Source: Cytophagaceae bacterium
GTDB taxonomy: Bacteria; Bacteroidota; Bacteroidia; Cytophagales; Spirosomataceae
Direction of reading: 5' to 3'
Assembly: GCA_947450365.1 (NCBI GenBank)
Contig: CANFVE010000003.1
Coordinates: 1-64,000, forward strand
DNA length: 64,000 bases
The notes under the pieces were generated by a model that was not told the origin of the DNA, made no database searches, and worked only from the letters and a program-made list of their open reading frames with translations. Below, piece after piece: positions 1-64,000 of the stretch; the stretch's first letter is position 1; the number at the start of each line of letters is the position of its first letter. The position numbers and the translations under genes are program-made.

Positions 1-92
1 CGTCTAAAGAAATTTTAAAATTTATTTCTGATTGTTTCATTTGTAAAGGCGTCTTTTCGATTCTAAGGTGTGTTTCAAAACCAAATAAATCG

Positions 93-100
93 TATTTTCG
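93..100 (+). promoter_or_regulatory. possible -7 element for cinA
   Basis: TATTTTCG differs in one base from the Bacteroidota -7 consensus TAnnTTTG and lies 20 nt before the cinA ATG. The same 8-mer is found before hppA. No TTG is seen at the expected upstream spacing, so this is only a candidate. Confidence 0.4.
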
Positions 101-102
101 TA

Positions 103-110
103 CAAAAGTA
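103..110 (-). promoter_or_regulatory. possible promoter for a leftward gene outside the window
   Basis: Read on the minus strand this is TACTTTTG, an exact match to TAnnTTTG. It would drive a gene starting left of base 1, divergent from cinA. The remaining ~100 bases to the window edge show no coding sequence that I can support. Confidence 0.35.
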
Positions 111-120
111 AGAAAACTTA

Positions 121-1371
121 ATGGTTCGAGCAGAAATTATTACGATTGGCGATGAGATTCTTTATGGCCAAATATTGGATACAAACACTCAATGGATTAG
201 CCTTGAGCTCGATAAATTAGGCATAAAAACCATTCGAAAGTCCTCTGTAGGTGATCAGGCCTCAGAAATAACACAGATTTTGGAAGAAGCGGCTACGCGA
301 GCCGATGTCGTATTTATCACAGGTGGTTTAGGTCCAACCAAAGATGATTTAACCAAAAAAGTTTTAGCTGATTATTTTCATTGTGGCCTAGAAATGCATG
401 CTGAGGCCTTGAGCGATGTCACCGAATTTTTTGCCAAACGCGGTAGAGAATTATCTGATATTAATCGGGATCAGGCATTGTTGCCTACAAAGGCACAATT
501 TGTTCCCAATAAACAAGGAACGGCCCCTTGTATGTGGTTTGAAGAAAAGGGAGTGGTTTGGGTTTCGATGCCAGGAGTACCTTTTGAGATGAAAGCGATT
601 ATGGAAACGGAGGTATTGCCACGTGTAATCAAGCATTTTAAAACACCAGTGATTTTTCATAAGGTTATTAAGACCGTTGGAATCGGCGAATCTTACCTTT
701 CTGATTTAATTCAGGACTGGGAATTATCTCTGCCCTCACATATTAAATTGGCTTATTTACCTTCATTAGGTATTGTAAAATTGCGTTTGACGGCTTTCGG
801 GGAGGATTTGTCGAGCTTATCTTCTGATGTGGAAATTGAGCTTGCACGGGTTATGCCTTTAATTTCGTCCTATGTATTTGGCTATGAAAAAGAGGAATTG
901 GCTGAGGTAGTGGGTCATTTACTTCGTAAGGCGAATGCTAGTTTGAGCGTAGCAGAAAGTTGTACCGGAGGTCATTTAGCTCATCAATTCACGCAAATTC
1001 CAGGAAGTTCGGATTATTTTAAAGGTGGGGTTGTTTCCTACGCGAATGAGGTTAAAATGAATCAATTAGGTGTTTCTGCTTCCATCCTATCGGAATTTGG
1101 GGCTGTGAGCGAACCCTGTATTACAGCCATGGCGGAAGGGGTGCGTAAGGTCTTAGGTACTAGCTATAGTCTAGCGACATCGGGCATTGCAGGGCCATCG
1201 GGTGGAACAGATGATAAACCCGTGGGAACTGTTTGGATAGCTCTTGCCCATCCGGATGGAGTGATCACTCGGAAATTGCAATTAGCAGGAACACGAATGC
1301 AAAATATTCACATGACTTCATTGGCGTCCCTTAATTTATTGAGACGATTTTTATTACATGATTTGAATTAA
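121..1371 (+). CDS. cinA: CinA family protein, nicotinamide-nucleotide amidase
   Basis: Full-length two-domain CinA, 416 aa. The N-terminal half is the MoCF-like/COG1058 domain, starting with the GDEILYGQILDTNT signature (about residues 11-24) and GGLGPTKDD. The C-terminal part (about 255-416) is the PncC-type domain with SVAESCTGGHLA, the serine region used to deamidate nicotinamide mononucleotide in pyridine-nucleotide salvage. Family knowledge also links CinA to ADP-ribose hydrolysis; older names call it competence-damage inducible. Expected in the cytoplasm. The start codon is the first ATG, and a candidate -7 box lies 20 nt upstream. The E2 gene begins one base after its stop, so the two are probably cotranscribed, although no functional link is evident. 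Confidence 0.93.
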   Translation: MVRAEIITIGDEILYGQILDTNTQWISLELDKLGIKTIRKSSVGDQASEITQILEEAATRADVVFITGGLGPTKDDLTKKVLADYFHCGLEMHAEALSDVTEFFAKRGRELSDINRDQALLPTKAQFVPNKQGTAPCMWFEEKGVVWVSMPGVPFEMKAIMETEVLPRVIKHFKTPVIFHKVIKTVGIGESYLSDLIQDWELSLPSHIKLAYLPSLGIVKLRLTAFGEDLSSLSSDVEIELARVMPLISSYVFGYEKEELAEVVGHLLRKANASLSVAESCTGGHLAHQFTQIPGSSDYFKGGVVSYANEVKMNQLGVSASILSEFGAVSEPCITAMAEGVRKVLGTSYSLATSGIAGPSGGTDDKPVGTVWIALAHPDGVITRKLQLAGTRMQNIHMTSLASLNLLRRFLLHDLN

Positions 1372-1372
1372 T

Positions 1373-2641
1373 ATGGCAATCACAGAAATCATCATGCCTA
1401 AGATGGGCGAAAGTATCATGGAAGCGACGGTATTGAACTGGTTAAAACAGCCAGGAGAATACGTGGAAGCTGATGAATTTATTTTGGAGGTTGCCACAGA
1501 TAAGATTGACACGGAGGTTCCTTCCCCAGTAGCAGGTTATTTAAAGGAGATCATTATTCCTGTTGGTGAAATCGCGACAATCGGTAAACCTATTTGTTTA
1601 ATTGACGCCAGTGGAAATTCCTTGGTTGCTGAAAAAAGTCCTTTTTCAAGTGAAGAAGTGTTTCATCCTGAAACGGATTTAGGCGCATTAACGGATTTAA
1701 GTTTAGGGAATTTTGATACTGTGCATGAAAAGGCAAATCCATGGATTTCTCCATTGATAAAGCAAATCTGCTTGCAGGAAAAGGTATCCCAACGTGAGCT
1801 TAGTGAGATACCTGGTTCTGGTTTAGATAATCGGGTTACTAAAAAAGACGTGATGAACTACATCGCTGTTCGAAATGCGAAACGCGTTATCTCGTCAGGA
1901 ACCTTAAGTCAAGGTACTGGCTTACGCTTACCCGGCGACGAGGTTATCGAAATGGATCGGATGCGGAAGATGATATCAGAACGTATGGTGGATTCAAAAC
2001 GCATCGCACCTCATGTGACATCTTTTTTAGAAGCTGATATGACCAATATGGTGAACTGGCGTGAAAAAATCAAGAAGTCATTTCAAGAAAAATACAAGGA
2101 ACCGATTACGTATACGCCTTTGCTTTTTTTGGCCACCGCGAAAGCTTTGCAGGATTTTCCAGGGATGAATATTTCAGTCGAAGGGAATTTTATCGTTCAG
2201 CATGCACAAATTAATATAGGCATGGCGGTTGCCTTACCTAATGGTAATTTGATAGTGCCCGTCATTCATGAAGTGGATAAGTTAACCCTAGTCGAATTAA
2301 CCCAAAAAGTAAATGATTTATCTAATCGCGCACGTTTAAATAAATTAAAACCTGCTGATTTAGAGGGCGGTACGTTTAGTATTAGTAACATAGGATCTTT
2401 TGGGAATTTAATGGGAACACCGATTATCGTTCAGCCGCAGGTGGGTATTCTTGCCTTCGGTCTCATTGAGAAAAAACCGTCGGTCGTTTCAGGACCTGAA
2501 GGAGATACGATTCAGGTACGTCAAAAAATGTTTATTTCACATTCCTACGATCATCGGGTCATCGATGGATCCATGGGTGGAGGATTTCTAAAACGAGTGT
2601 CTGACTATTTGGAGAAATTCAAATTAGAAGAGGAATTATAA
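1373..2641 (+). CDS. 2-oxoacid dehydrogenase complex E2 subunit (lipoamide acyltransferase)
   Basis: 422 aa with the standard E2 layout. There is one lipoyl domain (about 1-78) with the lipoylation lysine K44 in EVATDKIDTE, then a linker. A peripheral subunit-binding domain (about 123-165) begins ISPLIKQICLQ. The catalytic acyltransferase core (about 190-420) ends with HSYDHRVIDGSMGG, the HxxxDG active site. It transfers an acyl group from the lipoyl arm to CoA in a cytoplasmic multienzyme complex. Specificity (pyruvate, 2-oxoglutarate or branched-chain oxoacids) cannot be decided from this sequence; a single lipoyl domain and the core wording fit the branched-chain or generic Bacteroidota E2. 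No E1 or E3 gene is nearby. It starts one base after the cinA stop. Confidence 0.9.
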   Translation: MAITEIIMPKMGESIMEATVLNWLKQPGEYVEADEFILEVATDKIDTEVPSPVAGYLKEIIIPVGEIATIGKPICLIDASGNSLVAEKSPFSSEEVFHPETDLGALTDLSLGNFDTVHEKANPWISPLIKQICLQEKVSQRELSEIPGSGLDNRVTKKDVMNYIAVRNAKRVISSGTLSQGTGLRLPGDEVIEMDRMRKMISERMVDSKRIAPHVTSFLEADMTNMVNWREKIKKSFQEKYKEPITYTPLLFLATAKALQDFPGMNISVEGNFIVQHAQINIGMAVALPNGNLIVPVIHEVDKLTLVELTQKVNDLSNRARLNKLKPADLEGGTFSISNIGSFGNLMGTPIIVQPQVGILAFGLIEKKPSVVSGPEGDTIQVRQKMFISHSYDHRVIDGSMGGGFLKRVSDYLEKFKLEEEL

Positions 2642-2732
2642 AGGAATTTATGAAATGGATTTAGGATCTTTAAACTAAGTTCAACAATCATTATTGAAAA
2701 AAAGTATTGTCATTTTTTTTATGTTGGCAAAT

Positions 2733-3494
2733 TTAAAATTTAGCGTCTGCGGGCTTGATGTTCGGACGGATAATTTTAAGCCATGTCAATAATTTCACCA
2801 TGGGGTAAGTCGGGTCGAATTCGAACCATTTGGTAGCGAAATTAACGCGATTAGGCAATTTATGGTGATTATTTTGAAATAGCTCACCCATCATGAGGAC
2901 ATCAAAAACCAATGAATTTTTAGAATGATCATGATTGTCATAATTTTGATAACCATATTTATGTCCTGACCAATTCACAATCGCCCCGTGGACAGGCCCC
3001 ATTAAAAAATGCACAGGTAATAAAAAGAAAAATGCCCAATGCATATCAAAATAAACGAAGGCGACGATGTAAAAGGAAGCATAGGCAACACCCCAACCGA
3101 TGCGTGAAATCCAAGAATCTCCTATTTTTTCGATGGTTTTAGAAACTGGATAATCATGCTCAAAACGTTCTTCAACCTTCGTTTTCCGATTTAAAACCGC
3201 ATTGTAAATATCTTTTGTTTTCCACATCATCGTAAAGACATTGCTTGAAAACATAGGCGAATGGGGATCTTTCTTCGTATCCGAGAATGCATGGTGCATC
3301 CGATGTAATATCGCATAGGCCCGAGGGCTTAAAAAACTGGATCCTTGAGATAAATAGGTTAAAAAGTAGAAAAATTTCTCCCAAAATTTATTCATTAAAA
3401 ACATCTTGTGCGCTGAATACCGGTGCAGGAAAAATGTTTGACTAAATAGAGAAACGTACCAATGAATAATGAATGCGGGAAGAACTAATTGCAT
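2733..3494 (-). CDS. acyl-lipid/acyl-CoA desaturase, membrane di-iron type
   Basis: 253 aa membrane-bound fatty acid desaturase. Three histidine boxes are visible: HRYSAH, HRMHHAFSD and a late NNHHKLPN. Hydrophobic segments between them fit the usual four-helix topology. Family role: O2-dependent introduction of a cis double bond (delta-9 type by resemblance) into acyl-CoA or membrane lipid acyl chains, which sets membrane fluidity. The open frame could begin 15 codons earlier, but an exact -7 box (TATATTTG on the minus strand) lies inside that extension, so I use the ATG giving MQLVLPAF. It has its own promoter, so it is probably not driven only from the glnN run upstream. The regiospecificity is not proven. 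Confidence 0.85.
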   Translation of the reverse strand: MQLVLPAFIIHWYVSLFSQTFFLHRYSAHKMFLMNKFWEKFFYFLTYLSQGSSFLSPRAYAILHRMHHAFSDTKKDPHSPMFSSNVFTMMWKTKDIYNAVLNRKTKVEERFEHDYPVSKTIEKIGDSWISRIGWGVAYASFYIVAFVYFDMHWAFFFLLPVHFLMGPVHGAIVNWSGHKYGYQNYDNHDHSKNSLVFDVLMMGELFQNNHHKLPNRVNFATKWFEFDPTYPMVKLLTWLKIIRPNIKPADAKF

Positions 3495-3516
3495 ATTGAT
3501 TTTTTTATTTAAAGAA

Positions 3517-3524
3517 CAAATATA
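3517..3524 (-). promoter_or_regulatory. -7 promoter element for the desaturase
   Basis: Minus-strand TATATTTG exactly matches TAnnTTTG and ends 22 nt before the chosen desaturase start. It decides that start: the longer open frame would be translated through its own promoter. No clear -33 TTG. Confidence 0.6.
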
Positions 3525-3565
3525 CATAGCTTCGTGCATATTCTCACATTGATTTTTATCATAAA

Positions 3566-4216
3566 TTAGGGGTGCATAAATGCGTATTGAAGGATATTAG
3601 CACCCATTTTTAGGGCTAATTCTCTTTTTTCTTGGGGATCATTGTACGTTTCAGGATCCTCCCATCCATTCCCTAAATCCGTTTCGTAGGAATAGAAGCA
3701 CAGAAGCCGACCTTTGTATATCAATCCAAATCCTTGCGCAGGCTTTCCATCGTGTTCATGTATTTTGGGTAATCCAGCCGAAAAATCAAATTTTTGATGA
3801 TAAATCGGATGACTAAAGGGAAGTTCGACAAAGCTTAGTTCAGGAAAAACCTTTTTCATTTCCCTTCGAATCGATACATCTAAGCCATAATTATCATCGA
3901 TATGCAAAAATCCTCCACCGATTAAATAGGTCCTAAGATTTTGGATTTCATCGTTTGTAAAACTTACATTACCATGACCTGTGAGGTAAATGAATGGATA
4001 GCGGAATAGACTCGTGCTTGCAAGTTCAACCGTTTCAGGCGTCAGTGAGATTCCCAACTTAATTATTTGATTCGAAAATGCAATCAGATTGGGCAAAGAG
4101 GTTTTATTGGCGTACCAATCTCCCCCACCTTGGTATTTGACTTTGGCAATTTTTACTTGGCCCCAAAGGGTAAAGCCTGCCAAAAGAAATACCCAAAAAC
4201 TAAGCTTGAATTTCAT
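3566..4216 (-). CDS. DUF4159 domain secreted protein
   Basis: 216 aa from the chosen start. An N-terminal signal peptide (MKFKLSFWVFLLAGFTLWGQ) is followed by the DUF4159 domain: KVKYQGGGDWYANKTSLPNL, then FIYLTGHGNVSF, a GGGFLHIDDNYG segment and FSHPIYHQ. The fold is related to type I glutamine-amidotransferase-like domains, but the function is unknown. Predicted to be exported to the periplasm. Two upstream in-frame ATGs exist; the chosen one begins the hydrophobic signal sequence directly. Its start overlaps the end of rsmE by 17 nt, so translation is probably coupled to rsmE. Confidence 0.8.
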   Translation of the reverse strand: MKFKLSFWVFLLAGFTLWGQVKIAKVKYQGGGDWYANKTSLPNLIAFSNQIIKLGISLTPETVELASTSLFRYPFIYLTGHGNVSFTNDEIQNLRTYLIGGGFLHIDDNYGLDVSIRREMKKVFPELSFVELPFSHPIYHQKFDFSAGLPKIHEHDGKPAQGFGLIYKGRLLCFYSYETDLGNGWEDPETYNDPQEKRELALKMGANILQYAFMHP

Positions 4217-4925
4217 GAAGTACATGTATGGCATGAGTGATGGCGATTCCAGCCGTTTCCGTACGTAAGATCGATTTCCCTAAACTAAATGGAAGCCAAT
4301 CCTGGGCGATGAGTTGATTGCTTTCCTCCGAAGAAAAATCTCCTTCAGGCCCGACGAGCACATGGTATTCTTCTCCCAATTTGACCAATTTTCCTAAAAC
4401 TGGATCTGCTGGTTCTGCAATGTGTGCAAACATGTATTGACTACCTGTTAGCTTTACCTGATTTTTTTTCATGATATCCGTCAGCGATGAAATCTCATGA
4501 AATTGAGGTAAAAATAAATTTTTCGATTGTTTTAGTGCGGCAATGGCTGTTTTTTCTAGCCGCTGCAATTTAATTTCTTTCCGTTCAGAATATCGACTAT
4601 GAAAAAAATGAATGGAATGAATCCCGAATTCCGTGCATTTCTCCACCATCCACTCCATGCGTTCCATTTGTTTGGTAGGGGCAAGATATAGATGAATTTG
4701 AAAAGGTGGTTTCTCGGTTTGATGGATGAGTTGAACCTGATCGAATTGCGTTTTTTTAGCATCTACTTGGGTAATCTTTGCCTCAAATTTCTTTCCCTTT
4801 CCATCCAATAGATGGATCAAATCGCCCGCTTTCACCCGTAGCACCCGAGTCGCATGAAAAGAATCCTCTTCGCGCAAATACGATTGCTGAAGGGGATTCG
4901 GTTCAAAAAAAACATATATACTCAT
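4200..4925 (-). CDS. rsmE: 16S rRNA (uracil(1498)-N(3))-methyltransferase
   Basis: 241 aa, normal family length. The N-terminal PUA-like part contains HATRVLRVKAGD. The C-terminal SPOUT methyltransferase domain shows the family signatures EKCTEFGI, LVGPEGDFS and the trefoil-knot motif LGKSILRTETAGI. It methylates U1498 of 16S rRNA in the assembled 30S subunit using S-adenosylmethionine. It sits 3 nt after the acidic-protein gene and overlaps the DUF4159 gene, in a minus-strand run led by glnN. Confidence 0.95.
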   Translation of the reverse strand: MSIYVFFEPNPLQQSYLREEDSFHATRVLRVKAGDLIHLLDGKGKKFEAKITQVDAKKTQFDQVQLIHQTEKPPFQIHLYLAPTKQMERMEWMVEKCTEFGIHSIHFFHSRYSERKEIKLQRLEKTAIAALKQSKNLFLPQFHEISSLTDIMKKNQVKLTGSQYMFAHIAEPADPVLGKLVKLGEEYHVLVGPEGDFSSEESNQLIAQDWLPFSLGKSILRTETAGIAITHAIHVLHEIQA

Positions 4926-4928
4926 GAA

Positions 4929-5495
4929 TTATTCTTCGTCGTCGTCGTCAGATCTAAATGAATATAAGGAAGGATCTAACGTTAATTGATTTGTATTGAA
5001 ATCAGTAATGAATTGTTCAATTATACCATCCTCTAAGGCTTCCACGTACAAAGCTGCTTCTAAGCCAATTCCGTATTCAAAGTTTTCATCTATTTCGATG
5101 TATTCACTTACTTTGATTTCCTCGCTTTCTTCAATCTCCTCAATGATTTCCAAAACCATCATTTCTACCTCCTCATCCAATGCTTCATTTGCCTGATAGG
5201 TTTCATCCCGATTTTCCAAGGGAACATATAAAGGAAATTGCTCAATGGCCTCTCTTTCCGCTTCCTCATAGAGGGTACTTGCATAATGCAATTGCAAGGT
5301 GCAAATAATCGCATCGTAAATAACCTCTTGTTTATTGAATTGGCCTACAAATTGAATATGAGCCATTTCCTTATCGTTGCCCGTCGGAATATCCTCATCA
5401 TCGATATGAATAAATGACTTATTTTCTTGGGCGCACAATTGTTTTAATCGGGCAATTTCTTCCGGTAAATAGCCGGGATTTGTTTCTTTCGTCAT
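4929..5495 (-). CDS. highly acidic protein of unknown function
   Basis: 188 aa; I do not recognise a named family. The middle holds long runs of Glu and Asp (EEVEMMVLEIIEEIEESEEI) and the C-terminus ends in a DDDDEE tail, so the protein is strongly acidic. There is no signal peptide and no membrane segment. It lies 19 nt after glnN and 3 nt before rsmE on the same strand, and is therefore probably translated from the same message. The acidic make-up could fit an RNA- or ribosome-mimicking partner or a protein-binding adaptor, but nothing here proves this. Confidence 0.75.
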   Translation of the reverse strand: MTKETNPGYLPEEIARLKQLCAQENKSFIHIDDEDIPTGNDKEMAHIQFVGQFNKQEVIYDAIICTLQLHYASTLYEEAEREAIEQFPLYVPLENRDETYQANEALDEEVEMMVLEIIEEIEESEEIKVSEYIEIDENFEYGIGLEAALYVEALEDGIIEQFITDFNTNQLTLDPSLYSFRSDDDDEE

Positions 5496-5514
5496 TCTGT
5501 CTAAGCTTGTGACC

Positions 5515-7722
5515 TTATTTAATCAATAAAATTTCGCGGTATTTCGGCAATGGCCATTCATCGTCATCTACGATTAGCTCTAGTTTGTCAACGGCATAGC
5601 GTATTTCCTCAAAAAATCCCTTCACTTTCGTGCTATACATCGTCGCTTTATCGCCCAAATCATCAATATTATTTGCTTCCTTACGCGCCTCAGTCATTTC
5701 GTTTTGCAAACGCACAATCGTCGAAGTATACTCGGATATTTTTTTAATCATTTCGATGGTCGGAGCAAAAAATTGGGAATCGATTCCGATTTCCTTCTGG
5801 CCTTTGACATTCTCAACTAATTGCGTTTGGTATTTCAACGAAGTCGATACAATGTGATTAATCGCCATATCTCCAATCACGCGCGATTCGATTTGAATCT
5901 TCTTGACATAATTTTCTAATTCAATCTCATGACGCGCATGCATCTCCTCTTTGGAATAAATGCCATATTTAGTAAATAATTCAATCGATTCCGCCCGACC
6001 ATACACCGCTAAGGCCTCTGGAGTTGTTTTTAAGTTCGATAAACCTCTTTTTTCAGCTTCTTGCACCCATTCTTCCGAATATCCATTTCCCTCAAAGCGA
6101 ATCTTTTTGGAATCCTTCACATAGGATTTTAACACCTCCATGATCGCTAATTCCTTCTTAACGCCTTTTTCTAAAATAGTTTCAACATCCTTGCGGAATT
6201 TGATCAACTGATCAGCAACGATCGTATTCAAAACCGTCATAGGCGCCGCTGAGTTGGCCGATGATCCTACCGCCCGGAATTCAAACTTATTTCCTGTAAA
6301 GGCAAAGGGAGATGTGCGATTCCGGTCCGTGTTATCTAAAATTAAGGAGGGAATTTTATTAATTCCTAATTTCAAATAGACATTGTCTCCTTTTTCTAAC
6401 TGGATTTCATCCAATTCACTCATGTTTTCTAAATCATCCAATACCTGACTCATTGTCGAACCCAAAAAGGCTGATACAATGGCTGGCGGGGCTTCATTCG
6501 CACCTAGGCGATGTTCGTTGCCTGCCGAGGCAATTGACGCACGCAATAAATCCGCACGGTCATTCACCGCCTTAATGACATTGACGAAAAAGGAAAGAAA
6601 GCGAAGGTTTTCCTTTGGTTTGGACGAAGGAGCTAATAAATTAATTCCAGAATCTGTGGCCAAGGCCCAGTTATTATGCTTGCCAGATCCGTTAATTCCT
6701 GCAAAAGGTTTTTCATGGAAAAGGACTTTCAATTTATGTTTGGAGGCCACTTTGGACATTAAATCCATTAATAAAGCATTGTGATCACAGGCTAAATTTG
6801 CTTCCTCGAATGTGGGTGCTACTTCAAATTGTGCCGGAGCTACTTCATTATGCCGAGTACGAACGGGCATTCCTAATTTTAAGGCTTCTATTTCAAAATC
6901 GACCATGAATGAATTGACCCGAGTCGGAATGGATCCAAAATAATGATCTTCTAATTGTTGGCCCTTGGCCGGCGCATGTCCAAAAACTGTTCTACCTGCC
7001 ATGACCAAGTCAGGTCTGGCATTAAACAAGGCTTCGTCGACCAAGAAATATTCTTGTTCAATCCCCACAGTCGGAATTACCTTATTGACATCCCGGTTAA
7101 AAAATTCTTTGATCACAGCCGTGGCAGCTTTGTCAATGAGCTCAATGGATTTTAGCAAAGGTGTTTTATAATCCAATGCCTCACCCGTGTAGGATACAAA
7201 TACCGATGGAATACATAAAGTAGCCGTTCCTGCCGCATTTTCCATGATAAATGCTGGGGAAGATGGATCCCAACCGGTATATCCACGTGCCTCAAAAGTA
7301 GATCGGATACCTCCGTTGGGAAATGAGGAAGCGTCAGGTTCCTGTTGGACTAAAGCCGAACCCTTAAATTTCTCCACGGCCTTTCCTGATTTGATATCGA
7401 TGTCAAAAAAGGAATCATGTTTTTCAGCCGTAGTTCCCGTTAAAGGTTGAAACCAGTGCGTGTAGTGGGTTGCTCCTTTTGAAATGGCCCAAGATTTCAT
7501 CGCGGCAGCTACTTCATCAGCAGCATCTCGATCGATTTTAGAACCTGTTTGAATCGCTGTATTAATTTTCAAATAAGCCTCCGGGGACAAAAGTGATCTC
7601 ATTTCTTCATCACTAAACGTCATATTGCCATAATAATCAGTCACTTTTTCACTAGGTAATTTCACCTGTGCCGTTGTGCGCTGTTGTGCTAATTCTAATG
7701 CTTTAAATCGAGTAATAGCCAT
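5515..7722 (-). CDS. glnN: glutamine synthetase type III
   Basis: 735 aa, the long GSIII class typical of Bacteroidota and cyanobacteria and much longer than GSI or GSII. Visible features: the N-terminal GSIII-specific region (PSEKVTDYYGNMTF), GIRSTFEARGYTGWD, the metal-binding VGIEQEYFLVDEALF, GINGSGKHNNWALAT and NRTSPFAFTGNKFEFRAVGSS. It joins ammonium to glutamate with ATP in the cytoplasm; the family forms dodecamers. It stands back to back with the GSII gene across a 245-base spacer. It is first in the run glnN-acidic protein-rsmE-DUF4159. Confidence 0.96.
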   Translation of the reverse strand: MAITRFKALELAQQRTTAQVKLPSEKVTDYYGNMTFSDEEMRSLLSPEAYLKINTAIQTGSKIDRDAADEVAAAMKSWAISKGATHYTHWFQPLTGTTAEKHDSFFDIDIKSGKAVEKFKGSALVQQEPDASSFPNGGIRSTFEARGYTGWDPSSPAFIMENAAGTATLCIPSVFVSYTGEALDYKTPLLKSIELIDKAATAVIKEFFNRDVNKVIPTVGIEQEYFLVDEALFNARPDLVMAGRTVFGHAPAKGQQLEDHYFGSIPTRVNSFMVDFEIEALKLGMPVRTRHNEVAPAQFEVAPTFEEANLACDHNALLMDLMSKVASKHKLKVLFHEKPFAGINGSGKHNNWALATDSGINLLAPSSKPKENLRFLSFFVNVIKAVNDRADLLRASIASAGNEHRLGANEAPPAIVSAFLGSTMSQVLDDLENMSELDEIQLEKGDNVYLKLGINKIPSLILDNTDRNRTSPFAFTGNKFEFRAVGSSANSAAPMTVLNTIVADQLIKFRKDVETILEKGVKKELAIMEVLKSYVKDSKKIRFEGNGYSEEWVQEAEKRGLSNLKTTPEALAVYGRAESIELFTKYGIYSKEEMHARHEIELENYVKKIQIESRVIGDMAINHIVSTSLKYQTQLVENVKGQKEIGIDSQFFAPTIEMIKKISEYTSTIVRLQNEMTEARKEANNIDDLGDKATMYSTKVKGFFEEIRYAVDKLELIVDDDEWPLPKYREILLIK

Positions 7723-7885
7723 GTTTAAAAGGATAAATGAACGAATAAGTAAAAATAACGATTTTCGAGCGGATTAAAAATTGCATTAATCTAATTTTAA
7801 TTTCGATTTTTCAATATTTTCAAAGATTTTTTGTGAAAATTCCAAAATAGAGGTTTGATTTTTGCGAATTTTGGCCGAGAAATTA

Positions 7886-7915
7886 TTGTTTTTTTAAAAA
7901 AGTGGTTTATTTTTG
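7886..7915 (+). promoter_or_regulatory. promoter of the GSII gene (TTG-N19-TATTTTTG)
   Basis: A -33 TTG (7886-7888), a 19-nt spacer and a perfect -7 TATTTTTG (7908-7915) give the full Bacteroidota primary sigma consensus. The ATG is 52 nt further on. The rest of the 245-base divergent spacer (7723-7967) is A/T rich; I found no equally good promoter for glnN and no clear operator repeat. Confidence 0.75.
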
Positions 7916-7967
7916 CTATACAAATCACAGAAAAAGTATTTTTATCACATAACCTAGTTGAAATATC

Positions 7968-8981
7968 ATGGCAAAATCAAAATTGGAGTACATTTGGTTA
8001 GATGGTTATAAGCCTACCCAAAGTTTACGTTCTAAGACGAAAATCGAGAATAATTTTAGTGGAAAATTAGAGGACCTTGATATGTGGTCTTTTGATGGTT
8101 CATCTACTCAACAGGCAGAAGGCGGTTCATCCGATTGTTTATTGAAGCCTGTCTATGTTTGTCCAGATCCTGCTCGTAAAAATGGTTATTTGGTTATGTG
8201 TGAGGTGTTGAACGCGGATGGTACGCCACATGAAACGAATGGTCGTGCAACAATCGATGACGATGACAATGATTTTTGGTTTGGTTTTGAGCAAGAATAT
8301 TTCCTTTGGGATCCAGAAACAAATAAGCCTTTAGGATTTCCAGCAAACGGGTATCCAGGCCCACAGGGTCCTTACTATTGTTCAGTAGGTGCTAAAAATG
8401 CATTTGGACGTGAGATTATTGAAGAGCATATGGACTTGTGTATTGATGCCGGTTTAAATATCGAAGGTATCAATGCGGAGGTTGCTGCGGGTCAGTGGGA
8501 ATTTCAAATGTTTGCCAAGGGTGCTAAACAAGCGGGTGATGAAATCTGGTTGGGTCGCTACATGCTAGAGCGTTTAGGTGAAAAATATGGTGTTGCTGTG
8601 AATTGGCATTGCAAGCCTTTGGGAGAGTTAGATTGGAATGGTTCAGGAATGCATGCCAACTTCTCAAATACTGCTCTACGTACAGCAGGAAACAAAGAAG
8701 TGTATGACAAAATTTGTCAATCATTTGCTCCATTCGTGAAAGAACATATCGAGGTATATGGGGCTGATAATCATTTACGTTTGACAGGTAAGCACGAAAC
8801 AGCTTCGATACATGATTTTTCATACGGAATCTCAGATCGGGGTGCTTCGATTCGTATCCCAATTGCTGCGGTTGAAAAAGGATGGAAAGGTTGGTTAGAA
8901 GATCGTCGTCCAAATTCAGCGGCTGATCCATATAAAGTAGCTGCTCGTATCATCAAAACTGTGAAAACGGCTAAGCTTTAA
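7968..8981 (+). CDS. glutamine synthetase type II (eukaryotic-like)
   Basis: 337 aa, GSII size. The beta-Grasp part has LEYIWLDGY and WSFDGSST. The catalytic domain has FGFEQEYFLWD, GYPGPQGPYYCSVG, GINAEVAAGQWEFQ, NGSGMHANFS and DRGASIRIP, all close to plant and animal GSII rather than bacterial GSI. GSII lacks the GSI adenylylation loop. Reaction: ATP-dependent glutamine formation in the cytoplasm. It has its own strong promoter and ends in an intrinsic terminator, so it is a single-gene unit. Having GSII next to GSIII suggests two enzymes used under different nitrogen or energy states (inference). Confidence 0.95.
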   Translation: MAKSKLEYIWLDGYKPTQSLRSKTKIENNFSGKLEDLDMWSFDGSSTQQAEGGSSDCLLKPVYVCPDPARKNGYLVMCEVLNADGTPHETNGRATIDDDDNDFWFGFEQEYFLWDPETNKPLGFPANGYPGPQGPYYCSVGAKNAFGREIIEEHMDLCIDAGLNIEGINAEVAAGQWEFQMFAKGAKQAGDEIWLGRYMLERLGEKYGVAVNWHCKPLGELDWNGSGMHANFSNTALRTAGNKEVYDKICQSFAPFVKEHIEVYGADNHLRLTGKHETASIHDFSYGISDRGASIRIPIAAVEKGWKGWLEDRRPNSAADPYKVAARIIKTVKTAKL

Positions 8982-9015
8982 TATTTTAATCTTGCATTTA
9001 TATACTTTTATGATC

Positions 9016-9043
9016 AAAAATGGCGGGTTTTCCCGCCATTTTT
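9016..9043 (+). terminator. intrinsic terminator after the GSII gene
   Basis: Perfect stem TGGCGGG / CCCGCCA with a TTTT loop, flanked by an A run on the left and a T run on the right. It lies 35 nt after the GSII stop and before the mtaB promoter. Confidence 0.9.
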
Positions 9044-9047
9044 GTTT

Positions 9048-9055
9048 TACCTTTG
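9048..9055 (+). promoter_or_regulatory. -7 promoter element for mtaB
   Basis: TACCTTTG matches TAnnTTTG and lies between the GSII terminator and the mtaB ATG, 18 nt before it. A GAGAGGA ribosome-binding sequence sits directly before that ATG, unusual for this genome. Confidence 0.6.
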
Positions 9056-9073
9056 TGCTCATATTTGAGAGGA

Positions 9074-10399
9074 ATGAAGAAAGTAGCATTTTATACCTTA
9101 GGTTGTAAATTGAATTTTGCGGAATCCAGCTCGATTGCACGTTCGCTTCAGCCTTTAGATTTTGAACGGGTCGAGTTTCAGGAAACGCCAGATCTTTTTG
9201 TGATTAATACCTGTTCTGTTACTGAGCAGGCGGATAAGAAATGCAAAAAAGTTGTTCGCGAAGCAAAAAAAATCAATCCAAACTCCATCGTGGTGGTGAT
9301 TGGTTGTTATGCCCAATTAAAGCCTGAGGAAATTTCTGCGATTCCAGGTGTTGATTTAGTGTTAGGGGCCAATGAGAAGTTTCAGGTAGCCTCGCTTATT
9401 CTACCCTATTTGTCGAGAACCGAGAAGTCGTTGCCAAAATTAATCGCTTCAGAGATTCGCTACGATTTGGATTATCATGCCTCCTATTCAGTGAATGATC
9501 GAACACGTACATTCTTAAAGGTGCAAGATGGATGTGATTATCCTTGTTCTTATTGTACGATTCCTTTAGCTCGTGGACAAAGTAGATCGGATAGCATTGA
9601 CAAAGTATTAGCTCTCGTTGATGAAATATCGGCCAAAGGTGTGAAAGAAATTGTCCTAACCGGCGTGAATATTGGGGATTTTGGAATCCAACAAGGTACG
9701 CGCAAAGAAAGTTTCTTTGAATTGATTCAAGCCCTGGACAAACACGAAGGAATCGATCGGTATCGAATTTCGTCGATTGAACCTAATTTACTTCATCCGG
9801 AAATGATTCAGTTTTTGGGGAATTCCAAACGTTTTGTCCCTCATTTTCATATTCCTTTGCAATCTGGTTCCAATTCCGTTTTGCGATTGATGAAACGTAG
9901 GTATCAGCGTGAATTATATGTAGATCGGGTTCGTATGATACGCCAACAAATGCCTCAGGCCTGCATCGGTGTGGATGTCATTGTGGGTCATCCCGGTGAA
10001 ACGGATGAATTATTTTTAGAAACCTATTCCTTTTTACAGGAATTGGATATAGCTTATTTGCACGTTTTCCCCTATTCGGAACGTCCCAATACCTTTGCGG
10101 TAGATATGAAACCCAAAGTCGATGGGGCTAAAAAATCGGAACGCTCCAAAATGCTTCATATATTATCGGAGAAAAAACGTCGGGAATTTTACGAAAGTCA
10201 ATTAGGTCGTACGGGACATGTGTTATTTGAGGAGTCAAATTCCGATGGCATGATGGAGGGATTTTCAGAGAATTACGTACGATTTGTCACAGAATATGAT
10301 CCTTTGCTCGTGAATACGATTCAACCCGTTCGTTATAAATCCATATCTGAAATAGGCGATGTACTTGGGGAAATATTAATTACGTCGGCCTTTGCTTAA
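9074..10399 (+). CDS. mtaB: tRNA (t6A37) methylthiotransferase MtaB
   Basis: 441 aa radical-SAM methylthiotransferase. The UPF0004 domain carries three cluster cysteines: C11 (TLGCKLNFAE), C47 (VINTCSVTEQAD) and C78 (VIGCYAQ). The radical-SAM domain has C154-x3-C158-x2-C161 in DGCDYPCSYC, and a C-terminal TRAM-like region follows. KLNFAE and the CSVT segment point to MtaB (ms2t6A at tRNA position 37) rather than MiaB or RimO. The start was moved 18 codons downstream: the longer frame begins inside the GSII terminator, while this ATG follows a promoter and a GAGAGGA site. Its stop overlaps the stop of the opposing hydrolase gene by 4 nt. Confidence 0.93.
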   Translation: MKKVAFYTLGCKLNFAESSSIARSLQPLDFERVEFQETPDLFVINTCSVTEQADKKCKKVVREAKKINPNSIVVVIGCYAQLKPEEISAIPGVDLVLGANEKFQVASLILPYLSRTEKSLPKLIASEIRYDLDYHASYSVNDRTRTFLKVQDGCDYPCSYCTIPLARGQSRSDSIDKVLALVDEISAKGVKEIVLTGVNIGDFGIQQGTRKESFFELIQALDKHEGIDRYRISSIEPNLLHPEMIQFLGNSKRFVPHFHIPLQSGSNSVLRLMKRRYQRELYVDRVRMIRQQMPQACIGVDVIVGHPGETDELFLETYSFLQELDIAYLHVFPYSERPNTFAVDMKPKVDGAKKSERSKMLHILSEKKRREFYESQLGRTGHVLFEESNSDGMMEGFSENYVRFVTEYDPLLVNTIQPVRYKSISEIGDVLGEILITSAFA

Positions 10400-11088
10400 T
10401 CCTCCACTAATTTGGATTTTATTAGGTTGATAAGCTTCAGTCTTGTTTCCTCTGTTAATTGGAAATCGTGATCTAAGTCTTCGAAAATCATTTTTGTTGA
10501 TGGATTCATTGCATATTTTTCGATTACCTCTCTACCTCCATAACGATCATGTTCGCCTTGTATAATTAGGGTTGGCGTATTTACATCTTTGAGATGTTCG
10601 TATCGAAAAGGTTCTTCATTCCTTTCTGGATGTTTAAATGGGTAACCCAAACAAATGATTTGTTGGATCGGAACTTGTAATGACGCCTTTGTGGCCAAAA
10701 CGGCTCCTGCTGATCGGCCGATTAATGTAATTTCGGAATCAGTCGGAAATTTTTTCAATTGATGGACTAAAGCTTTCAAGCGTAAATTTATATCATTTGT
10801 ATTTTCTCTAAAGGATTTGATGTAGGCTATATCAAATAAGCCTTGTTTTAAAAAAACGAAGGCTATGATACTCGTTCGGGCTATTTTTCTTACGAAGGTA
10901 AATTTCTTAAGGAAGGTTGGTACGTAATTAAAAATGGGAAGACTGAAGGTTCGTCTGATTTGATCGCAAGGGTCAAAATATATGATAAAGGGCAGTTGTT
11001 TAAGTTTGGCAAATACATCGGTGTATAAATGGCTATCTTTTTCTAGATTTTCGCGGCCAATCAAGACGATGATTTGTTTATTTGTCAT
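10396..11088 (-). CDS. alpha/beta-hydrolase family protein
   Basis: 230 aa. The fold is recognisable from the nucleophile elbow GRSAGA (Ser), the acid residue in IIQGEHDRYGG (Asp) and the histidine in DLDHDFQLTEE, a complete catalytic triad. It opens with IIVLIGREN, an early beta-strand. No signal peptide, so cytoplasmic. Substrate unknown; it resembles small dienelactone-hydrolase or KANL3/Tex30-like hydrolases. I use an internal ATG (MTNKQIIVLIG) because the preceding 18 codons are lysine- and tyrosine-rich and outside the fold. Separated from amt by a terminator, so it needs its own promoter, which I cannot place with confidence. Confidence 0.75.
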   Translation of the reverse strand: MTNKQIIVLIGRENLEKDSHLYTDVFAKLKQLPFIIYFDPCDQIRRTFSLPIFNYVPTFLKKFTFVRKIARTSIIAFVFLKQGLFDIAYIKSFRENTNDINLRLKALVHQLKKFPTDSEITLIGRSAGAVLATKASLQVPIQQIICLGYPFKHPERNEEPFRYEHLKDVNTPTLIIQGEHDRYGGREVIEKYAMNPSTKMIFEDLDHDFQLTEETRLKLINLIKSKLVED

Positions 11089-11141
11089 GAAGTTTAAAAC
11101 AAGGTATTTGTCAAGATAGGAAAATTTGAATGGATAAAACA

Positions 11142-11174
11142 AAAAAGTCGGACATCAAAGACATCCGACTTTTT
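11142..11174 (-). terminator. terminator of the porin-amt transcript
   Basis: Stem AAAAAGTCGGA / TCCGACTTTTT with an 11-base loop, followed on the minus strand by TTTTTTGTTTT. It lies 51 nt after the amt stop, between amt and the hydrolase start. The A/T flanks would also allow some function on the plus strand. Confidence 0.85.
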
Positions 11175-11224
11175 GATTGAAACAAAACCACAAGAACCAT
11201 TACTTGCGGCTCAGTTTGTTTGGA

Positions 11225-12571
11225 TTATTCAGCTAACGACTCATCGTGTTGTGAAATATCCAATCCTAATCTTTCTTCTTCCTCATTAACACGTAACGGA
11301 ATGATTTTGTCCGTGATGATTAACAGGATATAAGATACGCCAAAGGCAAAGGCAGATACAATTGCCATGGCTAATAAATGCTTTAAGAACAAGGCTGATT
11401 CTCCGTAGAATAAACCATTTTCAGCGACAGCCGCATTCACTGCGCTTGTTGCGAAAATACCGGTCATCAACATACCCACCATACCACCTACGCCATGGCA
11501 AGGAAATACGTCTAAGGTATCATCTAAATTTGAAGTGGCTCTCCAGTGTGCTACGATGTTCGAAATAATCGCTGCTACCACACCAATAAAGATGGCTACC
11601 GGAACGGTTACAAAACCTGAAGCAGGCGTAATGGCTACTAAACCTACTACAGCACCGATACAAAAGCCTAGGGCACTTACTTTTTTGCCACGAGTCACAT
11701 CGAATAAGATCCAAGATAAACCAGCTGCAGCAGCGGCAACGTGTGTCGTTGCAAAAGCCGTTACAGCTAAAGAATTAGCTCCAACCGCAGAACCTGCGTT
11801 AAAACCAAACCATCCGAACCATAATAAACCAGTTCCTAATAATACGTAAGGAATGTTAGCTGGAGGCAAGATGTTCGACTCAATGTGTGATTTTCTACGA
11901 CGAAGGTATAAAGCACCGGCTAATGCGGCCCAACCAGCTGACATGTGTACAACCGTTCCTCCTGCAAAATCCAATACACCTAAATTAAACAAGAAACCAT
12001 CTGGATGCCATGTCCAGTGTGCTAATGGTGCATAAACTACAATACAAAATAGAACCATGAATAATACAAAGGCACGGAAATTAATACGCTCAGCTAATGC
12101 ACCAGAAATAAGCGCTGGAGTGATAACGGCAAATTTCATTTGGAAAAATGCGAACAAAGCAAATGGAATAGTGAACTTTAATTGGTCTGCAGAACCCAAT
12201 GATAATTTATGATCAAAAACATTGTTGAACATAAAAAATGTACGAGGATCGCCAATCCAGCCGCCTAAGGAATCTCCAAAAGCTAAACTAAAACCAAAAA
12301 CAATCCAGATGACAGAAATAACACCCATGGCAATGAAGGATTGCAACATAGTTGAAATGACGTTTTTATGATTTACCATACCTCCGTAGAAATAAGCTAA
12401 TCCTGGTGTCATCAATAATACAAGGCCTGAGGCCACAATCATCCACGCCGTATCACCGGTATCTAAGCCTTCTGTTGGCATAGCTCCAGGAATCGAGGTG
12501 GTAAAAAGTGCGATAATCGCAACGGCTACTAATACAAGCAGCGGGATCCAAGTTGGTTTTTGTGTCGTCAT
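11225..12571 (-). CDS. amt: ammonium transporter Amt
   Basis: 448 aa inner-membrane Amt/MEP/Rh channel with about 11 hydrophobic segments after an N-terminal hydrophobic stretch. Family motifs: DTGDTAWMIVASGLVLLMTPGLA near the start (only partly quoted elsewhere), FYGGMV, FAGGTVVHMSAG, and FPCHGVGGMVGML holding one of the pore histidines. Conducts NH4+/NH3 into the cytoplasm for the two glutamine synthetases nearby. No PII (glnK) gene is adjacent, unlike in many bacteria. It lies 35 nt after the outer-membrane barrel gene, with no promoter between, so the two form an operon. Confidence 0.95.
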   Translation of the reverse strand: MTTQKPTWIPLLVLVAVAIIALFTTSIPGAMPTEGLDTGDTAWMIVASGLVLLMTPGLAYFYGGMVNHKNVISTMLQSFIAMGVISVIWIVFGFSLAFGDSLGGWIGDPRTFFMFNNVFDHKLSLGSADQLKFTIPFALFAFFQMKFAVITPALISGALAERINFRAFVLFMVLFCIVVYAPLAHWTWHPDGFLFNLGVLDFAGGTVVHMSAGWAALAGALYLRRRKSHIESNILPPANIPYVLLGTGLLWFGWFGFNAGSAVGANSLAVTAFATTHVAAAAAGLSWILFDVTRGKKVSALGFCIGAVVGLVAITPASGFVTVPVAIFIGVVAAIISNIVAHWRATSNLDDTLDVFPCHGVGGMVGMLMTGIFATSAVNAAVAENGLFYGESALFLKHLLAMAIVSAFAFGVSYILLIITDKIIPLRVNEEEERLGLDISQHDESLAE

Positions 12572-12606
12572 GTTTGTAAACGTTTAGGTGAAAAAATGGA
12601 TATATA

Positions 12607-13749
12607 TTAAAACTTATAAATGAAGTGTAATCCTAAAGTTGTTTGAGATTTTTGTGCTTTGCCGTCACCATCTGTGAATTGAGCGGTTTTGTAGGCGTCT
12701 GATCTTAATTCTGGTTTGATTAGCAAATGTCCTTCTGCAGCAGTAAATGTAGCTGTCAATGTGAATGAACTAACATTTGTTCCACCACCATCAGCATTGC
12801 GCAATGCGCGTGCGCCTGAAGTGTTATCGAAAACCTCATAACGGCCACCTAAGCTAAATTTATCTGTAAAGGCATAATTGCTATATAAAGCTACTCCACC
12901 CCAAGTTTTGCTATTACCTACACTTCCACCACCTTGATAATCACCTGTTTGTGAACCGTAGGCGGCATTCAATCCCAAGAGATATTTAGGTGTGATTTGG
13001 TAAGATGTTGTTAAATCTAAAAGGTTATAAGACCCTGAATCATCTTTTCCTGATGGTAATGGCGCTGCTTCATTTGATGTGATTCCATTGATGTACAAAT
13101 TCCAACCGGCTACTGGGGAAGTGAAAACTTGGTAAATAAATCCTTTAGCAGCATTGTTGTCGTTCAAATTATCAACATTGTTTACTAAACCAACCATCGC
13201 TGAGAATTTATCACTAAACGCGTAATTAGCTTTGGCACCGATGTGATAGAATGGACCGTTGTTGAATAGATTGGAAAGAGAATAATTATAGTTTGTTGGA
13301 GCGTCAATAACTTCATATCCAATATGCGTACCAAATTGACCCGCCGTAATCGTTAATTTATCGCTCGCTTTCCAATTGAAATAGGCTTGCTTAATTGCCA
13401 AAGCAGTGGTCGCTTTTCCCGCACCCAAAGGTCCGATGACATTTCCGTATTGACCAAGGTCAGCGTTGGGTCCAAAAGTTAAATCTACAACTACATCTGA
13501 AGATTTCGTGCTATATCCAAATTTGGTTTGAACTAAACCCAAAGAGAACTGGCTTGATTTTTGATCGAACGCGCGTTCGTAACCTGAAACACCTAAGTTG
13601 CTTCTGCTTGTTGGACTATTGAAGTTTAACATATAGTACGAATCAATGTAACCCGAAAATGTAAACTTGGATGCCTCAGCTTCTTTTTCTTGGGAAAATC
13701 CACAAAATGCTGTTGCGGCAAATAAGGCGGTGAAGATAGATTTTTTCAT
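12607..13749 (-). CDS. outer-membrane beta-barrel porin paired with Amt
   Basis: 380 aa. Signal peptide MKKSIFTALFAATAFCGFSQ, then a chain of alternating amphipathic strands ending in an aromatic residue (GLHFIYKF), the outer-membrane barrel C-terminal signal. It resembles the BBP2/putative porin families of Bacteroidota: FSGYIDSYYMLNF near the N-terminus and AGQFGTHIGYEVIDAP mid-protein. Expected to be a trimeric or monomeric channel in the outer membrane. It is first in a two-gene unit with amt, so a role in letting ammonium or a related nitrogen source through the outer membrane is the natural inference, not shown by sequence. Confidence 0.82.
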   Translation of the reverse strand: MKKSIFTALFAATAFCGFSQEKEAEASKFTFSGYIDSYYMLNFNSPTSRSNLGVSGYERAFDQKSSQFSLGLVQTKFGYSTKSSDVVVDLTFGPNADLGQYGNVIGPLGAGKATTALAIKQAYFNWKASDKLTITAGQFGTHIGYEVIDAPTNYNYSLSNLFNNGPFYHIGAKANYAFSDKFSAMVGLVNNVDNLNDNNAAKGFIYQVFTSPVAGWNLYINGITSNEAAPLPSGKDDSGSYNLLDLTTSYQITPKYLLGLNAAYGSQTGDYQGGGSVGNSKTWGGVALYSNYAFTDKFSLGGRYEVFDNTSGARALRNADGGGTNVSSFTLTATFTAAEGHLLIKPELRSDAYKTAQFTDGDGKAQKSQTTLGLHFIYKF

Positions 13750-13791
13750 GTGCGGTAATTGTTTAAGTATGATAAATGCTTGACTACGTCA

Positions 13792-13822
13792 CAAATATGT
13801 GATAACTAATATTACAAAACAA
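13792..13822 (-). promoter_or_regulatory. promoter of the porin-amt operon
   Basis: On the minus strand TTG (13822-13820), 20 nt, then CATATTTG (13799-13792): one mismatch from TAnnTTTG with ideal spacing. Leader to the ATG is about 40 nt. Confidence 0.55.
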
Positions 13823-13920
13823 GTAAAATCGAAAATTTTTAAACCTATTTTTATCAATTTTACAAAAAAATGTAAATAATTGGTTAAAATTTAAACCTCC
13901 AATTTAGTTTTTTGCAAAAA

Positions 13921-13944
13921 ATATTTAAAAATATATTTAAAAAT
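13921..13944. repeat. A/T-rich tandem 12-mer (two copies) in the porin-ferredoxin spacer
   Basis: Two perfect copies of ATATTTAAAAAT in tandem within the 317-base gap 13750-14066, which otherwise holds the porin promoter, very A/T-rich sequence and the ferredoxin terminator. I see no gene in this gap. The repeat may act as an UP-like or bendable element, or may be chance in A/T-rich DNA. Confidence 0.45.
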
Positions 13945-14010
13945 AGACCTATTGGTAAAATACAATTTAAAATTACTGAATTTGTTGATGGATAAATAAG
14001 ATAAAACAAA

Positions 14011-14041
14011 GAAAAAGGCCTACCCAAAATGGGTAGGCCTT
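14011..14041 (-). terminator. terminator of the ferredoxin gene
   Basis: Perfect 11-bp stem AAGGCCTACCC / GGGTAGGCCTT with a 5-base loop; on the minus strand it is followed by TTTTTCTTTG. It begins 26 nt after the ferredoxin stop. Confidence 0.9.
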
Positions 14042-14066
14042 CCTATAAACCGATAGGTAAGTTTGT

Positions 14067-14414
14067 TTATTCAGCGTGCAACCAAGATTTTTTGGCTTGC
14101 AGTGTTTCTGTATCCTCTACGTGATCTGGATCAGGAACGCAACAATCCACTGGGCATACCGCAGCACATTGTGGTTCTTCATGAAAACCGGTGCATTCTG
14201 TGCATTTATCAGGTACAATGTAATAAAATTCTTCTGAAACGGGTTCAACGGGCGTTTTCGCATCCATCGAACTACCATCTTCTAATTCCACTTCGGTTAA
14301 TGAAGTCCCTCCTGCCCATGTCCATTCTACACCACCTTCATAAATAGCTGTGTTTGGACATTCTGGTTCGCATGCCCCACAGTTAATACATTCATCTGTA
14401 ATGATAATTGCCAT
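14067..14414 (-). CDS. 4Fe-4S dicluster ferredoxin
   Basis: 115 aa. The first cluster motif is at the N-terminus: C9-C12-C15-C19 in [17 protein letters not shown]. The second set lies around [24 protein letters not shown]. The insert between them and the acidic linker are typical of Bacteroidota ferredoxins of this type. Soluble electron carrier. The open frame extends 24 codons upstream, but that extension has no ferredoxin character; the family starts at [13 protein letters not shown]. It is divergent from the LuxC-like acyl-CoA reductase, a pairing I know from many Bacteroidota genomes and which suggests it feeds electrons to a partner enzyme (inference). Confidence 0.93.
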
Positions 14415-14536
14415 AAAATCTTTAAAAATTTCGTGCAATTTACATACATATTTTTGAATAGTATATAATTTATAAAGACTAATCAAAAAAAATCAAAGCT
14501 TTGTATGTACTTTTAGCATTCAATTCAGCCATTCGC

Positions 14537-15550
14537 ATGCAAAAAGCTTATTTTTTAGACTTAATTCATTTTTTAAAATCCTATTTTAATGATTCATCAA
14601 ATAAGGAAAAAATAGAACTATTTATAGAAAAAGCAAAAAATGAAAATGCATGGTTTTCGGATTCCTTGATTCGTCATGCGATGAAGTCCATTGAAAACCA
14701 GTTTTTTGATCGGAGTATTTGGGAACAGTTTTTTGTTGAACAGGGTGATCCATCCATGAATACGAAAATAGTTGGTCTCGTGTTAGCAGGTAATTTACCT
14801 GCGGTTGGACTACATGATGTCCTCATGACCTTAGCCAGTGGTCATGAGGCTTGGGTGAAGCCTAGTTCCCAAGATAAAGCTTTAATTGAACTATATATTC
14901 AGATTATTCAGGAATTTCATACAAGAATTCCAATTCAAATAGTCGACCGTCTTCAAGGTATTCAGGCTGTTATAGCCACAGGAAGTGATTTTTCAGGCGG
15001 TTATTTTGCACATTATTTTGCTCAAATGCCTCATATCATTCGTAAAAATCGAAGTTCCTTAGCTATTTTAACGGGTCAAGAAACAAATGCCGATTTTACC
15101 CAATTGGCCCGAGATATTTTTACATATTATGGACTTGGGTGTCGCAACGTTTCTAGCCTTGCCGTACCTGTTGATTATGATTTAACCCCTTTGTTTGACG
15201 TTTTGACTAAAGAAACGTGGGTTCTAGACCACTCAAAATATTCGAATAATTTTCAGTATCACCGTACCTTATTTCTGTTAAATCAAATTCCTCATTTTGA
15301 TTTAGGAAATGTATTAGTCACCGAAAATGATGCCTTGGTTTCCCCAGTGGGTGTTTTGTATATACACCGCTATGCCAATCTAGTAGATTTAGAATCTTGG
15401 TTAACTATGCATGAAGAAAAAATTCAGTGCAAAGTAAGTCAATCTAATGATCTAGAAGGAACAATTGCTTTTGGAATGACCCAAGAACCCGGTTTAGCAG
15501 ATTTTGCAGATGGTGTAAATACTTATACGTTTTTGGCCAATTTGTCATAA
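14537..15550 (+). CDS. LuxC-family acyl-CoA reductase
   Basis: 337 aa from the chosen ATG (MQKAYFLDLIHFL). It matches the acyl-CoA reductase (LuxC) family: GLVLAGNLPAVGLHDV as nucleotide-binding segment, GHEAWVKPSSQD, RKNRSSLAILTG and YYGLGCRNVSSL with the likely catalytic cysteine C202. In luminous bacteria LuxC reduces acyl groups to fatty aldehydes; in Bacteroidota the role is not settled and it sits with a ferredoxin and often serine-pathway genes. The frame opens 12 codons earlier, within the probable promoter region. Its last 28 bases overlap the end of the opposing PAP2 gene. Confidence 0.85.
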   Translation: MQKAYFLDLIHFLKSYFNDSSNKEKIELFIEKAKNENAWFSDSLIRHAMKSIENQFFDRSIWEQFFVEQGDPSMNTKIVGLVLAGNLPAVGLHDVLMTLASGHEAWVKPSSQDKALIELYIQIIQEFHTRIPIQIVDRLQGIQAVIATGSDFSGGYFAHYFAQMPHIIRKNRSSLAILTGQETNADFTQLARDIFTYYGLGCRNVSSLAVPVDYDLTPLFDVLTKETWVLDHSKYSNNFQYHRTLFLLNQIPHFDLGNVLVTENDALVSPVGVLYIHRYANLVDLESWLTMHEEKIQCKVSQSNDLEGTIAFGMTQEPGLADFADGVNTYTFLANLS

Positions 15551-16071
15551 AGTACTTTCTTTAGCACAAGCGAGCTGAAGATTCCTATGGCAGCGCCAAC
15601 GAATACATCAATGGGATAATGTGCCCCCAAATAGATTCGACTATACGCGATTACAAAGGCCCAGAAGAAAAGAATATACCCAGTCCTTTTGGTTTTGCTA
15701 ATCATATATATAGCCATGGCTAAGGCAAATGAATTCGCTGCATGGGAAGAACAAAATCCGTACATGCCCCCGCAACCATCCGGCAAATGAATCCATGATT
15801 GAAAAGCTTCCACGTGACAGGGACGAATACGTTTTACGATGGGTTTCAACAAGGATGAGGATATTTGATCTGCTAAGGCAACTGTACTAATTAAATAAAG
15901 AATTGATTTCCAGGCCTTCTTTTTGTACTGATCAACTAGCTTTTTGATGATGAAAAGGTACAATGGAATCCAAATATATTTATTGGAAAACATAATCATC
16001 AGGATATCCAAATGCTCTGAATGTGAGGTGTTTATGAATTTAAATAAGTCCGAATCCCAGGTTGGAAACAT
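15523..16071 (-). CDS. PAP2-family membrane phosphatase
   Basis: 182 aa with about five hydrophobic segments. The three-part PAP2 signature is present: KPIVKRIRP, CSSHAANS (variant of PSGH, histidine kept) and SRIYLGAHYPIDV. Members remove phosphate from lipid substrates such as undecaprenyl diphosphate, phosphatidic acid or lipid A; the sequence does not decide among these. The active site should face the periplasm. It starts 3 nt after the trpS stop and is thus probably cotranscribed. Its C-terminal coding end overlaps the LuxC-like gene on the other strand by 28 nt. Confidence 0.88.
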   Translation of the reverse strand: MFPTWDSDLFKFINTSHSEHLDILMIMFSNKYIWIPLYLFIIKKLVDQYKKKAWKSILYLISTVALADQISSSLLKPIVKRIRPCHVEAFQSWIHLPDGCGGMYGFCSSHAANSFALAMAIYMISKTKRTGYILFFWAFVIAYSRIYLGAHYPIDVFVGAAIGIFSSLVLKKVLYDKLAKNV

Positions 16072-16074
16072 AGC

Positions 16075-17046
16075 TTAAAAGTTAAATACCTCTCGAATGC
16101 GTGCAATTGTTTTCTCAGCTATCGGTCTTACTTTTTCTTCACCGATGGCCAATTTTTCTTCAATCAGTTTCGGATTCGCTTGAAAATACTCGAACTTTTC
16201 ACGGGCATCTTTAAAAAAGATGAGTAATGCCTCAAATAAATCTTGTTTGGCATGGCCATACCCATAGCCTCCCATAAGATAGCGTTCACGCATTTCATTT
16301 ATCTGCTGTGGCGTAGCAATTAATTGAAATAATTTAAAGGTAATATCTTCATTTGGATTTTTGGGTTCTTCCAATGGCGTCGTGTCCGTAACGATTTTTT
16401 TTATTTGCTTTAAAAGGTCTTTTTCTGGTAAAAAGATATCGATGTAATTGTTTAAGGACTTACTCATTTTTTGGCCATCAATGCCTGGAATGGTCATGAC
16501 ATCTTCATTGATTTGTGCTTTAGGAAGAACAAAAATGTCTTTATTCGTTAGTTTATTGACCGAATTTGCAATATCGCGGGTCATTTCAATATGTTGACGC
16601 TGGTCCTTCCCTACCGGTATAATTTCCGCATCATATAGAATAATGTCCGCCGCTTGTAATACCGGATAGGTAAATAAACCCGCATTGACGTCAGCTAATT
16701 TGCTCGATTTATCTTTGAAACTATGGGCATTGGCCAACATGGGAAAGGGCGTAAAACAATTCAAATACCACATCAATTCCGTATGAAATGGGGCCAATTT
16801 GGATTGCCTATAAAAGAAGTTTCGTTCCGTATCAAATCCGAAAGCCAACCAAGCCGCGGCAATCGCTAAGGTATTCGAGCGAATTGCAGGTCCATCCTTC
16901 AGACTCGTGAGGGTATGTAAATCAGCAATAAATAAAAACGACTCATTTCCAGGATTTTTGGATAATGATACCGCCGGCATGATGGCTCCTAAAATATTTC
17001 CGAGGTGGGGTTTGCCAGAAGCTTGAATGCCTGTTAATATGCGCAT
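16075..17046 (-). CDS. trpS: tryptophan--tRNA ligase
   Basis: 323 aa class I synthetase of normal bacterial length. N-terminal TGIQASGKPHLGN holds the HIGH-equivalent PHLGN; GQKMSKSLNNYI holds KMSKS. Also FLFIADLHTLTS, ILYDAEIIPVGKDQRQHIE and the C-terminal helical anticodon-binding part. It charges tRNA(Trp) in the cytoplasm. First gene of a two-gene unit with the PAP2 phosphatase. No T-box or leader peptide is visible in the 71-base gap upstream. Confidence 0.96.
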   Translation of the reverse strand: MRILTGIQASGKPHLGNILGAIMPAVSLSKNPGNESFLFIADLHTLTSLKDGPAIRSNTLAIAAAWLAFGFDTERNFFYRQSKLAPFHTELMWYLNCFTPFPMLANAHSFKDKSSKLADVNAGLFTYPVLQAADIILYDAEIIPVGKDQRQHIEMTRDIANSVNKLTNKDIFVLPKAQINEDVMTIPGIDGQKMSKSLNNYIDIFLPEKDLLKQIKKIVTDTTPLEEPKNPNEDITFKLFQLIATPQQINEMRERYLMGGYGYGHAKQDLFEALLIFFKDAREKFEYFQANPKLIEEKLAIGEEKVRPIAEKTIARIREVFNF

Positions 17047-17105
17047 AATTTGATTTAATTTTTACAAAAATCATTAAAATTGGGCAATTCTCCCAATAAA
17101 ATTCT

Positions 17106-17113
17106 TAATTTCG
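17106..17113 (+). promoter_or_regulatory. possible -7 element directly before the DUF2461 gene
   Basis: TAATTTCG, one mismatch from TAnnTTTG, ends only 4 nt before the ATG, so any transcript from it would be leaderless or nearly so. Confidence 0.4.
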
Positions 17114-17117
17114 TTAC

Positions 17118-17798
17118 ATGTCTGTTTCCCCCCAACTCCTTTCTTTTTTAACTGATTTAAAGCAAAATAATTCGCGGGAATGGTTTGCGATTCAGAAGGA
17201 TATCTATGACGCAGAAAAAGCAAATTTTGATGCATTCATTGGGGATTTGATTCAGGAATTTTCTGATTTCGAAAATATGGATGGGGTGAAAATCAAGGAT
17301 TGTTCCTATCGAATTTATCGAGATGTGCGTTTCTCCAAAAATAAAGAACCGTATAAAACCTGGTTTTCCGCGAGTTTTTCAGAAGGGGGTCGAAAATCCG
17401 GTTACATGGATTATTACCTGCACATCGAACCCGGCGGAAAAAGCTTTTTAGGTGGGGGTATGTACAATGCGACATCTGAGCAATTAGCGAATTTTCGGCA
17501 GGAAATTGATTACAATGCAAAGGCATTTTTGAAAATTGTTGAATCTCCCCTATTTCGGAAATTTTTTGGTGCGCCGGAGGGTGAATGTTTGAAAAAAATC
17601 CCCAAAGGCTATCCAGCAGATCACCCGGAAGCGGCATGGCTTAAACGAAAACAATTATTTTATTGGCAGCATTTTTTGGATGAGGAAATTATTCATCCGG
17701 AATTTACGAAGCATTTAATCCAATCGGCCAAGGTATTAAAACCTTTCTTGGACTTCTTGAATGCCATATTTTTTGAAAAAGAACCCTTTTTAAAGTAA
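17118..17798 (+). CDS. DUF2461 domain protein
   Basis: 226 aa, full-length DUF2461 family (TIGR02453-like). Characteristic stretches: FLTDLKQNNSREWF at the start, SYRIYRDVRFSKNKEPYKTW, GYMDYYLHIEPG, GGGMYN and HPEAAWLKRKQLFYW. The function is unknown. No signal peptide or membrane segment, so cytoplasmic. It lies 10 nt before dnaE and is probably cotranscribed with it; this gives no clear functional hint. Confidence 0.88.
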   Translation: MSVSPQLLSFLTDLKQNNSREWFAIQKDIYDAEKANFDAFIGDLIQEFSDFENMDGVKIKDCSYRIYRDVRFSKNKEPYKTWFSASFSEGGRKSGYMDYYLHIEPGGKSFLGGGMYNATSEQLANFRQEIDYNAKAFLKIVESPLFRKFFGAPEGECLKKIPKGYPADHPEAAWLKRKQLFYWQHFLDEEIIHPEFTKHLIQSAKVLKPFLDFLNAIFFEKEPFLK

Positions 17799-17808
17799 TC
17801 CTAATTTT

Positions 17809-20800
17809 ATGCAATTTTCGCATTTGCACAACCATTCTCAGTTCTCTTTGCTCGACGGTGCCTCGAAAATTTCTTCGATGTTCAAAAAAGCGAAGGCAGA
17901 TAATATGCCCGCTGTCGCTATTACAGACCACGGAAATATGTTTGGGGTGTTTCAATTTGTGGCTGAGGCGGGAAAGCATGGGGTTAAACCGATTGTTGGT
18001 TGCGAATTTTATTTAGTCACCGATCGGCATAAACAAGCATTTACGAAGGAACAAAAGGATAAACGATATCACCAATTGTTTTTGGCGAAAAATCCTGAGG
18101 GCTATCAAAATTTGGTCAAATTATGTTCTTTAGGGTTTATGGAGGGGATGTATTCGAAATACCCTCGGATCGATAAAGAATTGGTTTTAAAATATCACAA
18201 GGGATTAATTGCGACGACTTGTTGTTTAGGCGCCTCTGTGCCCCAAGCGATTCTACGGTCGGGTGAGGCTGAGGCCGAAAAGGAATTCAAATGGTGGTTA
18301 GACCTATTCGGCGAAGATTACTATGTGGAGGTGCAGAATCATCATATTCCGGAACAACAAACCGTCAACGAAGTCCTGTTGCGTTTTGCCAAAAAATACA
18401 ATGTCAAAGTAATTGCTTCGAATGATAGCCATTATTTGGATCAAAAAGATGCGAATGCGCATGATATTTTACTCTGTATCAATACGGGTGAAAAGCAGGC
18501 GACGCCCACGTACAAGGATATTGAAGGCGATTCAGATATGAAAGGCCGTCGGTTCGCTTTTTATAATGACCAATTTTATTTTAAAACGACGGAGGAAATG
18601 ACCCAATTATGGTCTCATATCCCGGAAGCAATCGATAATACGAATGAAATTGTAGGCAAAGTGGAAACCTTGAAATTAACCAAGGACGTATTATTGCCCA
18701 ATTTTCAAATTCCGACGAATTTTCAATCGCAAGATGATTTCTTAGAGCATTTGACGATGGAGGGGGCGAAAAAGCGCTACCGAGATATTGATGCGATCGT
18801 AGAAGAACGACTTCGTTTTGAATTATATACGATCAAAACCATGGGTTTTGCGGGTTATTTCTTGATTGTTGCTGATTTTATCAATGCAGGCAAGGAATTA
18901 GGCGTATATGTGGGCCCGGGTCGGGGTTCGGCGGCGGGTTCGGTGGTGGCCTATTGTTTGGGGATTACGAATATAGATCCCATTAAATATAATTTGCTTT
19001 TCGAGCGTTTTTTAAATCCAGATCGTAAGTCCTTGCCCGATATTGATACGGATTTTGATGATGAGGGACGTCAAAAGGTCATCGATTATGTGGTCGACAA
19101 ATATGGGCGAAATCAAGTCGCTCATATTGCGACATACGGTACGATGGCGGCTAAAATGTCGATAAAAGATGTAGCTCGGGTGTTAGATTTACCCTTGTCT
19201 GAGTCAAATGCCTTGGCGAAATTGGTCCCTGAAAAGCCTAAAATCACCTTAGATCGTATATTTAATGCGGCACTTTCGGGAGACAATAGTTTATCGGATA
19301 AGGAAGGATTGAATCCGGAGGAGATTGAACAAGTGAAGCAATTGCGAAAAATTAAAGAGGCAGGTGGATTACCGGGGACGGTGATCGAAAATGCGATGGT
19401 ATTGGAAGGTTCAGTGCGCGGAACTGGGATCCATGCGGCGGGGATTATCATTGCCCCGAGTGACTTGACCGATATTTTACCCGTAGCATCCTCCAAAGAT
19501 GTCAGTTTATTGATTACCCAATATGATGGTTCAGTCATCGAAAACGCCGGGGTAATTAAAATGGATTTTTTGGGCTTGAAAACGCTTTCCATTTTGAAGG
19601 AGGCGATCCGGTTGATTAAGCAAAATCATGGTGTCACGATTGATTTGGATGAATTGCCCTTGGATGACCCGATGACCTATGCCTTGTATCAGCGCGCGGA
19701 AACAAATGGCACGTTCCAATTTGAATCTCCGGGAATGCAAAAGCATTTAAAGGATTTGAAACCCGATCAATTCTCGGATTTAATTGCGATGAATGCCTTG
19801 TTCCGTCCAGGACCGATGGTTTATATTCCCAATTACATTGCTCGAAAACATGGTCGGGAGAAAATTGAATATGATCTTCCCGAGATGGAGGAATATTTGA
19901 GTGATACCTATGGGATTACGGTGTATCAGGAACAGGTGATGCTTTTATCGCAGAAATTGGCCAATTTCACGAAGGGTGACGCGGATGTACTTCGGAAAGC
20001 CATGGGTAAAAAAGATAAGGCAACCATCGATAAAATGAAGGGTAAATTCATGGAAGGTGGGCAGGCGAATCAGCATCCCTCCGACCGACTGGAAAAGATT
20101 TGGACCGACTGGGAAGCTTTTGCTCAATATGCCTTCAACAAATCACATAGTACATGTTACGGCTTAGTGGCTTACCAAACGGGATATTTGAAGGCTAATT
20201 ACCCGGCTGAATTTATGGCGGCGGTACTTTCGAATTCCTTGGGGAATATTGAAAAAATTACGTTTTTCATGGATGAATGCAAGCGAATGGGGATTCCATT
20301 GCTTGTTCCGGATGTAAATGAATCTTCGCGTTCGTTTGCTGTAAATAAAAAAGGCCAAATTCGTTTTGGTATGGGAGCGATTAAAGGTGTAGGCGAAGCG
20401 GCGGTAGATGTGATTGTGGAGGAGCGTAATCGGAATGGAGAATACAAGGATATTTTTGATTTTGTGTCGCGGATCAATGTTCGTCAGGTAAATAAACGCA
20501 GTTTGGAATCCTTGGCTTTGGCGGGGGCTTTTGATTGTTTTCCAGAGGTTCAGCGCTCCCAATATTTCGCCTTAGATGCCGATGGAACCACATTTATTGA
20601 TAAAATTGTTCGTTATGCCTCCAAAATGGCGGAATTAAAAGCGGCCGCCACGCAATCCTTGTTTGGTGAATTGGGTGCGGGTACGGGAAATGATATTAGC
20701 CAACCCAAAATTCCCATGGGTGACGCTTGGTCGGCCATGGAGCAATTAAAAAATGAAAAGGAAGTCGTAGGTGTTTATATTTCAGGACATCCTTTGGATG

Positions 20801-21372
20801 ATTATCAAACCGAAATAGCAAGTTTTTGTAATTCAAATACGGGTTTATTGGATTCAAAACCGAATGCAGTTCAGACATTTGCGGGAATTGTGACCAAAAT
20901 GAATGTTCGGACATCGGCAAATGGGAATCAATTTATGATTTTCACGTTAGAGGATTATGCGGGAAATTATGAGTTTGCTTTGTTTTCAAAGGATTATATA
21001 GAGTTTGAGCGCTATATCGCGATGGACCGTTTGTTGTTTATTCAGGGCTCATATCAATTGAAAAATCGACACATGGATCAAATGGTTTTTAAGATTCAGT
21101 CAATATCCTTGTTGACAGAAATTTTAGAAGACCGGGCGAAGGAATTGAAATTACGCCTGGATTTACGGCATTTGAATCCTGTGTTTATGGATGCATTGCA
21201 AGATACGTTGGAGAAATATAAGGGAGATAAAAAATTGACGATTGAGGTATTTGATGAGGCGGAAAGGCTTCAAATGGATTTTTTATCGCGAAAAATGCAA
21301 GTTCGGATTGGAAAGCCTTTGGTGAAAGCTTTAGGTGCTTTGGAAAATATTACGTTTAAGTTGATTTGTTAA
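17809..21372 (+). CDS. dnaE: DNA polymerase III alpha subunit (DnaE)
   Basis: 1187 aa. Order of domains: PHP domain (HLHNHSQFSLLDGASKI at the N-terminus, with ITDHGNMFG and CCLGASVP), then the polymerase palm with GPGRGSAAGSVVAY and the catalytic aspartates D411 and D413 in LPDIDTDF. Next come thumb and fingers (NALFRPGPM, YQEQVMLL, FNKSHSTCYGLVAYQT), then helix-hairpin-helix and an OB-fold near the C-terminus (VQTFAGIVTKMNVRTSANG). It is the replicative polymerase subunit. An intact PHP metal site suggests possible proofreading, but a separate epsilon subunit cannot be excluded. Followed by trxA after 71 bases, a gene order I know from Bacteroidota. Confidence 0.97.
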   Translation: MQFSHLHNHSQFSLLDGASKISSMFKKAKADNMPAVAITDHGNMFGVFQFVAEAGKHGVKPIVGCEFYLVTDRHKQAFTKEQKDKRYHQLFLAKNPEGYQNLVKLCSLGFMEGMYSKYPRIDKELVLKYHKGLIATTCCLGASVPQAILRSGEAEAEKEFKWWLDLFGEDYYVEVQNHHIPEQQTVNEVLLRFAKKYNVKVIASNDSHYLDQKDANAHDILLCINTGEKQATPTYKDIEGDSDMKGRRFAFYNDQFYFKTTEEMTQLWSHIPEAIDNTNEIVGKVETLKLTKDVLLPNFQIPTNFQSQDDFLEHLTMEGAKKRYRDIDAIVEERLRFELYTIKTMGFAGYFLIVADFINAGKELGVYVGPGRGSAAGSVVAYCLGITNIDPIKYNLLFERFLNPDRKSLPDIDTDFDDEGRQKVIDYVVDKYGRNQVAHIATYGTMAAKMSIKDVARVLDLPLSESNALAKLVPEKPKITLDRIFNAALSGDNSLSDKEGLNPEEIEQVKQLRKIKEAGGLPGTVIENAMVLEGSVRGTGIHAAGIIIAPSDLTDILPVASSKDVSLLITQYDGSVIENAGVIKMDFLGLKTLSILKEAIRLIKQNHGVTIDLDELPLDDPMTYALYQRAETNGTFQFESPGMQKHLKDLKPDQFSDLIAMNALFRPGPMVYIPNYIARKHGREKIEYDLPEMEEYLSDTYGITVYQEQVMLLSQKLANFTKGDADVLRKAMGKKDKATIDKMKGKFMEGGQANQHPSDRLEKIWTDWEAFAQYAFNKSHSTCYGLVAYQTGYLKANYPAEFMAAVLSNSLGNIEKITFFMDECKRMGIPLLVPDVNESSRSFAVNKKGQIRFGMGAIKGVGEAAVDVIVEERNRNGEYKDIFDFVSRINVRQVNKRSLESLALAGAFDCFPEVQRSQYFALDADGTTFIDKIVRYASKMAELKAAATQSLFGELGAGTGNDISQPKIPMGDAWSAMEQLKNEKEVVGVYISGHPLDDYQTEIASFCNSNTGLLDSKPNAVQTFAGIVTKMNVRTSANGNQFMIFTLEDYAGNYEFALFSKDYIEFERYIAMDRLLFIQGSYQLKNRHMDQMVFKIQSISLLTEILEDRAKELKLRLDLRHLNPVFMDALQDTLEKYKGDKKLTIEVFDEAERLQMDFLSRKMQVRIGKPLVKALGALENITFKLIC

Positions 21373-21412
21373 TTTTTTTTGGTTGGAACTTATAGTTGTG
21401 GAGTATTTGTTA

Positions 21413-21420
21413 TAATTTTG
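21413..21420 (+). promoter_or_regulatory. -7 promoter element for trxA
   Basis: TAATTTTG, an exact TAnnTTTG match 23 nt before the trxA ATG. No TTG at 19-21 nt upstream. It lies in the 71-base dnaE-trxA gap, so trxA can be expressed alone. Confidence 0.55.
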
Positions 21421-21443
21421 AATGTTAAAAAATAAATAAGAAC

Positions 21444-21767
21444 ATGGGAAAATATGTAGAGGCTACGGATGCTAATTTTCAGGAGTTAATTGGCACAGAT
21501 ACACCAGTTTTAGTAGATTTTTGGGCAGAATGGTGTGGCCCATGTAAGATGATTGGACCGATCGTGGAGGAGTTAGCCGGAGATGTAGAAGGACAAGCGA
21601 TTGTGGCTAAAATGAATGTGGATTTAAATTCGGCTGTACCAGCCTCGTTGGGGATTCGTTCGATTCCAACGCTGATGGTGTTTAAAAATGGTGAAATGAA
21701 GGAGCGTTTGGTCGGTGGAAATATTCCAAAGTCTGTATTAGCTGAGACCTTATTAAAGCACGCGTAA
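21444..21767 (+). CDS. trxA: thioredoxin
   Basis: 107 aa. Classic thioredoxin fold with DFWAEWCGPCKMIGP (redox cysteines C31 and C34), VAKMNVDLN, the cis-proline segment IRSIPTLMVFKNG and a final GGNIPKS. No signal peptide; a cytoplasmic disulfide reductase for ribonucleotide reductase and other targets. Follows dnaE on the same strand. Its 3' end overlaps the end of the opposing aminotransferase gene by 15 nt. Confidence 0.97.
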   Translation: MGKYVEATDANFQELIGTDTPVLVDFWAEWCGPCKMIGPIVEELAGDVEGQAIVAKMNVDLNSAVPASLGIRSIPTLMVFKNGEMKERLVGGNIPKSVLAETLLKHA

Positions 21768-22961
21768 ATCGCGCGATTGAATGTCATTCATGGCCTGCAG
21801 CAATATGTTGCAGGCTTTTTTTATTTCCTCGAGACTAATGGTCAGCGGTGGGGCAATGCGAAGGGAATTGTCACAAAACAAAAACCAGTCGGTGATTAGG
21901 CCACGTTTGATGCAAAGGTCAATGACTGATTTAACTGTTTTAAAATCCTTCATTTCGAGTGCTAGCATGAGTCCGACACCTCTTAATTCTAGGATCATCG
22001 GGTGTGTGAGAAGGGATTTGAATAAGGCTGATTTTTCAGGTATCTGAGTTAATAAATCGTTTTCAATAATGAAATTCAGGGTAGCGAGACTGGCCGCGGA
22101 GCTCACCGGATGTCCCCCAAATGTCGTTATATGACCTAATACTGGCTCAAAACTTAGCGTTTTCATGATTTCTTCACTAGAAATGAATGCTCCTATGGGC
22201 ATTCCCCCCCCCATACCTTTGGCTGTCAATAGGATATCTGGAAAAATTTCTTTGGATTCGTAGGCCCAAAATGTACCCGTACGGCCAAAACCTGTTTGAA
22301 TTTCGTCGATGATTAGCAGGCAACCCGTTTCATCACATTTTTTTCGTAGTGCTTGGAAATATTCGGTAGATGCTTGTTTGATACCTGCTTCTCCCCCAAC
22401 GATTTCGATGAAAATCGCAGCGGTTTTATTCGTAATCCAATGAAGGTCATGAGTATTTCCGTGTTCAATTAACCGCATGTCCGGTAGAAGGGGTCGGAAA
22501 CTATTTTTAAAATTTTCATCGCCTGCGAGAGATAAAGCCCCTTGACTCGCTCCATGATAGGCATTTTTACAGGAAATAAATTCAGTTCTACCTGTAAATC
22601 GTTTTGCTAATTTCATGGCCCCTTCCACGGCCTCTGTGCCGGAATTGGTGAAATAGACTTGGTTTAAAGTTGGCGATTTCGTTGATTGAATAAGCGCCTC
22701 AGCTAGTTTTACTTGCGGGCTTTGGATATATTCTCCGTAGACCATGAGGTGCATATACTGATCAACTTGATTTTTAATGGCTTCCACGACTTTTGGATTT
22801 CGATGGCCGACGTTTGAAACGGCTATACCCGAAATTAAATCCAAATATGATTTTCCATGTACATCATATAGGTACGATCCTTCAGCTCGCACGATTTCTA
22901 GGCCTAAAGGAGCATCGGAGGTTTGAGCAAGGTATTTTTGAAATAATTGGCGTTCAGTCAT
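21753..22961 (-). CDS. class III aminotransferase (acetylornithine/ornithine aminotransferase-like)
   Basis: 402 aa from MTERQLFQKYL. PLP fold type I, class III: YFTNSGTEAVEGAMKLAKR (phosphate cup), AYHGASQGALSL, IIDEIQTGFGRTG (DEIQTG ring-stacking segment) and TAKGMGGGMPIG with the PLP-binding lysine. It resembles the acetylornithine/succinylornithine/ornithine group; the exact substrate is not fixed by sequence and no arg genes are nearby. The frame extends to a TTG and to an ATG further upstream, but a promoter-like TAATTTG abuts that ATG and family members start near MTERQLF. Convergent with trxA, overlapping by 15 nt. Confidence 0.85.
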   Translation of the reverse strand: MTERQLFQKYLAQTSDAPLGLEIVRAEGSYLYDVHGKSYLDLISGIAVSNVGHRNPKVVEAIKNQVDQYMHLMVYGEYIQSPQVKLAEALIQSTKSPTLNQVYFTNSGTEAVEGAMKLAKRFTGRTEFISCKNAYHGASQGALSLAGDENFKNSFRPLLPDMRLIEHGNTHDLHWITNKTAAIFIEIVGGEAGIKQASTEYFQALRKKCDETGCLLIIDEIQTGFGRTGTFWAYESKEIFPDILLTAKGMGGGMPIGAFISSEEIMKTLSFEPVLGHITTFGGHPVSSAASLATLNFIIENDLLTQIPEKSALFKSLLTHPMILELRGVGLMLALEMKDFKTVKSVIDLCIKRGLITDWFLFCDNSLRIAPPLTISLEEIKKACNILLQAMNDIQSRDLRVL

Positions 22962-23029
22962 TCCCATATGTGGCTGTAAAAATACAAAACCTTTCATCAA
23001 ATTATCAGTTTACTTATTTTTTTCCTGTT

Positions 23030-23037
23030 TAAATTTG
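23030..23037 (+). promoter_or_regulatory. -7 promoter element 3 nt before an ATG
   Basis: TAAATTTG matches TAnnTTTG exactly and ends three bases before the ATG of the DUF5686 gene. Transcription starting a few bases downstream would give an mRNA with no leader. No clear -33 TTG. Confidence 0.5.
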
Positions 23038-23040
23038 TGC

Positions 23041-25614
23041 ATGCGTATTTTACTACTGGGTTTATTTTTGTGTTTAGGGATTCTGGCTAAGGGTCAAGTC
23101 TTATCGGGGACTATTCGAAATGTGGCTGGGGAACCATTGCCATTTGGAACGATATGGGTTTCTAATTTAAATAAGGGCTCGATCGCGAATGAGGAAGGAA
23201 AATTTGCCATTAATCTTCCGGTGGGTTCGCATCAAATTGTATTTCGTTTTTTGGGACATAGTCCACTGACTAAAAATGTGGAAATTTTGTCATCAACCAA
23301 AACCTTGGAATGGCAAATAACGTTAATTGAACAAGCAGTTTCGTTAAATGAGGTAAATGTAGGAGCGTTAAAAGAAGATCCGGCGATTGGAATTATGCGG
23401 CGGATGATCTCGATGGCGCCCTTTCATATGAAGGAATTAGATTCGTATTCGGCCAAAGCCTATGTGAAGGGAGTGGGAAAGATTACGTCTATTTCGAAGT
23501 TGATGAATATGATGTTGGGCAAGAAATTAGAAAAAGAAGCTGGTATCAAGGTGGGTTCTACTTATGTGTTAGAAGGGGTTAATCAAGTCTCTTACAAAAA
23601 ACCAAATGCCATTCAAGAAAAGGTGATTTCGAATCGGAATAATTTACCATCTGCCTTGAGGGCCAATGAAACGCCTAATTTAAGGGTTACCCAAACCAAT
23701 TTTTACCAGCCTAGGATCTTTGGCAATTTGATTTCCCCCTTGTCGCCGAATGCCTTTCAGTATTATCGTTTTCAATATTTGGGGAGTTTTACTCAAAATG
23801 GTCAAACGATTAGTAAGATTCAAGTAACGCCAAAATCTTCTTTTCAAGATTTGTTTGATGGAACCCTATCCGTGGTGGAAGATACCTGGAGTATTTATTC
23901 ATTTAGTCTTCATTTTAAAAACGCGAATAATAATGTCACGATGCAGCAGCAAAATGCGCCATTTCAGAGTGTATGGATGCCGATTAACTATGATTTAAAT
24001 ATGGTCTTGGATGTGATGGGTTTTGGAGCGGTGTTTCGCTATATCACGCAGATAAAGGAATATAAGATTCAGGTAAATAAAGCATTTGTAGTAAAACCTC
24101 AGATTATCGAGGAGCGATTGGATAAAAAGTTGGCCAAAGAAATCGACCGGGAGAAGATAAAAAATCCAGCCTTAGATTTAGGTGGAACATTGACTCGAAA
24201 GAAATTAAAGAAGATTTTGAAGGAGGTCGACAAGGAAGAAATAAAGGAATTGAAACCGGAATTTTCTTCGGATTATCAGTTTGAGGTAGATACAATGGCG
24301 AGTCAGCGGTCGAATGAATTTTGGGAGGAGGAAAGGCAAGTGCCGTTAACGGAGGCAGAGGTAAAAGGGTATAAGGAAGCAGATAGTATGTATGTGGTGG
24401 AGAGGGTCAAGATTAAAAAGGATTCCCTTAAGAATAGTAATCGTTTTTCATTTGCACATGTATTTACTCCAAAAACGTATTCTTTTGAAAAGAATCGGAT
24501 GGGAAATCGATTTATGCTGGGTAGTATAGGCGGAGGATTTTCGGCGGTGGATGGATATTTTATCCATCGAGATTGGGAGTTTCGGCATAGTTATGGACAA
24601 AATAATTATTGGAATGTGGGTGGGATGATTCGATATGCCTTTGCTCGTAATCGATGGAATACCGAATTATTTTCGGAACGTAATTTTGATGAAAATCGGC
24701 AAAAAATTCGTTTTTCGATGGGTTCGAATTTGTATCAAATCAATTCGACGGAACCTGTTTCGCCCTTCATAAATCAAATTTATGCATTGTTTTTCTCGGA
24801 GAATTACTTGAAATATTATCAAAAGGATTTTGTTTCCATGACCTATGAAAATCAAATTCAAGCTAAATGGCGATTGTCAGGGACATTTGAATATCGAAAT
24901 CGCAGTTCCTTGGAGAATCATGTGAGTCATGGCTGGTTTCACCAGGAAAGAGAATTCACGTCGAACAATCCGGTCAATTTAGAAATGCCAGATACGCGGT
25001 TTGTGAATCAGGATCAGTGGTTGCTCAGGTTTGGTATTTTGTGGTTGCCAAATGCCACATGGCGTCGTTTTAATCAAAGTAGACGTATATCCAACAATGA
25101 GGGTCCTCGCATTCAATTCCAAAGTTATGTAGCTATGGGAACTGCTGCTTATTCACAATTGAGTATTCAGGTGAATCATACGATCCCGTTGCAGCGTTTA
25201 GGTCGATTGCAGATACAATTGCACGGGGCTCATTATTTGGTGAAACCGTCACAATTTATTGATTATACCTTTTTTAAAGGAAATGAAATGGATGTTTTGG
25301 GTTCGGATGAATTTGCTTTTCGGATGTTACCCAATTATTTATTTGCCACTGCGAATGATCATTATCGGATGCATCTTAAATGGGAACCTCGAAAATTTGT
25401 ATTGACTCAAAGTGATTTATTAAGTCTTTATGGATTAAAGGAAAATCTGCAATATAGTTTTTTGCAAATTCCGAATGGGCTTAGGAAATCCCCTTTTCAA
25501 GAAGTTTCATATGGCATCACGGGAATTGGTAAATTACTCGGTTTGGATGTCGTTTATCCGATTGGCGATTGGGTACCTGAAAGGTGGAAAGTTATGATGA
25601 GAATCCCGTTTTAA
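23041..25614 (+). CDS. DUF5686 outer-membrane protein with carboxypeptidase-regulatory-like domain
   Basis: 857 aa from MRILLLGLFLCLGILAKGQ, a signal peptide. Next is a CarboxypepD_reg-like beta-sandwich (about 20-105; GTIRNVAGEPLPFGTIW, GHSPL), as in TonB-dependent receptor N-termini. The rest fits DUF5686: many amphipathic strands, a charged central linker rich in Lys/Glu (about 350-465) and a C-terminal barrel-like part with DWEFRHSYGQNNYW. Expected in the outer membrane; function unknown. The open frame could start at a TTG two codons earlier, but that TTG is part of the -7 promoter box. A second DUF5686 gene without the sandwich domain lies 6.5 kb downstream. Confidence 0.8.
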   Translation: MRILLLGLFLCLGILAKGQVLSGTIRNVAGEPLPFGTIWVSNLNKGSIANEEGKFAINLPVGSHQIVFRFLGHSPLTKNVEILSSTKTLEWQITLIEQAVSLNEVNVGALKEDPAIGIMRRMISMAPFHMKELDSYSAKAYVKGVGKITSISKLMNMMLGKKLEKEAGIKVGSTYVLEGVNQVSYKKPNAIQEKVISNRNNLPSALRANETPNLRVTQTNFYQPRIFGNLISPLSPNAFQYYRFQYLGSFTQNGQTISKIQVTPKSSFQDLFDGTLSVVEDTWSIYSFSLHFKNANNNVTMQQQNAPFQSVWMPINYDLNMVLDVMGFGAVFRYITQIKEYKIQVNKAFVVKPQIIEERLDKKLAKEIDREKIKNPALDLGGTLTRKKLKKILKEVDKEEIKELKPEFSSDYQFEVDTMASQRSNEFWEEERQVPLTEAEVKGYKEADSMYVVERVKIKKDSLKNSNRFSFAHVFTPKTYSFEKNRMGNRFMLGSIGGGFSAVDGYFIHRDWEFRHSYGQNNYWNVGGMIRYAFARNRWNTELFSERNFDENRQKIRFSMGSNLYQINSTEPVSPFINQIYALFFSENYLKYYQKDFVSMTYENQIQAKWRLSGTFEYRNRSSLENHVSHGWFHQEREFTSNNPVNLEMPDTRFVNQDQWLLRFGILWLPNATWRRFNQSRRISNNEGPRIQFQSYVAMGTAAYSQLSIQVNHTIPLQRLGRLQIQLHGAHYLVKPSQFIDYTFFKGNEMDVLGSDEFAFRMLPNYLFATANDHYRMHLKWEPRKFVLTQSDLLSLYGLKENLQYSFLQIPNGLRKSPFQEVSYGITGIGKLLGLDVVYPIGDWVPERWKVMMRIPF

Positions 25615-25615
25615 A

Positions 25616-25646
25616 TTGTTTTTTTTGCTGATTTTCCTTATTTTCG
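25616..25646 (+). promoter_or_regulatory. promoter of hppA (TTG-N20-TATTTTCG)
   Basis: TTG (25616-25618), 20-nt spacer and TATTTTCG (25639-25646), one base from consensus. The leader to the hppA ATG is about 36 nt. Confidence 0.6.
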
Positions 25647-25682
25647 TGCTACAATTTTTTGGAATAATCTAAATACAATTTT

Positions 25683-27860
25683 ATGAATTCAATTATTTAC
25701 TTAGTTCCTGCTTTTGGTTTGGTGGGATTGCTTTACACGGCATGGAAATTTAGTTGGGTATCGAAGCAAGATGCCGGAAATGAAAAAATGCAAGAATTAT
25801 CTGGCTATATCGCAGATGGTGCGATTGCCTTCTTAAAAGCAGAATGGAAGATTTTAACTTATTTTGCGATTCCAACGGCTATTTTATTGGCTTGGTTGGG
25901 TACGCAAGAAGGAACACCCGAAAATCCGATTCACTCCTCTCCTCTTATTGCGGTGGCGTTTTTGATTGGTGCTGTATTTTCGGCTACGGCAGGTTATATT
26001 GGTATGATTGTCGCTACCAAAGCGAATGTACGTACGGCTGAAGCAGCCCGTACCTCGTTGGCAAAAGCACTGAATGTTTCATTCACGGGTGGATCTGTGA
26101 TGGGAATGGGCGTTGCGGGTTTAGCTATTTTAGGTTTAGGTGGTTTGTTTATTGCCTTCTATCAAATCTTTGCCCAGGGTCAGGCGCTTACGTCAGTGGA
26201 AATGAAGACTGCGATTGAGGTCTTAGCAGGTTTTTCATTAGGTGCGGAATCTATTGCTTTGTTTGCTCGTGTGGGTGGAGGTATTTATACGAAAGCGGCT
26301 GATGTGGGTGCGGATTTAGTAGGTAAAGTGGAAGCTGGAATTCCTGAGGATGATGTGCGTAATCCGGCCACCATTGCGGATAATGTGGGTGACAACGTAG
26401 GGGATGTTGCGGGTATGGGAGCAGATTTATTTGGTTCTTATGTAGCTACGATTTTAGCTACGATGGTATTAGGTCAAGAAATTGAGGTAAGTGATAATTA
26501 TGGTGGATTTTCGCCGGTATTGTTACCGATGTTAATTGCGGGTGTAGGATTGTTGGCCTCTTTGGTATCGACATTCTTTGTTCGTATTAAAAGCGAAACA
26601 TCATCCGTTCAAAATGCATTGAACCTGGGTAATTATGCTTCGATTGCGATTACATTCGTCACTTCGTATTTTTTGGTTAAAAATATTTTACCTGAATCTT
26701 TGACTTTGCGCGGAACGACTTTTTCGTCAATGGATGTGTTTATGGCCATTATTGTTGGTTTAGTAGTGGGTGCTTTGATGTCGATTATCACGGAATATTA
26801 TACAGCCATGGGCAAGCGTCCAGTAGATTCAATAGTTCAAAAATCTGGGACAGGTCATGCGACGAATATTATTGGCGGTTTGGCAGTTGGTATGGAATCT
26901 ACCGTATTGCCTATTTTGGTATTGGCAGCAGGTATTATTTTCTCGTATCATTTTGCTGGTATTTATGGAGTTTCAATTGCTGCGGCGGGTATGATGGCGA
27001 CAACTGCGATGCAATTAGCGATTGATGCGTTCGGTCCTATCGCGGATAATGCGGGTGGAATTGCTGAGATGTCTCAATTACCTTCTGAGGTTCGTGAGCG
27101 TACGGATAATTTGGATGCAGTTGGAAATACAACAGCGGCTACAGGAAAAGGATTTGCGATTGCTTCTGCGGCCTTAACATCGTTAGCTTTGTTTGCGGCG
27201 TTTGTTGGAATTTCAGGAATTACTCAAATTGATATTTATAAAGCGGATGTTTTAGCAGGTTTATTTGTTGGGGGAATGATTCCATTTATTTTCTCAGCTT
27301 TATGTATTTCAGCCGTAGGAAAAGCAGCGATGGAAATGGTTAACGAAGTTCGTCGTCAGTTCCGTGAGATTCCAGGTATTATGGAATACAAAGCAAAACC
27401 AGAATATGAAAAATGTGTAGCGATTTCTACAGAAGCGTCTATCCGTCAAATGATTCTTCCAGGTGCGATTGCGTTAACAGTTCCGGTATTAGTTGGTTTT
27501 ACCTTTGGCCCTGAAGTTTTAGGAGGTTTATTAGCGGGTGTAACGGTATCAGGTGTATTGATGGGTATTTTCCAATCAAATGCCGGTGGTGCTTGGGATA
27601 ATGCGAAGAAATCTTTTGAGAAAGGAGTTTTAATTGATGGTGTTACGTATAAGAAGGGTTCTGAGCCTCATAAAGCGGCTGTGACGGGTGATACGGTGGG
27701 TGATCCATTCAAAGATACCTCAGGTCCTTCGATGAACATCTTGATTAAATTGATGTCAATCGTTTCCTTGGTGATAGCGCCTTACATTCACGTAGGTGAT
27801 TCGAATCATGTATCGAAGATTGAAAAAGCCCCAGTGGTTAAATTGGTTGCTAAAAAATAA
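25683..27860 (+). CDS. hppA: K+-dependent membrane pyrophosphatase (Na+ and/or H+ pump)
   Basis: 725 aa with about 16 hydrophobic segments. Catalytic loop [18 protein letters not shown], and [26 protein letters not shown] bind Mg-pyrophosphate; [13 protein letters not shown] and the late [14 protein letters not shown] complete the site. At [10 protein letters not shown] the residue after TT is alanine (A485), which marks the K+-dependent class; K+-independent pumps have lysine there. K+-dependent bacterial members often move Na+, so a sodium pump is likely (inference). It uses cytoplasmic PPi to build an ion gradient. Has its own promoter and a strong terminator downstream. Confidence 0.96.
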
Positions 27861-27877
27861 GGTTCAAGTGTAAACCA

Positions 27878-27915
27878 ATCGATTCAATGAAGTCAATTGA
27901 TATCATTGAATCGAT
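27878..27915. repeat. perfect 13-bp inverted repeat after hppA
   Basis: ATCGATTCAATGA and its exact complement TCATTGAATCGAT flank a 12-base loop that itself holds the palindrome TCAATTGA. It begins 18 bases after the hppA stop and precedes the true terminator. There is no T run directly after it, so it may be an mRNA 3' stabiliser or a protein site instead of a terminator. Confidence 0.7.
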
Positions 27916-27947
27916 ATTTAAATTAATTCTTTGAAAGCTTATCAAAT

Positions 27948-27979
27948 AAAAAGCCCTTCCAATTTGGAAGGGCTTTTTT
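27948..27979. terminator. bidirectional terminator between hppA and rplY
   Basis: Stem AAGCCCTTCC / GGAAGGGCTT, flanked by A and T runs on both sides. It serves the plus-strand hppA message and the minus-strand prs-rplY message that converge here. Confidence 0.92.
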
Positions 27980-28003
27980 ATGATCTATCAAGTAAAGCTT
28001 TGA

Positions 28004-28570
28004 CTAGGTAGTTAATTTACCTCTTAAAGCTCTTGGGATATCGATTGTTGCAACTGGGTTAGACATTGGATTCAAGATCTCACATCCTTCCACACTTAAT
28101 TTGTTAACTTTCACCGTTTGACCTAAGTCTAAGCCGGAAATATCAACAGTTACGAAATCAGGGATATTTTCAGATAAACCTTTCAAAGTTACTTTACGTA
28201 ATTTTTGAACCATTTTACCCCCTTTGATAACACCTGGAGAATTACCAATTACCTTGATAGGTACAGCAATCTTAATCGGGCTACCTGGAACAATTTCTAG
28301 AAAGTCAACATGCAAAATCATCTCGTTTACCGGATGAAATTGTGCATCTTGTAAAATAGCACGGTATTTATCACCTTCTACGTTTAATTCCACTTCATAC
28401 ACATCTGGTGAATAAAGCAATTCACGGAAAAGAATCATCGGAACAGCAAAATGTACTTGCTCTTTTCCACCGTACAATACACAAGGAGCTAAAGCTTCAG
28501 CACGTAAATCCTTAGCGCCTTTGCTACCGAGATTCGCTCTTTTAAACCCTACAATCTCTAATTTTTTCAT
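28004..28570 (-). CDS. rplY: 50S ribosomal protein L25/general stress protein Ctc
   Basis: 188 aa, the two-domain CTC form (the E. coli type is about half as long). The N-terminal L25 5S-rRNA-binding domain includes KRANLGSKGAKDLRAE, PCVLYGGKEQVHF and ILHVDFLEI. The C-terminal TL5/CTC beta domain begins around PIKIAVPIKVIG and ends with NPVATIDIPRALRG. Binds 5S rRNA in the large subunit. It follows prs after 62 bases on the same strand; the prs-rplY order is familiar in bacteria, but the usual third gene, pth, is missing here. Confidence 0.95.
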   Translation of the reverse strand: MKKLEIVGFKRANLGSKGAKDLRAEALAPCVLYGGKEQVHFAVPMILFRELLYSPDVYEVELNVEGDKYRAILQDAQFHPVNEMILHVDFLEIVPGSPIKIAVPIKVIGNSPGVIKGGKMVQKLRKVTLKGLSENIPDFVTVDISGLDLGQTVKVNKLSVEGCEILNPMSNPVATIDIPRALRGKLTT

Positions 28571-28632
28571 TTTGTTTTTTGTTAATGTCTTTGGTCTTTC
28601 GCACGTAGGCTATCCCCCAAAAACGGTTGAAA

Positions 28633-29574
28633 TTAATATTTAATAAATAATGAACTGATAGATTCGTGATCCCGAATCCTTCCGATCGCCTTCGCAAAAA
28701 GCTCAGCTACTGAAAGAACCTTAATTTTGTCACAGGCCTGTTTTTGAGGAATCGTATCGGTAACCAATAACTCAGCCAACACCGAGTTAGAGATGTTTTC
28801 ATACGCCTTTCCTGATAATACAGGATGTGTAACAACCGCCCGTACCGAATTGGCTCCCTTGTCCATGATTAATTGAGCCGCTTTGCACAAAGTGCCACCC
28901 GTATCAATTAAATCATCTACCAAGACTACATCCGCGCCCTTCACATCCCCAATTAACTGCATGGAAGCAATTTCATTGGCACGTTTCCGATGCTTATCGC
29001 AAATAACCATTTCCGCATTAAAGAATTTGGCCATGTTACGTGTACGAACCACGCCTCCCACATCAGGAGACGCAAAAACTATATTTTCTAAATTTAATGA
29101 CTTCAAATAAGGGACAAAAATCGCATTTCCTTCCAAGTGATCTACCGGGAAATCCATGAAACCTTGAATTTGGCCCGCATGTAAATCAATCGTCATTAAG
29201 CGGTCAGCACCCGCAGCCGTTAATAAATTACCAATTAATTTAGCTCCAATTCCCACCCTCGGTCGATCCTTGCGGTCTTGCCGAGAATATCCAAAATAAG
29301 GAATTACGGCAGTCACATAATGAGCAGAAGCACGCCGTGCCGCATCAATCATCAATAAAAGCTCCATCAAATTATCTGATGAAGGAAATGTAGACTGAAT
29401 AATAAATACATCACAGCCACGAACGGACTCATCAAAACTTGGCGACATTTCTCCATCCGAAAATTTCAAAAGTGTTGCCGCACCCAAATCTTTCCCAAAA
29501 TACTTGGCGATATCTTTCGCTAAGTAATTGGAGGCTGATCCAGAAAAAATTTTAACTGCATTGATAGCTGCCAT
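28633..29574 (-). CDS. prs: ribose-phosphate pyrophosphokinase
   Basis: 313 aa, normal class I PRPP synthetase. Recognisable by SDGEMSPSFDESVRG, the ATP flexible-loop region PYFGYSRQDRKDRPRVGIGAK, TIDLHAGQIQGFMDFPVDHL and the PRPP-binding loop VVLVDDLIDTGGT. Makes PRPP from ribose 5-phosphate and ATP for purine, pyrimidine, His, Trp and NAD synthesis; cytoplasmic. A near-perfect promoter lies 38 nt upstream, inside a long hairpin. Confidence 0.97.
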   Translation of the reverse strand: MAAINAVKIFSGSASNYLAKDIAKYFGKDLGAATLLKFSDGEMSPSFDESVRGCDVFIIQSTFPSSDNLMELLLMIDAARRASAHYVTAVIPYFGYSRQDRKDRPRVGIGAKLIGNLLTAAGADRLMTIDLHAGQIQGFMDFPVDHLEGNAIFVPYLKSLNLENIVFASPDVGGVVRTRNMAKFFNAEMVICDKHRKRANEIASMQLIGDVKGADVVLVDDLIDTGGTLCKAAQLIMDKGANSVRAVVTHPVLSGKAYENISNSVLAELLVTDTIPQKQACDKIKVLSVAELFAKAIGRIRDHESISSLFIKY

Positions 29575-29602
29575 ATGGAGTTTTTTGTGCTTAGAACTCA
29601 GA

Positions 29603-29637
29603 ATTAAGGCGCAAAACTAGACATTTTACGCCTTAAT
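29603..29637 (-). repeat. 14-bp imperfect hairpin at the acn-prs junction
   Basis: ATTAAGGCGCAAAA pairs with TTTTACGCCTTAAT with one mismatch and a 7-base loop. It follows the aconitase stop by 8 bases but has no T run, so it is a weak terminator candidate. The prs -7 box runs through its loop. Confidence 0.6.
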
Positions 29638-29642
29638 CACAA
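29612..29642 (-). promoter_or_regulatory. promoter of prs-rplY (TTG-N20-TAGTTTTG)
   Basis: On the minus strand: TTG (29642-29640), 20 nt, TAGTTTTG (29619-29612), an exact consensus -7 at ideal spacing. It directly abuts the aconitase stop codon. Confidence 0.7.
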
Positions 29643-29644
29643 GC

Positions 29645-31909
29645 TTATTTTACAGATGCCCGAATAATGTTCAACGCCCCACCCGCTTTAAACCATTCAA
29701 TTTGTTGATCATTATAGGTATGGTTTACAGCAAATGAATCCTTTGAGCCATCAGAATGAACTAATTCGATGGTCAATGATTTCTCAGGAGCAAATTCATT
29801 TAATCCAATAATGTTGATGGTATCATCTTCTTGAATCTTATCGTAATCGGCATCGTTGGCAAATGTTAAGGCCAACATCCCCTGTTTCTTCAAATTTGTC
29901 TCATGAATACGAGCAAAGGACTTAACCAAAACGGCACGCACACCTAAATGACGTGGTTCCATCGCTGCATGTTCACGTGATGAACCTTCTCCATAATTCG
30001 TATCTCCTACGACGATGGTTCCGATACCGGCAGCTTTATATGCCCGTTGGGTTGAAGGAACTGGTCCATACTCACCCGTTAATTGATTTTTAACATTGTC
30101 TGTTTTCTCGTTGTAGAAGTTTACCGCACCGATTAACATGTTATTTGAAATATTATCCAAGTGTCCACGGTATTTCAACCAAGGTCCTGCCATTGAAATA
30201 TGATCCGTTGTACATTTTCCTTTGGCCTTAATTAATAAGCGTAAACCCGAAATATCCGATCCTTCCCAAGCACTAAATGGGTCTAATAGCTGCAAACGAT
30301 CAGAAGTAGGTGAAACCTTCACTTGAACCGCTGAACCATCCGCTGCAGGTGCTTGATATCCTGCATCTTCTGCCGCAAAGCCTTTTTTCGGTAATTCATC
30401 CCCCGTAGGTGCATCTAATTTTACTTGCTCTCCCTTGTCGTTCGTCAAGGTATCTGTCAACGGATTAAAGGATAAATCTCCCGCAATCGCTAAGGCAGTG
30501 ACAATTTCAGGTGAGGCAACAAACGCATAGGTATTTGGATTTCCATCCGCGCGTTTCGCAAAATTCCGATTGAATGAGTGAACAATTGTATTCTTCTCTC
30601 CCTTTTCGGCACCTGGACGCGCCCATTGGCCGATACATGGTCCACAGGCATTTGAGAATACAGTAGCTCCGATGGAATCAAATGTCTCAATAAATCCATC
30701 CCGCTCAATTGTATACCGAACTAATTCAGAACCTGGCGTAATCGTAAATTGTGCTTTGGTTTTTAAGCCTTTGGCGGCAACTTGTTTAGCTAAGGAAGCG
30801 GCACGTGCAATATCTTCGTAAGAACTGTTGGTACATGAGCCAATTAATCCCACCTCCACTTTCGTAGGCCAACCATTTTTCTCAGCCATTTCCTTCATTT
30901 TCGAAATAGGCGTCGCCAAATCCGGCGTAAATGGTCCATTCAAATGTGGTTCTAAAGTATCTAAATCAATTTCTATTACTTGATCAAAATAAGCTCCTGG
31001 GTTTGCATATACCTCTGGATCCGCCGTTAAATGTTCGCGTACACCATCAGCAAGCGCGGCAACATCCGCACGTCCCGTCGATTGTAAATAACGTGCCATG
31101 GAATCATCATAGCCAAAGGTAGAGGTGGTTGCTCCAATTTCCGCGCCCATGTTGCAAATCGTACCTTTTCCAGTACATGACATCGAAGTAGCGCCTTCAC
31201 CAAAATATTCAACCACACAGCCAGTTCCCCCTTTTACCGTTAAAATACCGGCAACTTTCAAGATAACGTCCTTTGGTGATGTCCATCCATTTAATTTACC
31301 CGTTAATTTTACGCCAATTAATTTTGGAAACTTTAATTCCCAAGCTAATCCTGCCATTACATCACACGCATCTGCTCCTCCTACCCCAATGGCAATCATC
31401 CCTAAACCTCCCGCATTTACGGTATGTGAATCGGTTCCAATCATCATTCCACCTGGAAATGCATAATTTTCTAAGACTACTTGGTGAATGATACCCGCAC
31501 CTGGTTTCCAAAAACCAATGCCATATTTATCTGAAACCGATGATAAGAAATCGTAAACCTCTTTATTTTTATCTACTGCCACTTGTAAATCAGTCGTTGA
31601 GGCCACTTTCGCTTCAATCAAGTGATCGCAATGTACGGTAGAAGGCACCGCAACTTGTGGGCGACCCGCCTGCATAAACTGCAACAAAGCCATTTGAGCC
31701 GTCGCATCTTGCATGGCTACGCGATCCGGTGCAAAATCTACATAGGAATTTCCGCGTGTGAATGTCGAAGAAGGCGTACCTTCCCATAAATGGCTGTAAA
31801 GAATTTTTTCGGTTAACGTAAGCGGTTTACCCGTTAATGCACGCGCCGCAGCAATGCGAGCTGGCATTTTTTCGTAAACAGCTTTAATCATTTCAATGTC
31901 AAAGGCCAT
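29645..31909 (-). CDS. acn: aconitate hydratase (mitochondrial type)
   Basis: 754 aa. The three 4Fe-4S ligands are in [15 protein letters not shown] and [10 protein letters not shown]. Also [32 protein letters not shown], and in the C-terminal swivel domain the substrate segments [15 protein letters not shown] and [17 protein letters not shown]. Length and motifs fit the mitochondrial aconitase branch rather than AcnB (which has a different domain order). Interconverts citrate and isocitrate in the TCA cycle. Single-gene unit with its own -7 box. Confidence 0.96.
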
Positions 31910-31937
31910 GAGAAAAATTAGTTTTATGAATAGTGTG

Positions 31938-31945
31938 CAAAATTA
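31938..31945 (-). promoter_or_regulatory. -7 promoter element for aconitase
   Basis: Minus-strand TAATTTTG, exact TAnnTTTG, 28 nt before the ATG. No clear -33 TTG. Confidence 0.55.
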
Positions 31946-32074
31946 ATAGATTAGGTTCAATTTTGCCACTAAATATAAATATGATTTCCTTTCCCATTTA
32001 TTTTTAGGAAATTTGTCAAACCTATTATTACTATTTTATTAAAAAATTAGATTTTGAGCCCATATAAAGCGAAC

Positions 32075-34357
32075 ATGTTTGGATTGTTGATGCTATTATT
32101 TCATGGGCTTCCTGTTTTTTCGCAAGGAACTCGGGTGGATTCGATTGTCCAACACGCCATTTTGGTCGCACCCAGTCACAGCGCAGCCATCAAACAAGTC
32201 CAATTCACGGTTCAAAATTTAGAAAAAACACGGTTTTCAAAATTTGTGGGCATTGGAAAATCTAGACTTCAGAAAAAAGAAGGTATTAAGGAAGGTCAAT
32301 GGTACGGAAATGAGACGATTTCAAACGTTTCTCTGGGTAGTTTAAGCCAAATGCTGCATGAAATAACATTTCAGAAAGCTTATCGCAAAGAACAATCCAA
32401 ACCAACCTTATTCTTTTGGCCAGATTTTTATCAAGATTATGTAGGCACACAATGCGTCTCACCTTTAAACTTTCAAGCTCCTGATTTTTATCAATTCACT
32501 CAGCTGTCTGATACCCTGATACAAGGTCAGGCTTGTGTCAACATCCAAGTAGAACCTAAATTTCAAGCCGATCGGCTTTTTTCAGGCATGATGACCTTGT
32601 CCATGGATGGATGGCTTGTCCGGTGGAATGGTCATATTCTTTCGGATGACATTCGATATGAAATGGATTTACAACATCGATTCTTCAATCAAACTTGGCT
32701 TCCTTTTCTAGCTCATATTACGGTTCAGGGTGGAGTATTAGGAATTAAAGGTGAATATGTCCTACAAGAAAAAGTTATCGGGGATTATGCCATTTGGAAA
32801 CATGATCCTGATTTTTTTAAGCAACCCAAAAAAGCCAATGAATTTTTAAATATTTCAGAACGAGCATTTGATGAGGTATTTGCATCCCAACTGATTGATA
32901 ACCTCCACCAAGGCCTATTGCGAAAATGGAAACAAAGACCCCAATCCGACGATTTGGCCATTGATTCGGTTCGTTTTAACCTTTCCAATCCACAGGAACA
33001 TTCGATCGATCCGTTTATCGGAGAAATTGCGGAATCGACAATTGAAACAGCCATTGCCTCCTATGATTTATTGCCCAAAAGTCCATTTAATCCGAGCCAA
33101 TTGATTTTAAGTAAATCCTTCTATTTTGGTCAACGAAGAAATAATTATTACCCCTTTGAAATCTACTATAAATCACCGGTCTTTGATGCCAACTTTAATA
33201 CTGTCGAGGGTTTTGTCGCCAATTCAGCCCTTGTATTTCGAAAGCGATGGGCTCGGTATCATTTTCTAGAAGCTGAATTTTTGGGCAGAAGATCTTTTGG
33301 CCTCAATCGAAATACGGGTTTTATGCGCTTGCGATATAAAACAGAGAATTTTGAAATTCAAGCCATGCAAGGGGATTATATCGCCCAATTTCATCCAGAT
33401 AATACGATTTCATCCGAGATGAACTCCTTGGCAACCCTTTTGTTGAAAAACAATCAAATGAAAATTTTTCGAAAGGAATTTTGGAATTTTTCCTTGGTCA
33501 ATCGTTTCTCATCCCGTTTTTATGCCAAAGCATTGATTGAATCTTCTCGGCAAAGCCAAATGGATAATACCACAGATTATTATTGGGTAAATTATTTAGA
33601 TCGTAAATTCAGTAGCAATAATCCCACGAATGCCGAATATACACAGCCTGGATTTGATACCCATTATTCATTTATTACCCAATTTCAAATGGGATTTAGG
33701 CCCTTTTTAGATCATTCTTACCAGAATAATCAGCGTTTAAATGAATGGAGTTCCTCCCCGTTAATTGTGTTTAAATACCGGGCTGGATGGCCTACTTTAT
33801 TTAAATCTACAGTCAATTTCCAATTGTTAGAACTCTCTTACTTGCAAAATATTTCACTTTCTCCTTGGATTAAAACTGGCTTTATCATTAATGCGGGTAC
33901 ATTTATAGGCGATAAACCTGTCTATTTTCAAGATTTCAAGCATTTTAATGGTGGATTAAGTTTGGTTCAGACGAGTGAAATGCTAGCCTCCCACCGACTT
34001 GTAGGTTATTACCAAAATTTAACTAGTGGGGCAAGTCAGCGCCTAAATGTAAATCATTATGCCTATAGTACTGCGGGGAACTACATTGAAGCTTTGTCTC
34101 AGTTTCAATTTTCGAATTTGTGGTTGAAACCAATATTAGGTTTGAAGCAATTGTATGTCAAAGAAATGTTGATCGCAAATGCCTATTACATTCATAACCA
34201 ACGATTATATTACAATGAAATCGGTTACGGTTTAGACGGTGTTTTAAAAGTTCTTCGATTAGAAGCCATTGCTAATTTTTCGAATGGTCAATTTAATTAT
34301 GTAGGCTTCCGAGTGAATATAAATTCAAGGATACGAATTGGAAATATTCCGGAATAA
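32075..34357 (+). CDS. DUF5686 outer-membrane protein, short form
   Basis: 760 aa from MFGLLMLLFHGLPVFSQG, a signal peptide. The open frame starts seven codons earlier at a TTG, which is less likely. It lacks the N-terminal carboxypeptidase-regulatory domain of the 23-kb paralogue and starts near DSIVQHAILVAP. The rest follows the same plan: DRLFSGMMTLSMDGW, a helical linker, then FGQRRNNYYPFEIYYKSP and barrel-like strands with RKFSSNNPTNAEY near the C-terminal half (the paralogue has REFTSNNPVNLEM). Expected in the outer membrane; function unknown. Confidence 0.75.
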   Translation: MFGLLMLLFHGLPVFSQGTRVDSIVQHAILVAPSHSAAIKQVQFTVQNLEKTRFSKFVGIGKSRLQKKEGIKEGQWYGNETISNVSLGSLSQMLHEITFQKAYRKEQSKPTLFFWPDFYQDYVGTQCVSPLNFQAPDFYQFTQLSDTLIQGQACVNIQVEPKFQADRLFSGMMTLSMDGWLVRWNGHILSDDIRYEMDLQHRFFNQTWLPFLAHITVQGGVLGIKGEYVLQEKVIGDYAIWKHDPDFFKQPKKANEFLNISERAFDEVFASQLIDNLHQGLLRKWKQRPQSDDLAIDSVRFNLSNPQEHSIDPFIGEIAESTIETAIASYDLLPKSPFNPSQLILSKSFYFGQRRNNYYPFEIYYKSPVFDANFNTVEGFVANSALVFRKRWARYHFLEAEFLGRRSFGLNRNTGFMRLRYKTENFEIQAMQGDYIAQFHPDNTISSEMNSLATLLLKNNQMKIFRKEFWNFSLVNRFSSRFYAKALIESSRQSQMDNTTDYYWVNYLDRKFSSNNPTNAEYTQPGFDTHYSFITQFQMGFRPFLDHSYQNNQRLNEWSSSPLIVFKYRAGWPTLFKSTVNFQLLELSYLQNISLSPWIKTGFIINAGTFIGDKPVYFQDFKHFNGGLSLVQTSEMLASHRLVGYYQNLTSGASQRLNVNHYAYSTAGNYIEALSQFQFSNLWLKPILGLKQLYVKEMLIANAYYIHNQRLYYNEIGYGLDGVLKVLRLEAIANFSNGQFNYVGFRVNINSRIRIGNIPE

Positions 34358-34391
34358 AAAAAATAATGTGTACAAATACGTTTTAAGCGCT

Positions 34392-34399
34392 TATATTTG
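34392..34399 (+). promoter_or_regulatory. -7 promoter element for topA
   Basis: TATATTTG, exact match, 37 nt before the topA ATG in an otherwise featureless 79-base gap. Confidence 0.55.
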
Positions 34400-34436
34400 A
34401 GACCATTTTTAAAATTAACCCTATCAATCCCCAATA

Positions 34437-36926
34437 ATGGCAAAAAATTTAGTCATCGTCGAGTCCCCAGCCAAAGCCAAAACTATTGAAGGTTATTTAG
34501 GTAAAGACTTTATTGTTAAGTCTTCGTTTGGGCACGTACGGGATTTGCCAACCAAAGGGGATAAAGCCATCGATATCGAAAACGGGTTTACCCCTACCTA
34601 TGTCGTCTCAGCCGATAAAACCAAAGTTATCTCAGAATTAAAGAGTCTAGCTAAATCCTCGGAAGAAGTTTGGTTAGCCACTGACGATGACCGTGAGGGA
34701 GAATCTATTTCGTGGCATTTAAAGGAAGCCTTAGGCCTTAAAGGAAACACAAAACGCATTGTTTTTCGTGAGATTACCAAACCAGCCATTCTGAATGCCA
34801 TTCAGCACCCAAGGGAAATCGATATGGATTTGGTGAATGCGCAACAAGCGCGCCGAATCATGGATCGCCTGATCGGTTTCGAGTTATCGCCCGTTCTTTG
34901 GTCCAAAGTACAAAAAGGATTATCTGCCGGTCGTGTTCAGTCAGTGGCCGTTCGCTTAATCGTCGAACGCGAAAAAGAAATCGAAAATCATGAAACTGTG
35001 GCAGCATTCAAAGTGGCTGCGCTATTTGATTTACCAGGTAAAAAAGTGCTGAAAGCGGAATTGTCCAAATCGTTTGCCAAAGAAAATGATGCCCTCGCCT
35101 TTTTGAAATCATGTGTGGGAGCTGAATTTAGTATTAAGGATTTGGAGACAAAACCGGCTAAAAAGACCCCTGCGCCACCTTTTACGACGTCTACACTCCA
35201 ACAAGAAGCCTCTCGAAAATTAGGTTTTGCCGTGGCCACCACCATGTCCATCGCTCAAAAGCTATATGAATCCGGTCGGATTTCCTACATGAGAACGGAT
35301 TCTACCATGCTTTCGCAAGAAGCACGGGATAAGGCCAAAGCGGCCATTGAAACTGCTTATGGAAGTCAATTTCATCATGCCCGTCAGTTTAAAACAAAAT
35401 CTGAGAGCGCGCAAGAAGCTCACGAAGCCATCCGGCCGACGGATTTTGAAACAAGTACCATTTCAGGAGATGCGCGTGAAAAACGATTGTATGAATTAAT
35501 TTGGAAGCGTGCAATCGCGTCTCAAATGGCTGATGCGAAAATTGAGCGCACCATTGCTCATATTAATATTAGTACGAACAAAGAGGTGCTTGTGGCAACT
35601 GGTGAGGTCATCGCATTTGAAGGATTTTTAAAGGCCTATTTGGAAGGAAAAGATGAGGAAGAAGAGGATGAAAATAAGGATATGTTGCCACCTCTTGCCA
35701 TCGGGCAGGTATTGGATCTACATGAATTAAAAGCTCAAGAACGTTTTACACGTCCTGCAGCACGGTATACGGAGGCGAGTTTAGTGAAGGCTTTGGAAGA
35801 AAAGGGAATCGGTCGGCCTTCTACCTATGCGCCTACCATTTCTACCATTATTAAACGGGCCTATGTGGTGAAAGAAGACCGGGAAGGGCGTAGTCGAGAA
35901 TTTCAGACTTGGATTTTAAAGGACGATGAAATATCAGGTTCGAAAAATACGGAAATTGTTGGCACGGAAAAGGCTAAATTATTTCCGACGCACATCGGGA
36001 CATTGGTTACCGACTTTTTAGTTGAAAATTTTGTGGAAGTGGTGGATTACAAATTCACGGCTGACATGGAGAATGAGTTTGATAATGTCGCGAAAGGAAA
36101 ATTAGAGTGGAAAATTTTGATGAAAAATTTCTATTCGAGTTTTCATCAGACCATCGAAGATAGCAAGTCGATTTCGCGTACTTCCGTAGGGGGTGGTCGA
36201 GAATTAGGTATTGATCCAGCCACAGGCCGTAAAATTTCGGTTCGATTAGGGAAGTTTGGTCCATTTGTCCAATTAGGTGAATCGGGCGAAGAGGAAAAAC
36301 CTGTTTTCGCGAATTTAACTAAATCGCAAAACGTGGCTTCTTTGCAATTTGAAGACGCATTGGCTTTATTAGCTCGTCCTAAACTACCTCGTGAAATAGG
36401 GATTCATGAAGATAAACCCGTGATTATTGGGGCTGGAAAATTGGGACCTTATATCAAGTTTGACGGTAAATTTACCAGTATTCCTGAGCCTTTTGATCCG
36501 TTTACCATGGATTTATCTGCGGCCTTAGAGGTGATGGATTCTGCTCTAAAAGCCGCAGAGGCGGATGGATTGGGTTATTTTGAGGATCAATTACTTGAGA
36601 CAGGCAAAGGACGTTTTGGTCCCTATATCAAACATCATGGGAAATATTATTCCTTAGGGAAAACGGATCAATTGGGCAGCTTAACGAAAGAGCGTGCCAT
36701 TGAAATTATCATTGCGAAACGGAATATGGAGGCGAACAAATTCATTAAGGAATTTCCTGAAAATGATGCCGTTAAGATTGTAAATGGGATGTATGGGCCA
36801 TATATTCAAATCGGTAAACGAAATGTAAAAATCCCTAAAGGAACAGAACCTGCGGCATTAACGTTGGAAGAATGTTTAGCCTTAGGAGACGCCGCACCTG
36901 CACCGAAAAAAGCACGTAAAAAATAA
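34437..36926 (+). CDS. topA: DNA topoisomerase I
   Basis: 829 aa. TOPRIM domain at the N-terminus (VIVESPAKAKTI, TDDDREGESISWHL with metal aspartates). The type IA core has the active-site tyrosine Y284 in ISYMRTDST, plus QEAHEAIRPTD and GIGRPSTYAPTI. The C-terminus has four repeats of the Topo_C type (GPFVQLGE, GPYIKFDGKF, GPYIKHHGKYYS, GPYIQIGKRN) and a lysine-rich tail, in place of the zinc fingers found in the E. coli enzyme. Relaxes negative supercoils. Followed by folD after 12 bases, so the two are probably cotranscribed. Confidence 0.96.
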   Translation: MAKNLVIVESPAKAKTIEGYLGKDFIVKSSFGHVRDLPTKGDKAIDIENGFTPTYVVSADKTKVISELKSLAKSSEEVWLATDDDREGESISWHLKEALGLKGNTKRIVFREITKPAILNAIQHPREIDMDLVNAQQARRIMDRLIGFELSPVLWSKVQKGLSAGRVQSVAVRLIVEREKEIENHETVAAFKVAALFDLPGKKVLKAELSKSFAKENDALAFLKSCVGAEFSIKDLETKPAKKTPAPPFTTSTLQQEASRKLGFAVATTMSIAQKLYESGRISYMRTDSTMLSQEARDKAKAAIETAYGSQFHHARQFKTKSESAQEAHEAIRPTDFETSTISGDAREKRLYELIWKRAIASQMADAKIERTIAHINISTNKEVLVATGEVIAFEGFLKAYLEGKDEEEEDENKDMLPPLAIGQVLDLHELKAQERFTRPAARYTEASLVKALEEKGIGRPSTYAPTISTIIKRAYVVKEDREGRSREFQTWILKDDEISGSKNTEIVGTEKAKLFPTHIGTLVTDFLVENFVEVVDYKFTADMENEFDNVAKGKLEWKILMKNFYSSFHQTIEDSKSISRTSVGGGRELGIDPATGRKISVRLGKFGPFVQLGESGEEEKPVFANLTKSQNVASLQFEDALALLARPKLPREIGIHEDKPVIIGAGKLGPYIKFDGKFTSIPEPFDPFTMDLSAALEVMDSALKAAEADGLGYFEDQLLETGKGRFGPYIKHHGKYYSLGKTDQLGSLTKERAIEIIIAKRNMEANKFIKEFPENDAVKIVNGMYGPYIQIGKRNVKIPKGTEPAALTLEECLALGDAAPAPKKARKK

Positions 36927-36938
36927 ATTGGATTAAAC

Positions 36939-37829
36939 ATGGGTCAAATCATTGACGGAAAAATGGTTGCAGAATCGATGAAAGCGTCGATCGCAGCTGA
37001 GGTAAACGAATTAGTATCCACTGGCAAACGGGCTCCTCATTTGGTGGCTATTTTGGTTGGAAATAATGGCGCTTCAGAAACCTATGTAGCGAATAAAGTA
37101 AAATCGTGTGAGGAATTAGGTTTTGCTTCTACTCTTTTACGTTTTCCAACGAGCATTACTGAGGAGGAATTGTTACAAGCCGTTCGGGATGTGAATTCGA
37201 ATGAGGAAATGGATGGGTTGATCGTCCAATTGCCCTTGCCTGATCATATTAATCCAGATAAAGTCATGGAAACAATCGACCCGGCAAAGGATGTAGATGG
37301 TTTTCATCCGATTAATATCGGTCGAATGGCAAAAGGTTTACCTGCCTATATTTCCGCAACCCCGCAAGGTGTTTTGGATTTGTTGGCGTATTATAAAATA
37401 GAAACGGCTGGAAAACACTGTGTGGTGGTCGGACGAAGTCAAATCGTAGGTTTGCCGATGTCTATTTTAATGCAACGGAATCATCCGGTAGGTAATTGCA
37501 CCGTGACTTTGACGCATTCTCGTACGAAGAATTTGGTGGAGATGTGCCAACAAGCGGATATTTTAATCGCCGCCCTCGGAAAACCCGAATTTATTACCTC
37601 TGCACATGTGAAACCCGGTGCGGTGATCATCGATGTGGGACTTACGCGTGTAGAAGACCCAAGCAAGAAATCAGGTTTTGCCTTGAAAGGAGATGTTTTG
37701 TTTGAGGATGTCGTTGAAAAATGTTCCTATATCACACCTGTACCCAAAGGTGTAGGTCCAATGACGATTGTTTCCTTGATGAAAAACACACTATTGTCCG
37801 CCAAAGGTCAAATTTATCCTAATTCTTAA
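36939..37829 (+). CDS. folD: bifunctional methylenetetrahydrofolate dehydrogenase/methenyl cyclohydrolase
   Basis: 296 aa, full length. Signatures: [20 protein letters not shown] with the catalytic lysine region, [25 protein letters not shown], the NADP-binding [14 protein letters not shown] and the terminal [16 protein letters not shown]. Interconverts methylene- and formyl-tetrahydrofolate for purine, fMet and thymidylate synthesis; cytoplasmic dimer. Its stop overlaps the opposing methyltransferase stop by 4 nt. Confidence 0.97.
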
Positions 37830-38731
37830 GCTTGATACAAATAGCGATGAAAAACGCCTAATGGGAGTTTTTTGTCGTAGCTGTCCGTTAAATACAATTC
37901 TCCGGATTCTGCGTTTTCAGGTACATGGAAGATGCCTTTCATAAGATTTTCAACCACTAAAGTGGAGAATCCAAGGGAGTACACATTTGATAATAAGATA
38001 TGTTCCTTGGGATCTAAAATTTCTTTTACCGAGCGAAGCATATCGTCTATTTGCTCTTCCAATACCCATTTTTCCCCATCCGGTCCTCGGCCATATGCAG
38101 GAGGATCTAATAAAATTCCTTGGTAAAAATTACCGCGTCGAGCCTCTCGTTTGACGAATTTTAAGGCATCTTCGGCCATCCATCGAATCGAATCCAATTT
38201 TGAGACTTCCATGTTTTCCCTCGCCCAGGAAAGGACTGGTTTGACGGAATCCACGTGGGTGACTTCCGCTCCCATTTGTCGGCATACCAAACTTGCTCCA
38301 CCCGTGTAGGCGAATAAATTCAATAATTTTGGTTTGGGCGTTTTTAAAAGCGGAATCTTTTGAGCTAAAAATTCCCAATTGGACGCTTGCTCAGGAAATA
38401 ATCCCACATGTTTAAAGGAGGAAAGGGATATTTTAAATTGTAAATCCAACGAAGGAGATTGATAAGACAAAAACCATTTTTCAGGTACACCTTTTTTAAT
38501 TTCCCACAAACCACGTTCTGTACTTCCTTTTTCCTTTTTAAAATGAGCATCTGCTTTAACCGTCCAGAATTCTTCGGATAAGGATTTTGACCAAAGTGCT
38601 TGAGGCTCGGGTCTTCGTACGCAAAATTCACCAAATTGTTCTAATTTTTCGAATCCTCCCGAATCGATTAATTCATATTTTTGATTCCAAAATTGAGGAC
38701 TATCAATGGTAATAAATTGGTCTTTTTTCAA
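37826..38731 (-). CDS. class I SAM-dependent methyltransferase (RlmI/RlmK-like)
   Basis: 301 aa. Rossmann methyltransferase: [27 protein letters not shown] (motif I and acidic loop) and [14 protein letters not shown], the DPPxxG catalytic loop shared with 23S rRNA methyltransferases of the RlmI/K type. Target unknown, probably rRNA. The start must be TTG: the in-frame codons just upstream are GCA and then the TAA stop of the secreted-protein gene, and there is no other Met near the N-terminus. It is the last gene of a five-gene minus-strand run. Confidence 0.85.
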
Positions 38732-38734
38732 TGC

Positions 38735-40342
38735 TTATGGCTTAAATTCAATTTTATTTAGGTAGAAAACACTTCTTCTGCCCTCTTCATCATTACTAAT
38801 ACTCTGGTATCCATTGGCGATAAAATAAGGACCATACCAATAATTCAAATTGGCTTTAACGGTTCTACGCACCTTATCGCCTTCATTTTCTGTTTCAATT
38901 TCTTGAATTCGTTCTGTTTCGGTCCTACCCTGTTGGCTTATGATTTTACTAATGATTTGATTTCCTTGATTGTATGAAAGTAAAACTTGGTCGCCTAAGA
39001 CAGAAGCTTTAATTTTTTGAATTAGTTTTTGTTCCTTAATATCTCCTAGATCAATGCAATGATCCCATAATAAATTTCCGTCTTTATCTAATTCAGCTAT
39101 GACGGCATGGGTATAAATCCAACCATCAAATTGTTGGGAATTTCCATAGGAATTATATCCACGGTATCCCCATGGACTGTAATAGCTTGAAAATGGCGAA
39201 TAAAGTCCATAGTTTCCATAACCCCAGCGGTATGGGCTCATGACGTTCCAATAAGGAGAATATAATCCGCCCATTCCACCCAAAAGCATACTTCCATAGG
39301 GGCTGTAGTTATTGTATTTATAATCTGGGTAAAAGGCCTCAGCTACCACTAAGTAATTATCTCCTTTTTTAATAATATCATGCATTAATAAGCGATAATC
39401 CAGGCGCAAATCTTCACCTTTGGTTTCTTTTTCTTTGATTTTTTTCTCTTGCCGTTCTTTTTGTTTAGGACTTAAAAAATTGAAGAAATCGGTAAATTTC
39501 GTGAAGCTATAATATTTAGCATTTAGTGGATTGCCATCGACAAAGGAATTAAAATACAATCCTTGGGAACTTGGACCTTTGGCGGAACCAATGGTGTTTT
39601 TATGGCCGTATGTGCCTACTATGACTTGTAAGGAATCGTTGATTTGATTTAATTTTCCATTCATCATGGCGAATTCATCACTGGGATTCATGACAACTTG
39701 CCCGATTTGATTTCCATCCTCATCGAATGATTTGATAACTAATTGATAATCTTTCGCTTTACTTCCTACGGAATAGGTGACATTCACTTGTTGTTGGATC
39801 GTATCCAAATCCATCGACTGAATTTCCGCTTGGCCTTTGACCACCGCCGGCAAAATGCGAGTTTTTCGTTCTTTTAAATTCGTAAACAGGATGATGGGTA
39901 AATTATTTACGACTCCACCAATGAATAAGGAATAATTCAAAGCCCTAAAATTTGAAATTTCGATCCGATCGACGGAGTATATTTGGTATTTTGTTAAAGA
40001 TCCATCCAACACATTTAGGCGAAAAACCATATAGGAATTACTTCGAAAACGGCTGAATAATAAGGATAAAATGGTTCCATCAAAACTGTGCGTCACATAA
40101 TCGAGGTTGGATTCTAAATTACCGTTCTTTGTCCATACCTGTTCAAGGTCGGTATTGAATTTTTGAATGCTAAAGGATTGCTTATTTAATTGGGATATGA
40201 GGATAAGTCCTTGATTACCAATCGGTATGCTAAAAGATTCTAAATCGTTTCCAACGATTGGAAATTCAATTCGTTTGCTCGTTTGACCCCATGAGCTTAA
40301 GGAAGCAAAAAGCAACAGGGTGGCAATCAATGTACGTTTCAT
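38735..40342 (-). CDS. secreted protein with Tyr/Gly/Ser/Pro-rich insert, function unknown
   Basis: 535 aa. Signal peptide MKRTLIATLLLFASLSSWGQ. The body is rich in short beta-strand-like segments suggesting a beta-propeller or sandwich (NTDLEQVWTKNG and DKDGNLLWDHCIDLG resemble propeller blades). A Lys/Glu-rich stretch (KQKERQEKKIKEKETKG, about 293-309) precedes a striking low-complexity insert at about 338-402 with repeated YSPY, YSPF, YSPW and GYG units. No named family is recognised. Predicted periplasmic or cell-surface. It lies 3 nt after the EVE gene and 3 nt before the methyltransferase on the same strand. Confidence 0.75.
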   Translation of the reverse strand: MKRTLIATLLLFASLSSWGQTSKRIEFPIVGNDLESFSIPIGNQGLILISQLNKQSFSIQKFNTDLEQVWTKNGNLESNLDYVTHSFDGTILSLLFSRFRSNSYMVFRLNVLDGSLTKYQIYSVDRIEISNFRALNYSLFIGGVVNNLPIILFTNLKERKTRILPAVVKGQAEIQSMDLDTIQQQVNVTYSVGSKAKDYQLVIKSFDEDGNQIGQVVMNPSDEFAMMNGKLNQINDSLQVIVGTYGHKNTIGSAKGPSSQGLYFNSFVDGNPLNAKYYSFTKFTDFFNFLSPKQKERQEKKIKEKETKGEDLRLDYRLLMHDIIKKGDNYLVVAEAFYPDYKYNNYSPYGSMLLGGMGGLYSPYWNVMSPYRWGYGNYGLYSPFSSYYSPWGYRGYNSYGNSQQFDGWIYTHAVIAELDKDGNLLWDHCIDLGDIKEQKLIQKIKASVLGDQVLLSYNQGNQIISKIISQQGRTETERIQEIETENEGDKVRRTVKANLNYWYGPYFIANGYQSISNDEEGRRSVFYLNKIEFKP

Positions 40343-40345
40343 ATC

Positions 40346-40750
40346 CTACTGGGCTAGACTTAAAATAATATCAAATTCGGCCTTTAAAACGGGTGTAACT
40401 GACAAACGAGATTGTTTGATGAGGGCTAAACTTTGTAAGCGATCATCGGCCTTCATCGTTTTTAAACTGACTGTTTTCTCCAATTTTTGTTTAGGAATCA
40501 ATTCCACGACGACCCATCTTGGGTCTTCAGTCGTTGGATCTTGGTAAAACTCTGTCAATACTTCGGCTAGACCGACAACCTCCATGCCTTCATTTGAATG
40601 GTAAAAAAAGACCCAATCACCCTTTTTCATGGCTTTCATGTTGTTTCTCGCTTGGTAGTTACGGACCCCGTCCCAAACAGACTTCCCTTCCTTAACGAAA
40701 TCATCCCAGGAATATTTGAACGGCTCGGATTTTACTAACCAATAATTCAT
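40346..40750 (-). CDS. EVE domain protein
   Basis: 134 aa, a single EVE (PUA-like) domain: MNYWLVKSEPFKYSWDDF at the start, WDGVRNYQARNNMKAMKKGD and VFFYHSNEG, then PRWVVVELIPKQKL. EVE domains bind modified nucleotides in DNA or RNA; the cellular target of the stand-alone bacterial form is not firmly known. Cytoplasmic. The gene starts one base after the menB stop, within a tight operon. Confidence 0.93.
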   Translation of the reverse strand: MNYWLVKSEPFKYSWDDFVKEGKSVWDGVRNYQARNNMKAMKKGDWVFFYHSNEGMEVVGLAEVLTEFYQDPTTEDPRWVVVELIPKQKLEKTVSLKTMKADDRLQSLALIKQSRLSVTPVLKAEFDIILSLAQ

Positions 40751-40751
40751 C

Positions 40752-41576
40752 TTAAGGGAATTTAGGGAATTTAGAAAAATCAGGCTTACGTTTCTCTAAA
40801 AATGCATTTTTGCCTTCTTTTGCTTCCTCAGAAAGATAATACAATAAGGTTGCATTTCCGGCTAATTCTTGGATTCCCGCTTGTCCATCCAATTCCGCAT
40901 TAAATGCGGATTTTAACATCCTTAAGGCAATTGGGCTTTTTTCTAATATTTTTTCACACCAAGCCACCGTCGTATTTTCCAATTCTTCCAAAGGCACTAC
41001 TTTATTGACTAAACCCATATCTAAAGCATCCTTTGCATCATATTGATCGCATAATAACCAGATTTCGCGGGCCTTTTTTTGACCAACGACCCGGGCCAAA
41101 TAGGACGCACCAAATCCCCCATCAAAGGATCCTACATTGGGGCCTGTTTGGCCAAAACGTGCATTTTCAGCCGCAATTGATAAATCACAAATAACATGCA
41201 ACACATGTCCGCCGCCAATGGCCCAACCCGCTACCATCGCTACGACAGGTTTTGGAATACTTCTAATTTGTTTTTGAAAATCCAACACATTTAATCTTGG
41301 AACTTGATCTTCACCCACATAGCCTCCATCACCGCGTATACTTTGGTCGCCACCAGAGCAAAATGCTTTTCCTCCTTCACCTGTCAAAATAATGACACCA
41401 ATTTTTGTGTCTTGTCTGGCCATTTCCATGGCTTCAGACATTTCTTGCACTGTTAGGGGTGTAAATGCATTGTGTTTATGCGGACGATTAATCGATATTT
41501 TGGCTATTCCATTGTATTGTTGGAATAAAATTTCTTTATACTCTTTAATGGTTTCCCACGGAAAATTTGATTTCAT
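40752..41576 (-). CDS. menB: 1,4-dihydroxy-2-naphthoyl-CoA synthase
   Basis: 274 aa crotonase-fold enzyme. Family marks: [69 protein letters not shown] (quoted only in part by reference: the GGGH and GSFDGG oxyanion/active-site parts), [12 protein letters not shown] and the C-terminal [10 protein letters not shown]. It closes the naphthoate ring in menaquinone synthesis, from o-succinylbenzoyl-CoA. Part of the operon DUF2452-menB-EVE; menE is divergent, 0.5 kb upstream. Confidence 0.95.
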
Positions 41577-41577
41577 A

Positions 41578-42033
41578 TTACTCGTTGTTTAATTCATCGT
41601 TATACTCCACATCCCAGGTGTGGTCGGCCAATAACAATACTTTGGCTAAAAACCGGCTGTATTTAAAGGATCTACCCCATTCATGGGGTGCGACCAAAGA
41701 TAGTAAATCGGTTCCATCTTCTTTTTCGTAGAGGTAATAGGTTTCACTGATGATTGGCTCAAAACCCATGGCAGCATCGTAAATGCGTTCTGAAATTTCT
41801 TTTCTCTCGGCTAATAGTTTCGCCTGTTTGGCCAATACCTCCATTTGTTCGTACAATTGGTTCATTTGCCGATCAGTTTGTTGGCGCATCGCTTTCACCG
41901 ACCTTCCCTTGGTTTTCCCCATATCTTCTGGTTTGATGATGGCTGAACCTGCGGTATGGGCATACGGAAGTAGGCCAGGATTTTGGGCTACTTTTTCAGG
42001 ATTAATGGGATTTAAAAACGGATCTTCTGACAT
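41578..42033 (-). CDS. DUF2452 domain protein
   Basis: 151 aa, DUF2452 family: PENP-like start ([20 protein letters not shown]), [20 protein letters not shown] and a coiled-coil-like segment (about 50-85; [20 protein letters not shown]), then the C-terminal part with [21 protein letters not shown]. The function is unknown. Cytoplasmic. It is first in the minus-strand run and one base ahead of menB, facing menE across 61 bases. Confidence 0.88.
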
Positions 42034-42070
42034 ATACCTAAATAACCCACGAAATTAGAGAATGTTTGGC

Positions 42071-42078
42071 TAATTTTG
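42071..42078 (+). promoter_or_regulatory. -7 promoter element for the menE operon
   Basis: TAATTTTG, exact TAnnTTTG, 16 nt before the menE ATG in the 61-base divergent gap between DUF2452 and menE. No clear -33 TTG, and no clear promoter for the other strand. Confidence 0.55.
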
Positions 42079-42094
42079 GAAAGATTCTGAAATT

Positions 42095-43153
42095 ATGCGC
42101 TTGTTTTCTCCAAAATCGAATGATTTTCCGATAGGCACTTCTGTCTTCGAGAGGGAAGTCTTTCGTTTTTGTTCCGATTGGAATGAGGGTAAAGTTGAAT
42201 TCCAATTTCATTCCTCTGGATCTACGGGGGTGCCGAAATCGATCGGGTTGACACGCACCCAATTGATTTCCTCCGCTGAATTAACGGGTCAATGGCTTTC
42301 TCTTGCCCCAAGAGATGTCGCTCTAATGGCTTTACCGGTTCAATACATTGCGGGTGCGATGGTATTGGTCAGGGCTTTGGTGTTGGATTTGGATGTGTTG
42401 TTGGTGGAGCCTTGTCAAAATCCTTTGGAACAGGTGCAGGATGTATCTATTCAATTAGCTTCTTTTGTTCCAACTCAATGGGCAACCCTATTGAATTCGA
42501 AAGTGGATATTCAAACTATTTTTTCAAAAGCCAAAGGTATTTTAATCGGCGGTGCAAGCATGGATACGAACCTAGAAAAGACTTCCGTAGCTTTGGATTT
42601 ACCTATCTTTCATACCTATGGCATGACCGAAACAGTTTCTCATGTGGCTTATCGCGATTTACATTCGGAAAGTCCATATTTTCACTGTTTGCCGGGTGTT
42701 GAAATTCAACTAAATACGCAAGGATGTTTAATGGTTCAGGGGCCAATGACGGCAGATCAATGGATTGAAACGAACGATTTAGTTCATATGGTCGACGCAT
42801 ATACGTTTGAATTTTTAGGCCGAGCTGATCGAGTGATTAATTCAGGTGGAAAAAAAATATTTCCAGATTTGGTGGAAAAATGGGTTCGTCGATTTTATGC
42901 GCAAAAAAAATGGACCGGTGAAATCTTGCTCGTTGGCCTATCTGATTCATTTTATGGCCAAAAAGCTATATTATTCACCACGATTGACTTGAGTGAAGAT
43001 GAAAAAAATCAGTTAATTCATTTTTTAAAAGAGCATTTGGCTTCGGAGGATTGTCCTAAGGCGATTGTGTATCGGCCGAGGTTTGAACTTCTTGGGAATG
43101 GAAAAATAGATGCGTTGAAAACCGTAGCTTTGTATGTAGAAATAACAAAATAA
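42095..43153 (+). CDS. menE: o-succinylbenzoate--CoA ligase (short Bacteroidota form)
   Basis: 352 aa, an ANL adenylating enzyme that is shorter than the usual ~450-500 aa MenE, as I know for Bacteroidota. Present: phosphate loop FHSSGSTGVPKSIGLTR, GGASM, the adenine segment FHTYGMTETVSHVAY, GRADRVINSGGKKIFPD and the final catalytic lysine segment GNGKIDAL. Activates o-succinylbenzoate to its CoA ester, the step before MenB. First gene of a plus-strand operon; its stop overlaps the next start as TAATG. Confidence 0.92.
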   Translation: MRLFSPKSNDFPIGTSVFEREVFRFCSDWNEGKVEFQFHSSGSTGVPKSIGLTRTQLISSAELTGQWLSLAPRDVALMALPVQYIAGAMVLVRALVLDLDVLLVEPCQNPLEQVQDVSIQLASFVPTQWATLLNSKVDIQTIFSKAKGILIGGASMDTNLEKTSVALDLPIFHTYGMTETVSHVAYRDLHSESPYFHCLPGVEIQLNTQGCLMVQGPMTADQWIETNDLVHMVDAYTFEFLGRADRVINSGGKKIFPDLVEKWVRRFYAQKKWTGEILLVGLSDSFYGQKAILFTTIDLSEDEKNQLIHFLKEHLASEDCPKAIVYRPRFELLGNGKIDALKTVALYVEITK

Positions 43154-43914
43154 TGTCAAATACCCTCGAGCAATCATTTACCCTGTTTTACGAAAGTCCC
43201 AATAATGTGCCACCTCCCTATCATTTGGAAGCCGTTTTTCGATTTTCTGATTTTTTAAGTCCGAATCCAAAGGTATCCGTGGATATTCAATACCTTGACC
43301 GTGAAGATTTTACCAAAGAAGAATTGTTGGGTGAAGGCTTAACAGAGGAAAATTCATTTAAATGGGAAGGAGCGATTTCCTTAGCGTGGAGAAATCGGAT
43401 GGCTACAAATTTTGAGAAATATAAATCGGGATCTTGTAATCCAAAAGACGCGGAACCCTTTATAACGATTGAATTAGCGGATACATCGACTCGGGTGCCA
43501 CGTTTTCTCGACATGGAAGAAGGTTTAATTCAGGAATTTATGCAGGCGGTTTTTGAAAATGCCGGGAAGGAATTGCCCTTGTATTTAGGATTTCAGTTTA
43601 AAAATGAATTTGATGTATGGAATCGAATTGAGGGAGAAGTTTCCTTTTTTGAATTAAACTATCGCTATACGAATTCAAGTGGGCAAATTGAGGTTCTTTC
43701 GGATTGGGATAAATTGCAAGAATTAATGAATCTGGTCTTTATAGCCGAATTTCAATCGGATAAGGCAAAAGAGGATTTGAAGAAAAATGAGGTTTTTGCG
43801 GTTTTTCCAGGTGATGGGCGCTGGTACATTGCAGGAGATTCTTTGCGAAAACCTTCGGGAAATAACCAATATTTTGATAATTTAGAGGATACACTTCAAA
43901 CCATATTTTCTTAA
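43153..43914 (+). CDS. conserved-looking cytoplasmic protein of unknown function
   Basis: 253 aa, not recognised. Acidic, no signal peptide, no membrane segment. Visible features: YHLEAVFRFSDFLSPNPKVSVDIQYLDRED near the N-terminus (only partly diagnostic), SWKWEG-like FKWEGAISLAWRN, and a C-terminal FPGDGRWYIAGDS. The mix of beta-strands suggests a small alpha/beta domain. It is joined to menE and to the aldehyde dehydrogenase by TAATG overlaps on both sides, so it is certainly translated with them. Confidence 0.7.
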   Translation: MSNTLEQSFTLFYESPNNVPPPYHLEAVFRFSDFLSPNPKVSVDIQYLDREDFTKEELLGEGLTEENSFKWEGAISLAWRNRMATNFEKYKSGSCNPKDAEPFITIELADTSTRVPRFLDMEEGLIQEFMQAVFENAGKELPLYLGFQFKNEFDVWNRIEGEVSFFELNYRYTNSSGQIEVLSDWDKLQELMNLVFIAEFQSDKAKEDLKKNEVFAVFPGDGRWYIAGDSLRKPSGNNQYFDNLEDTLQTIFS

Positions 43915-45341
43915 TGATGGAAATTTTGACACAACAAACGGAAGAATTAATCGAAGAGGTTTTATACCTTCAAAAATCCTCCTTATTGCGCCTACGGAAT
44001 AATACGGCTACCGAGCGGATTTTGAAATTAAAATCTATTGAAACCTATATGTTGGACCACAAACAAGAATTGTTTGACGCCTTATATGCGGATTTCAAAA
44101 AACCGAGTTCTGAAGTGATTATCGCTGAAATGCTAGGTGTAAAACGCGAGATTGCCCATGCGAAATCAAATTTAGCCTCCTGGATGAAACCACAAAAAGT
44201 GGGAACTCCACTCCTTTTGTTGGGAACTCAAGGGCATGTATTGTTTGAGCCCAAGGGAATGTGTTTGATTATTGCGCCTTGGAATTACCCATTTAATTTG
44301 GCTATCAATCCGCTCATACATGCGATTGCCGCTGGTAATGCGGTGATTTTAAAGCCTTCTGAATTGAGTCCGAATACGTCAGCATATATCAAAAAGATGA
44401 TTACCCATTTATTTGATAAATCAGAGGTCGCCGTTTTTGAAGGGGATGCGACAGTTTCTACCTATTTATTAGAGCAACGCTTTGATCATATTTTTTTTAC
44501 GGGTAGTCCAGCCATCGGTAAAATTGTCATGCGTGCGGCTTCTAAGTTTTTAACCTCAGTAACCTTAGAATTAGGCGGAAAATCTCCTGCCATCGTAGGA
44601 CCTGATGTGGATTTGGCCCCTAGTGTTCAAAAAATGGCATGGGGAAAATTTTTAAACAATGGACAGACCTGTATCGCACCTGATTATGTTTTTGTGCATG
44701 AAAAAGTGGCTTTTTCGTTTATGGAAGCCATGGAAACCACGGTCCAAGCATTTTATAATCAGGAAAAAAAAGGAATTGTAAAAAGCGAAGATTATGCACG
44801 CATTGTAAATGAACGTCATTTTCAACGCATCATGACCTTATTGGAAGATGCTAAATCGAAAGGTGCTAAAATTGTTTTTGGCGGGGATTTTGATGAAAAG
44901 GATTGTTTTATCAGTCCGACTTTGCTGAGTCATTGTACACCGGACATGCAGATTATGCAAGAAGAAATTTTTGGCCCTATCCTACCCATGATGACGTACA
45001 CGTCTGAATCTCAAATCATTGATTATTTACAGGATGAGGAAAAGCCTTTAGCACTGTATGTATTTTCATCCGATGATGTGTTTACAGCGTATATATTAAA
45101 TAATACGTCTTCCGGAACCAGTGTGGTTAATGATTGTTTGATTCAATTTGGTCATACTGAATTACCCTTTGGTGGCGTAAATCATTCTGGCATCGGTAAA
45201 TCGGGTGGGAAATATGGATTTACGGAATTTTCAAATCAAAAATCGGTGGTTAAACAGCGGACTAATTTATTGAAGAATTTTTACCCGCCTTATACATTTA
45301 AATCAAAGTGGTTGATCGAACAAGTGTTACGATGGTTCTAA
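43914..45341 (+). CDS. aldehyde dehydrogenase, ALDH3/fatty-aldehyde-like
   Basis: 475 aa, the short class 3 form. EPKGMCLIIAPWNYPFNLAINPL, ILKPSELSPNTS, FFTGSPAIGKIVMRAAS, the general base E219 in TLELGGKSPAIVGPD and the nucleophile C253 in NNGQTCIAPDYV are all present; also EEIFGPILP. NAD(P)-dependent oxidation of medium/long aldehydes is the usual role of this clade. A C-terminal FYPPYTFKSKWLIEQVLRWF tail is partly hydrophobic and might touch the membrane, as in fatty-aldehyde dehydrogenases. Starts in a TAATG overlap; an ATG one codon later is equally possible. Confidence 0.92.
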   Translation: MMEILTQQTEELIEEVLYLQKSSLLRLRNNTATERILKLKSIETYMLDHKQELFDALYADFKKPSSEVIIAEMLGVKREIAHAKSNLASWMKPQKVGTPLLLLGTQGHVLFEPKGMCLIIAPWNYPFNLAINPLIHAIAAGNAVILKPSELSPNTSAYIKKMITHLFDKSEVAVFEGDATVSTYLLEQRFDHIFFTGSPAIGKIVMRAASKFLTSVTLELGGKSPAIVGPDVDLAPSVQKMAWGKFLNNGQTCIAPDYVFVHEKVAFSFMEAMETTVQAFYNQEKKGIVKSEDYARIVNERHFQRIMTLLEDAKSKGAKIVFGGDFDEKDCFISPTLLSHCTPDMQIMQEEIFGPILPMMTYTSESQIIDYLQDEEKPLALYVFSSDDVFTAYILNNTSSGTSVVNDCLIQFGHTELPFGGVNHSGIGKSGGKYGFTEFSNQKSVVKQRTNLLKNFYPPYTFKSKWLIEQVLRWF

Positions 45342-48130
45342 GGTTTATTTTTTGTTTGTGTTTATTGGTTTTACCTGTTTCGTTAAAGGCGCAGGGTTTG
45401 TATCCAATCATGGATCAAAATCCAGCCTCATTGGCATGGAAACAAATTTCATTGACCAAAAGCCCCATTCGCATCATTTATCCTGCTGGGGCTGATTCTT
45501 TGGCGCAAGTAACAGCCAATTATGTAAATCAATATATTCAGCAGGTGGGCGATGGAATGTTAACTTCTCTACATCCCTGGACTATTTTATTGCAAAACCA
45601 AGGTATTGTTAGCAATGGTTTTGTGAGTCTCTATGCCCCTAGGTCAGAATTTCTGAGTACGCCAAGTCAAGAAGCAGCGCTTCAAGGTACGAATGAGTGG
45701 TTAGCGTTGCTGGTTTCACATGAGACTCGGCACATGTACCAAAACGAATTAGGTCGAAAAGGAGTTGCTTCCTTTTTTCGAACTTTTTGGGGTAGCAATG
45801 GGCAGGGTTTATATTCAAATTTAATGATTCCGAATTGGCTGTGGGAAGGAGATGCAGTAGAAACAGAGACACGTTTAAACGGTTTTGGCCGTTCGCGTAT
45901 TCCACAATTTCACATGCCTCTGAATGCCTATTTGATGGAATATGGAGTACCGCATTATGCGAAAATGATGGGTAAGTCGTATCGAGAATTTGTGCCCAAT
46001 CATTATGTTTTTGGTCAATTTCTAAGTGCTAAGCTGAATCAAGGATTTGGTAATCAAGTGATTGGAGACCTTTGGACTCAAAGTCTAAAAAAGCCTAGGG
46101 CATTTGCTTTTTCTAATCAAGTGAAGTTGTTAACAGGACTGGGGATTGATGGATGGGCTGCCAATATGTTGCAAAAACAATTGGATTCTCTAAGGGCAAA
46201 TATTTTACCAAATACTAAAACTGTTTCACAGCTAAGTCCTGAAATAAAAAAGTCATATACGACCTATGATTATCCCATCTTGATTGGGCCTAATCAGGTA
46301 ATAGCGATAAAATCAGGGTTTTCTTCCATTCCGAGTTTAGTTTCCATAGAAAATTCGAAAGAAAAATTACTTACAGTTTTAGGACCGCTATATCCTAGTG
46401 GGATGCTTTCTGCCACGAAACAATTTGTGGTTTGGTCAGAAATCACGTATCATAAGCGTTGGGCTCAAAAGCAAGGGGCGCGTGTCGTTATGTTAAATCT
46501 TTCCACGGGTGAAAAAACGTATATCGATCAAGATCAAAAATGGATTTGTCCGAGTATCAGTCCGGATAATGCCTATTTGTCGGTATTAGTCCAAACAGAG
46601 GAAGGTACATCCCGTATTTTAATTTTAGATCGAGAATCAAAGGCAATTTTAGCTCAAATTAATCCAGAACCCGGGTCTCATTTTCTACATCCCAGGATTT
46701 CAAAAGAAGGCCGATTGGTCACTGTTGTTTTACAAAATCGGAGCAAAAAGATTGTGATTTATGATTGGCAAAAACAACAATTGGTGACAGAAAAGTCATT
46801 TGGGTCAGAAAATATTGCCTCACCTGTGGTAGCTGATTCCCTTGTGTATTTTAATAGACCCATGAATGGCCGTGACCAAATTTCTGCTTGGAATTATGTA
46901 TCAGGTAGAGAGTATGTGGTTAGTCAATCGAATTATGGAGCATATTCGGCATCAGAATTGAACGGCCAATTCGTTTTTTCTGATTATACAGCCAAGGGGA
47001 ATCGAATTGTGTCATCCCAACTTGATTTGTCGCCAATTGCACCCACAAAGACGGTGGTTCAATCCAATCATTCAACGTCAGAAGTTTTTGAAACAAAGCC
47101 TTACAGTAAATTAAATCTCATCAATATCTATTCTTGGGGGCCATATGTAGGTTCATCAGGTAATAAATTGGAATTGAGTGTCCTTTCTAAGAATATCACG
47201 AGTACGCTACAGTTGGGGGCCGGTTATCAATGGGATGCGAATGAGAAAACGGGGACTGAATTTATTCGAGGTTCATATCAGGGTTGGTGGCCTGTGATTG
47301 ATTTTTCTGCCCAACAAGGTGGTCGGCAAACCCAAATTTACATCGATCGAAAACAACCTTATGATTCCTTGCGTACGGATCAATGGACTCAACGAAAATT
47401 TGACATAGGCATTCGATTACCATTTAATCTGACCCATAGTGCTTTTCAAGAAAATGTTTCTTGGTCAAGTACATTTAGTTTATTTCAAGTGGATGGGTAT
47501 GATTTGCCCAAAAGATATCGGTCAGAAGCTTTCGATGGCACATATACCTCAATGACACATTCTTTGTCATATAATAAAATGTTAAACAAATCCTTATTAG
47601 ACTTACAATCTAAATGGGGCGTGCAAGCGAATATTTATTGGACTGGAATGCCATTTCAACAATCCTTGCAAGGAGAATTATTAGCGTTTCAAGCTAAAAT
47701 GTATTTGCCAGGCCTATTAAAACACCATGGATTTTCAGTTCGCTTCGGTTATCAGAAGGAATTAAAAGGGAATTATAATTTTTCAAGTCCATTGATTTTT
47801 CCAAGGGGCTATGCCTATGAACTTTTTGAAGATATGACGACCTATGCATTGGATTATCGCTTTCCAATTACCAATATGGATTTGCATATGGGTCGATATC
47901 TGTATTTTACTCGTTTGAAGGGCAATTTATTTGCTGATGGTGGCCGAGGAAATTATACCTCCTATGGGCAGGTGCAATCACAAGATTTCCAATCAGTTGG
48001 TTTTGATTTTTCAAGTCAATTTCACGTCATGCGCTTTTCTCAATCTTTTGAATTAGGCGTTCGAGGTGTATATAAATCTTTGACTGGTACAATGGAATGG
48101 TATCCCTTGGTTTTAGATATTGGGTTTTAA
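45332..48130 (+). CDS. surface metalloprotease-like protein: HExxH domain, beta-propeller, C-terminal barrel
   Basis: 932 aa from MVLRFIFCLCLLVLPVSLKAQ, a signal peptide. Around residues 45-260 is a peptidase-MA-like domain with H130-E131-T132-R133-H134 (HExxH), and E172 in NWLWEGDAVETE is a candidate third zinc ligand. The middle (about 290-580) reads as a TolB-like propeller (CPSISPDNAYLSVL, ILDRESKAIL, HPRISKEGRLVTVV). The last ~300 residues are barrel-like strands including NLFADGGRGNYTSY and ending in VLDIGF. Expected as an outer-membrane protein with a zinc domain exposed. The start overlaps the aldehyde dehydrogenase stop by 10 nt; the longer frame begins at a GTG within that gene. Confidence 0.78.
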   Translation: MVLRFIFCLCLLVLPVSLKAQGLYPIMDQNPASLAWKQISLTKSPIRIIYPAGADSLAQVTANYVNQYIQQVGDGMLTSLHPWTILLQNQGIVSNGFVSLYAPRSEFLSTPSQEAALQGTNEWLALLVSHETRHMYQNELGRKGVASFFRTFWGSNGQGLYSNLMIPNWLWEGDAVETETRLNGFGRSRIPQFHMPLNAYLMEYGVPHYAKMMGKSYREFVPNHYVFGQFLSAKLNQGFGNQVIGDLWTQSLKKPRAFAFSNQVKLLTGLGIDGWAANMLQKQLDSLRANILPNTKTVSQLSPEIKKSYTTYDYPILIGPNQVIAIKSGFSSIPSLVSIENSKEKLLTVLGPLYPSGMLSATKQFVVWSEITYHKRWAQKQGARVVMLNLSTGEKTYIDQDQKWICPSISPDNAYLSVLVQTEEGTSRILILDRESKAILAQINPEPGSHFLHPRISKEGRLVTVVLQNRSKKIVIYDWQKQQLVTEKSFGSENIASPVVADSLVYFNRPMNGRDQISAWNYVSGREYVVSQSNYGAYSASELNGQFVFSDYTAKGNRIVSSQLDLSPIAPTKTVVQSNHSTSEVFETKPYSKLNLINIYSWGPYVGSSGNKLELSVLSKNITSTLQLGAGYQWDANEKTGTEFIRGSYQGWWPVIDFSAQQGGRQTQIYIDRKQPYDSLRTDQWTQRKFDIGIRLPFNLTHSAFQENVSWSSTFSLFQVDGYDLPKRYRSEAFDGTYTSMTHSLSYNKMLNKSLLDLQSKWGVQANIYWTGMPFQQSLQGELLAFQAKMYLPGLLKHHGFSVRFGYQKELKGNYNFSSPLIFPRGYAYELFEDMTTYALDYRFPITNMDLHMGRYLYFTRLKGNLFADGGRGNYTSYGQVQSQDFQSVGFDFSSQFHVMRFSQSFELGVRGVYKSLTGTMEWYPLVLDIGF

Positions 48131-49212
48131 TGAAAAATATTGGGATCCTTTTATTGGGCTTTTTTGCTTTATTTTCCTGTGAGACGAATGTTGATTCAAA
48201 AGGAGAAAAAATGCCTCCTGCTACTGCATATTTATCTCAGCAGGACCCAATTAAAGTGATTGCTTTTTTGAGTCAATTGCTAGAAGATCAACAAAGTGCT
48301 TCTTTATATTATTTACGAGCCAAGGCTTATTATGATTTACATGTGTATCAAAAGGCATACGTTGATATAAATAAAGCTATTGAAAATGTTCCGAGCGACT
48401 TAGACTATTTATTTCTATCCGCGAAGATTAAATTTAATTTGGAATTGTATCAAGAGGCTTTAAAAGATGCCCATGTGGTTGAGTCGGCGAAAAAAGAGAA
48501 TGTGGATATTTTTCGATTACTCGCTAAAATTCATTTGTTTCTACATCAACCTGCCTTAGTTCATATATATATTCGAAAAGCCCAAATGCTCAAAATGTCC
48601 TCAGATGCGAATGTCAGCCTGCAGGCTTTTTCTCGATTGTCCCAACTTGATAGTTTGACCTTTGAAAAGCGATATTTTACGTTAAATCCTCAGGAGTTGC
48701 AGGACCCATTGTTGCATCGATTGAATATCGAAAGTAAATTTTCTTTGATGCCGGCTATTCAATATCAGGCCTTGGTATTGGCGGAAATTAAAAAGTACCC
48801 ATTAGATCCGCATTTACTTAGAATTTGGGCAAGGTTTTTGGGTAAAATAGGTAAAAATGCGTTGGCTGAACAGGTATATAAAAAAGTGGATGAACAATTT
48901 ATTGATAATTTTCAATTAAAATTAGAATGGGCTCAATTTTATATGAAGGTTCGAAATTATCCTAGCGCCTTAGGTATTCTATCACAAATTCCTGTAAGTT
49001 CATTGGTTTTCAAGGAGGTATTATGGCATAAATCGTTGATTTATGGCTATATGGGTAATAAAGTGGCAAATTTGTCTGTACTTGATTCTGGAATTCAATT
49101 CTTTAATCAGGATATTCGATTTCGAATGTCAAAGGATCGGTTGACAGGTAAGCGAGCGGATTCCTTACAGATTCCTTTAGATTCTATACCCGAAGGTCGG
49201 CGTGAATTTTGA
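48130..49212 (+). CDS. TPR lipoprotein
   Basis: 360 aa. Lipoprotein signal [20 protein letters not shown] with the lipidated Cys at about position 17. Downstream are tetratricopeptide helices: [31 protein letters not shown] (a TPR pair, quoted by its ends [10 protein letters not shown] and INKAIENV), [20 protein letters not shown], and [23 protein letters not shown] further on. Probable role: protein-protein scaffold on the periplasmic face of the outer membrane, perhaps a partner of the barrel protein just upstream (inference). Start in a TAATG overlap with that gene; the longer frame lies inside its 3' end. Confidence 0.8.
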
Positions 49213-49223
49213 GCTTAAATTCG

Positions 49224-49231
49224 TACATTTG
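49224..49231 (+). promoter_or_regulatory. -7 promoter element for thrS
   Basis: TACATTTG, exact TAnnTTTG, 16 nt before the thrS ATG. It lies in the longer open frame of thrS and so argues for the internal start. Confidence 0.55.
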
Positions 49232-49247
49232 TGCAAAATTTTTAAGA

Positions 49248-51188
49248 ATGATTAAAATAACTTTTCCAGACGGTCTGGTTCGTGAATTCGAAGCGGGAAT
49301 TACAGCGAATGAGATTGCGATGCAAATTTCTGAGGGTTTAGCGCGTAATGTGTTGGCTGTCAAATTAAATGATGAGGTGGTGGATTCCTCTACGCCTATT
49401 TTACAGGATTCAGCCTTGCAATTATTAACGTGGAATGATGCGGAAGGTAAAAAGACGTTTTGGCATTCATCCGCGCATTTATTAGCAGAAGCGATTGAGG
49501 CGATTTATCCAGGTACTAAGTTTGGGATTGGTCCGGCGATTGAACAGGGATTTTATTATGATATTGATTTAGGAGAGCGAGAATTTGGTTCTGAGCAGTT
49601 TAAGGCGATTGAGGATAAAATGTTGGAATTAGCTCGATTGAAACAAGACTATCAGCGGAAAGAAGTATCTAAATCCGACGCGATTGCTTATTTTAAAGAA
49701 AAAGGCGACGAATATAAATTAGAATTATTAGAGGGCCTTTCGGATGGTTCGATTACATTTTACACTCAGGGAAATTTTACGGATTTATGTAAAGGGCCAC
49801 ATATTCCACAAACGGGATTTATTAAATCGGTGAAGTTGTTAAGTGTGGCAGGAGCTTATTGGCGTGGAGATGAAAAGCGGAAGCAAATGACTCGGATTTA
49901 TGCCATTACGTTTCCGAAAGCGAAGGAATTAGAAGAGTATTTAACGCTGTTGGAAGAGGCCAAGCGTCGGGATCATCGGAAATTAGGCAAGGAATTAGAA
50001 TTGTTTGCATTTTCGGAGAAAGTGGGGATGGGATTGCCTTTGTGGTTACCTAAAGGGACATTATTGCGGGAGCGTTTGGAGAATTTTTTGCGTCGGGCCC
50101 AAGTTCGTGCCGGCTATTCCCCTGTCATAACGCCTCATATAGCCAGTAAAGAATTGTATGTGACTTCTGGTCATTATGCGAAATACGGAAAGGATTCGTT
50201 TCAGCCGATTCATACTCCGGATGAAGGAGAAGAGTTTTTCTTGAAGCCGATGAATTGTCCGCACCATTGTGAGATTTACAAGACAAAACCTCGTAGTTAC
50301 AAGGATTTACCTTTGCGCTTGGCGGAATTTGGCACGGTATATCGCTATGAGCAATCAGGTGAATTGCATGGATTGACACGCGTTCGTGGATTTACGCAGG
50401 ATGATGCACATATATTTTGTCGGCCAGATCAGGTTGAGGATGAATTTATGAAGGTGATTGATTTGGTGCTTTATGTGTTTAAGGCCTTAGGATTTCATGA
50501 ATATTCGGCGCAAGTTTCGTTGCGGGATAAGGAGAATCGAGAAAAATACATTGGGAATGATGAAGATTGGGACCGTGCAGAAGCGTCGATTATTCGTTCG
50601 GCTGAGGCGAAGGGACTCCCAACGGTCATTGAATATGGGGAAGCCGCCTTTTATGGTCCTAAATTGGATTTTATGGTCCGAGATGCCCTTGGACGGAAAT
50701 GGCAATTGGGTACGATTCAGGTAGATTATCAATTGCCCCAACGATTTGAATTAGAATATACCGGTTCTGACAATGCAAAACATCGACCGGTTATGATTCA
50801 CCGGGCGCCTTTTGGGTCTTTGGAGCGTTTTGTGGCTATTTTGATTGAAAATACGGCTGGAAATTTCCCATTATGGTTATCCCCGGATCAATTGGCTGTA
50901 TTGCCTATTTCGGAGAAATACGAGGATTATGCGAACGAAATTTACTTACGTTTGCAGGAAAAGGATTTACGAGGATATGTGGATCATCGCGATGAGAAGA
51001 TTGGCCGAAAAATTCGGGATGCGGAGGTGAGTAAGGTGCCATTTATGATCGTTGTTGGGGATAAGGAACAGGCCGAAGGGCTAGTTAGTATCCGCAAAAA
51101 AGGACAGGGTGATTTGGGATCGATGAGTTTAGATGCTTTTATTACCTTGGCACAAGAGGAAATTGCGCAATTGACCGTAGATAAGTAA
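49248..51188 (+). CDS. thrS: threonine--tRNA ligase
   Basis: 646 aa, four-domain form: TGS domain ([17 protein letters not shown] at the N-terminus), the editing domain with [18 protein letters not shown] and a later CKGPHIP zinc-type segment, the class II catalytic core ([17 protein letters not shown]-like [33 protein letters not shown]) and the anticodon-binding domain with [16 protein letters not shown]. Charges tRNA(Thr). The frame opens 13 codons earlier at a TTG, but a promoter box lies within that extension. Starts the cluster thrS-infC-rpmI-rplT. Confidence 0.97.
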
Positions 51189-51200
51189 AGCGGTTATTGT

Positions 51201-51231
51201 TTGCAAATCCGTTAAAATAGAGTTAGATTTC
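51201..51231 (+). promoter_or_regulatory. possible promoter for infC (TTG-N20-TAGATTTC)
   Basis: TTG (51201-51203), 20 nt, TAGATTTC (51224-51231), one base from TAnnTTTG. It lies in the 80-base thrS-infC gap; ATG 37 nt further on. Confidence 0.45.
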
Positions 51232-51268
51232 GAATTGATTGAAAAAATATTAAACCAAAATTATATTT

Positions 51269-51829
51269 ATGGCTTTACGCCCCAATAACAATTACCGAGG
51301 AAACCGAAGAGAAGAAGAACCCTATCGCATTAACCAATTGATTCGTGGAGTTGCTGAAGTACGCTTAGTTGGCGAAAATGTCGAGCAAGGTGTCTATGAA
51401 TTCGCGAAAGCTATAGCAATCGCTGAATCACAGAGCTTAGATTTAGTGGAAATCTCACCCAATGCGGTCCCTCCTGTTTGTAAGGTTATCGATTATGCGA
51501 AGTTTAAGTATGATCAAAAGAAAAAGCAAAAGGAAATCAAAGCCAATGCCACTAAAACGGTTATTAAAGAAATTCGCTTCGGTCCGAATACGGATGAGCA
51601 TGATTTCAATTTTAAATTAAAACACGCCGTCAATTTTTTGAAGGAAGGTGCTAAAGTGAAGGCTTATGTGCATTTTGTGGGAAGAACCATTGTCTTTAAA
51701 GAACGCGGTGAAATGTTACTATTGAACTTTGCCAAAGGCTTAGAAGAAGTTGGCAAGCCAGACGATATGCCTAAATTAGAAGGTAAGCGGATGAGCATCA
51801 TTTTTTCGCCAAAAGCGCAAAAGAAATAA
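51269..51829 (+). CDS. infC: translation initiation factor IF-3
   Basis: 186 aa. N-terminal domain [27 protein letters not shown], with the linker [32 protein letters not shown] (hallmarks VEISP and CKVIDYGKF-like), and C-terminal [26 protein letters not shown]. It has a plain ATG start, not the rare AUU start used for autoregulation in enterobacteria. Binds 30S and proofreads start-codon choice. Followed by rpmI after 76 bases. Confidence 0.97.
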
Positions 51830-51865
51830 TTTTAAACAATCTGTGGAATTATAGGGTAAATTTCT

Positions 51866-51873
51866 TACTTTTG
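51866..51873 (+). promoter_or_regulatory. -7 promoter element for rpmI-rplT
   Basis: TACTTTTG, exact TAnnTTTG, 32 nt before the rpmI ATG. Suggests L35 and L20 can be made apart from IF-3. Confidence 0.55.
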
Positions 51874-51905
51874 CGTTCCAATTTTTACATTTAATAATTA
51901 AACGA

Positions 51906-52100
51906 ATGCCAAAAATTAAAACCAACTCTGGAGCGAAAAAGCGTTTCAAAGTAACGGGAACTGGTAAAATCAAGCGTAAGCACGCTTTTCACAGCCATAT
52001 CCTTACTAAAAAAACCACGAAACAAAAGCGTAATTTAGTTCACGCTACTTTAGTTTCACCTTCTGATATGGACCGCGTAAATTTATTATTAGGTCTATAA
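51906..52100 (+). CDS. rpmI: 50S ribosomal protein L35
   Basis: 64 aa, normal L35: [21 protein letters not shown], then [22 protein letters not shown], all very basic. Part of the conserved infC-rpmI-rplT order. The 85-base gap to rplT holds a short palindrome (GTTC-ATAC-GAAC at about 52150) that might be an L20 autoregulatory site, not demonstrated. Confidence 0.97.
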
Positions 52101-52185
52101 GTATCAGTTAAAAGTTATTGTTAAACCAGAATAAAGGCAAAAAAGAGTTCATACGAACCGCCTACATTCAAAAAACAAAAAAAAT

Positions 52186-52530
52186 ATGCCACGTAGTGTC
52201 AACCATGTAGCTTCAAGAGCTAGAAGAAAAAAAATCCTAAAGTTAGCGAAAGGATTTTACGGTCGCGGAAAGAACGTTTGGACTGTAGCTAAAAACAAAG
52301 TAGAGAAAGGTTTGCAATATGCGTACCGGGATCGTAAGGTTAAGAAAAGAGATTTTCGTGGACTTTGGATTCAGCGTATTAATGCAGCTGCCCGTCAAGA
52401 AGGTCTATCCTACTCGGCATTTATGGGTAAATACAATAAATCGGGAATGGCGTTAAACCGGAAGGTATTAGCAGATTTAGCCATGAATCACCCAGAAGCG
52501 TTTAAAGCTGTTCTTAAGAAATTAGCTTAA
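52186..52530 (+). CDS. rplT: 50S ribosomal protein L20
   Basis: 114 aa, full-length L20: [54 protein letters not shown] and [20 protein letters not shown]. Early assembly protein of the 50S subunit; in other bacteria it represses its own operon by binding the leader. Last gene of the cluster, followed by a clean terminator. Confidence 0.97.
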
Positions 52531-52549
52531 TCGTTCACGAATTGAAATG

Positions 52550-52581
52550 AAAGTCCCGGATTTATTCGGGACTTTTTTTTT
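52550..52581 (+). terminator. terminator after rplT
   Basis: Stem AAAGTCCCG / CGGGACTTT with an 8-base loop and a nine-T run, 19 nt after the rplT stop. Confidence 0.92.
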
Positions 52582-52587
52582 ATCTTT

Positions 52588-52595
52588 TATCTTTG
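52588..52595 (+). promoter_or_regulatory. -7 promoter element for the cysteine desulfurase-xdhC unit
   Basis: TATCTTTG, exact TAnnTTTG, just after the rplT terminator and 17 nt before the ATG. Confidence 0.6.
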
Positions 52596-52612
52596 TTTAT
52601 TAATTCATCTGA

Positions 52613-53749
52613 ATGGATTCTCCGCGTTATTTTGATTATGCCTCGACAACTCCTGTAGATCCAGTAGTTCTTGAATCTATGATGCCTTATTTTTCTGAGG
52701 TTTTCGGAAATGCGGGATCGGGTCAGCATTATTTTGGTTGGCAGGCCCATGATGCCGTCGAACAGGCCCGAAAACAAATTGCAACCTATTTTAATGCGCA
52801 TTCGTCTCAAGTATTATTTACCTCTGGTGCCACGGAATCCAATAATTTGGCTATTATTGGTTTCTTAGCTAAATTGACTCCTGCCCATGTAATTACATCT
52901 TCCATTGAACATAAAGCGGTGTTGGAGGTATTTAAACATTTGGAAACTTTAGGTTGGGAGGTGACTTATCTGAAACCAACGGCCCAGGGTGAAATCTCGT
53001 TAGATATCGTTCGTGAAGCTATACTTCCCGGACAAACAAAATTAATCTCACTTATGTGGGTGAATAACGAGCTAGGGACGATCAATCCAATCCATCCCAT
53101 AGCTGATTTATGTGTAAAACATGGAATTGTTTTTCATACAGATGCGACCCAGGCGATTGGTAAATTAGCTATACATCAAGGTTCATTACCCGATTTAATT
53201 AGTTTTTCAGGTCATAAAATTTATAGCCCCAAAGGTATCGGAGGGTTGATCATTAAAAAAGGTATTCAATTACATGCTCAATTGCTAGGCGGTGGCCAGG
53301 AACGAAATATGCGTTCGGGGACCTTAGCTGTCCAACAAATTGTTGCCCTTGGAACTTCGTTTCTTCGTTTGCCTGTGTATTTAGCCCAAATGGACCGGTT
53401 AAAAATATTCCAAAAATCCATAGAACACAGATTAACAACTCATTTTCTTGGTAAGTTACAGCTGAATGGAAATACACTAAATCGTGTTCCGCATATCATA
53501 AATATAACATTGATGGATGTGGATTGGGAAAATATGTTCCGTGTAATGCCTAAAATTGCAATAAGTAACGGTTCTGCCTGCAACGCCCGAAAGCAATTAG
53601 CATCGCATGTTTTAATGGCTTTAGGTCATCGGGAAGCGAATGCGTTAAGTACCTTGCGTATTTCATTATCCCACTTGACCACAGAAGCTGATATCAATTT
53701 TTTGGAGGAATATTTAATTGAAAAAATAGGTTTAATGTATTCGGCATGA
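52613..53749 (+). CDS. cysteine desulfurase (NifS/IscS family)
   Basis: 378 aa. PLP fold type I: YFDYASTTPVDP, FTSGATESNNLAIIG, SSIEHKAVLE, MWVNNELGTINPI, the PLP lysine K202 in SGHKIYSPKGIGG, and the catalytic cysteine loop around C323 in NGSACNARKQ. Takes sulfur from cysteine as a persulfide. It lacks neighbouring iscU or suf genes; instead its last codon overlaps the start of xdhC (ATGA), which points to a dedicated sulfur donor for the molybdenum cofactor, as NifS4 is for XdhC in Rhodobacter. That role is inference. Confidence 0.93.
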   Translation: MDSPRYFDYASTTPVDPVVLESMMPYFSEVFGNAGSGQHYFGWQAHDAVEQARKQIATYFNAHSSQVLFTSGATESNNLAIIGFLAKLTPAHVITSSIEHKAVLEVFKHLETLGWEVTYLKPTAQGEISLDIVREAILPGQTKLISLMWVNNELGTINPIHPIADLCVKHGIVFHTDATQAIGKLAIHQGSLPDLISFSGHKIYSPKGIGGLIIKKGIQLHAQLLGGGQERNMRSGTLAVQQIVALGTSFLRLPVYLAQMDRLKIFQKSIEHRLTTHFLGKLQLNGNTLNRVPHIINITLMDVDWENMFRVMPKIAISNGSACNARKQLASHVLMALGHREANALSTLRISLSHLTTEADINFLEEYLIEKIGLMYSA

Positions 53750-54789
53750 AAGAATTAAAACTAATTGTACGTCAAATGAAGGAATTGATGAGTCAAGGAA
53801 TTTCTTTTGCCTTGGCTACTGTTGTTCATGTGGATGGATCTGCCTATCGTAGACCAGGAGCTCGGATGTTGATTAGCGAATCTGGTGATTGGTGGGGAGG
53901 AATTTCAGGTGGTTGCTTGGAAGGCGACATGTTGAAAAAAGCACAATATTCCATGATGAACCAGTCGATTCAAATGGTTCAATACGATACGAGGGAAGAC
54001 GATCCCTTTGAATTGGGTGTTGGATTAGGTTGCAATGGCTTAATTGATATAATGATTATTCCACATCAAGCCTATTTGTTTGCTTTCATAGAATCAATAG
54101 AAAAGCATTTTAATTATACGGCAGAATCTATTCTATTAAGTTCTATTTCAAAAATAAATGCTCTGAAACATCAATTAACTCTTGCTCAAGCTTGTCCTTC
54201 TTTTATGTCTAATGAGGAATGGAATTCGTGTGTTCAATCGGGTTCCTCTATTTTTAAAGAGTCGGAATCACATTATTATTTCCTTGAACGCGTAGCAGCA
54301 AAATCGCGCATATGGATTTTCGGTCATTCGTTTGACTCGCTTAAATTAATTGAATTGTGCGAATGGTTGGGCTGGGAAGTGCATTGGGTGGGAAATCCAA
54401 CCAAAATGCCTGTATTTCATCAAGGAAAAGTAGCCAAGGTATATGGCTGGGAAGATCCCCGTGACTTAATTGAGAGTGATCATTTAGTCCTCATGACGCA
54501 CGATTTTGATCGAGATGTTCATTTATTAACTGATTTGATTTCTGTCATATCACCAAATCAATATGTAGGTATTTTAGGGCCACATAAACGGATGGATAAA
54601 CTTCAAGGGGCATTAGGAGGCCTATTGTCTAATGAATTGCGAAGTCAATTTTATTCGCCAATTGGTTTGGATTTAGGGGCCCAGGGGCCATATGAAATCG
54701 CGATGTCCATCATTTCTGAAATTCTTTCAGTGACAAGTGGCCGAGAAATTCAATCTTTGCGTGACCGTAAAGGCTCGATAAACGCATAA
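53746..54789 (+). CDS. xdhC: XdhC family molybdenum-cofactor chaperone
   Basis: 347 aa, both XdhC parts present. N-terminal CoxI/XdhC domain: FALATVVHVDGSAYRRPGARM, GGISGGCLEGDML, YDTREDDPFELGVGLGCNGLIDI. C-terminal Rossmann-like XdhC_C: RIWIFGHSFDSLKLIELCEWLGWEVHWV, VLMTHDFDRDVHLL and YVGILGPHKR. XdhC binds the molybdenum cofactor, helps its sulfuration and delivers it to xanthine dehydrogenase-type enzymes. No such enzyme is in this window. It overlaps the cysteine desulfurase gene by 4 nt. Confidence 0.92.
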   Translation: MKELKLIVRQMKELMSQGISFALATVVHVDGSAYRRPGARMLISESGDWWGGISGGCLEGDMLKKAQYSMMNQSIQMVQYDTREDDPFELGVGLGCNGLIDIMIIPHQAYLFAFIESIEKHFNYTAESILLSSISKINALKHQLTLAQACPSFMSNEEWNSCVQSGSSIFKESESHYYFLERVAAKSRIWIFGHSFDSLKLIELCEWLGWEVHWVGNPTKMPVFHQGKVAKVYGWEDPRDLIESDHLVLMTHDFDRDVHLLTDLISVISPNQYVGILGPHKRMDKLQGALGGLLSNELRSQFYSPIGLDLGAQGPYEIAMSIISEILSVTSGREIQSLRDRKGSINA

Positions 54790-54820
54790 AAAAATCCCAG
54801 TCAACGACCGGGATTTTTTT
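54788..54820. terminator. bidirectional terminator between xdhC and dnaK
   Basis: Stem AAAAAAATCCC / GGGATTTTTTT with an 11-base loop. A and T runs on both sides let it end both converging messages. Confidence 0.9.
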
Positions 54821-54837
54821 AATTACCTCTAAACCTA

Positions 54838-56727
54838 TTATTTAACTTCTTCAAAGGCTACATCTTCTGCGCCTCCATCGTTTGTATCGGTTGGTTCAGC
54901 TGGGTTTTGACCTGCATCACCCGTATTTCCAGCTGCATACATTTCTTGTGAAGCAGCAGTCCAAGCCGTATTCAATTTTTCTAATCCAGCGTCTATAGAA
55001 GCCAAATCCTGAGAAGCATGCGCTACTTTTAATTCAGCTAATGCACCTTCAATGGCCGTTTTATTGCCCTCTGATAATTTTTCGCCGTATTCCTTTAATT
55101 GTTTTTCGGATTGGAATATCAACGCATCGGCTTGATTTACTTTCTCAACACGCTCCTTTTCGATTTTATCCGTTGCTTCATTCGCTTTCGCCTCATTACG
55201 CATTTTTTCGATTTCCTCATCAGTTAAGCCACTTGACGCTTCAATGCGGATTTTTTGCTCCTTCCCTGTTCCTTTATCTTTGGCAGATACCTGTAAAATT
55301 CCGTTCGCATCGATATCAAATGTTACTTCGATTTGAGGAACTCCACGTTGTGCCGGTGGTAAACCATCTAAGTGGAAGCGTCCTAATGAACGGTTATCCT
55401 TAGCCATTGGGCGTTCACCTTGTAAAACATTGAGTTCTACAGAAGGTTGGTTATCCGCTGCGGTCGAGAATACTTCAGATTTCTTGGTTGGGATGGTTGT
55501 ATTCGATTCGATTAATTTGGTAAATACACCACCCATGGTTTCAATACCTAATGATAGAGGTGTTACGTCTAATAACAAGACATCTTTTACTTCACCCGTT
55601 AACACACCGCCTTGAATCGCTGCTCCAATCGCCACTACCTCATCAGGATTTACTCCTTTGGAAGGTTTTTTACCAAAGAATTTTTCTACTTCTTCTTGAA
55701 TGCGAGGTATCCGCGTCGATCCCCCCACTAAAATTACTTCATCGATATCGGCATTCGTATATCCAGCATTTTTCATGGCACGCTTACATGGTTCCAAGGT
55801 GCGTTGAATTAAGCTATCGACTAATTGTTCAAATTTTGCGCGGCTCAATGAACGAACTAAGTGTTTTGGAATACCGTCTACGGGCATGATATAAGGCAAA
55901 TTAATTTCCGTCGATGCGCCAGAACTTAATTCGATTTTCGCTTTTTCAGCAGCTTCTTTTAAGCGCTGTAAGGCCATTGGATCTTTGCGTAGGTCGATTT
56001 TTTCATCGGCAATAAATTCTTCGGCTAACCAATTGATAATCACCTGGTCGAAATCATCACCACCTAAGTGCGTATCTCCATCCGTCGATTTTACTTCAAA
56101 TACGCCATCGCCTAATTCTAACACGGATACGTCGAAAGTTCCGCCTCCTAAGTCAAAAACGGCAATTTTCATATCTTGCCCTTTTTTGTCTACCCCATAG
56201 GCTAGCGCTGCGGCGGTCGGTTCATTGATAATACGCTTAACTTCTAAACCAGCGATTTGACCAGCTTCTTTTGTGGCTTGACGTTCCGCATCATTAAAAT
56301 AAGCAGGTACAGTAATGACTGCTTCGGAAACTGTTTGACCAAGATAATCTTCAGCTGTTTGCTTCATCTTGGTTAGAATTTGCGCGGAGATTTCTTGCGG
56401 TGTATATAAACGATCGCCGATGCGTACACGTGGTGTGTCGTTGTTTCCTTGTTCAACATTGTAGGAAATTGTTTTTAATTCAGATCCTACCTCTGAATAC
56501 TTTTTACCCATAAAACGTTTTACAGATGAAATGGTGTTTTGTGGATTTGTGATGGCCTGACGTTTGGCAGGATCACCTACTTTACGCTCACCATTGTCTA
56601 AGAATGCTACAATAGAGGGTGTCGTTCTTCTTCCTTCTGAGTTCGCAATAACCACGGCCTCATTTCCTTCCATTACCGCCACACATGAATTGGTGGTTCC
56701 TAAGTCAATTCCAATAATTTTTCCCAT
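54838..56727 (-). CDS. dnaK: molecular chaperone DnaK (Hsp70)
   Basis: 629 aa. Nucleotide-binding domain with [30 protein letters not shown] and [14 protein letters not shown]; substrate-binding domain with [17 protein letters not shown] and [10 protein letters not shown]; helical lid and an acidic C-terminus ending in EEVK. ATP-driven folding chaperone. The open frame extends 24 codons upstream, but the family begins with [14 protein letters not shown] and the extension holds the promoter and an inverted repeat. It stands alone: dnaJ and grpE are not next to it. Confidence 0.97.
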
Positions 56728-56784
56728 GATAGTTTTTAATTTTTTCCCCATATTGTCAAGGATTGTGCCATCATTTTCTGATGC

Positions 56785-56816
56785 TGACATTTCTGACATA
56801 TTGTCACAAAAACGTA
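56785..56816 (-). promoter_or_regulatory. probable heat-shock operator/promoter upstream of dnaK
   Basis: The array TGACA-N4-TGACA-N3-TGTCA; the inner TGACATATTGTCA (56794-56806) is a perfect 5-3-5 inverted repeat. On the minus strand a -7-like TACGTTTT (56816-56809) sits two bases upstream, so the repeat covers the likely transcription start, where a repressor would act. It is not CIRCE (different sequence). A further TGTCA lies at 56754-56758. Regulator unknown. Confidence 0.6.
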
Positions 56817-56866
56817 AATTTTAAATTAAATAGTTTTCTTTTCGTCAGGTAAAGGCCATATTCTTG

Positions 56867-56874
56867 TATATTTG
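56867..56874 (+). promoter_or_regulatory. -7 promoter element for the DEGS-like desaturase
   Basis: TATATTTG, exact TAnnTTTG, 22 nt before the ATG, divergent from dnaK. No clear -33 TTG. Confidence 0.6.
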
Positions 56875-56896
56875 TGTCGCAAAATAAATCATCAAC

Positions 56897-57895
56897 ATGT
56901 CTGAAATTTCTGATTTTACTTGGGTAGAAGGATCCGAACCCCATCGGTTACGTACAAGAGAAATTATTAAAAAGCATCCAGAGGTAAAAAAGTTGATTGG
57001 AAAAAATCCCAATACCATGTACTGGATTTTTGGCTGTGTGGGTCTTCAATTAGCCATGGCCTATTTTGTCAAGGATTATTCTTGGTGGATGATTATCGCC
57101 GCTGCTTGGTGTATCGGTGCTTTTCCCGTACATACTTTATTTGTTTGTATTCACGAATCAGCACATAATTTGATTTTTAAGAAGAATTCTTGGAATGTAT
57201 TTGCGGGGATCGTGGCGAATTTTCCTTCTTTAGCTCCTACCGCCATATCTTTTAAAAATTATCATTTAAAACATCATGCCTTTCAAGGTGTACATGAATT
57301 AGATGCGGATTTACCGGATTATTGGGAAGCTAAATTGATTAATAATTATTTTATTGGAAAGATTATTTGGTTGGCCTTGTTTCCCTTTTTTCAAGGAATT
57401 CGTACGATTCGTTGCATCGAATTGGCTGTTATCGACCGATGGGTTATTATGAACATCATTGCTCAAATTACCTTTGATTTTTTGATTGTTTACTTTTGGG
57501 GTTGGGCTGCTTTAGCCTATTTAGGCCTTAGCTTTTTGTTTTCGGTGGGTTTGCATCCGCTAGGCGCGCGCTGGATTCAAGAGCATTATTTGGTGCTTGA
57601 TAAAAACCAAGAAACCTATAGCTATTATGGAGGATTAAATGGCATAAATATGAATGTGGGTTATCACAATGAGCATCATGATATGCCTTCTGTACCTTGG
57701 AATAACCTTCCTAAACTCAAGGCTGCTGCTCCTGAATTCTATGAGAACTTAAAGTACCATACGTCGTTTGTGAAATTGTTTTTCACTTTTATCTTTTCTC
57801 AAGAAGTGGGATTGTATTCGCGCATTGCACGAAAAGAACGAGGTGGAGTTGCCTTGATCGACAAATCCACCCCAGATATAGATTTGGTTAGCTAA
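56897..57895 (+). CDS. DEGS-like membrane desaturase (sphingolipid delta-4 type candidate)
   Basis: 332 aa. Di-iron desaturase with histidine boxes H86-ESA-H90, H123-LKH-H127 and HNEHH (257-261), and four to five hydrophobic spans. Beyond the boxes it follows the eukaryotic dihydroceramide delta-4 desaturase DEGS collinearly, as I remember that family: N-terminal DFTWVEGSEPH and EIIKKHPEVKKLIG, ANFPSLAPTAISFKNYH, GLHPLGARWIQEHY, ETYSYYG-LN and NVGYHNEHHDMP, then EFYENL. Bacteroidota do make dihydroceramides, so desaturation of a sphingoid base is plausible; a plain fatty acyl substrate is the alternative. Own promoter; single-gene unit, no other sphingolipid gene nearby. Confidence 0.82.
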   Translation: MSEISDFTWVEGSEPHRLRTREIIKKHPEVKKLIGKNPNTMYWIFGCVGLQLAMAYFVKDYSWWMIIAAAWCIGAFPVHTLFVCIHESAHNLIFKKNSWNVFAGIVANFPSLAPTAISFKNYHLKHHAFQGVHELDADLPDYWEAKLINNYFIGKIIWLALFPFFQGIRTIRCIELAVIDRWVIMNIIAQITFDFLIVYFWGWAALAYLGLSFLFSVGLHPLGARWIQEHYLVLDKNQETYSYYGGLNGINMNVGYHNEHHDMPSVPWNNLPKLKAAAPEFYENLKYHTSFVKLFFTFIFSQEVGLYSRIARKERGGVALIDKSTPDIDLVS

Positions 57896-57897
57896 TC

Positions 57898-60222
57898 TTA
57901 GGCCTCTGTTTCCTCGGGCAATAGAATTAATTCTTTACTGTTTGCATTTAGGAAATAGGCATTTCCATAGACGTTTATAGTGCAGGCTGTCGAAGAAAGG
58001 TTTTCAATTTCCACGCCTATTTCCTTTACGCGAACCTGGATTTGATTTTCCCTAAAATTTATTTTAAAGGAATATTCAGTCCATTGTTTTGGTAAAAACG
58101 GAGCAAAATGAAGACTTCCATTTTCGACCACCATTCCCCCAAATCCCTTCACGATCGACATCCAGGTGCCGGCCATGCTGGTGATGTGGCAACCGTCTTC
58201 TGTATCATTATTATAATCATCTAAATCCAAGCGGGCCGCACGTGTATAGAATTCGTAGGATTTATCCTCCTTGCCCAATTTGGCTGCTAAAATACTATGC
58301 ACACAAGGACTTAAGGAAGATTCGTGAACGGTAATCGGTTCATAGAAATTGTAATTTCTTTCCAATTCTTCCTGGCTAAAGTCTTTTTCAAAGAAATAAA
58401 ATCCTTGTAAAACATCTGCTTGTTTGATATAACAGGAACGTAAAATTCGATCCCAAGACCAATTTTGATTGATTGGCCTCTGCCCTGCTGGAATCGTATC
58501 AACGGCAGATATTTCTTTGTCTAAAAATCCATCTTGTTGAAGAAAAATGCCACGATTTTCGTCCTTCGGATAATACATTTGCTCTGCAATTTTCTTAAAG
58601 AGATATAATTCTTCTGGATGAAATGCGGTACTTTTTAATTTTTCGGCAGATATTTCAGGGAATTGTTCCGTTATTTCTTGATGGACTTCGATGACGTAGC
58701 GAAGGCACCAAGCTGCTAAATAATTGGTATACCAATTATTGTTCACGTTATTTTCGTATTCATTAGGCCCTGTGACACCTAACATGACGTATTGTTGCTT
58801 GTCCTCGGACCAATTTACGCGTTGTGCCCAAAAGCGTGCAATGCCTAAAAGGACTTCCCAACCATATTCTGCCAAATGCTTTCGGTCACCCGTATAATTG
58901 ACATAATCTTGAATGGCATACGCAATGGCCCCATTTCGGTGAATTTCTTCAAAGGTGATTTCCCATTCGTTATGGCATTCTTCGCCATTCATGGTAACCA
59001 TCGGATATAAGGCAGCTCCCTTTGAAAAGCCTAATTTTTCGGCATTTTCGATGGCACGGTCTAATTGTTTCCAACGGTAAATCAATAAATTTTTCGCAAC
59101 ATCGGGTTCTGCCGTAGATAAATAGAACGGAATACAATATGCTTCTGTATCCCAATAGGTACTTCCGCCATATTTTTCCCCTGTAAAACCTTTTGGACCT
59201 ATATTTAGTCGGTCATCTTCGCCTGTATAGGTTTGGTTTAATTGGAAAATATTAAAACGAATGCCTTGTTGAGCCGCCACATCCCCTTTGATGATGATAT
59301 CGTTTATTGCCCATTTTTTAGCCCAGGCTTCTTCTTGTTCGGCAAGCATTTGATTATAGCCTTTCGCATGAATACGGTCTACATATTGGATGGCTTTATT
59401 TTCTAATTGGTCTTTGGGGTGATTTTCAGAACTTAAATTTACCGCAAACTTAATAAGTGTTATGGATTGATTCACCTGAGCATCCAATTCATAGTGAAGT
59501 GCTGCGTATTTTTCTTTTGTGACAGCGTGTGCTCGAACGCTTAAGGATTTGCCTCCTTGTTTAAACTTGATTCGTTGGCCTGTAATTACCTCAAAACCTG
59601 TTTTTTTCGTTCTGGACCAAACAAAGGATGTATTTTCTTGAGCATATACCTTTACTTCCTCCCAGAATTTTTCATCGTAGTTTGCATCTTTATTTTTGAT
59701 GTTACCATCGATAAAGACTTGAAAATTAATTTTACCAGAAAAATTTAAAGGGGTAATCGTGTAGGAAATGACGCCGGATTCATCATCCGCCATGCTGTTC
59801 AAACGGATGGATTCAATGCGAATTTGTTTACCGTTAGTTAATTCAATATCACATGTTCGAAGGATAAAGCCCTTCTGCATGTTTAATTCGCGATAAAATG
59901 AAAGGATTTTGCTGGTATGTAAGTCCACAATCACGTTATCAATCGTAACTTCTATTCCATTCCAATTGGCCGCATTTAATACCTTGGCGAAATATTCTGG
60001 ATATCCATTTTTCCACCAACCAACACGCGTCTTATCAGGATAATAAACCCCTGCTACATAATTTCCTTGCAATGATTTTCCGGAATAAGTTTCCTCGAAA
60101 GAACCGCGCTGGCCCATGCGGCCATTTCCGATAGAAAATATGGATTCGGTAACTTCGTTGTACTCAGGGTGAAATTGGTCTTCTATGACCTTCCATTCGT
60201 CCAGTTTTAAATACTGCTTCAT
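57898..60222 (-). CDS. GH65 glycoside phosphorylase, probably maltose phosphorylase
   Basis: 774 aa, the three-part GH65 layout: N-terminal beta-sandwich (SIGNGRMGQRGSFEE), linker, (alpha/alpha)6 barrel and short C-terminal sheet. The general acid is E488 in VTGPNEYENNVNNNWYTN, matching the known E487 of Lactobacillus maltose phosphorylase. The loop NGEECHNEWEITFEEIHRN fits maltose rather than trehalose enzymes as I know the family. Splits maltose plus phosphate into glucose and beta-glucose-1-phosphate, cytoplasmic. The beta-phosphoglucomutase gene lies directly upstream on the same strand; amylase and carrier genes are divergent beside it. Confidence 0.92.
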   Translation of the reverse strand: MKQYLKLDEWKVIEDQFHPEYNEVTESIFSIGNGRMGQRGSFEETYSGKSLQGNYVAGVYYPDKTRVGWWKNGYPEYFAKVLNAANWNGIEVTIDNVIVDLHTSKILSFYRELNMQKGFILRTCDIELTNGKQIRIESIRLNSMADDESGVISYTITPLNFSGKINFQVFIDGNIKNKDANYDEKFWEEVKVYAQENTSFVWSRTKKTGFEVITGQRIKFKQGGKSLSVRAHAVTKEKYAALHYELDAQVNQSITLIKFAVNLSSENHPKDQLENKAIQYVDRIHAKGYNQMLAEQEEAWAKKWAINDIIIKGDVAAQQGIRFNIFQLNQTYTGEDDRLNIGPKGFTGEKYGGSTYWDTEAYCIPFYLSTAEPDVAKNLLIYRWKQLDRAIENAEKLGFSKGAALYPMVTMNGEECHNEWEITFEEIHRNGAIAYAIQDYVNYTGDRKHLAEYGWEVLLGIARFWAQRVNWSEDKQQYVMLGVTGPNEYENNVNNNWYTNYLAAWCLRYVIEVHQEITEQFPEISAEKLKSTAFHPEELYLFKKIAEQMYYPKDENRGIFLQQDGFLDKEISAVDTIPAGQRPINQNWSWDRILRSCYIKQADVLQGFYFFEKDFSQEELERNYNFYEPITVHESSLSPCVHSILAAKLGKEDKSYEFYTRAARLDLDDYNNDTEDGCHITSMAGTWMSIVKGFGGMVVENGSLHFAPFLPKQWTEYSFKINFRENQIQVRVKEIGVEIENLSSTACTINVYGNAYFLNANSKELILLPEETEA

Positions 60223-60254
60223 TCCGTTGTTTTGTTGAACTAGAGATAATCCTA

Positions 60255-60262
60255 CAAAAATA
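60255..60262 (-). promoter_or_regulatory. -7 promoter element for the GH65 phosphorylase
   Basis: Minus-strand TATTTTTG, exact TAnnTTTG, in the 81-base gap between the mutase gene and the phosphorylase, 32 nt before its ATG. Allows phosphorylase expression apart from the mutase. Confidence 0.55.
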
Positions 60263-60303
60263 GAAATTGTCTGACAGCTGTAATTTCTGTGCTAAGGTGT
60301 TTT

Positions 60304-60951
60304 TTAAAATAATAATAAATTGACCGCTTGGACCCCAGAAAAACTTGGAATTACCTTATCTGCTTCCTCCAATACGATAGGATCTCCGATGCCAATGGCC
60401 TTCATGCCTGCTCGTTTAGCCGCCTCTACACCAGCGCTTGCATCTTCAAAAACGATACACGCTTCCGGCGAAACTTTGAGTGCTTCCGCTCCTTTTAAAA
60501 ATACTTCTGGATCAGGTTTACTTTTTTGCACATGATTGCCGTCGATAATGGCATCAAACCAAGAAATTAAACCTGTTTTTTGCAAGATGATTTCAGCGTT
60601 TTTACTTGCGGAACCTAGGGCAATTAAATATCCGAGTTCTTTTACTTGCTTTAAAAAATCTAATACCCCTGGAAGAATTTCACTTGGGTTCATGTGTGAG
60701 ATTAATGCTAGGTAGTTTTCATTCTTTTCAATTAACCATGCGTTTTTTTCTGCTTGACTCGCTTCTTTGTTGGCCCAAAATAAAATACGATCCAAAGAAG
60801 CCACTCGGGACACGCCTTTTAATTCCTCATTTTGTTCTTCGCTTAATTCGTAGTCAAAATTCTTTCCCAAATTCTTCCATGCTTGAAAATGATATATCGC
60901 TGTATCGACTAAAACTCCATCTAAATCAAATAAGCATGCCTTATGTACCAT
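60304..60951 (-). CDS. pgmB: beta-phosphoglucomutase
   Basis: 215 aa HAD enzyme. The start MVHKACLFDLDGVLVDTA carries the nucleophile D9 and acid/base D11. The cap has ELKGVSRVASLDRIL, the beta-PGM-specific substrate loop. LGSASKNAEIIL supplies the Ser/Thr motif, and VQKSKPDPEVFL and VFEDASAGVEAAKRAGM the rest. Turns beta-glucose-1-phosphate into glucose-6-phosphate. The longer frame begins with a TTG and overlaps a -7 box, so I use the downstream ATG. It is upstream of the GH65 phosphorylase, its supplier of substrate. Confidence 0.92.
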   Translation of the reverse strand: MVHKACLFDLDGVLVDTAIYHFQAWKNLGKNFDYELSEEQNEELKGVSRVASLDRILFWANKEASQAEKNAWLIEKNENYLALISHMNPSEILPGVLDFLKQVKELGYLIALGSASKNAEIILQKTGLISWFDAIIDGNHVQKSKPDPEVFLKGAEALKVSPEACIVFEDASAGVEAAKRAGMKAIGIGDPIVLEEADKVIPSFSGVQAVNLLLF

Positions 60952-60987
60952 TCTATGTATTTTCTGTTTTTTTTCCAATTGAATGCC

Positions 60988-60995
60988 CAAAATTA
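60988..60995 (-). promoter_or_regulatory. -7 promoter element for pgmB
   Basis: Minus-strand TAATTTTG, exact TAnnTTTG, 36 nt before the chosen pgmB ATG, within the divergent gap to the amylase gene. Confidence 0.55.
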
Positions 60996-61056
60996 TTACT
61001 TTTACAGATAGCTTAAAAGTTATTTTGGCTATGCTAAACTGTTTATTTTATTCTGT

Positions 61057-62853
61057 ATGAAATTATTTTTGTGCCTATTCATGACTTGTTTGTTCTTAGG
61101 GTCATCGTTCGCACAAGTATCGCCTACTATAAATCGTATGAATCCTGTCGTGCCTACTCACAAGTTTGTTGTATATCAAATGATGTTTCATTTATGGGGC
61201 AATCAATACTCAGGTCCATTGAAGCGAAATGGCTCCTATATCGAAAATGGGGTAACTAAGTTTTCGGATATTTCCACGAAAGGCCTACAAGCGCTGAAAA
61301 AGAAAGGCATAAGTCATCTATATGCCACGGGATTGTTAGAACATGCGACCATGGAGGATTTTTCTGCCTTTGGTTCACCTCTAGATCATCCGATGGTTGT
61401 GAAAGGGCGTGCGGGTTCTCCCTTTGCCATTAAGGATTATTACGATGTAAATCCTTTTTTAGCCACAGAACCTCAACATCGAATGCGTGAATTTTCCAAC
61501 ATGTTGGATCGAATTCATCAAAATCAATTGAAATTAATCATTGATTTTGTCCCGAATCATTTAGCACGGCAATATTATTCGGATCAGAAGCCGAATGGCG
61601 TAGAAGATTTTGGTGCGCGTGACCAAAAAGATATTTCTTTTTCTCCTAAAAATAATTTTTATTTTTTGCCTGGGACCCAATTTGAGATTCCTGATGGGGT
61701 ACATCCACCGGTTGAATCACATATTTCTTACATCGAAATTCCTTCGAAAGTTAGCGGAAACAATGTTTTTTCAGCGAAACCATCGATTCATGATTGGTTT
61801 GAGACGGTTAAGCTGAATTATGGATTAGATGTCCAGCACGGTCATGTTTTGCATGCGGATCCGATCCCTGATACGTGGTTAAAAATGTTGGATGTGTTAA
61901 CCTATTGGACTCACAAGGGCGTGGATGGTTTTCGTTGCGACATGGCAGAAATGGTTCCTGTGGAATTTTGGGCGTATGTCATTCCTAAAATCAAGGCAAT
62001 TAATCCTTCTGTGGTATTTATTGCTGAAATATATCAACCAGACCGCTATCGTGATTATATTTTCCGCGGAAAATTTGATTATCTATATGATAAAGTTGGT
62101 TTATACGATGGGATTCGTCGGCTTATGGAACAAAAACCTCATGGGACAACGGCCGATATTACGAAGGTTTGGCAACAAGAATCAGGTGATTTTTCAGAAC
62201 ACATGCTTCGTTTTTTAGAAAATCACGATGAAACGCGTATTAATTCCCCTGGTTTTGCGGCCTCTAATGTATGGTCTAGCATTCCGGGAATGGTGGTGAC
62301 TTCTACCTTGCATCATGGCCCTGTGATGATTTATTTTGGCCAGGAATTCGGTGAAAAAGCCAATGAAATAGAAGGCTTTAATGAGGCGGATGATCGGACA
62401 AGTATGTTTGATTTCTGGCGAGTGGATACCCATCAGCGCTGGTTAAATGCTGGGAAATTTGATGGAGGTAAATTGTCCAAGGAAGAAAAGGAAATAGATG
62501 CCTTTTATGTGGATTTGATGCTATGGATTCAAAAATCGTCTGCGATTAAAGAGGGTAAATTCTTCGATTTACAATATGCGCAGTCTGCTCATTATCCTGC
62601 CCAAAAGGTTTATTCCTATTTACGCTATACGGATCAGGAAGCTTTGTTGATTCTAACTAATTTTGATGCGAATCATGCGCATGAATTTGATATTGAGATC
62701 CCGGAATTAGCCTATACCATGATGCATCGAAATCCTGGAAAAACTAAAATATCTAAACAATATTTTCCTCCGACACAAACCCAAAAACCAAGTATACAGG
62801 GTAAAAAAGTATTTTTGCCAGCCAATAGTTCGCTTGTGATAACACTAGAATAA
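61057..62853 (+). CDS. secreted GH13 alpha-amylase family enzyme
   Basis: 598 aa. Signal peptide MKLFLCLFMTCLFLGSSFAQ. TIM-barrel GH13 regions: DFVPNH (163-168), GFRCDMAE with nucleophile D295, FIAEIYQ with acid/base E324, and FLENHDETR with D391. An unusual N-terminal part (LWGNQYSGPLKRNGSYIENG) replaces the usual early loops, and the ALEM/starch-binding modules of SusG are missing. Predicted periplasmic or extracellular; would act on maltodextrins or make maltose. Followed one base later by the MFS carrier gene. No SusC/SusD pair here, so it is not a typical PUL. Confidence 0.9.
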   Translation: MKLFLCLFMTCLFLGSSFAQVSPTINRMNPVVPTHKFVVYQMMFHLWGNQYSGPLKRNGSYIENGVTKFSDISTKGLQALKKKGISHLYATGLLEHATMEDFSAFGSPLDHPMVVKGRAGSPFAIKDYYDVNPFLATEPQHRMREFSNMLDRIHQNQLKLIIDFVPNHLARQYYSDQKPNGVEDFGARDQKDISFSPKNNFYFLPGTQFEIPDGVHPPVESHISYIEIPSKVSGNNVFSAKPSIHDWFETVKLNYGLDVQHGHVLHADPIPDTWLKMLDVLTYWTHKGVDGFRCDMAEMVPVEFWAYVIPKIKAINPSVVFIAEIYQPDRYRDYIFRGKFDYLYDKVGLYDGIRRLMEQKPHGTTADITKVWQQESGDFSEHMLRFLENHDETRINSPGFAASNVWSSIPGMVVTSTLHHGPVMIYFGQEFGEKANEIEGFNEADDRTSMFDFWRVDTHQRWLNAGKFDGGKLSKEEKEIDAFYVDLMLWIQKSSAIKEGKFFDLQYAQSAHYPAQKVYSYLRYTDQEALLILTNFDANHAHEFDIEIPELAYTMMHRNPGKTKISKQYFPPTQTQKPSIQGKKVFLPANSSLVITLE

Positions 62854-62854
62854 T

Positions 62855-64000
62855 ATGAATAAGTTTACAAAACCTGCCCTTTCCTTTGTTCAAATTTTGA
62901 ACATGAGTGTTGGCTTTTTGGGTATCCAATTTGGATTTGCCTTGCAGAACGGAAATGCCTCTCGCATCTTACAGAGTTTTGGGGCGGATGTGGAACAGTT
63001 GTCCTGGTTTTGGTTAGCAGCTCCGCTAACCGGGATGATTATTCAACCGATTATAGGTTTTTATTCTGATCGAACATGGAATGTGTTAGGTCGCCGTAAG
63101 CCCTTTTTTCTAACAGGAGCCCTATTAGCATCGCTTGCCCTATTTTTTTTTCCGCATGCAGGGGCTTTAGCGGGTTATATTCCTCCGATGATTGTCGGGG
63201 CAGGAATCCTCATGATGATGGACGCTTCGTTCAATGTATCCATGGAACCCTTCAGGGCCCTCGTCGCCGATAATTTACCTGATCATCAGAATACCTTGGG
63301 GTTTTCGATTCAAACGTTTTTAATCGGAATAGGTGCTGTGGCCGGTTCTTGGTTACCCTATATTTTTGCGAATTGGCTTGGTTTTGGTTCTGAAGCCCCA
63401 GCTGGTGAGATTCCTGAGAACGTGAAATATTCATTTTATGTTGGCGCTTTTGTATTCATGGGGGCCATTGTGTGGACTATTTTAACAACCAAAGAATATT
63501 CGCCCAAGGAACGCGAGGAAATGGGTTTTGCGGAGGAGAAATCGGAAGATTCCTTAGGTTCTGTTTTTCGTTATATTCGAGAGATGCCATTTACGATGCG
63601 TCAATTAGGTTTGGTTCAATTCTTTTCCTGGTTTGCCTTATTTTCAATGTGGGTATTTAGCACACCGGCGATAGCTCATCATGTGTATGGATTGCCTTTG
63701 GAAGATCATCAATCGGCGCGCTTCCAAGAAGCGGGTAATTGGGTTGGTATTGTTTTTGGTGTTTATAATGCGGTTTCTGCTGTATATGCGATGTTTTTAC
63801 CGAAGATATCTGCCAAATTTGGCAATAAACAAACCCATGCCATTTCATTGTTGGCAGGTGGGATTGGCTTGATTTCGATTTATTTTATTTCTGATCCGAT
63901 GTATTTACTCCTGAGTATGGTGGGTGTCGGTATGGCATGGGCAAGTATTTTGGCTATGCCTTATGCGATTTTAGCAGGGTCTATTCCCATGGCAAAAATG
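62855..64000 (+). CDS. MFS sugar carrier (SLC45/GPH-like), cut by window end
   Basis: At least 382 aa, with no stop before the window end. Translation from the ATG gives MNKFTKPALSFVQILNMSVG and about ten hydrophobic spans. Family marks: the WLAAPLTGMIIQPIIGFYSDRTW segment (quoted by its ends WLAAPLTG and QPIIGFYSDR), LGRRKPFF, and FRALVADNLPDHQN. This wording is that of SLC45/GPH-type sucrose and maltose carriers, often placed in Bacteroidota maltose clusters. Probable inner-membrane importer of maltose or maltodextrin by H+ symport. It follows the amylase stop by one base and is expected to be translated with it. Confidence 0.85.
   Translation, partial: MNKFTKPALSFVQILNMSVGFLGIQFGFALQNGNASRILQSFGADVEQLSWFWLAAPLTGMIIQPIIGFYSDRTWNVLGRRKPFFLTGALLASLALFFFPHAGALAGYIPPMIVGAGILMMMDASFNVSMEPFRALVADNLPDHQNTLGFSIQTFLIGIGAVAGSWLPYIFANWLGFGSEAPAGEIPENVKYSFYVGAFVFMGAIVWTILTTKEYSPKEREEMGFAEEKSEDSLGSVFRYIREMPFTMRQLGLVQFFSWFALFSMWVFSTPAIAHHVYGLPLEDHQSARFQEAGNWVGIVFGVYNAVSAVYAMFLPKISAKFGNKQTHAISLLAGGIGLISIYFISDPMYLLLSMVGVGMAWASILAMPYAILAGSIPMAKM

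Follow-up and report, generated by a model that had tools for sequence, protein, structure and literature searches.

A DEGS-type membrane desaturase gene in a bacterium related to Aquirufa and its possible role in sulfonolipid synthesis

The locus described here raises the question of which lipid is modified by a protein resembling the eukaryotic sphingolipid delta-4 desaturase (DEGS) in a bacterium related to Aquirufa. The source assembly (G000) amounts to 2.66 Mb in 61 contigs and is 93.6% complete, and the gene was found in a stretch of 64,000 nucleotides that was analysed as a whole (hereafter, the window).

Gene structure, domains and predicted fold

The DEGS-like (Lipid_DES/FA_desaturase) membrane desaturase gene, defined by ORF calling and Pfam, occupies positions 56897..57895 of the plus strand. 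Its ORF is intact, with ATG as the start codon and 332 codons (332 aa). The divergent upstream neighbour (54838..56799, minus strand) is an ORF that we take to be dnaK-like, and the convergent downstream neighbour (57898..60222, minus strand) is presumably glycoside hydrolase family 65-like (GH65-like). As the ORFs were called, 97 bp separate the gene from the former and 2 bp from the latter, and it looks like a single-gene transcription unit. Given these neighbours, a sphingolipid operon including the desaturase was ruled out in its own genome.

The hmmscan search against Pfam revealed an N-terminal Lipid_DES domain (PF08557, 'Sphingolipid Delta4-desaturase (DES)') at 56909..57013 (plus strand, residues 5-39), where it scored 54.5 bits (E 7.6e-15; curated cut-off 23), followed by an FA_desaturase domain (PF00487) at 57083..57754 (plus strand, residues 63-286), with 78.8 bits against a cut-off of 29.7 (E 7.1e-22). 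No NCBIfam model scored over its cut-off with this protein. The three histidine boxes, all on the plus strand, are HESAH (57152..57166, residues 86-90), HLKHH (57263..57277, residues 123-127) and HNEHH (57665..57679, residues 257-261), the last of them inside NVGYHNEHHDMP (residues 253-264). The segment GLHPLGARWIQEHY (57548..57589, plus strand, residues 218-231) bears the subfamily signature [AG]RW[IV]QEH, and further motifs are DFTWVEGSEPH (residues 6-16), GLHP (218-221), ETYSYYG (239-245) and EFYENL (280-285). All the boxes and other motifs listed in the initial annotation were present, in the order given there, and the three boxes are kept in 102 of the 102 family members collected (101 distinct sequences).

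The desaturase is the sole PF08557 match of its genome. PF00487 gave five matches, this one included, at four gene places, and the others are without Lipid_DES. A second FA_desaturase-type ORF was also noted in the window (2733-3539, minus strand, 268 aa); it is DesA-family-like, with 115.7 bits against a cut-off of 400, and has no Lipid_DES domain. Membership in the FA_desaturase superfamily would suit an enzyme acting on some other Bacteroidota lipid, such as phospholipid fatty acyl chains or N-acyl amino acids (glycine or ornithine lipids), but the Lipid_DES domain scored over its cut-off and is missing from the other FA_desaturase matches of the genome, and we regard such a substrate as improbable.

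The AlphaFold2 model had a mean pLDDT of 78.7 and a pTM of 0.82; pLDDT fell under 50 near the third histidine box (residues 254-260) and at the C-terminus. Its closest structures were two chains of chloroplast motor complexes (Z 17.2 and 16.0), followed by the alkane monooxygenase AlkB with Z 15.1 (254 residues) and 13.9 at a structural identity of 13-16%, while the likeness to the stearoyl-CoA desaturase SCD1 was weak (Z 5.5-5.7, 206 residues at 5.7, structural identity 11-12%). Foldseek returned one match at E up to 0.001, and the sequence search of the PDB retrieved no solved DEGS relative at E up to 1. The predicted fold agrees with the membrane di-iron desaturase/monooxygenase class represented by AlkB and SCD1.

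A di-iron site can perform desaturation or hydroxylation. It must therefore be considered that the protein might be a C4-hydroxylase, giving a phyto-type base, or might combine desaturation and hydroxylation as DEGS2 does, in either case acting on the same sphingoid-type base. The same eukaryotic family does include DEGS2, described as a delta4-desaturase/C4-monooxygenase (PMC13161914), but nothing in our analysis favours hydroxylation, and we consider this activity quite unlikely.

Relationship to the eukaryotic enzymes and distribution in bacteria

For comparison with human DEGS1 we used a provisional sequence that does not come from a database, and the outcome is treated as a lead. This sequence is 41% identical to the window protein over 318 residues with five gap positions, whereas the nearest desaturase paralogue of the genome reaches 22% over 201 residues, and the motifs follow in order. 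The proposal that human DEGS1 carries the same items in the same order agrees with the provisional sequence, and the whole-length likeness to DEGS proposed with it is supported by both Pfam domains, by this alignment and by the tree described below. With DEGS1/DES1 and DEGS2/DES2 the protein shares the Lipid_DES domain, the three histidine boxes and the GLHP, ETYSYYG and NVGYHNEHHD motifs in order. The electron donor of the eukaryotic DEGS enzymes is cytochrome b5.

The likeness has its limits. Where the window protein reads ARWIQEHY and VPWNNLP, the provisional DEGS1 reads HFIAEHY and IPGKSLP, and the two stand on separate branches; the bacterial genome, moreover, is without a recognisable serine palmitoyltransferase (SPT). 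A maximum-likelihood tree of 23 rows, in which the only eukaryotic sequence was the provisional one, the root was not inferred and the branches of DEGS1 and L197 were long, separated DEGS1, L191 and L197 from the 20 others, the window protein among them, with support 100/99. The signature [AG]RW[IV]QEH after the HP motif was present in 100 of the 102 collected bacterial members (101 distinct sequences), while HFIxEH takes its place in L191, L197 and the provisional human DEGS1. Because the tree separates these groups and the signature follows that split, the sequences place the window protein within the wider DEGS (Lipid_DES) family but in a bacterial sister subfamily, outside the eukaryote-type (HFIxEH) one. 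The hope that this gene would bear on the origin of DEGS is weakened, since the single provisional DEGS1 groups with L191 and L197 and not with the subfamily of the window protein. It must be noted that the kinship to DEGS is in itself no discovery, as the family is known in Pfam and bacterial members are common.

Both L191 (genome G559, contig C14) and L197 (genome G656, contig C13) are Bacteroidia proteins with the eukaryote-type signature. In G656 a single contig of 393 kb carries members of both subfamilies, a finding that speaks against contamination. Giant-virus relatives were also sought as a source of eukaryote-type DEGS, and a pattern scan of viral contigs gave 22 matches and no relative; one of its two patterns was specific to the bacterial subfamily, so that the scan says little on eukaryote-type DEGS.

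Relatives are encoded at 63 loci of the named collection. Those 80-96% identical to the window protein belong to Aquirufa and to metagenome-assembled genomes (MAGs) of Cytophagaceae and Cytophagales, those 78-84% identical to Sandaracinomonas, Arcicella, Pseudarcicella, Flectobacillus and Xanthocytophaga, and those 63-70% identical to Hymenobacter and Saprospiraceae; at 46-54% identity, relatives were found in MAGs of Verrucomicrobiota, Bdellovibrionota, a gammaproteobacterium and an unclassified bacterium. Two labels deserve a comment: the protein labelled 'Cellulophaga sp. BC115SP' (L057) is nearly identical to those of Flectobacillus, and the contig of L068, from a MAG labelled Thermoanaerobaculia, is Saprospiraceae-like. 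Lipid_DES was detected in 33 of the 59 genomes of the first draw (own genome included), in 52 of the 242 sampled genomes of the order (12 of 103 genera) and in 34 of the 396 sampled from the class (22 of 199 genera), where 33 of the 34 were over the cut-off and the single one below it held no family member. None of the 14 control genomes had it. Carriage by mobile elements was discarded, as tblastn searches of 50,697 phage records and 72,556 records of plasmids retrieved nothing; the desaturase is a regular chromosomal gene.

Gene clusters of relatives and long-chain-base synthases

In all six Saprospiraceae-type loci (L062-L065, L067 and L068) the desaturase belongs to a cluster of genes on one strand (for example L063:4963-9994) in the order FA_hydroxylase, SPT, GNAT-type acyltransferase, desaturase and NAD-dependent epimerase, with the epimerase before the desaturase in L062; the Pfam names of the cluster genes were taken from L062-L064 only. 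These desaturases are 65-70% identical to the window protein, belong to the same subfamily and have all histidine boxes. Two of the six clustered SPTs pass the NCBIfam SPT cut-off of 640, and the other four fall just short of it at 634-639; all six are 59-62% identical to the Sphingobacterium SPT and have the Spt-type Ala. A comparable arrangement was found in Verrucomicrobiota (L081:8004-13031), where the genes lie in a row in the order desaturase (51% identical to the window protein), FA_hydroxylase (a 111-residue ORF), SPT-like alpha-oxoamine synthase, CDP-alcohol phosphatidyltransferase and GNAT. By analogy with Caulobacter, in which the acyltransferase bCerS and the reductase CerR complete ceramide (PMC11087976), the Saprospiraceae and Verrucomicrobiota loci appear to be ceramide clusters that include a hydroxylase and a desaturase. 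Additionally, the L081 synthase has Cys at the position of SulA-Lys/Spt-Ala, and a myo-inositol-1-phosphate synthase-like gene follows the cluster in L062 and L068, where inositol sphingolipids might be made.

Since near relatives sit in SPT clusters, a sphingoid-type substrate is likely for the desaturase on grounds of homology, and this position also speaks against the other Bacteroidota lipids considered above. In a broad quick tree the Saprospiraceae cluster members form one clade nested among the Cytophagales ones (SH-aLRT 94), so these loci represent few independent events; in a narrower careful tree they branch outside the Cytophagales members. In contrast to the Saprospiraceae genes, that of the window stands alone between its dnaK-like and GH65-like neighbours. 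Likewise, at 38 more loci from carriers in the class, no SPT, SulA, acyltransferase, hydroxylase or epimerase of the clusters was seen within ~8 kb of the desaturase (four stretches being shorter on one side). This isolation, in the window and in the 38 loci sampled, would fit a phospholipid or N-acyl amino acid substrate, and so would carrier G078 (L078), which shows neither SulA nor SPT and only a protein with a glycine C-acetyltransferase-like residue pattern, taken as such.

The genome of the window has 13 PF00155 matches, three of which match the Bacteroidota SPT model, with 287.6, 221 and 33.9 bits against the cut-off of 640. An SPT over this cut-off was found in none of the 38 genomes of the genus (own genome included), while the control, Bacteroides ihuae, exceeded it. 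For the first of the three, the protein L091 (contig C21), the best solved relative was 7u7h (606 bits), the structure of A. finegoldii SulA (PMC9304779), ahead of 28eh (552 bits), entitled 'Cysteate-C-fatty acyltransferase', and the Sphingobacterium SPT 3a2b (235 bits). L091 has Lys at the column of SulA Lys281, a residue which, set against the Ala of Spt, is called distinguishing (PMC9304779). Judged by these comparisons, it is a SulA-type cysteate acyltransferase and not an SPT. The second match to the SPT model resembles BioF (369.8 bits, cut-off 426.45). L094, the third, was dismissed as a hidden SPT because it gave only weak BioF-like scores.

The initial annotation had expected this lineage to make ceramide rather than dihydroceramide. 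For its own genome that expectation is unsupported, as SPT was not found and the only candidate is of SulA type; the lack of this entry gene of sphingolipid synthesis, one of the outcomes that the annotation itself had named as refuting, points to the analogue of dihydroceramide among the sulfonolipids, which are sulphur-containing counterparts of sphingolipids. The protein could still be a dihydroceramide delta-4 desaturase giving ceramide if sphinganine-based lipids were made, or were taken up from algae or other bacteria. Its near relatives beside SPT in Saprospiraceae agree with such a role, as does the description of Flectobacillus major as sphingolipid-producing (PMC5155239), but none of the 38 genomes of the genus has an SPT over the cut-off, and serine is not a substrate of the SulA of A. 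finegoldii (PMC9304779). We consider it unlikely.

The order sample, of 242 genomes at least 90% complete, was also searched for SulA (E up to 1e-120) and SPT (E up to 1e-125), which were found in 222 and 21 genomes, respectively. All 52 carriers of the desaturase have SulA, 49 of them without SPT; the other three (G085, G100 and G189) do have SPT, in keeping with ceramide as the product. Counting genomes and ignoring relatedness, the co-occurrence of desaturase and SulA had p 0.009, and 18 of the 20 genomes without SulA belong to one family (f21). As SulA is near-universal in the order, this co-occurrence is weak evidence, and it is the absence of SPT that carries information. Desaturase and SPT were not significantly associated in the order sample as a whole (p 0.58). 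An exclusion between them within the family of the window appeared by genome (SPT in 0 of 21 carriers and 13 of 20 non-carriers, Fisher p 4e-6) and vanished by genus (0 of 5 and 2 of 6, p 0.45), and it was not relied on.

Twenty-four carrier genomes, picked from the 63 loci, were inspected in detail. A Lys-bearing SulA-type protein was present in 18 of them, and the other six, G078 among them, are labelled Verrucomicrobia, Bdellovibrionota, Gammaproteobacteria or unclassified. Eleven of the 24, from Aquirufa, Sandaracinomonas, Arcicella, Pseudarcicella, Flectobacillus and Hymenobacter, have SulA and no SPT-like protein, which argues against a dihydroceramide substrate; their further matches, at ~206-243 bits, are in the range of the BioF-like protein of the window's genome. 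Besides SulA, Xanthocytophaga (L110; G067, contig C11) has an SPT-like synthase that is 46% identical to the Sphingobacterium SPT and whose diagnostic position is occupied by Cys. Reportedly, 4(E)-unsaturated capnine or sphingoid bases occur in flavocristamide A, Cyclobacterium marinus WH and Flectobacillus major. The two Flectobacillus genomes with the desaturase, neither of them F. major, have SulA and no SPT, and the primary paper behind the sphingolipid description of F. major is also cited for sulfonolipids (PMC9304779, PMC10191378); there must be a difference in the lipids, in the species or in the enzyme.

Cysteate supply and proposed function

A sulfonolipid reading requires cysteate, and in this regard no known cysteate synthase (CapA model NF053679) was found among the five PF00291 proteins of the genome. 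The best score with the CapA model, 193 bits against 600, came from a protein that fits CysM over the cut-off; CysM, IlvA, TrpB and ThrC were assigned over their model cut-offs, and the fifth protein is a weak ACC deaminase/D-cysteine desulfhydrase relative. A cysteate synthase beside SulA was also sought and rejected, as the CysM and ThrC of the genome gave no match in the SulA regions of seven genomes. Given that the assembly is 93.6% complete, a missing gene or another cysteate route is possible, and another route exists in Alistipes (PMC10191378). The lack of a cysteate synthase among the PF00291 proteins lowers our confidence in the sulfonolipid reading and lends some weight to the dihydroceramide one, and for the same reason the organism is not filed as a proven sulfonolipid producer.

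The desaturase was found in none of seven SulA regions of 20 kb. Along with the missing lipid-gene linkage at the 38 further loci, the carriers that do have SPT, carrier G078 and the sphingolipid description of F. major, this counts against the sulfonolipid reading. Near SulA, MaoC-like and DAGK_cat lipid kinase-like genes were observed in six genomes, those of the window, Aquirufa, Sandaracinomonas, Arcicella, Flectobacillus and Pseudarcicella (L100:7567-10504; L165-L168 and L170), but not in that of Hymenobacter (L169); a part in sulfonolipid metabolism is possible for both. In addition, a protein on contig C12 is a remote homologue of the GNAT acyltransferase of the clusters (27% identity, E 3.4e-41). 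It matched neither a Pfam nor an NCBIfam model and is a candidate for the N-acyltransferase.

Capnine or N-acyl-capnine is the most likely substrate in this genome because it is the only 2-amino-3-hydroxy base with a visible first enzyme. We tentatively favour, at a confidence somewhat short of even, a DEGS-type desaturase making 4,5-unsaturated sulfonolipids. The integral-membrane enzyme of the DEGS (Lipid_DES) family, with a putative di-iron centre, would use O2 to abstract hydrogens from C4 and C5 of a long-chain base of the 2-amino-3-hydroxy type, as DEGS does, leaving a 4,5-double bond whose position and geometry are predicted from this kinship. The base would most likely be capnine, formed by the SulA-type synthase from cysteate. 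Its N-acylation could precede or follow desaturation, and the outcome would be a 4,5-unsaturated sulfonolipid, equivalent to ceramide but bearing a sulfonate. With the sulfonolipid pathway, comprising SulA (cysteate fatty acyltransferase) and 3-ketocapnine reductase (PMC9304779, PMC11211663), the genome shares the SulA-type synthase with its diagnostic Lys. The available portions of PMC9304779, PMC10191378 and PMC11211663 mention no sulfonolipid desaturase step, and the window gene would be that step. A search of titles and abstract starts in the open-licence literature likewise found no paper on a bacterial DEGS homologue, no function for the bacterial members and no sulfonolipid desaturase. 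Slightly more tentative is the extension to the family: in Cytophagales with SulA and without SPT the gene would make 4,5-unsaturated N-acyl-capnines, while its Saprospiraceae relatives would serve SPT-made sphingolipids, so that one family would act on both lipid classes.

If true, this would name a gene for the unsaturated bases of bacterial sulfonolipids, lipids that have been tied to gliding, choanoflagellate development and host inflammation (PMC9304779, PMC10191378), and the gene could be deleted in culturable Aquirufa, Arcicella, Flectobacillus or Hymenobacter. Within Bacteroidia, members of the DEGS family are widespread and fall into two subfamilies, one of which groups with the provisional eukaryotic sequence, and these provide a concrete data set for the question of where DEGS came from. 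Finally, the SPT clusters of Saprospiraceae and Verrucomicrobiota that include the gene lead us to expect bacteria whose ceramides are of the sphingosine or phytosphingosine type.
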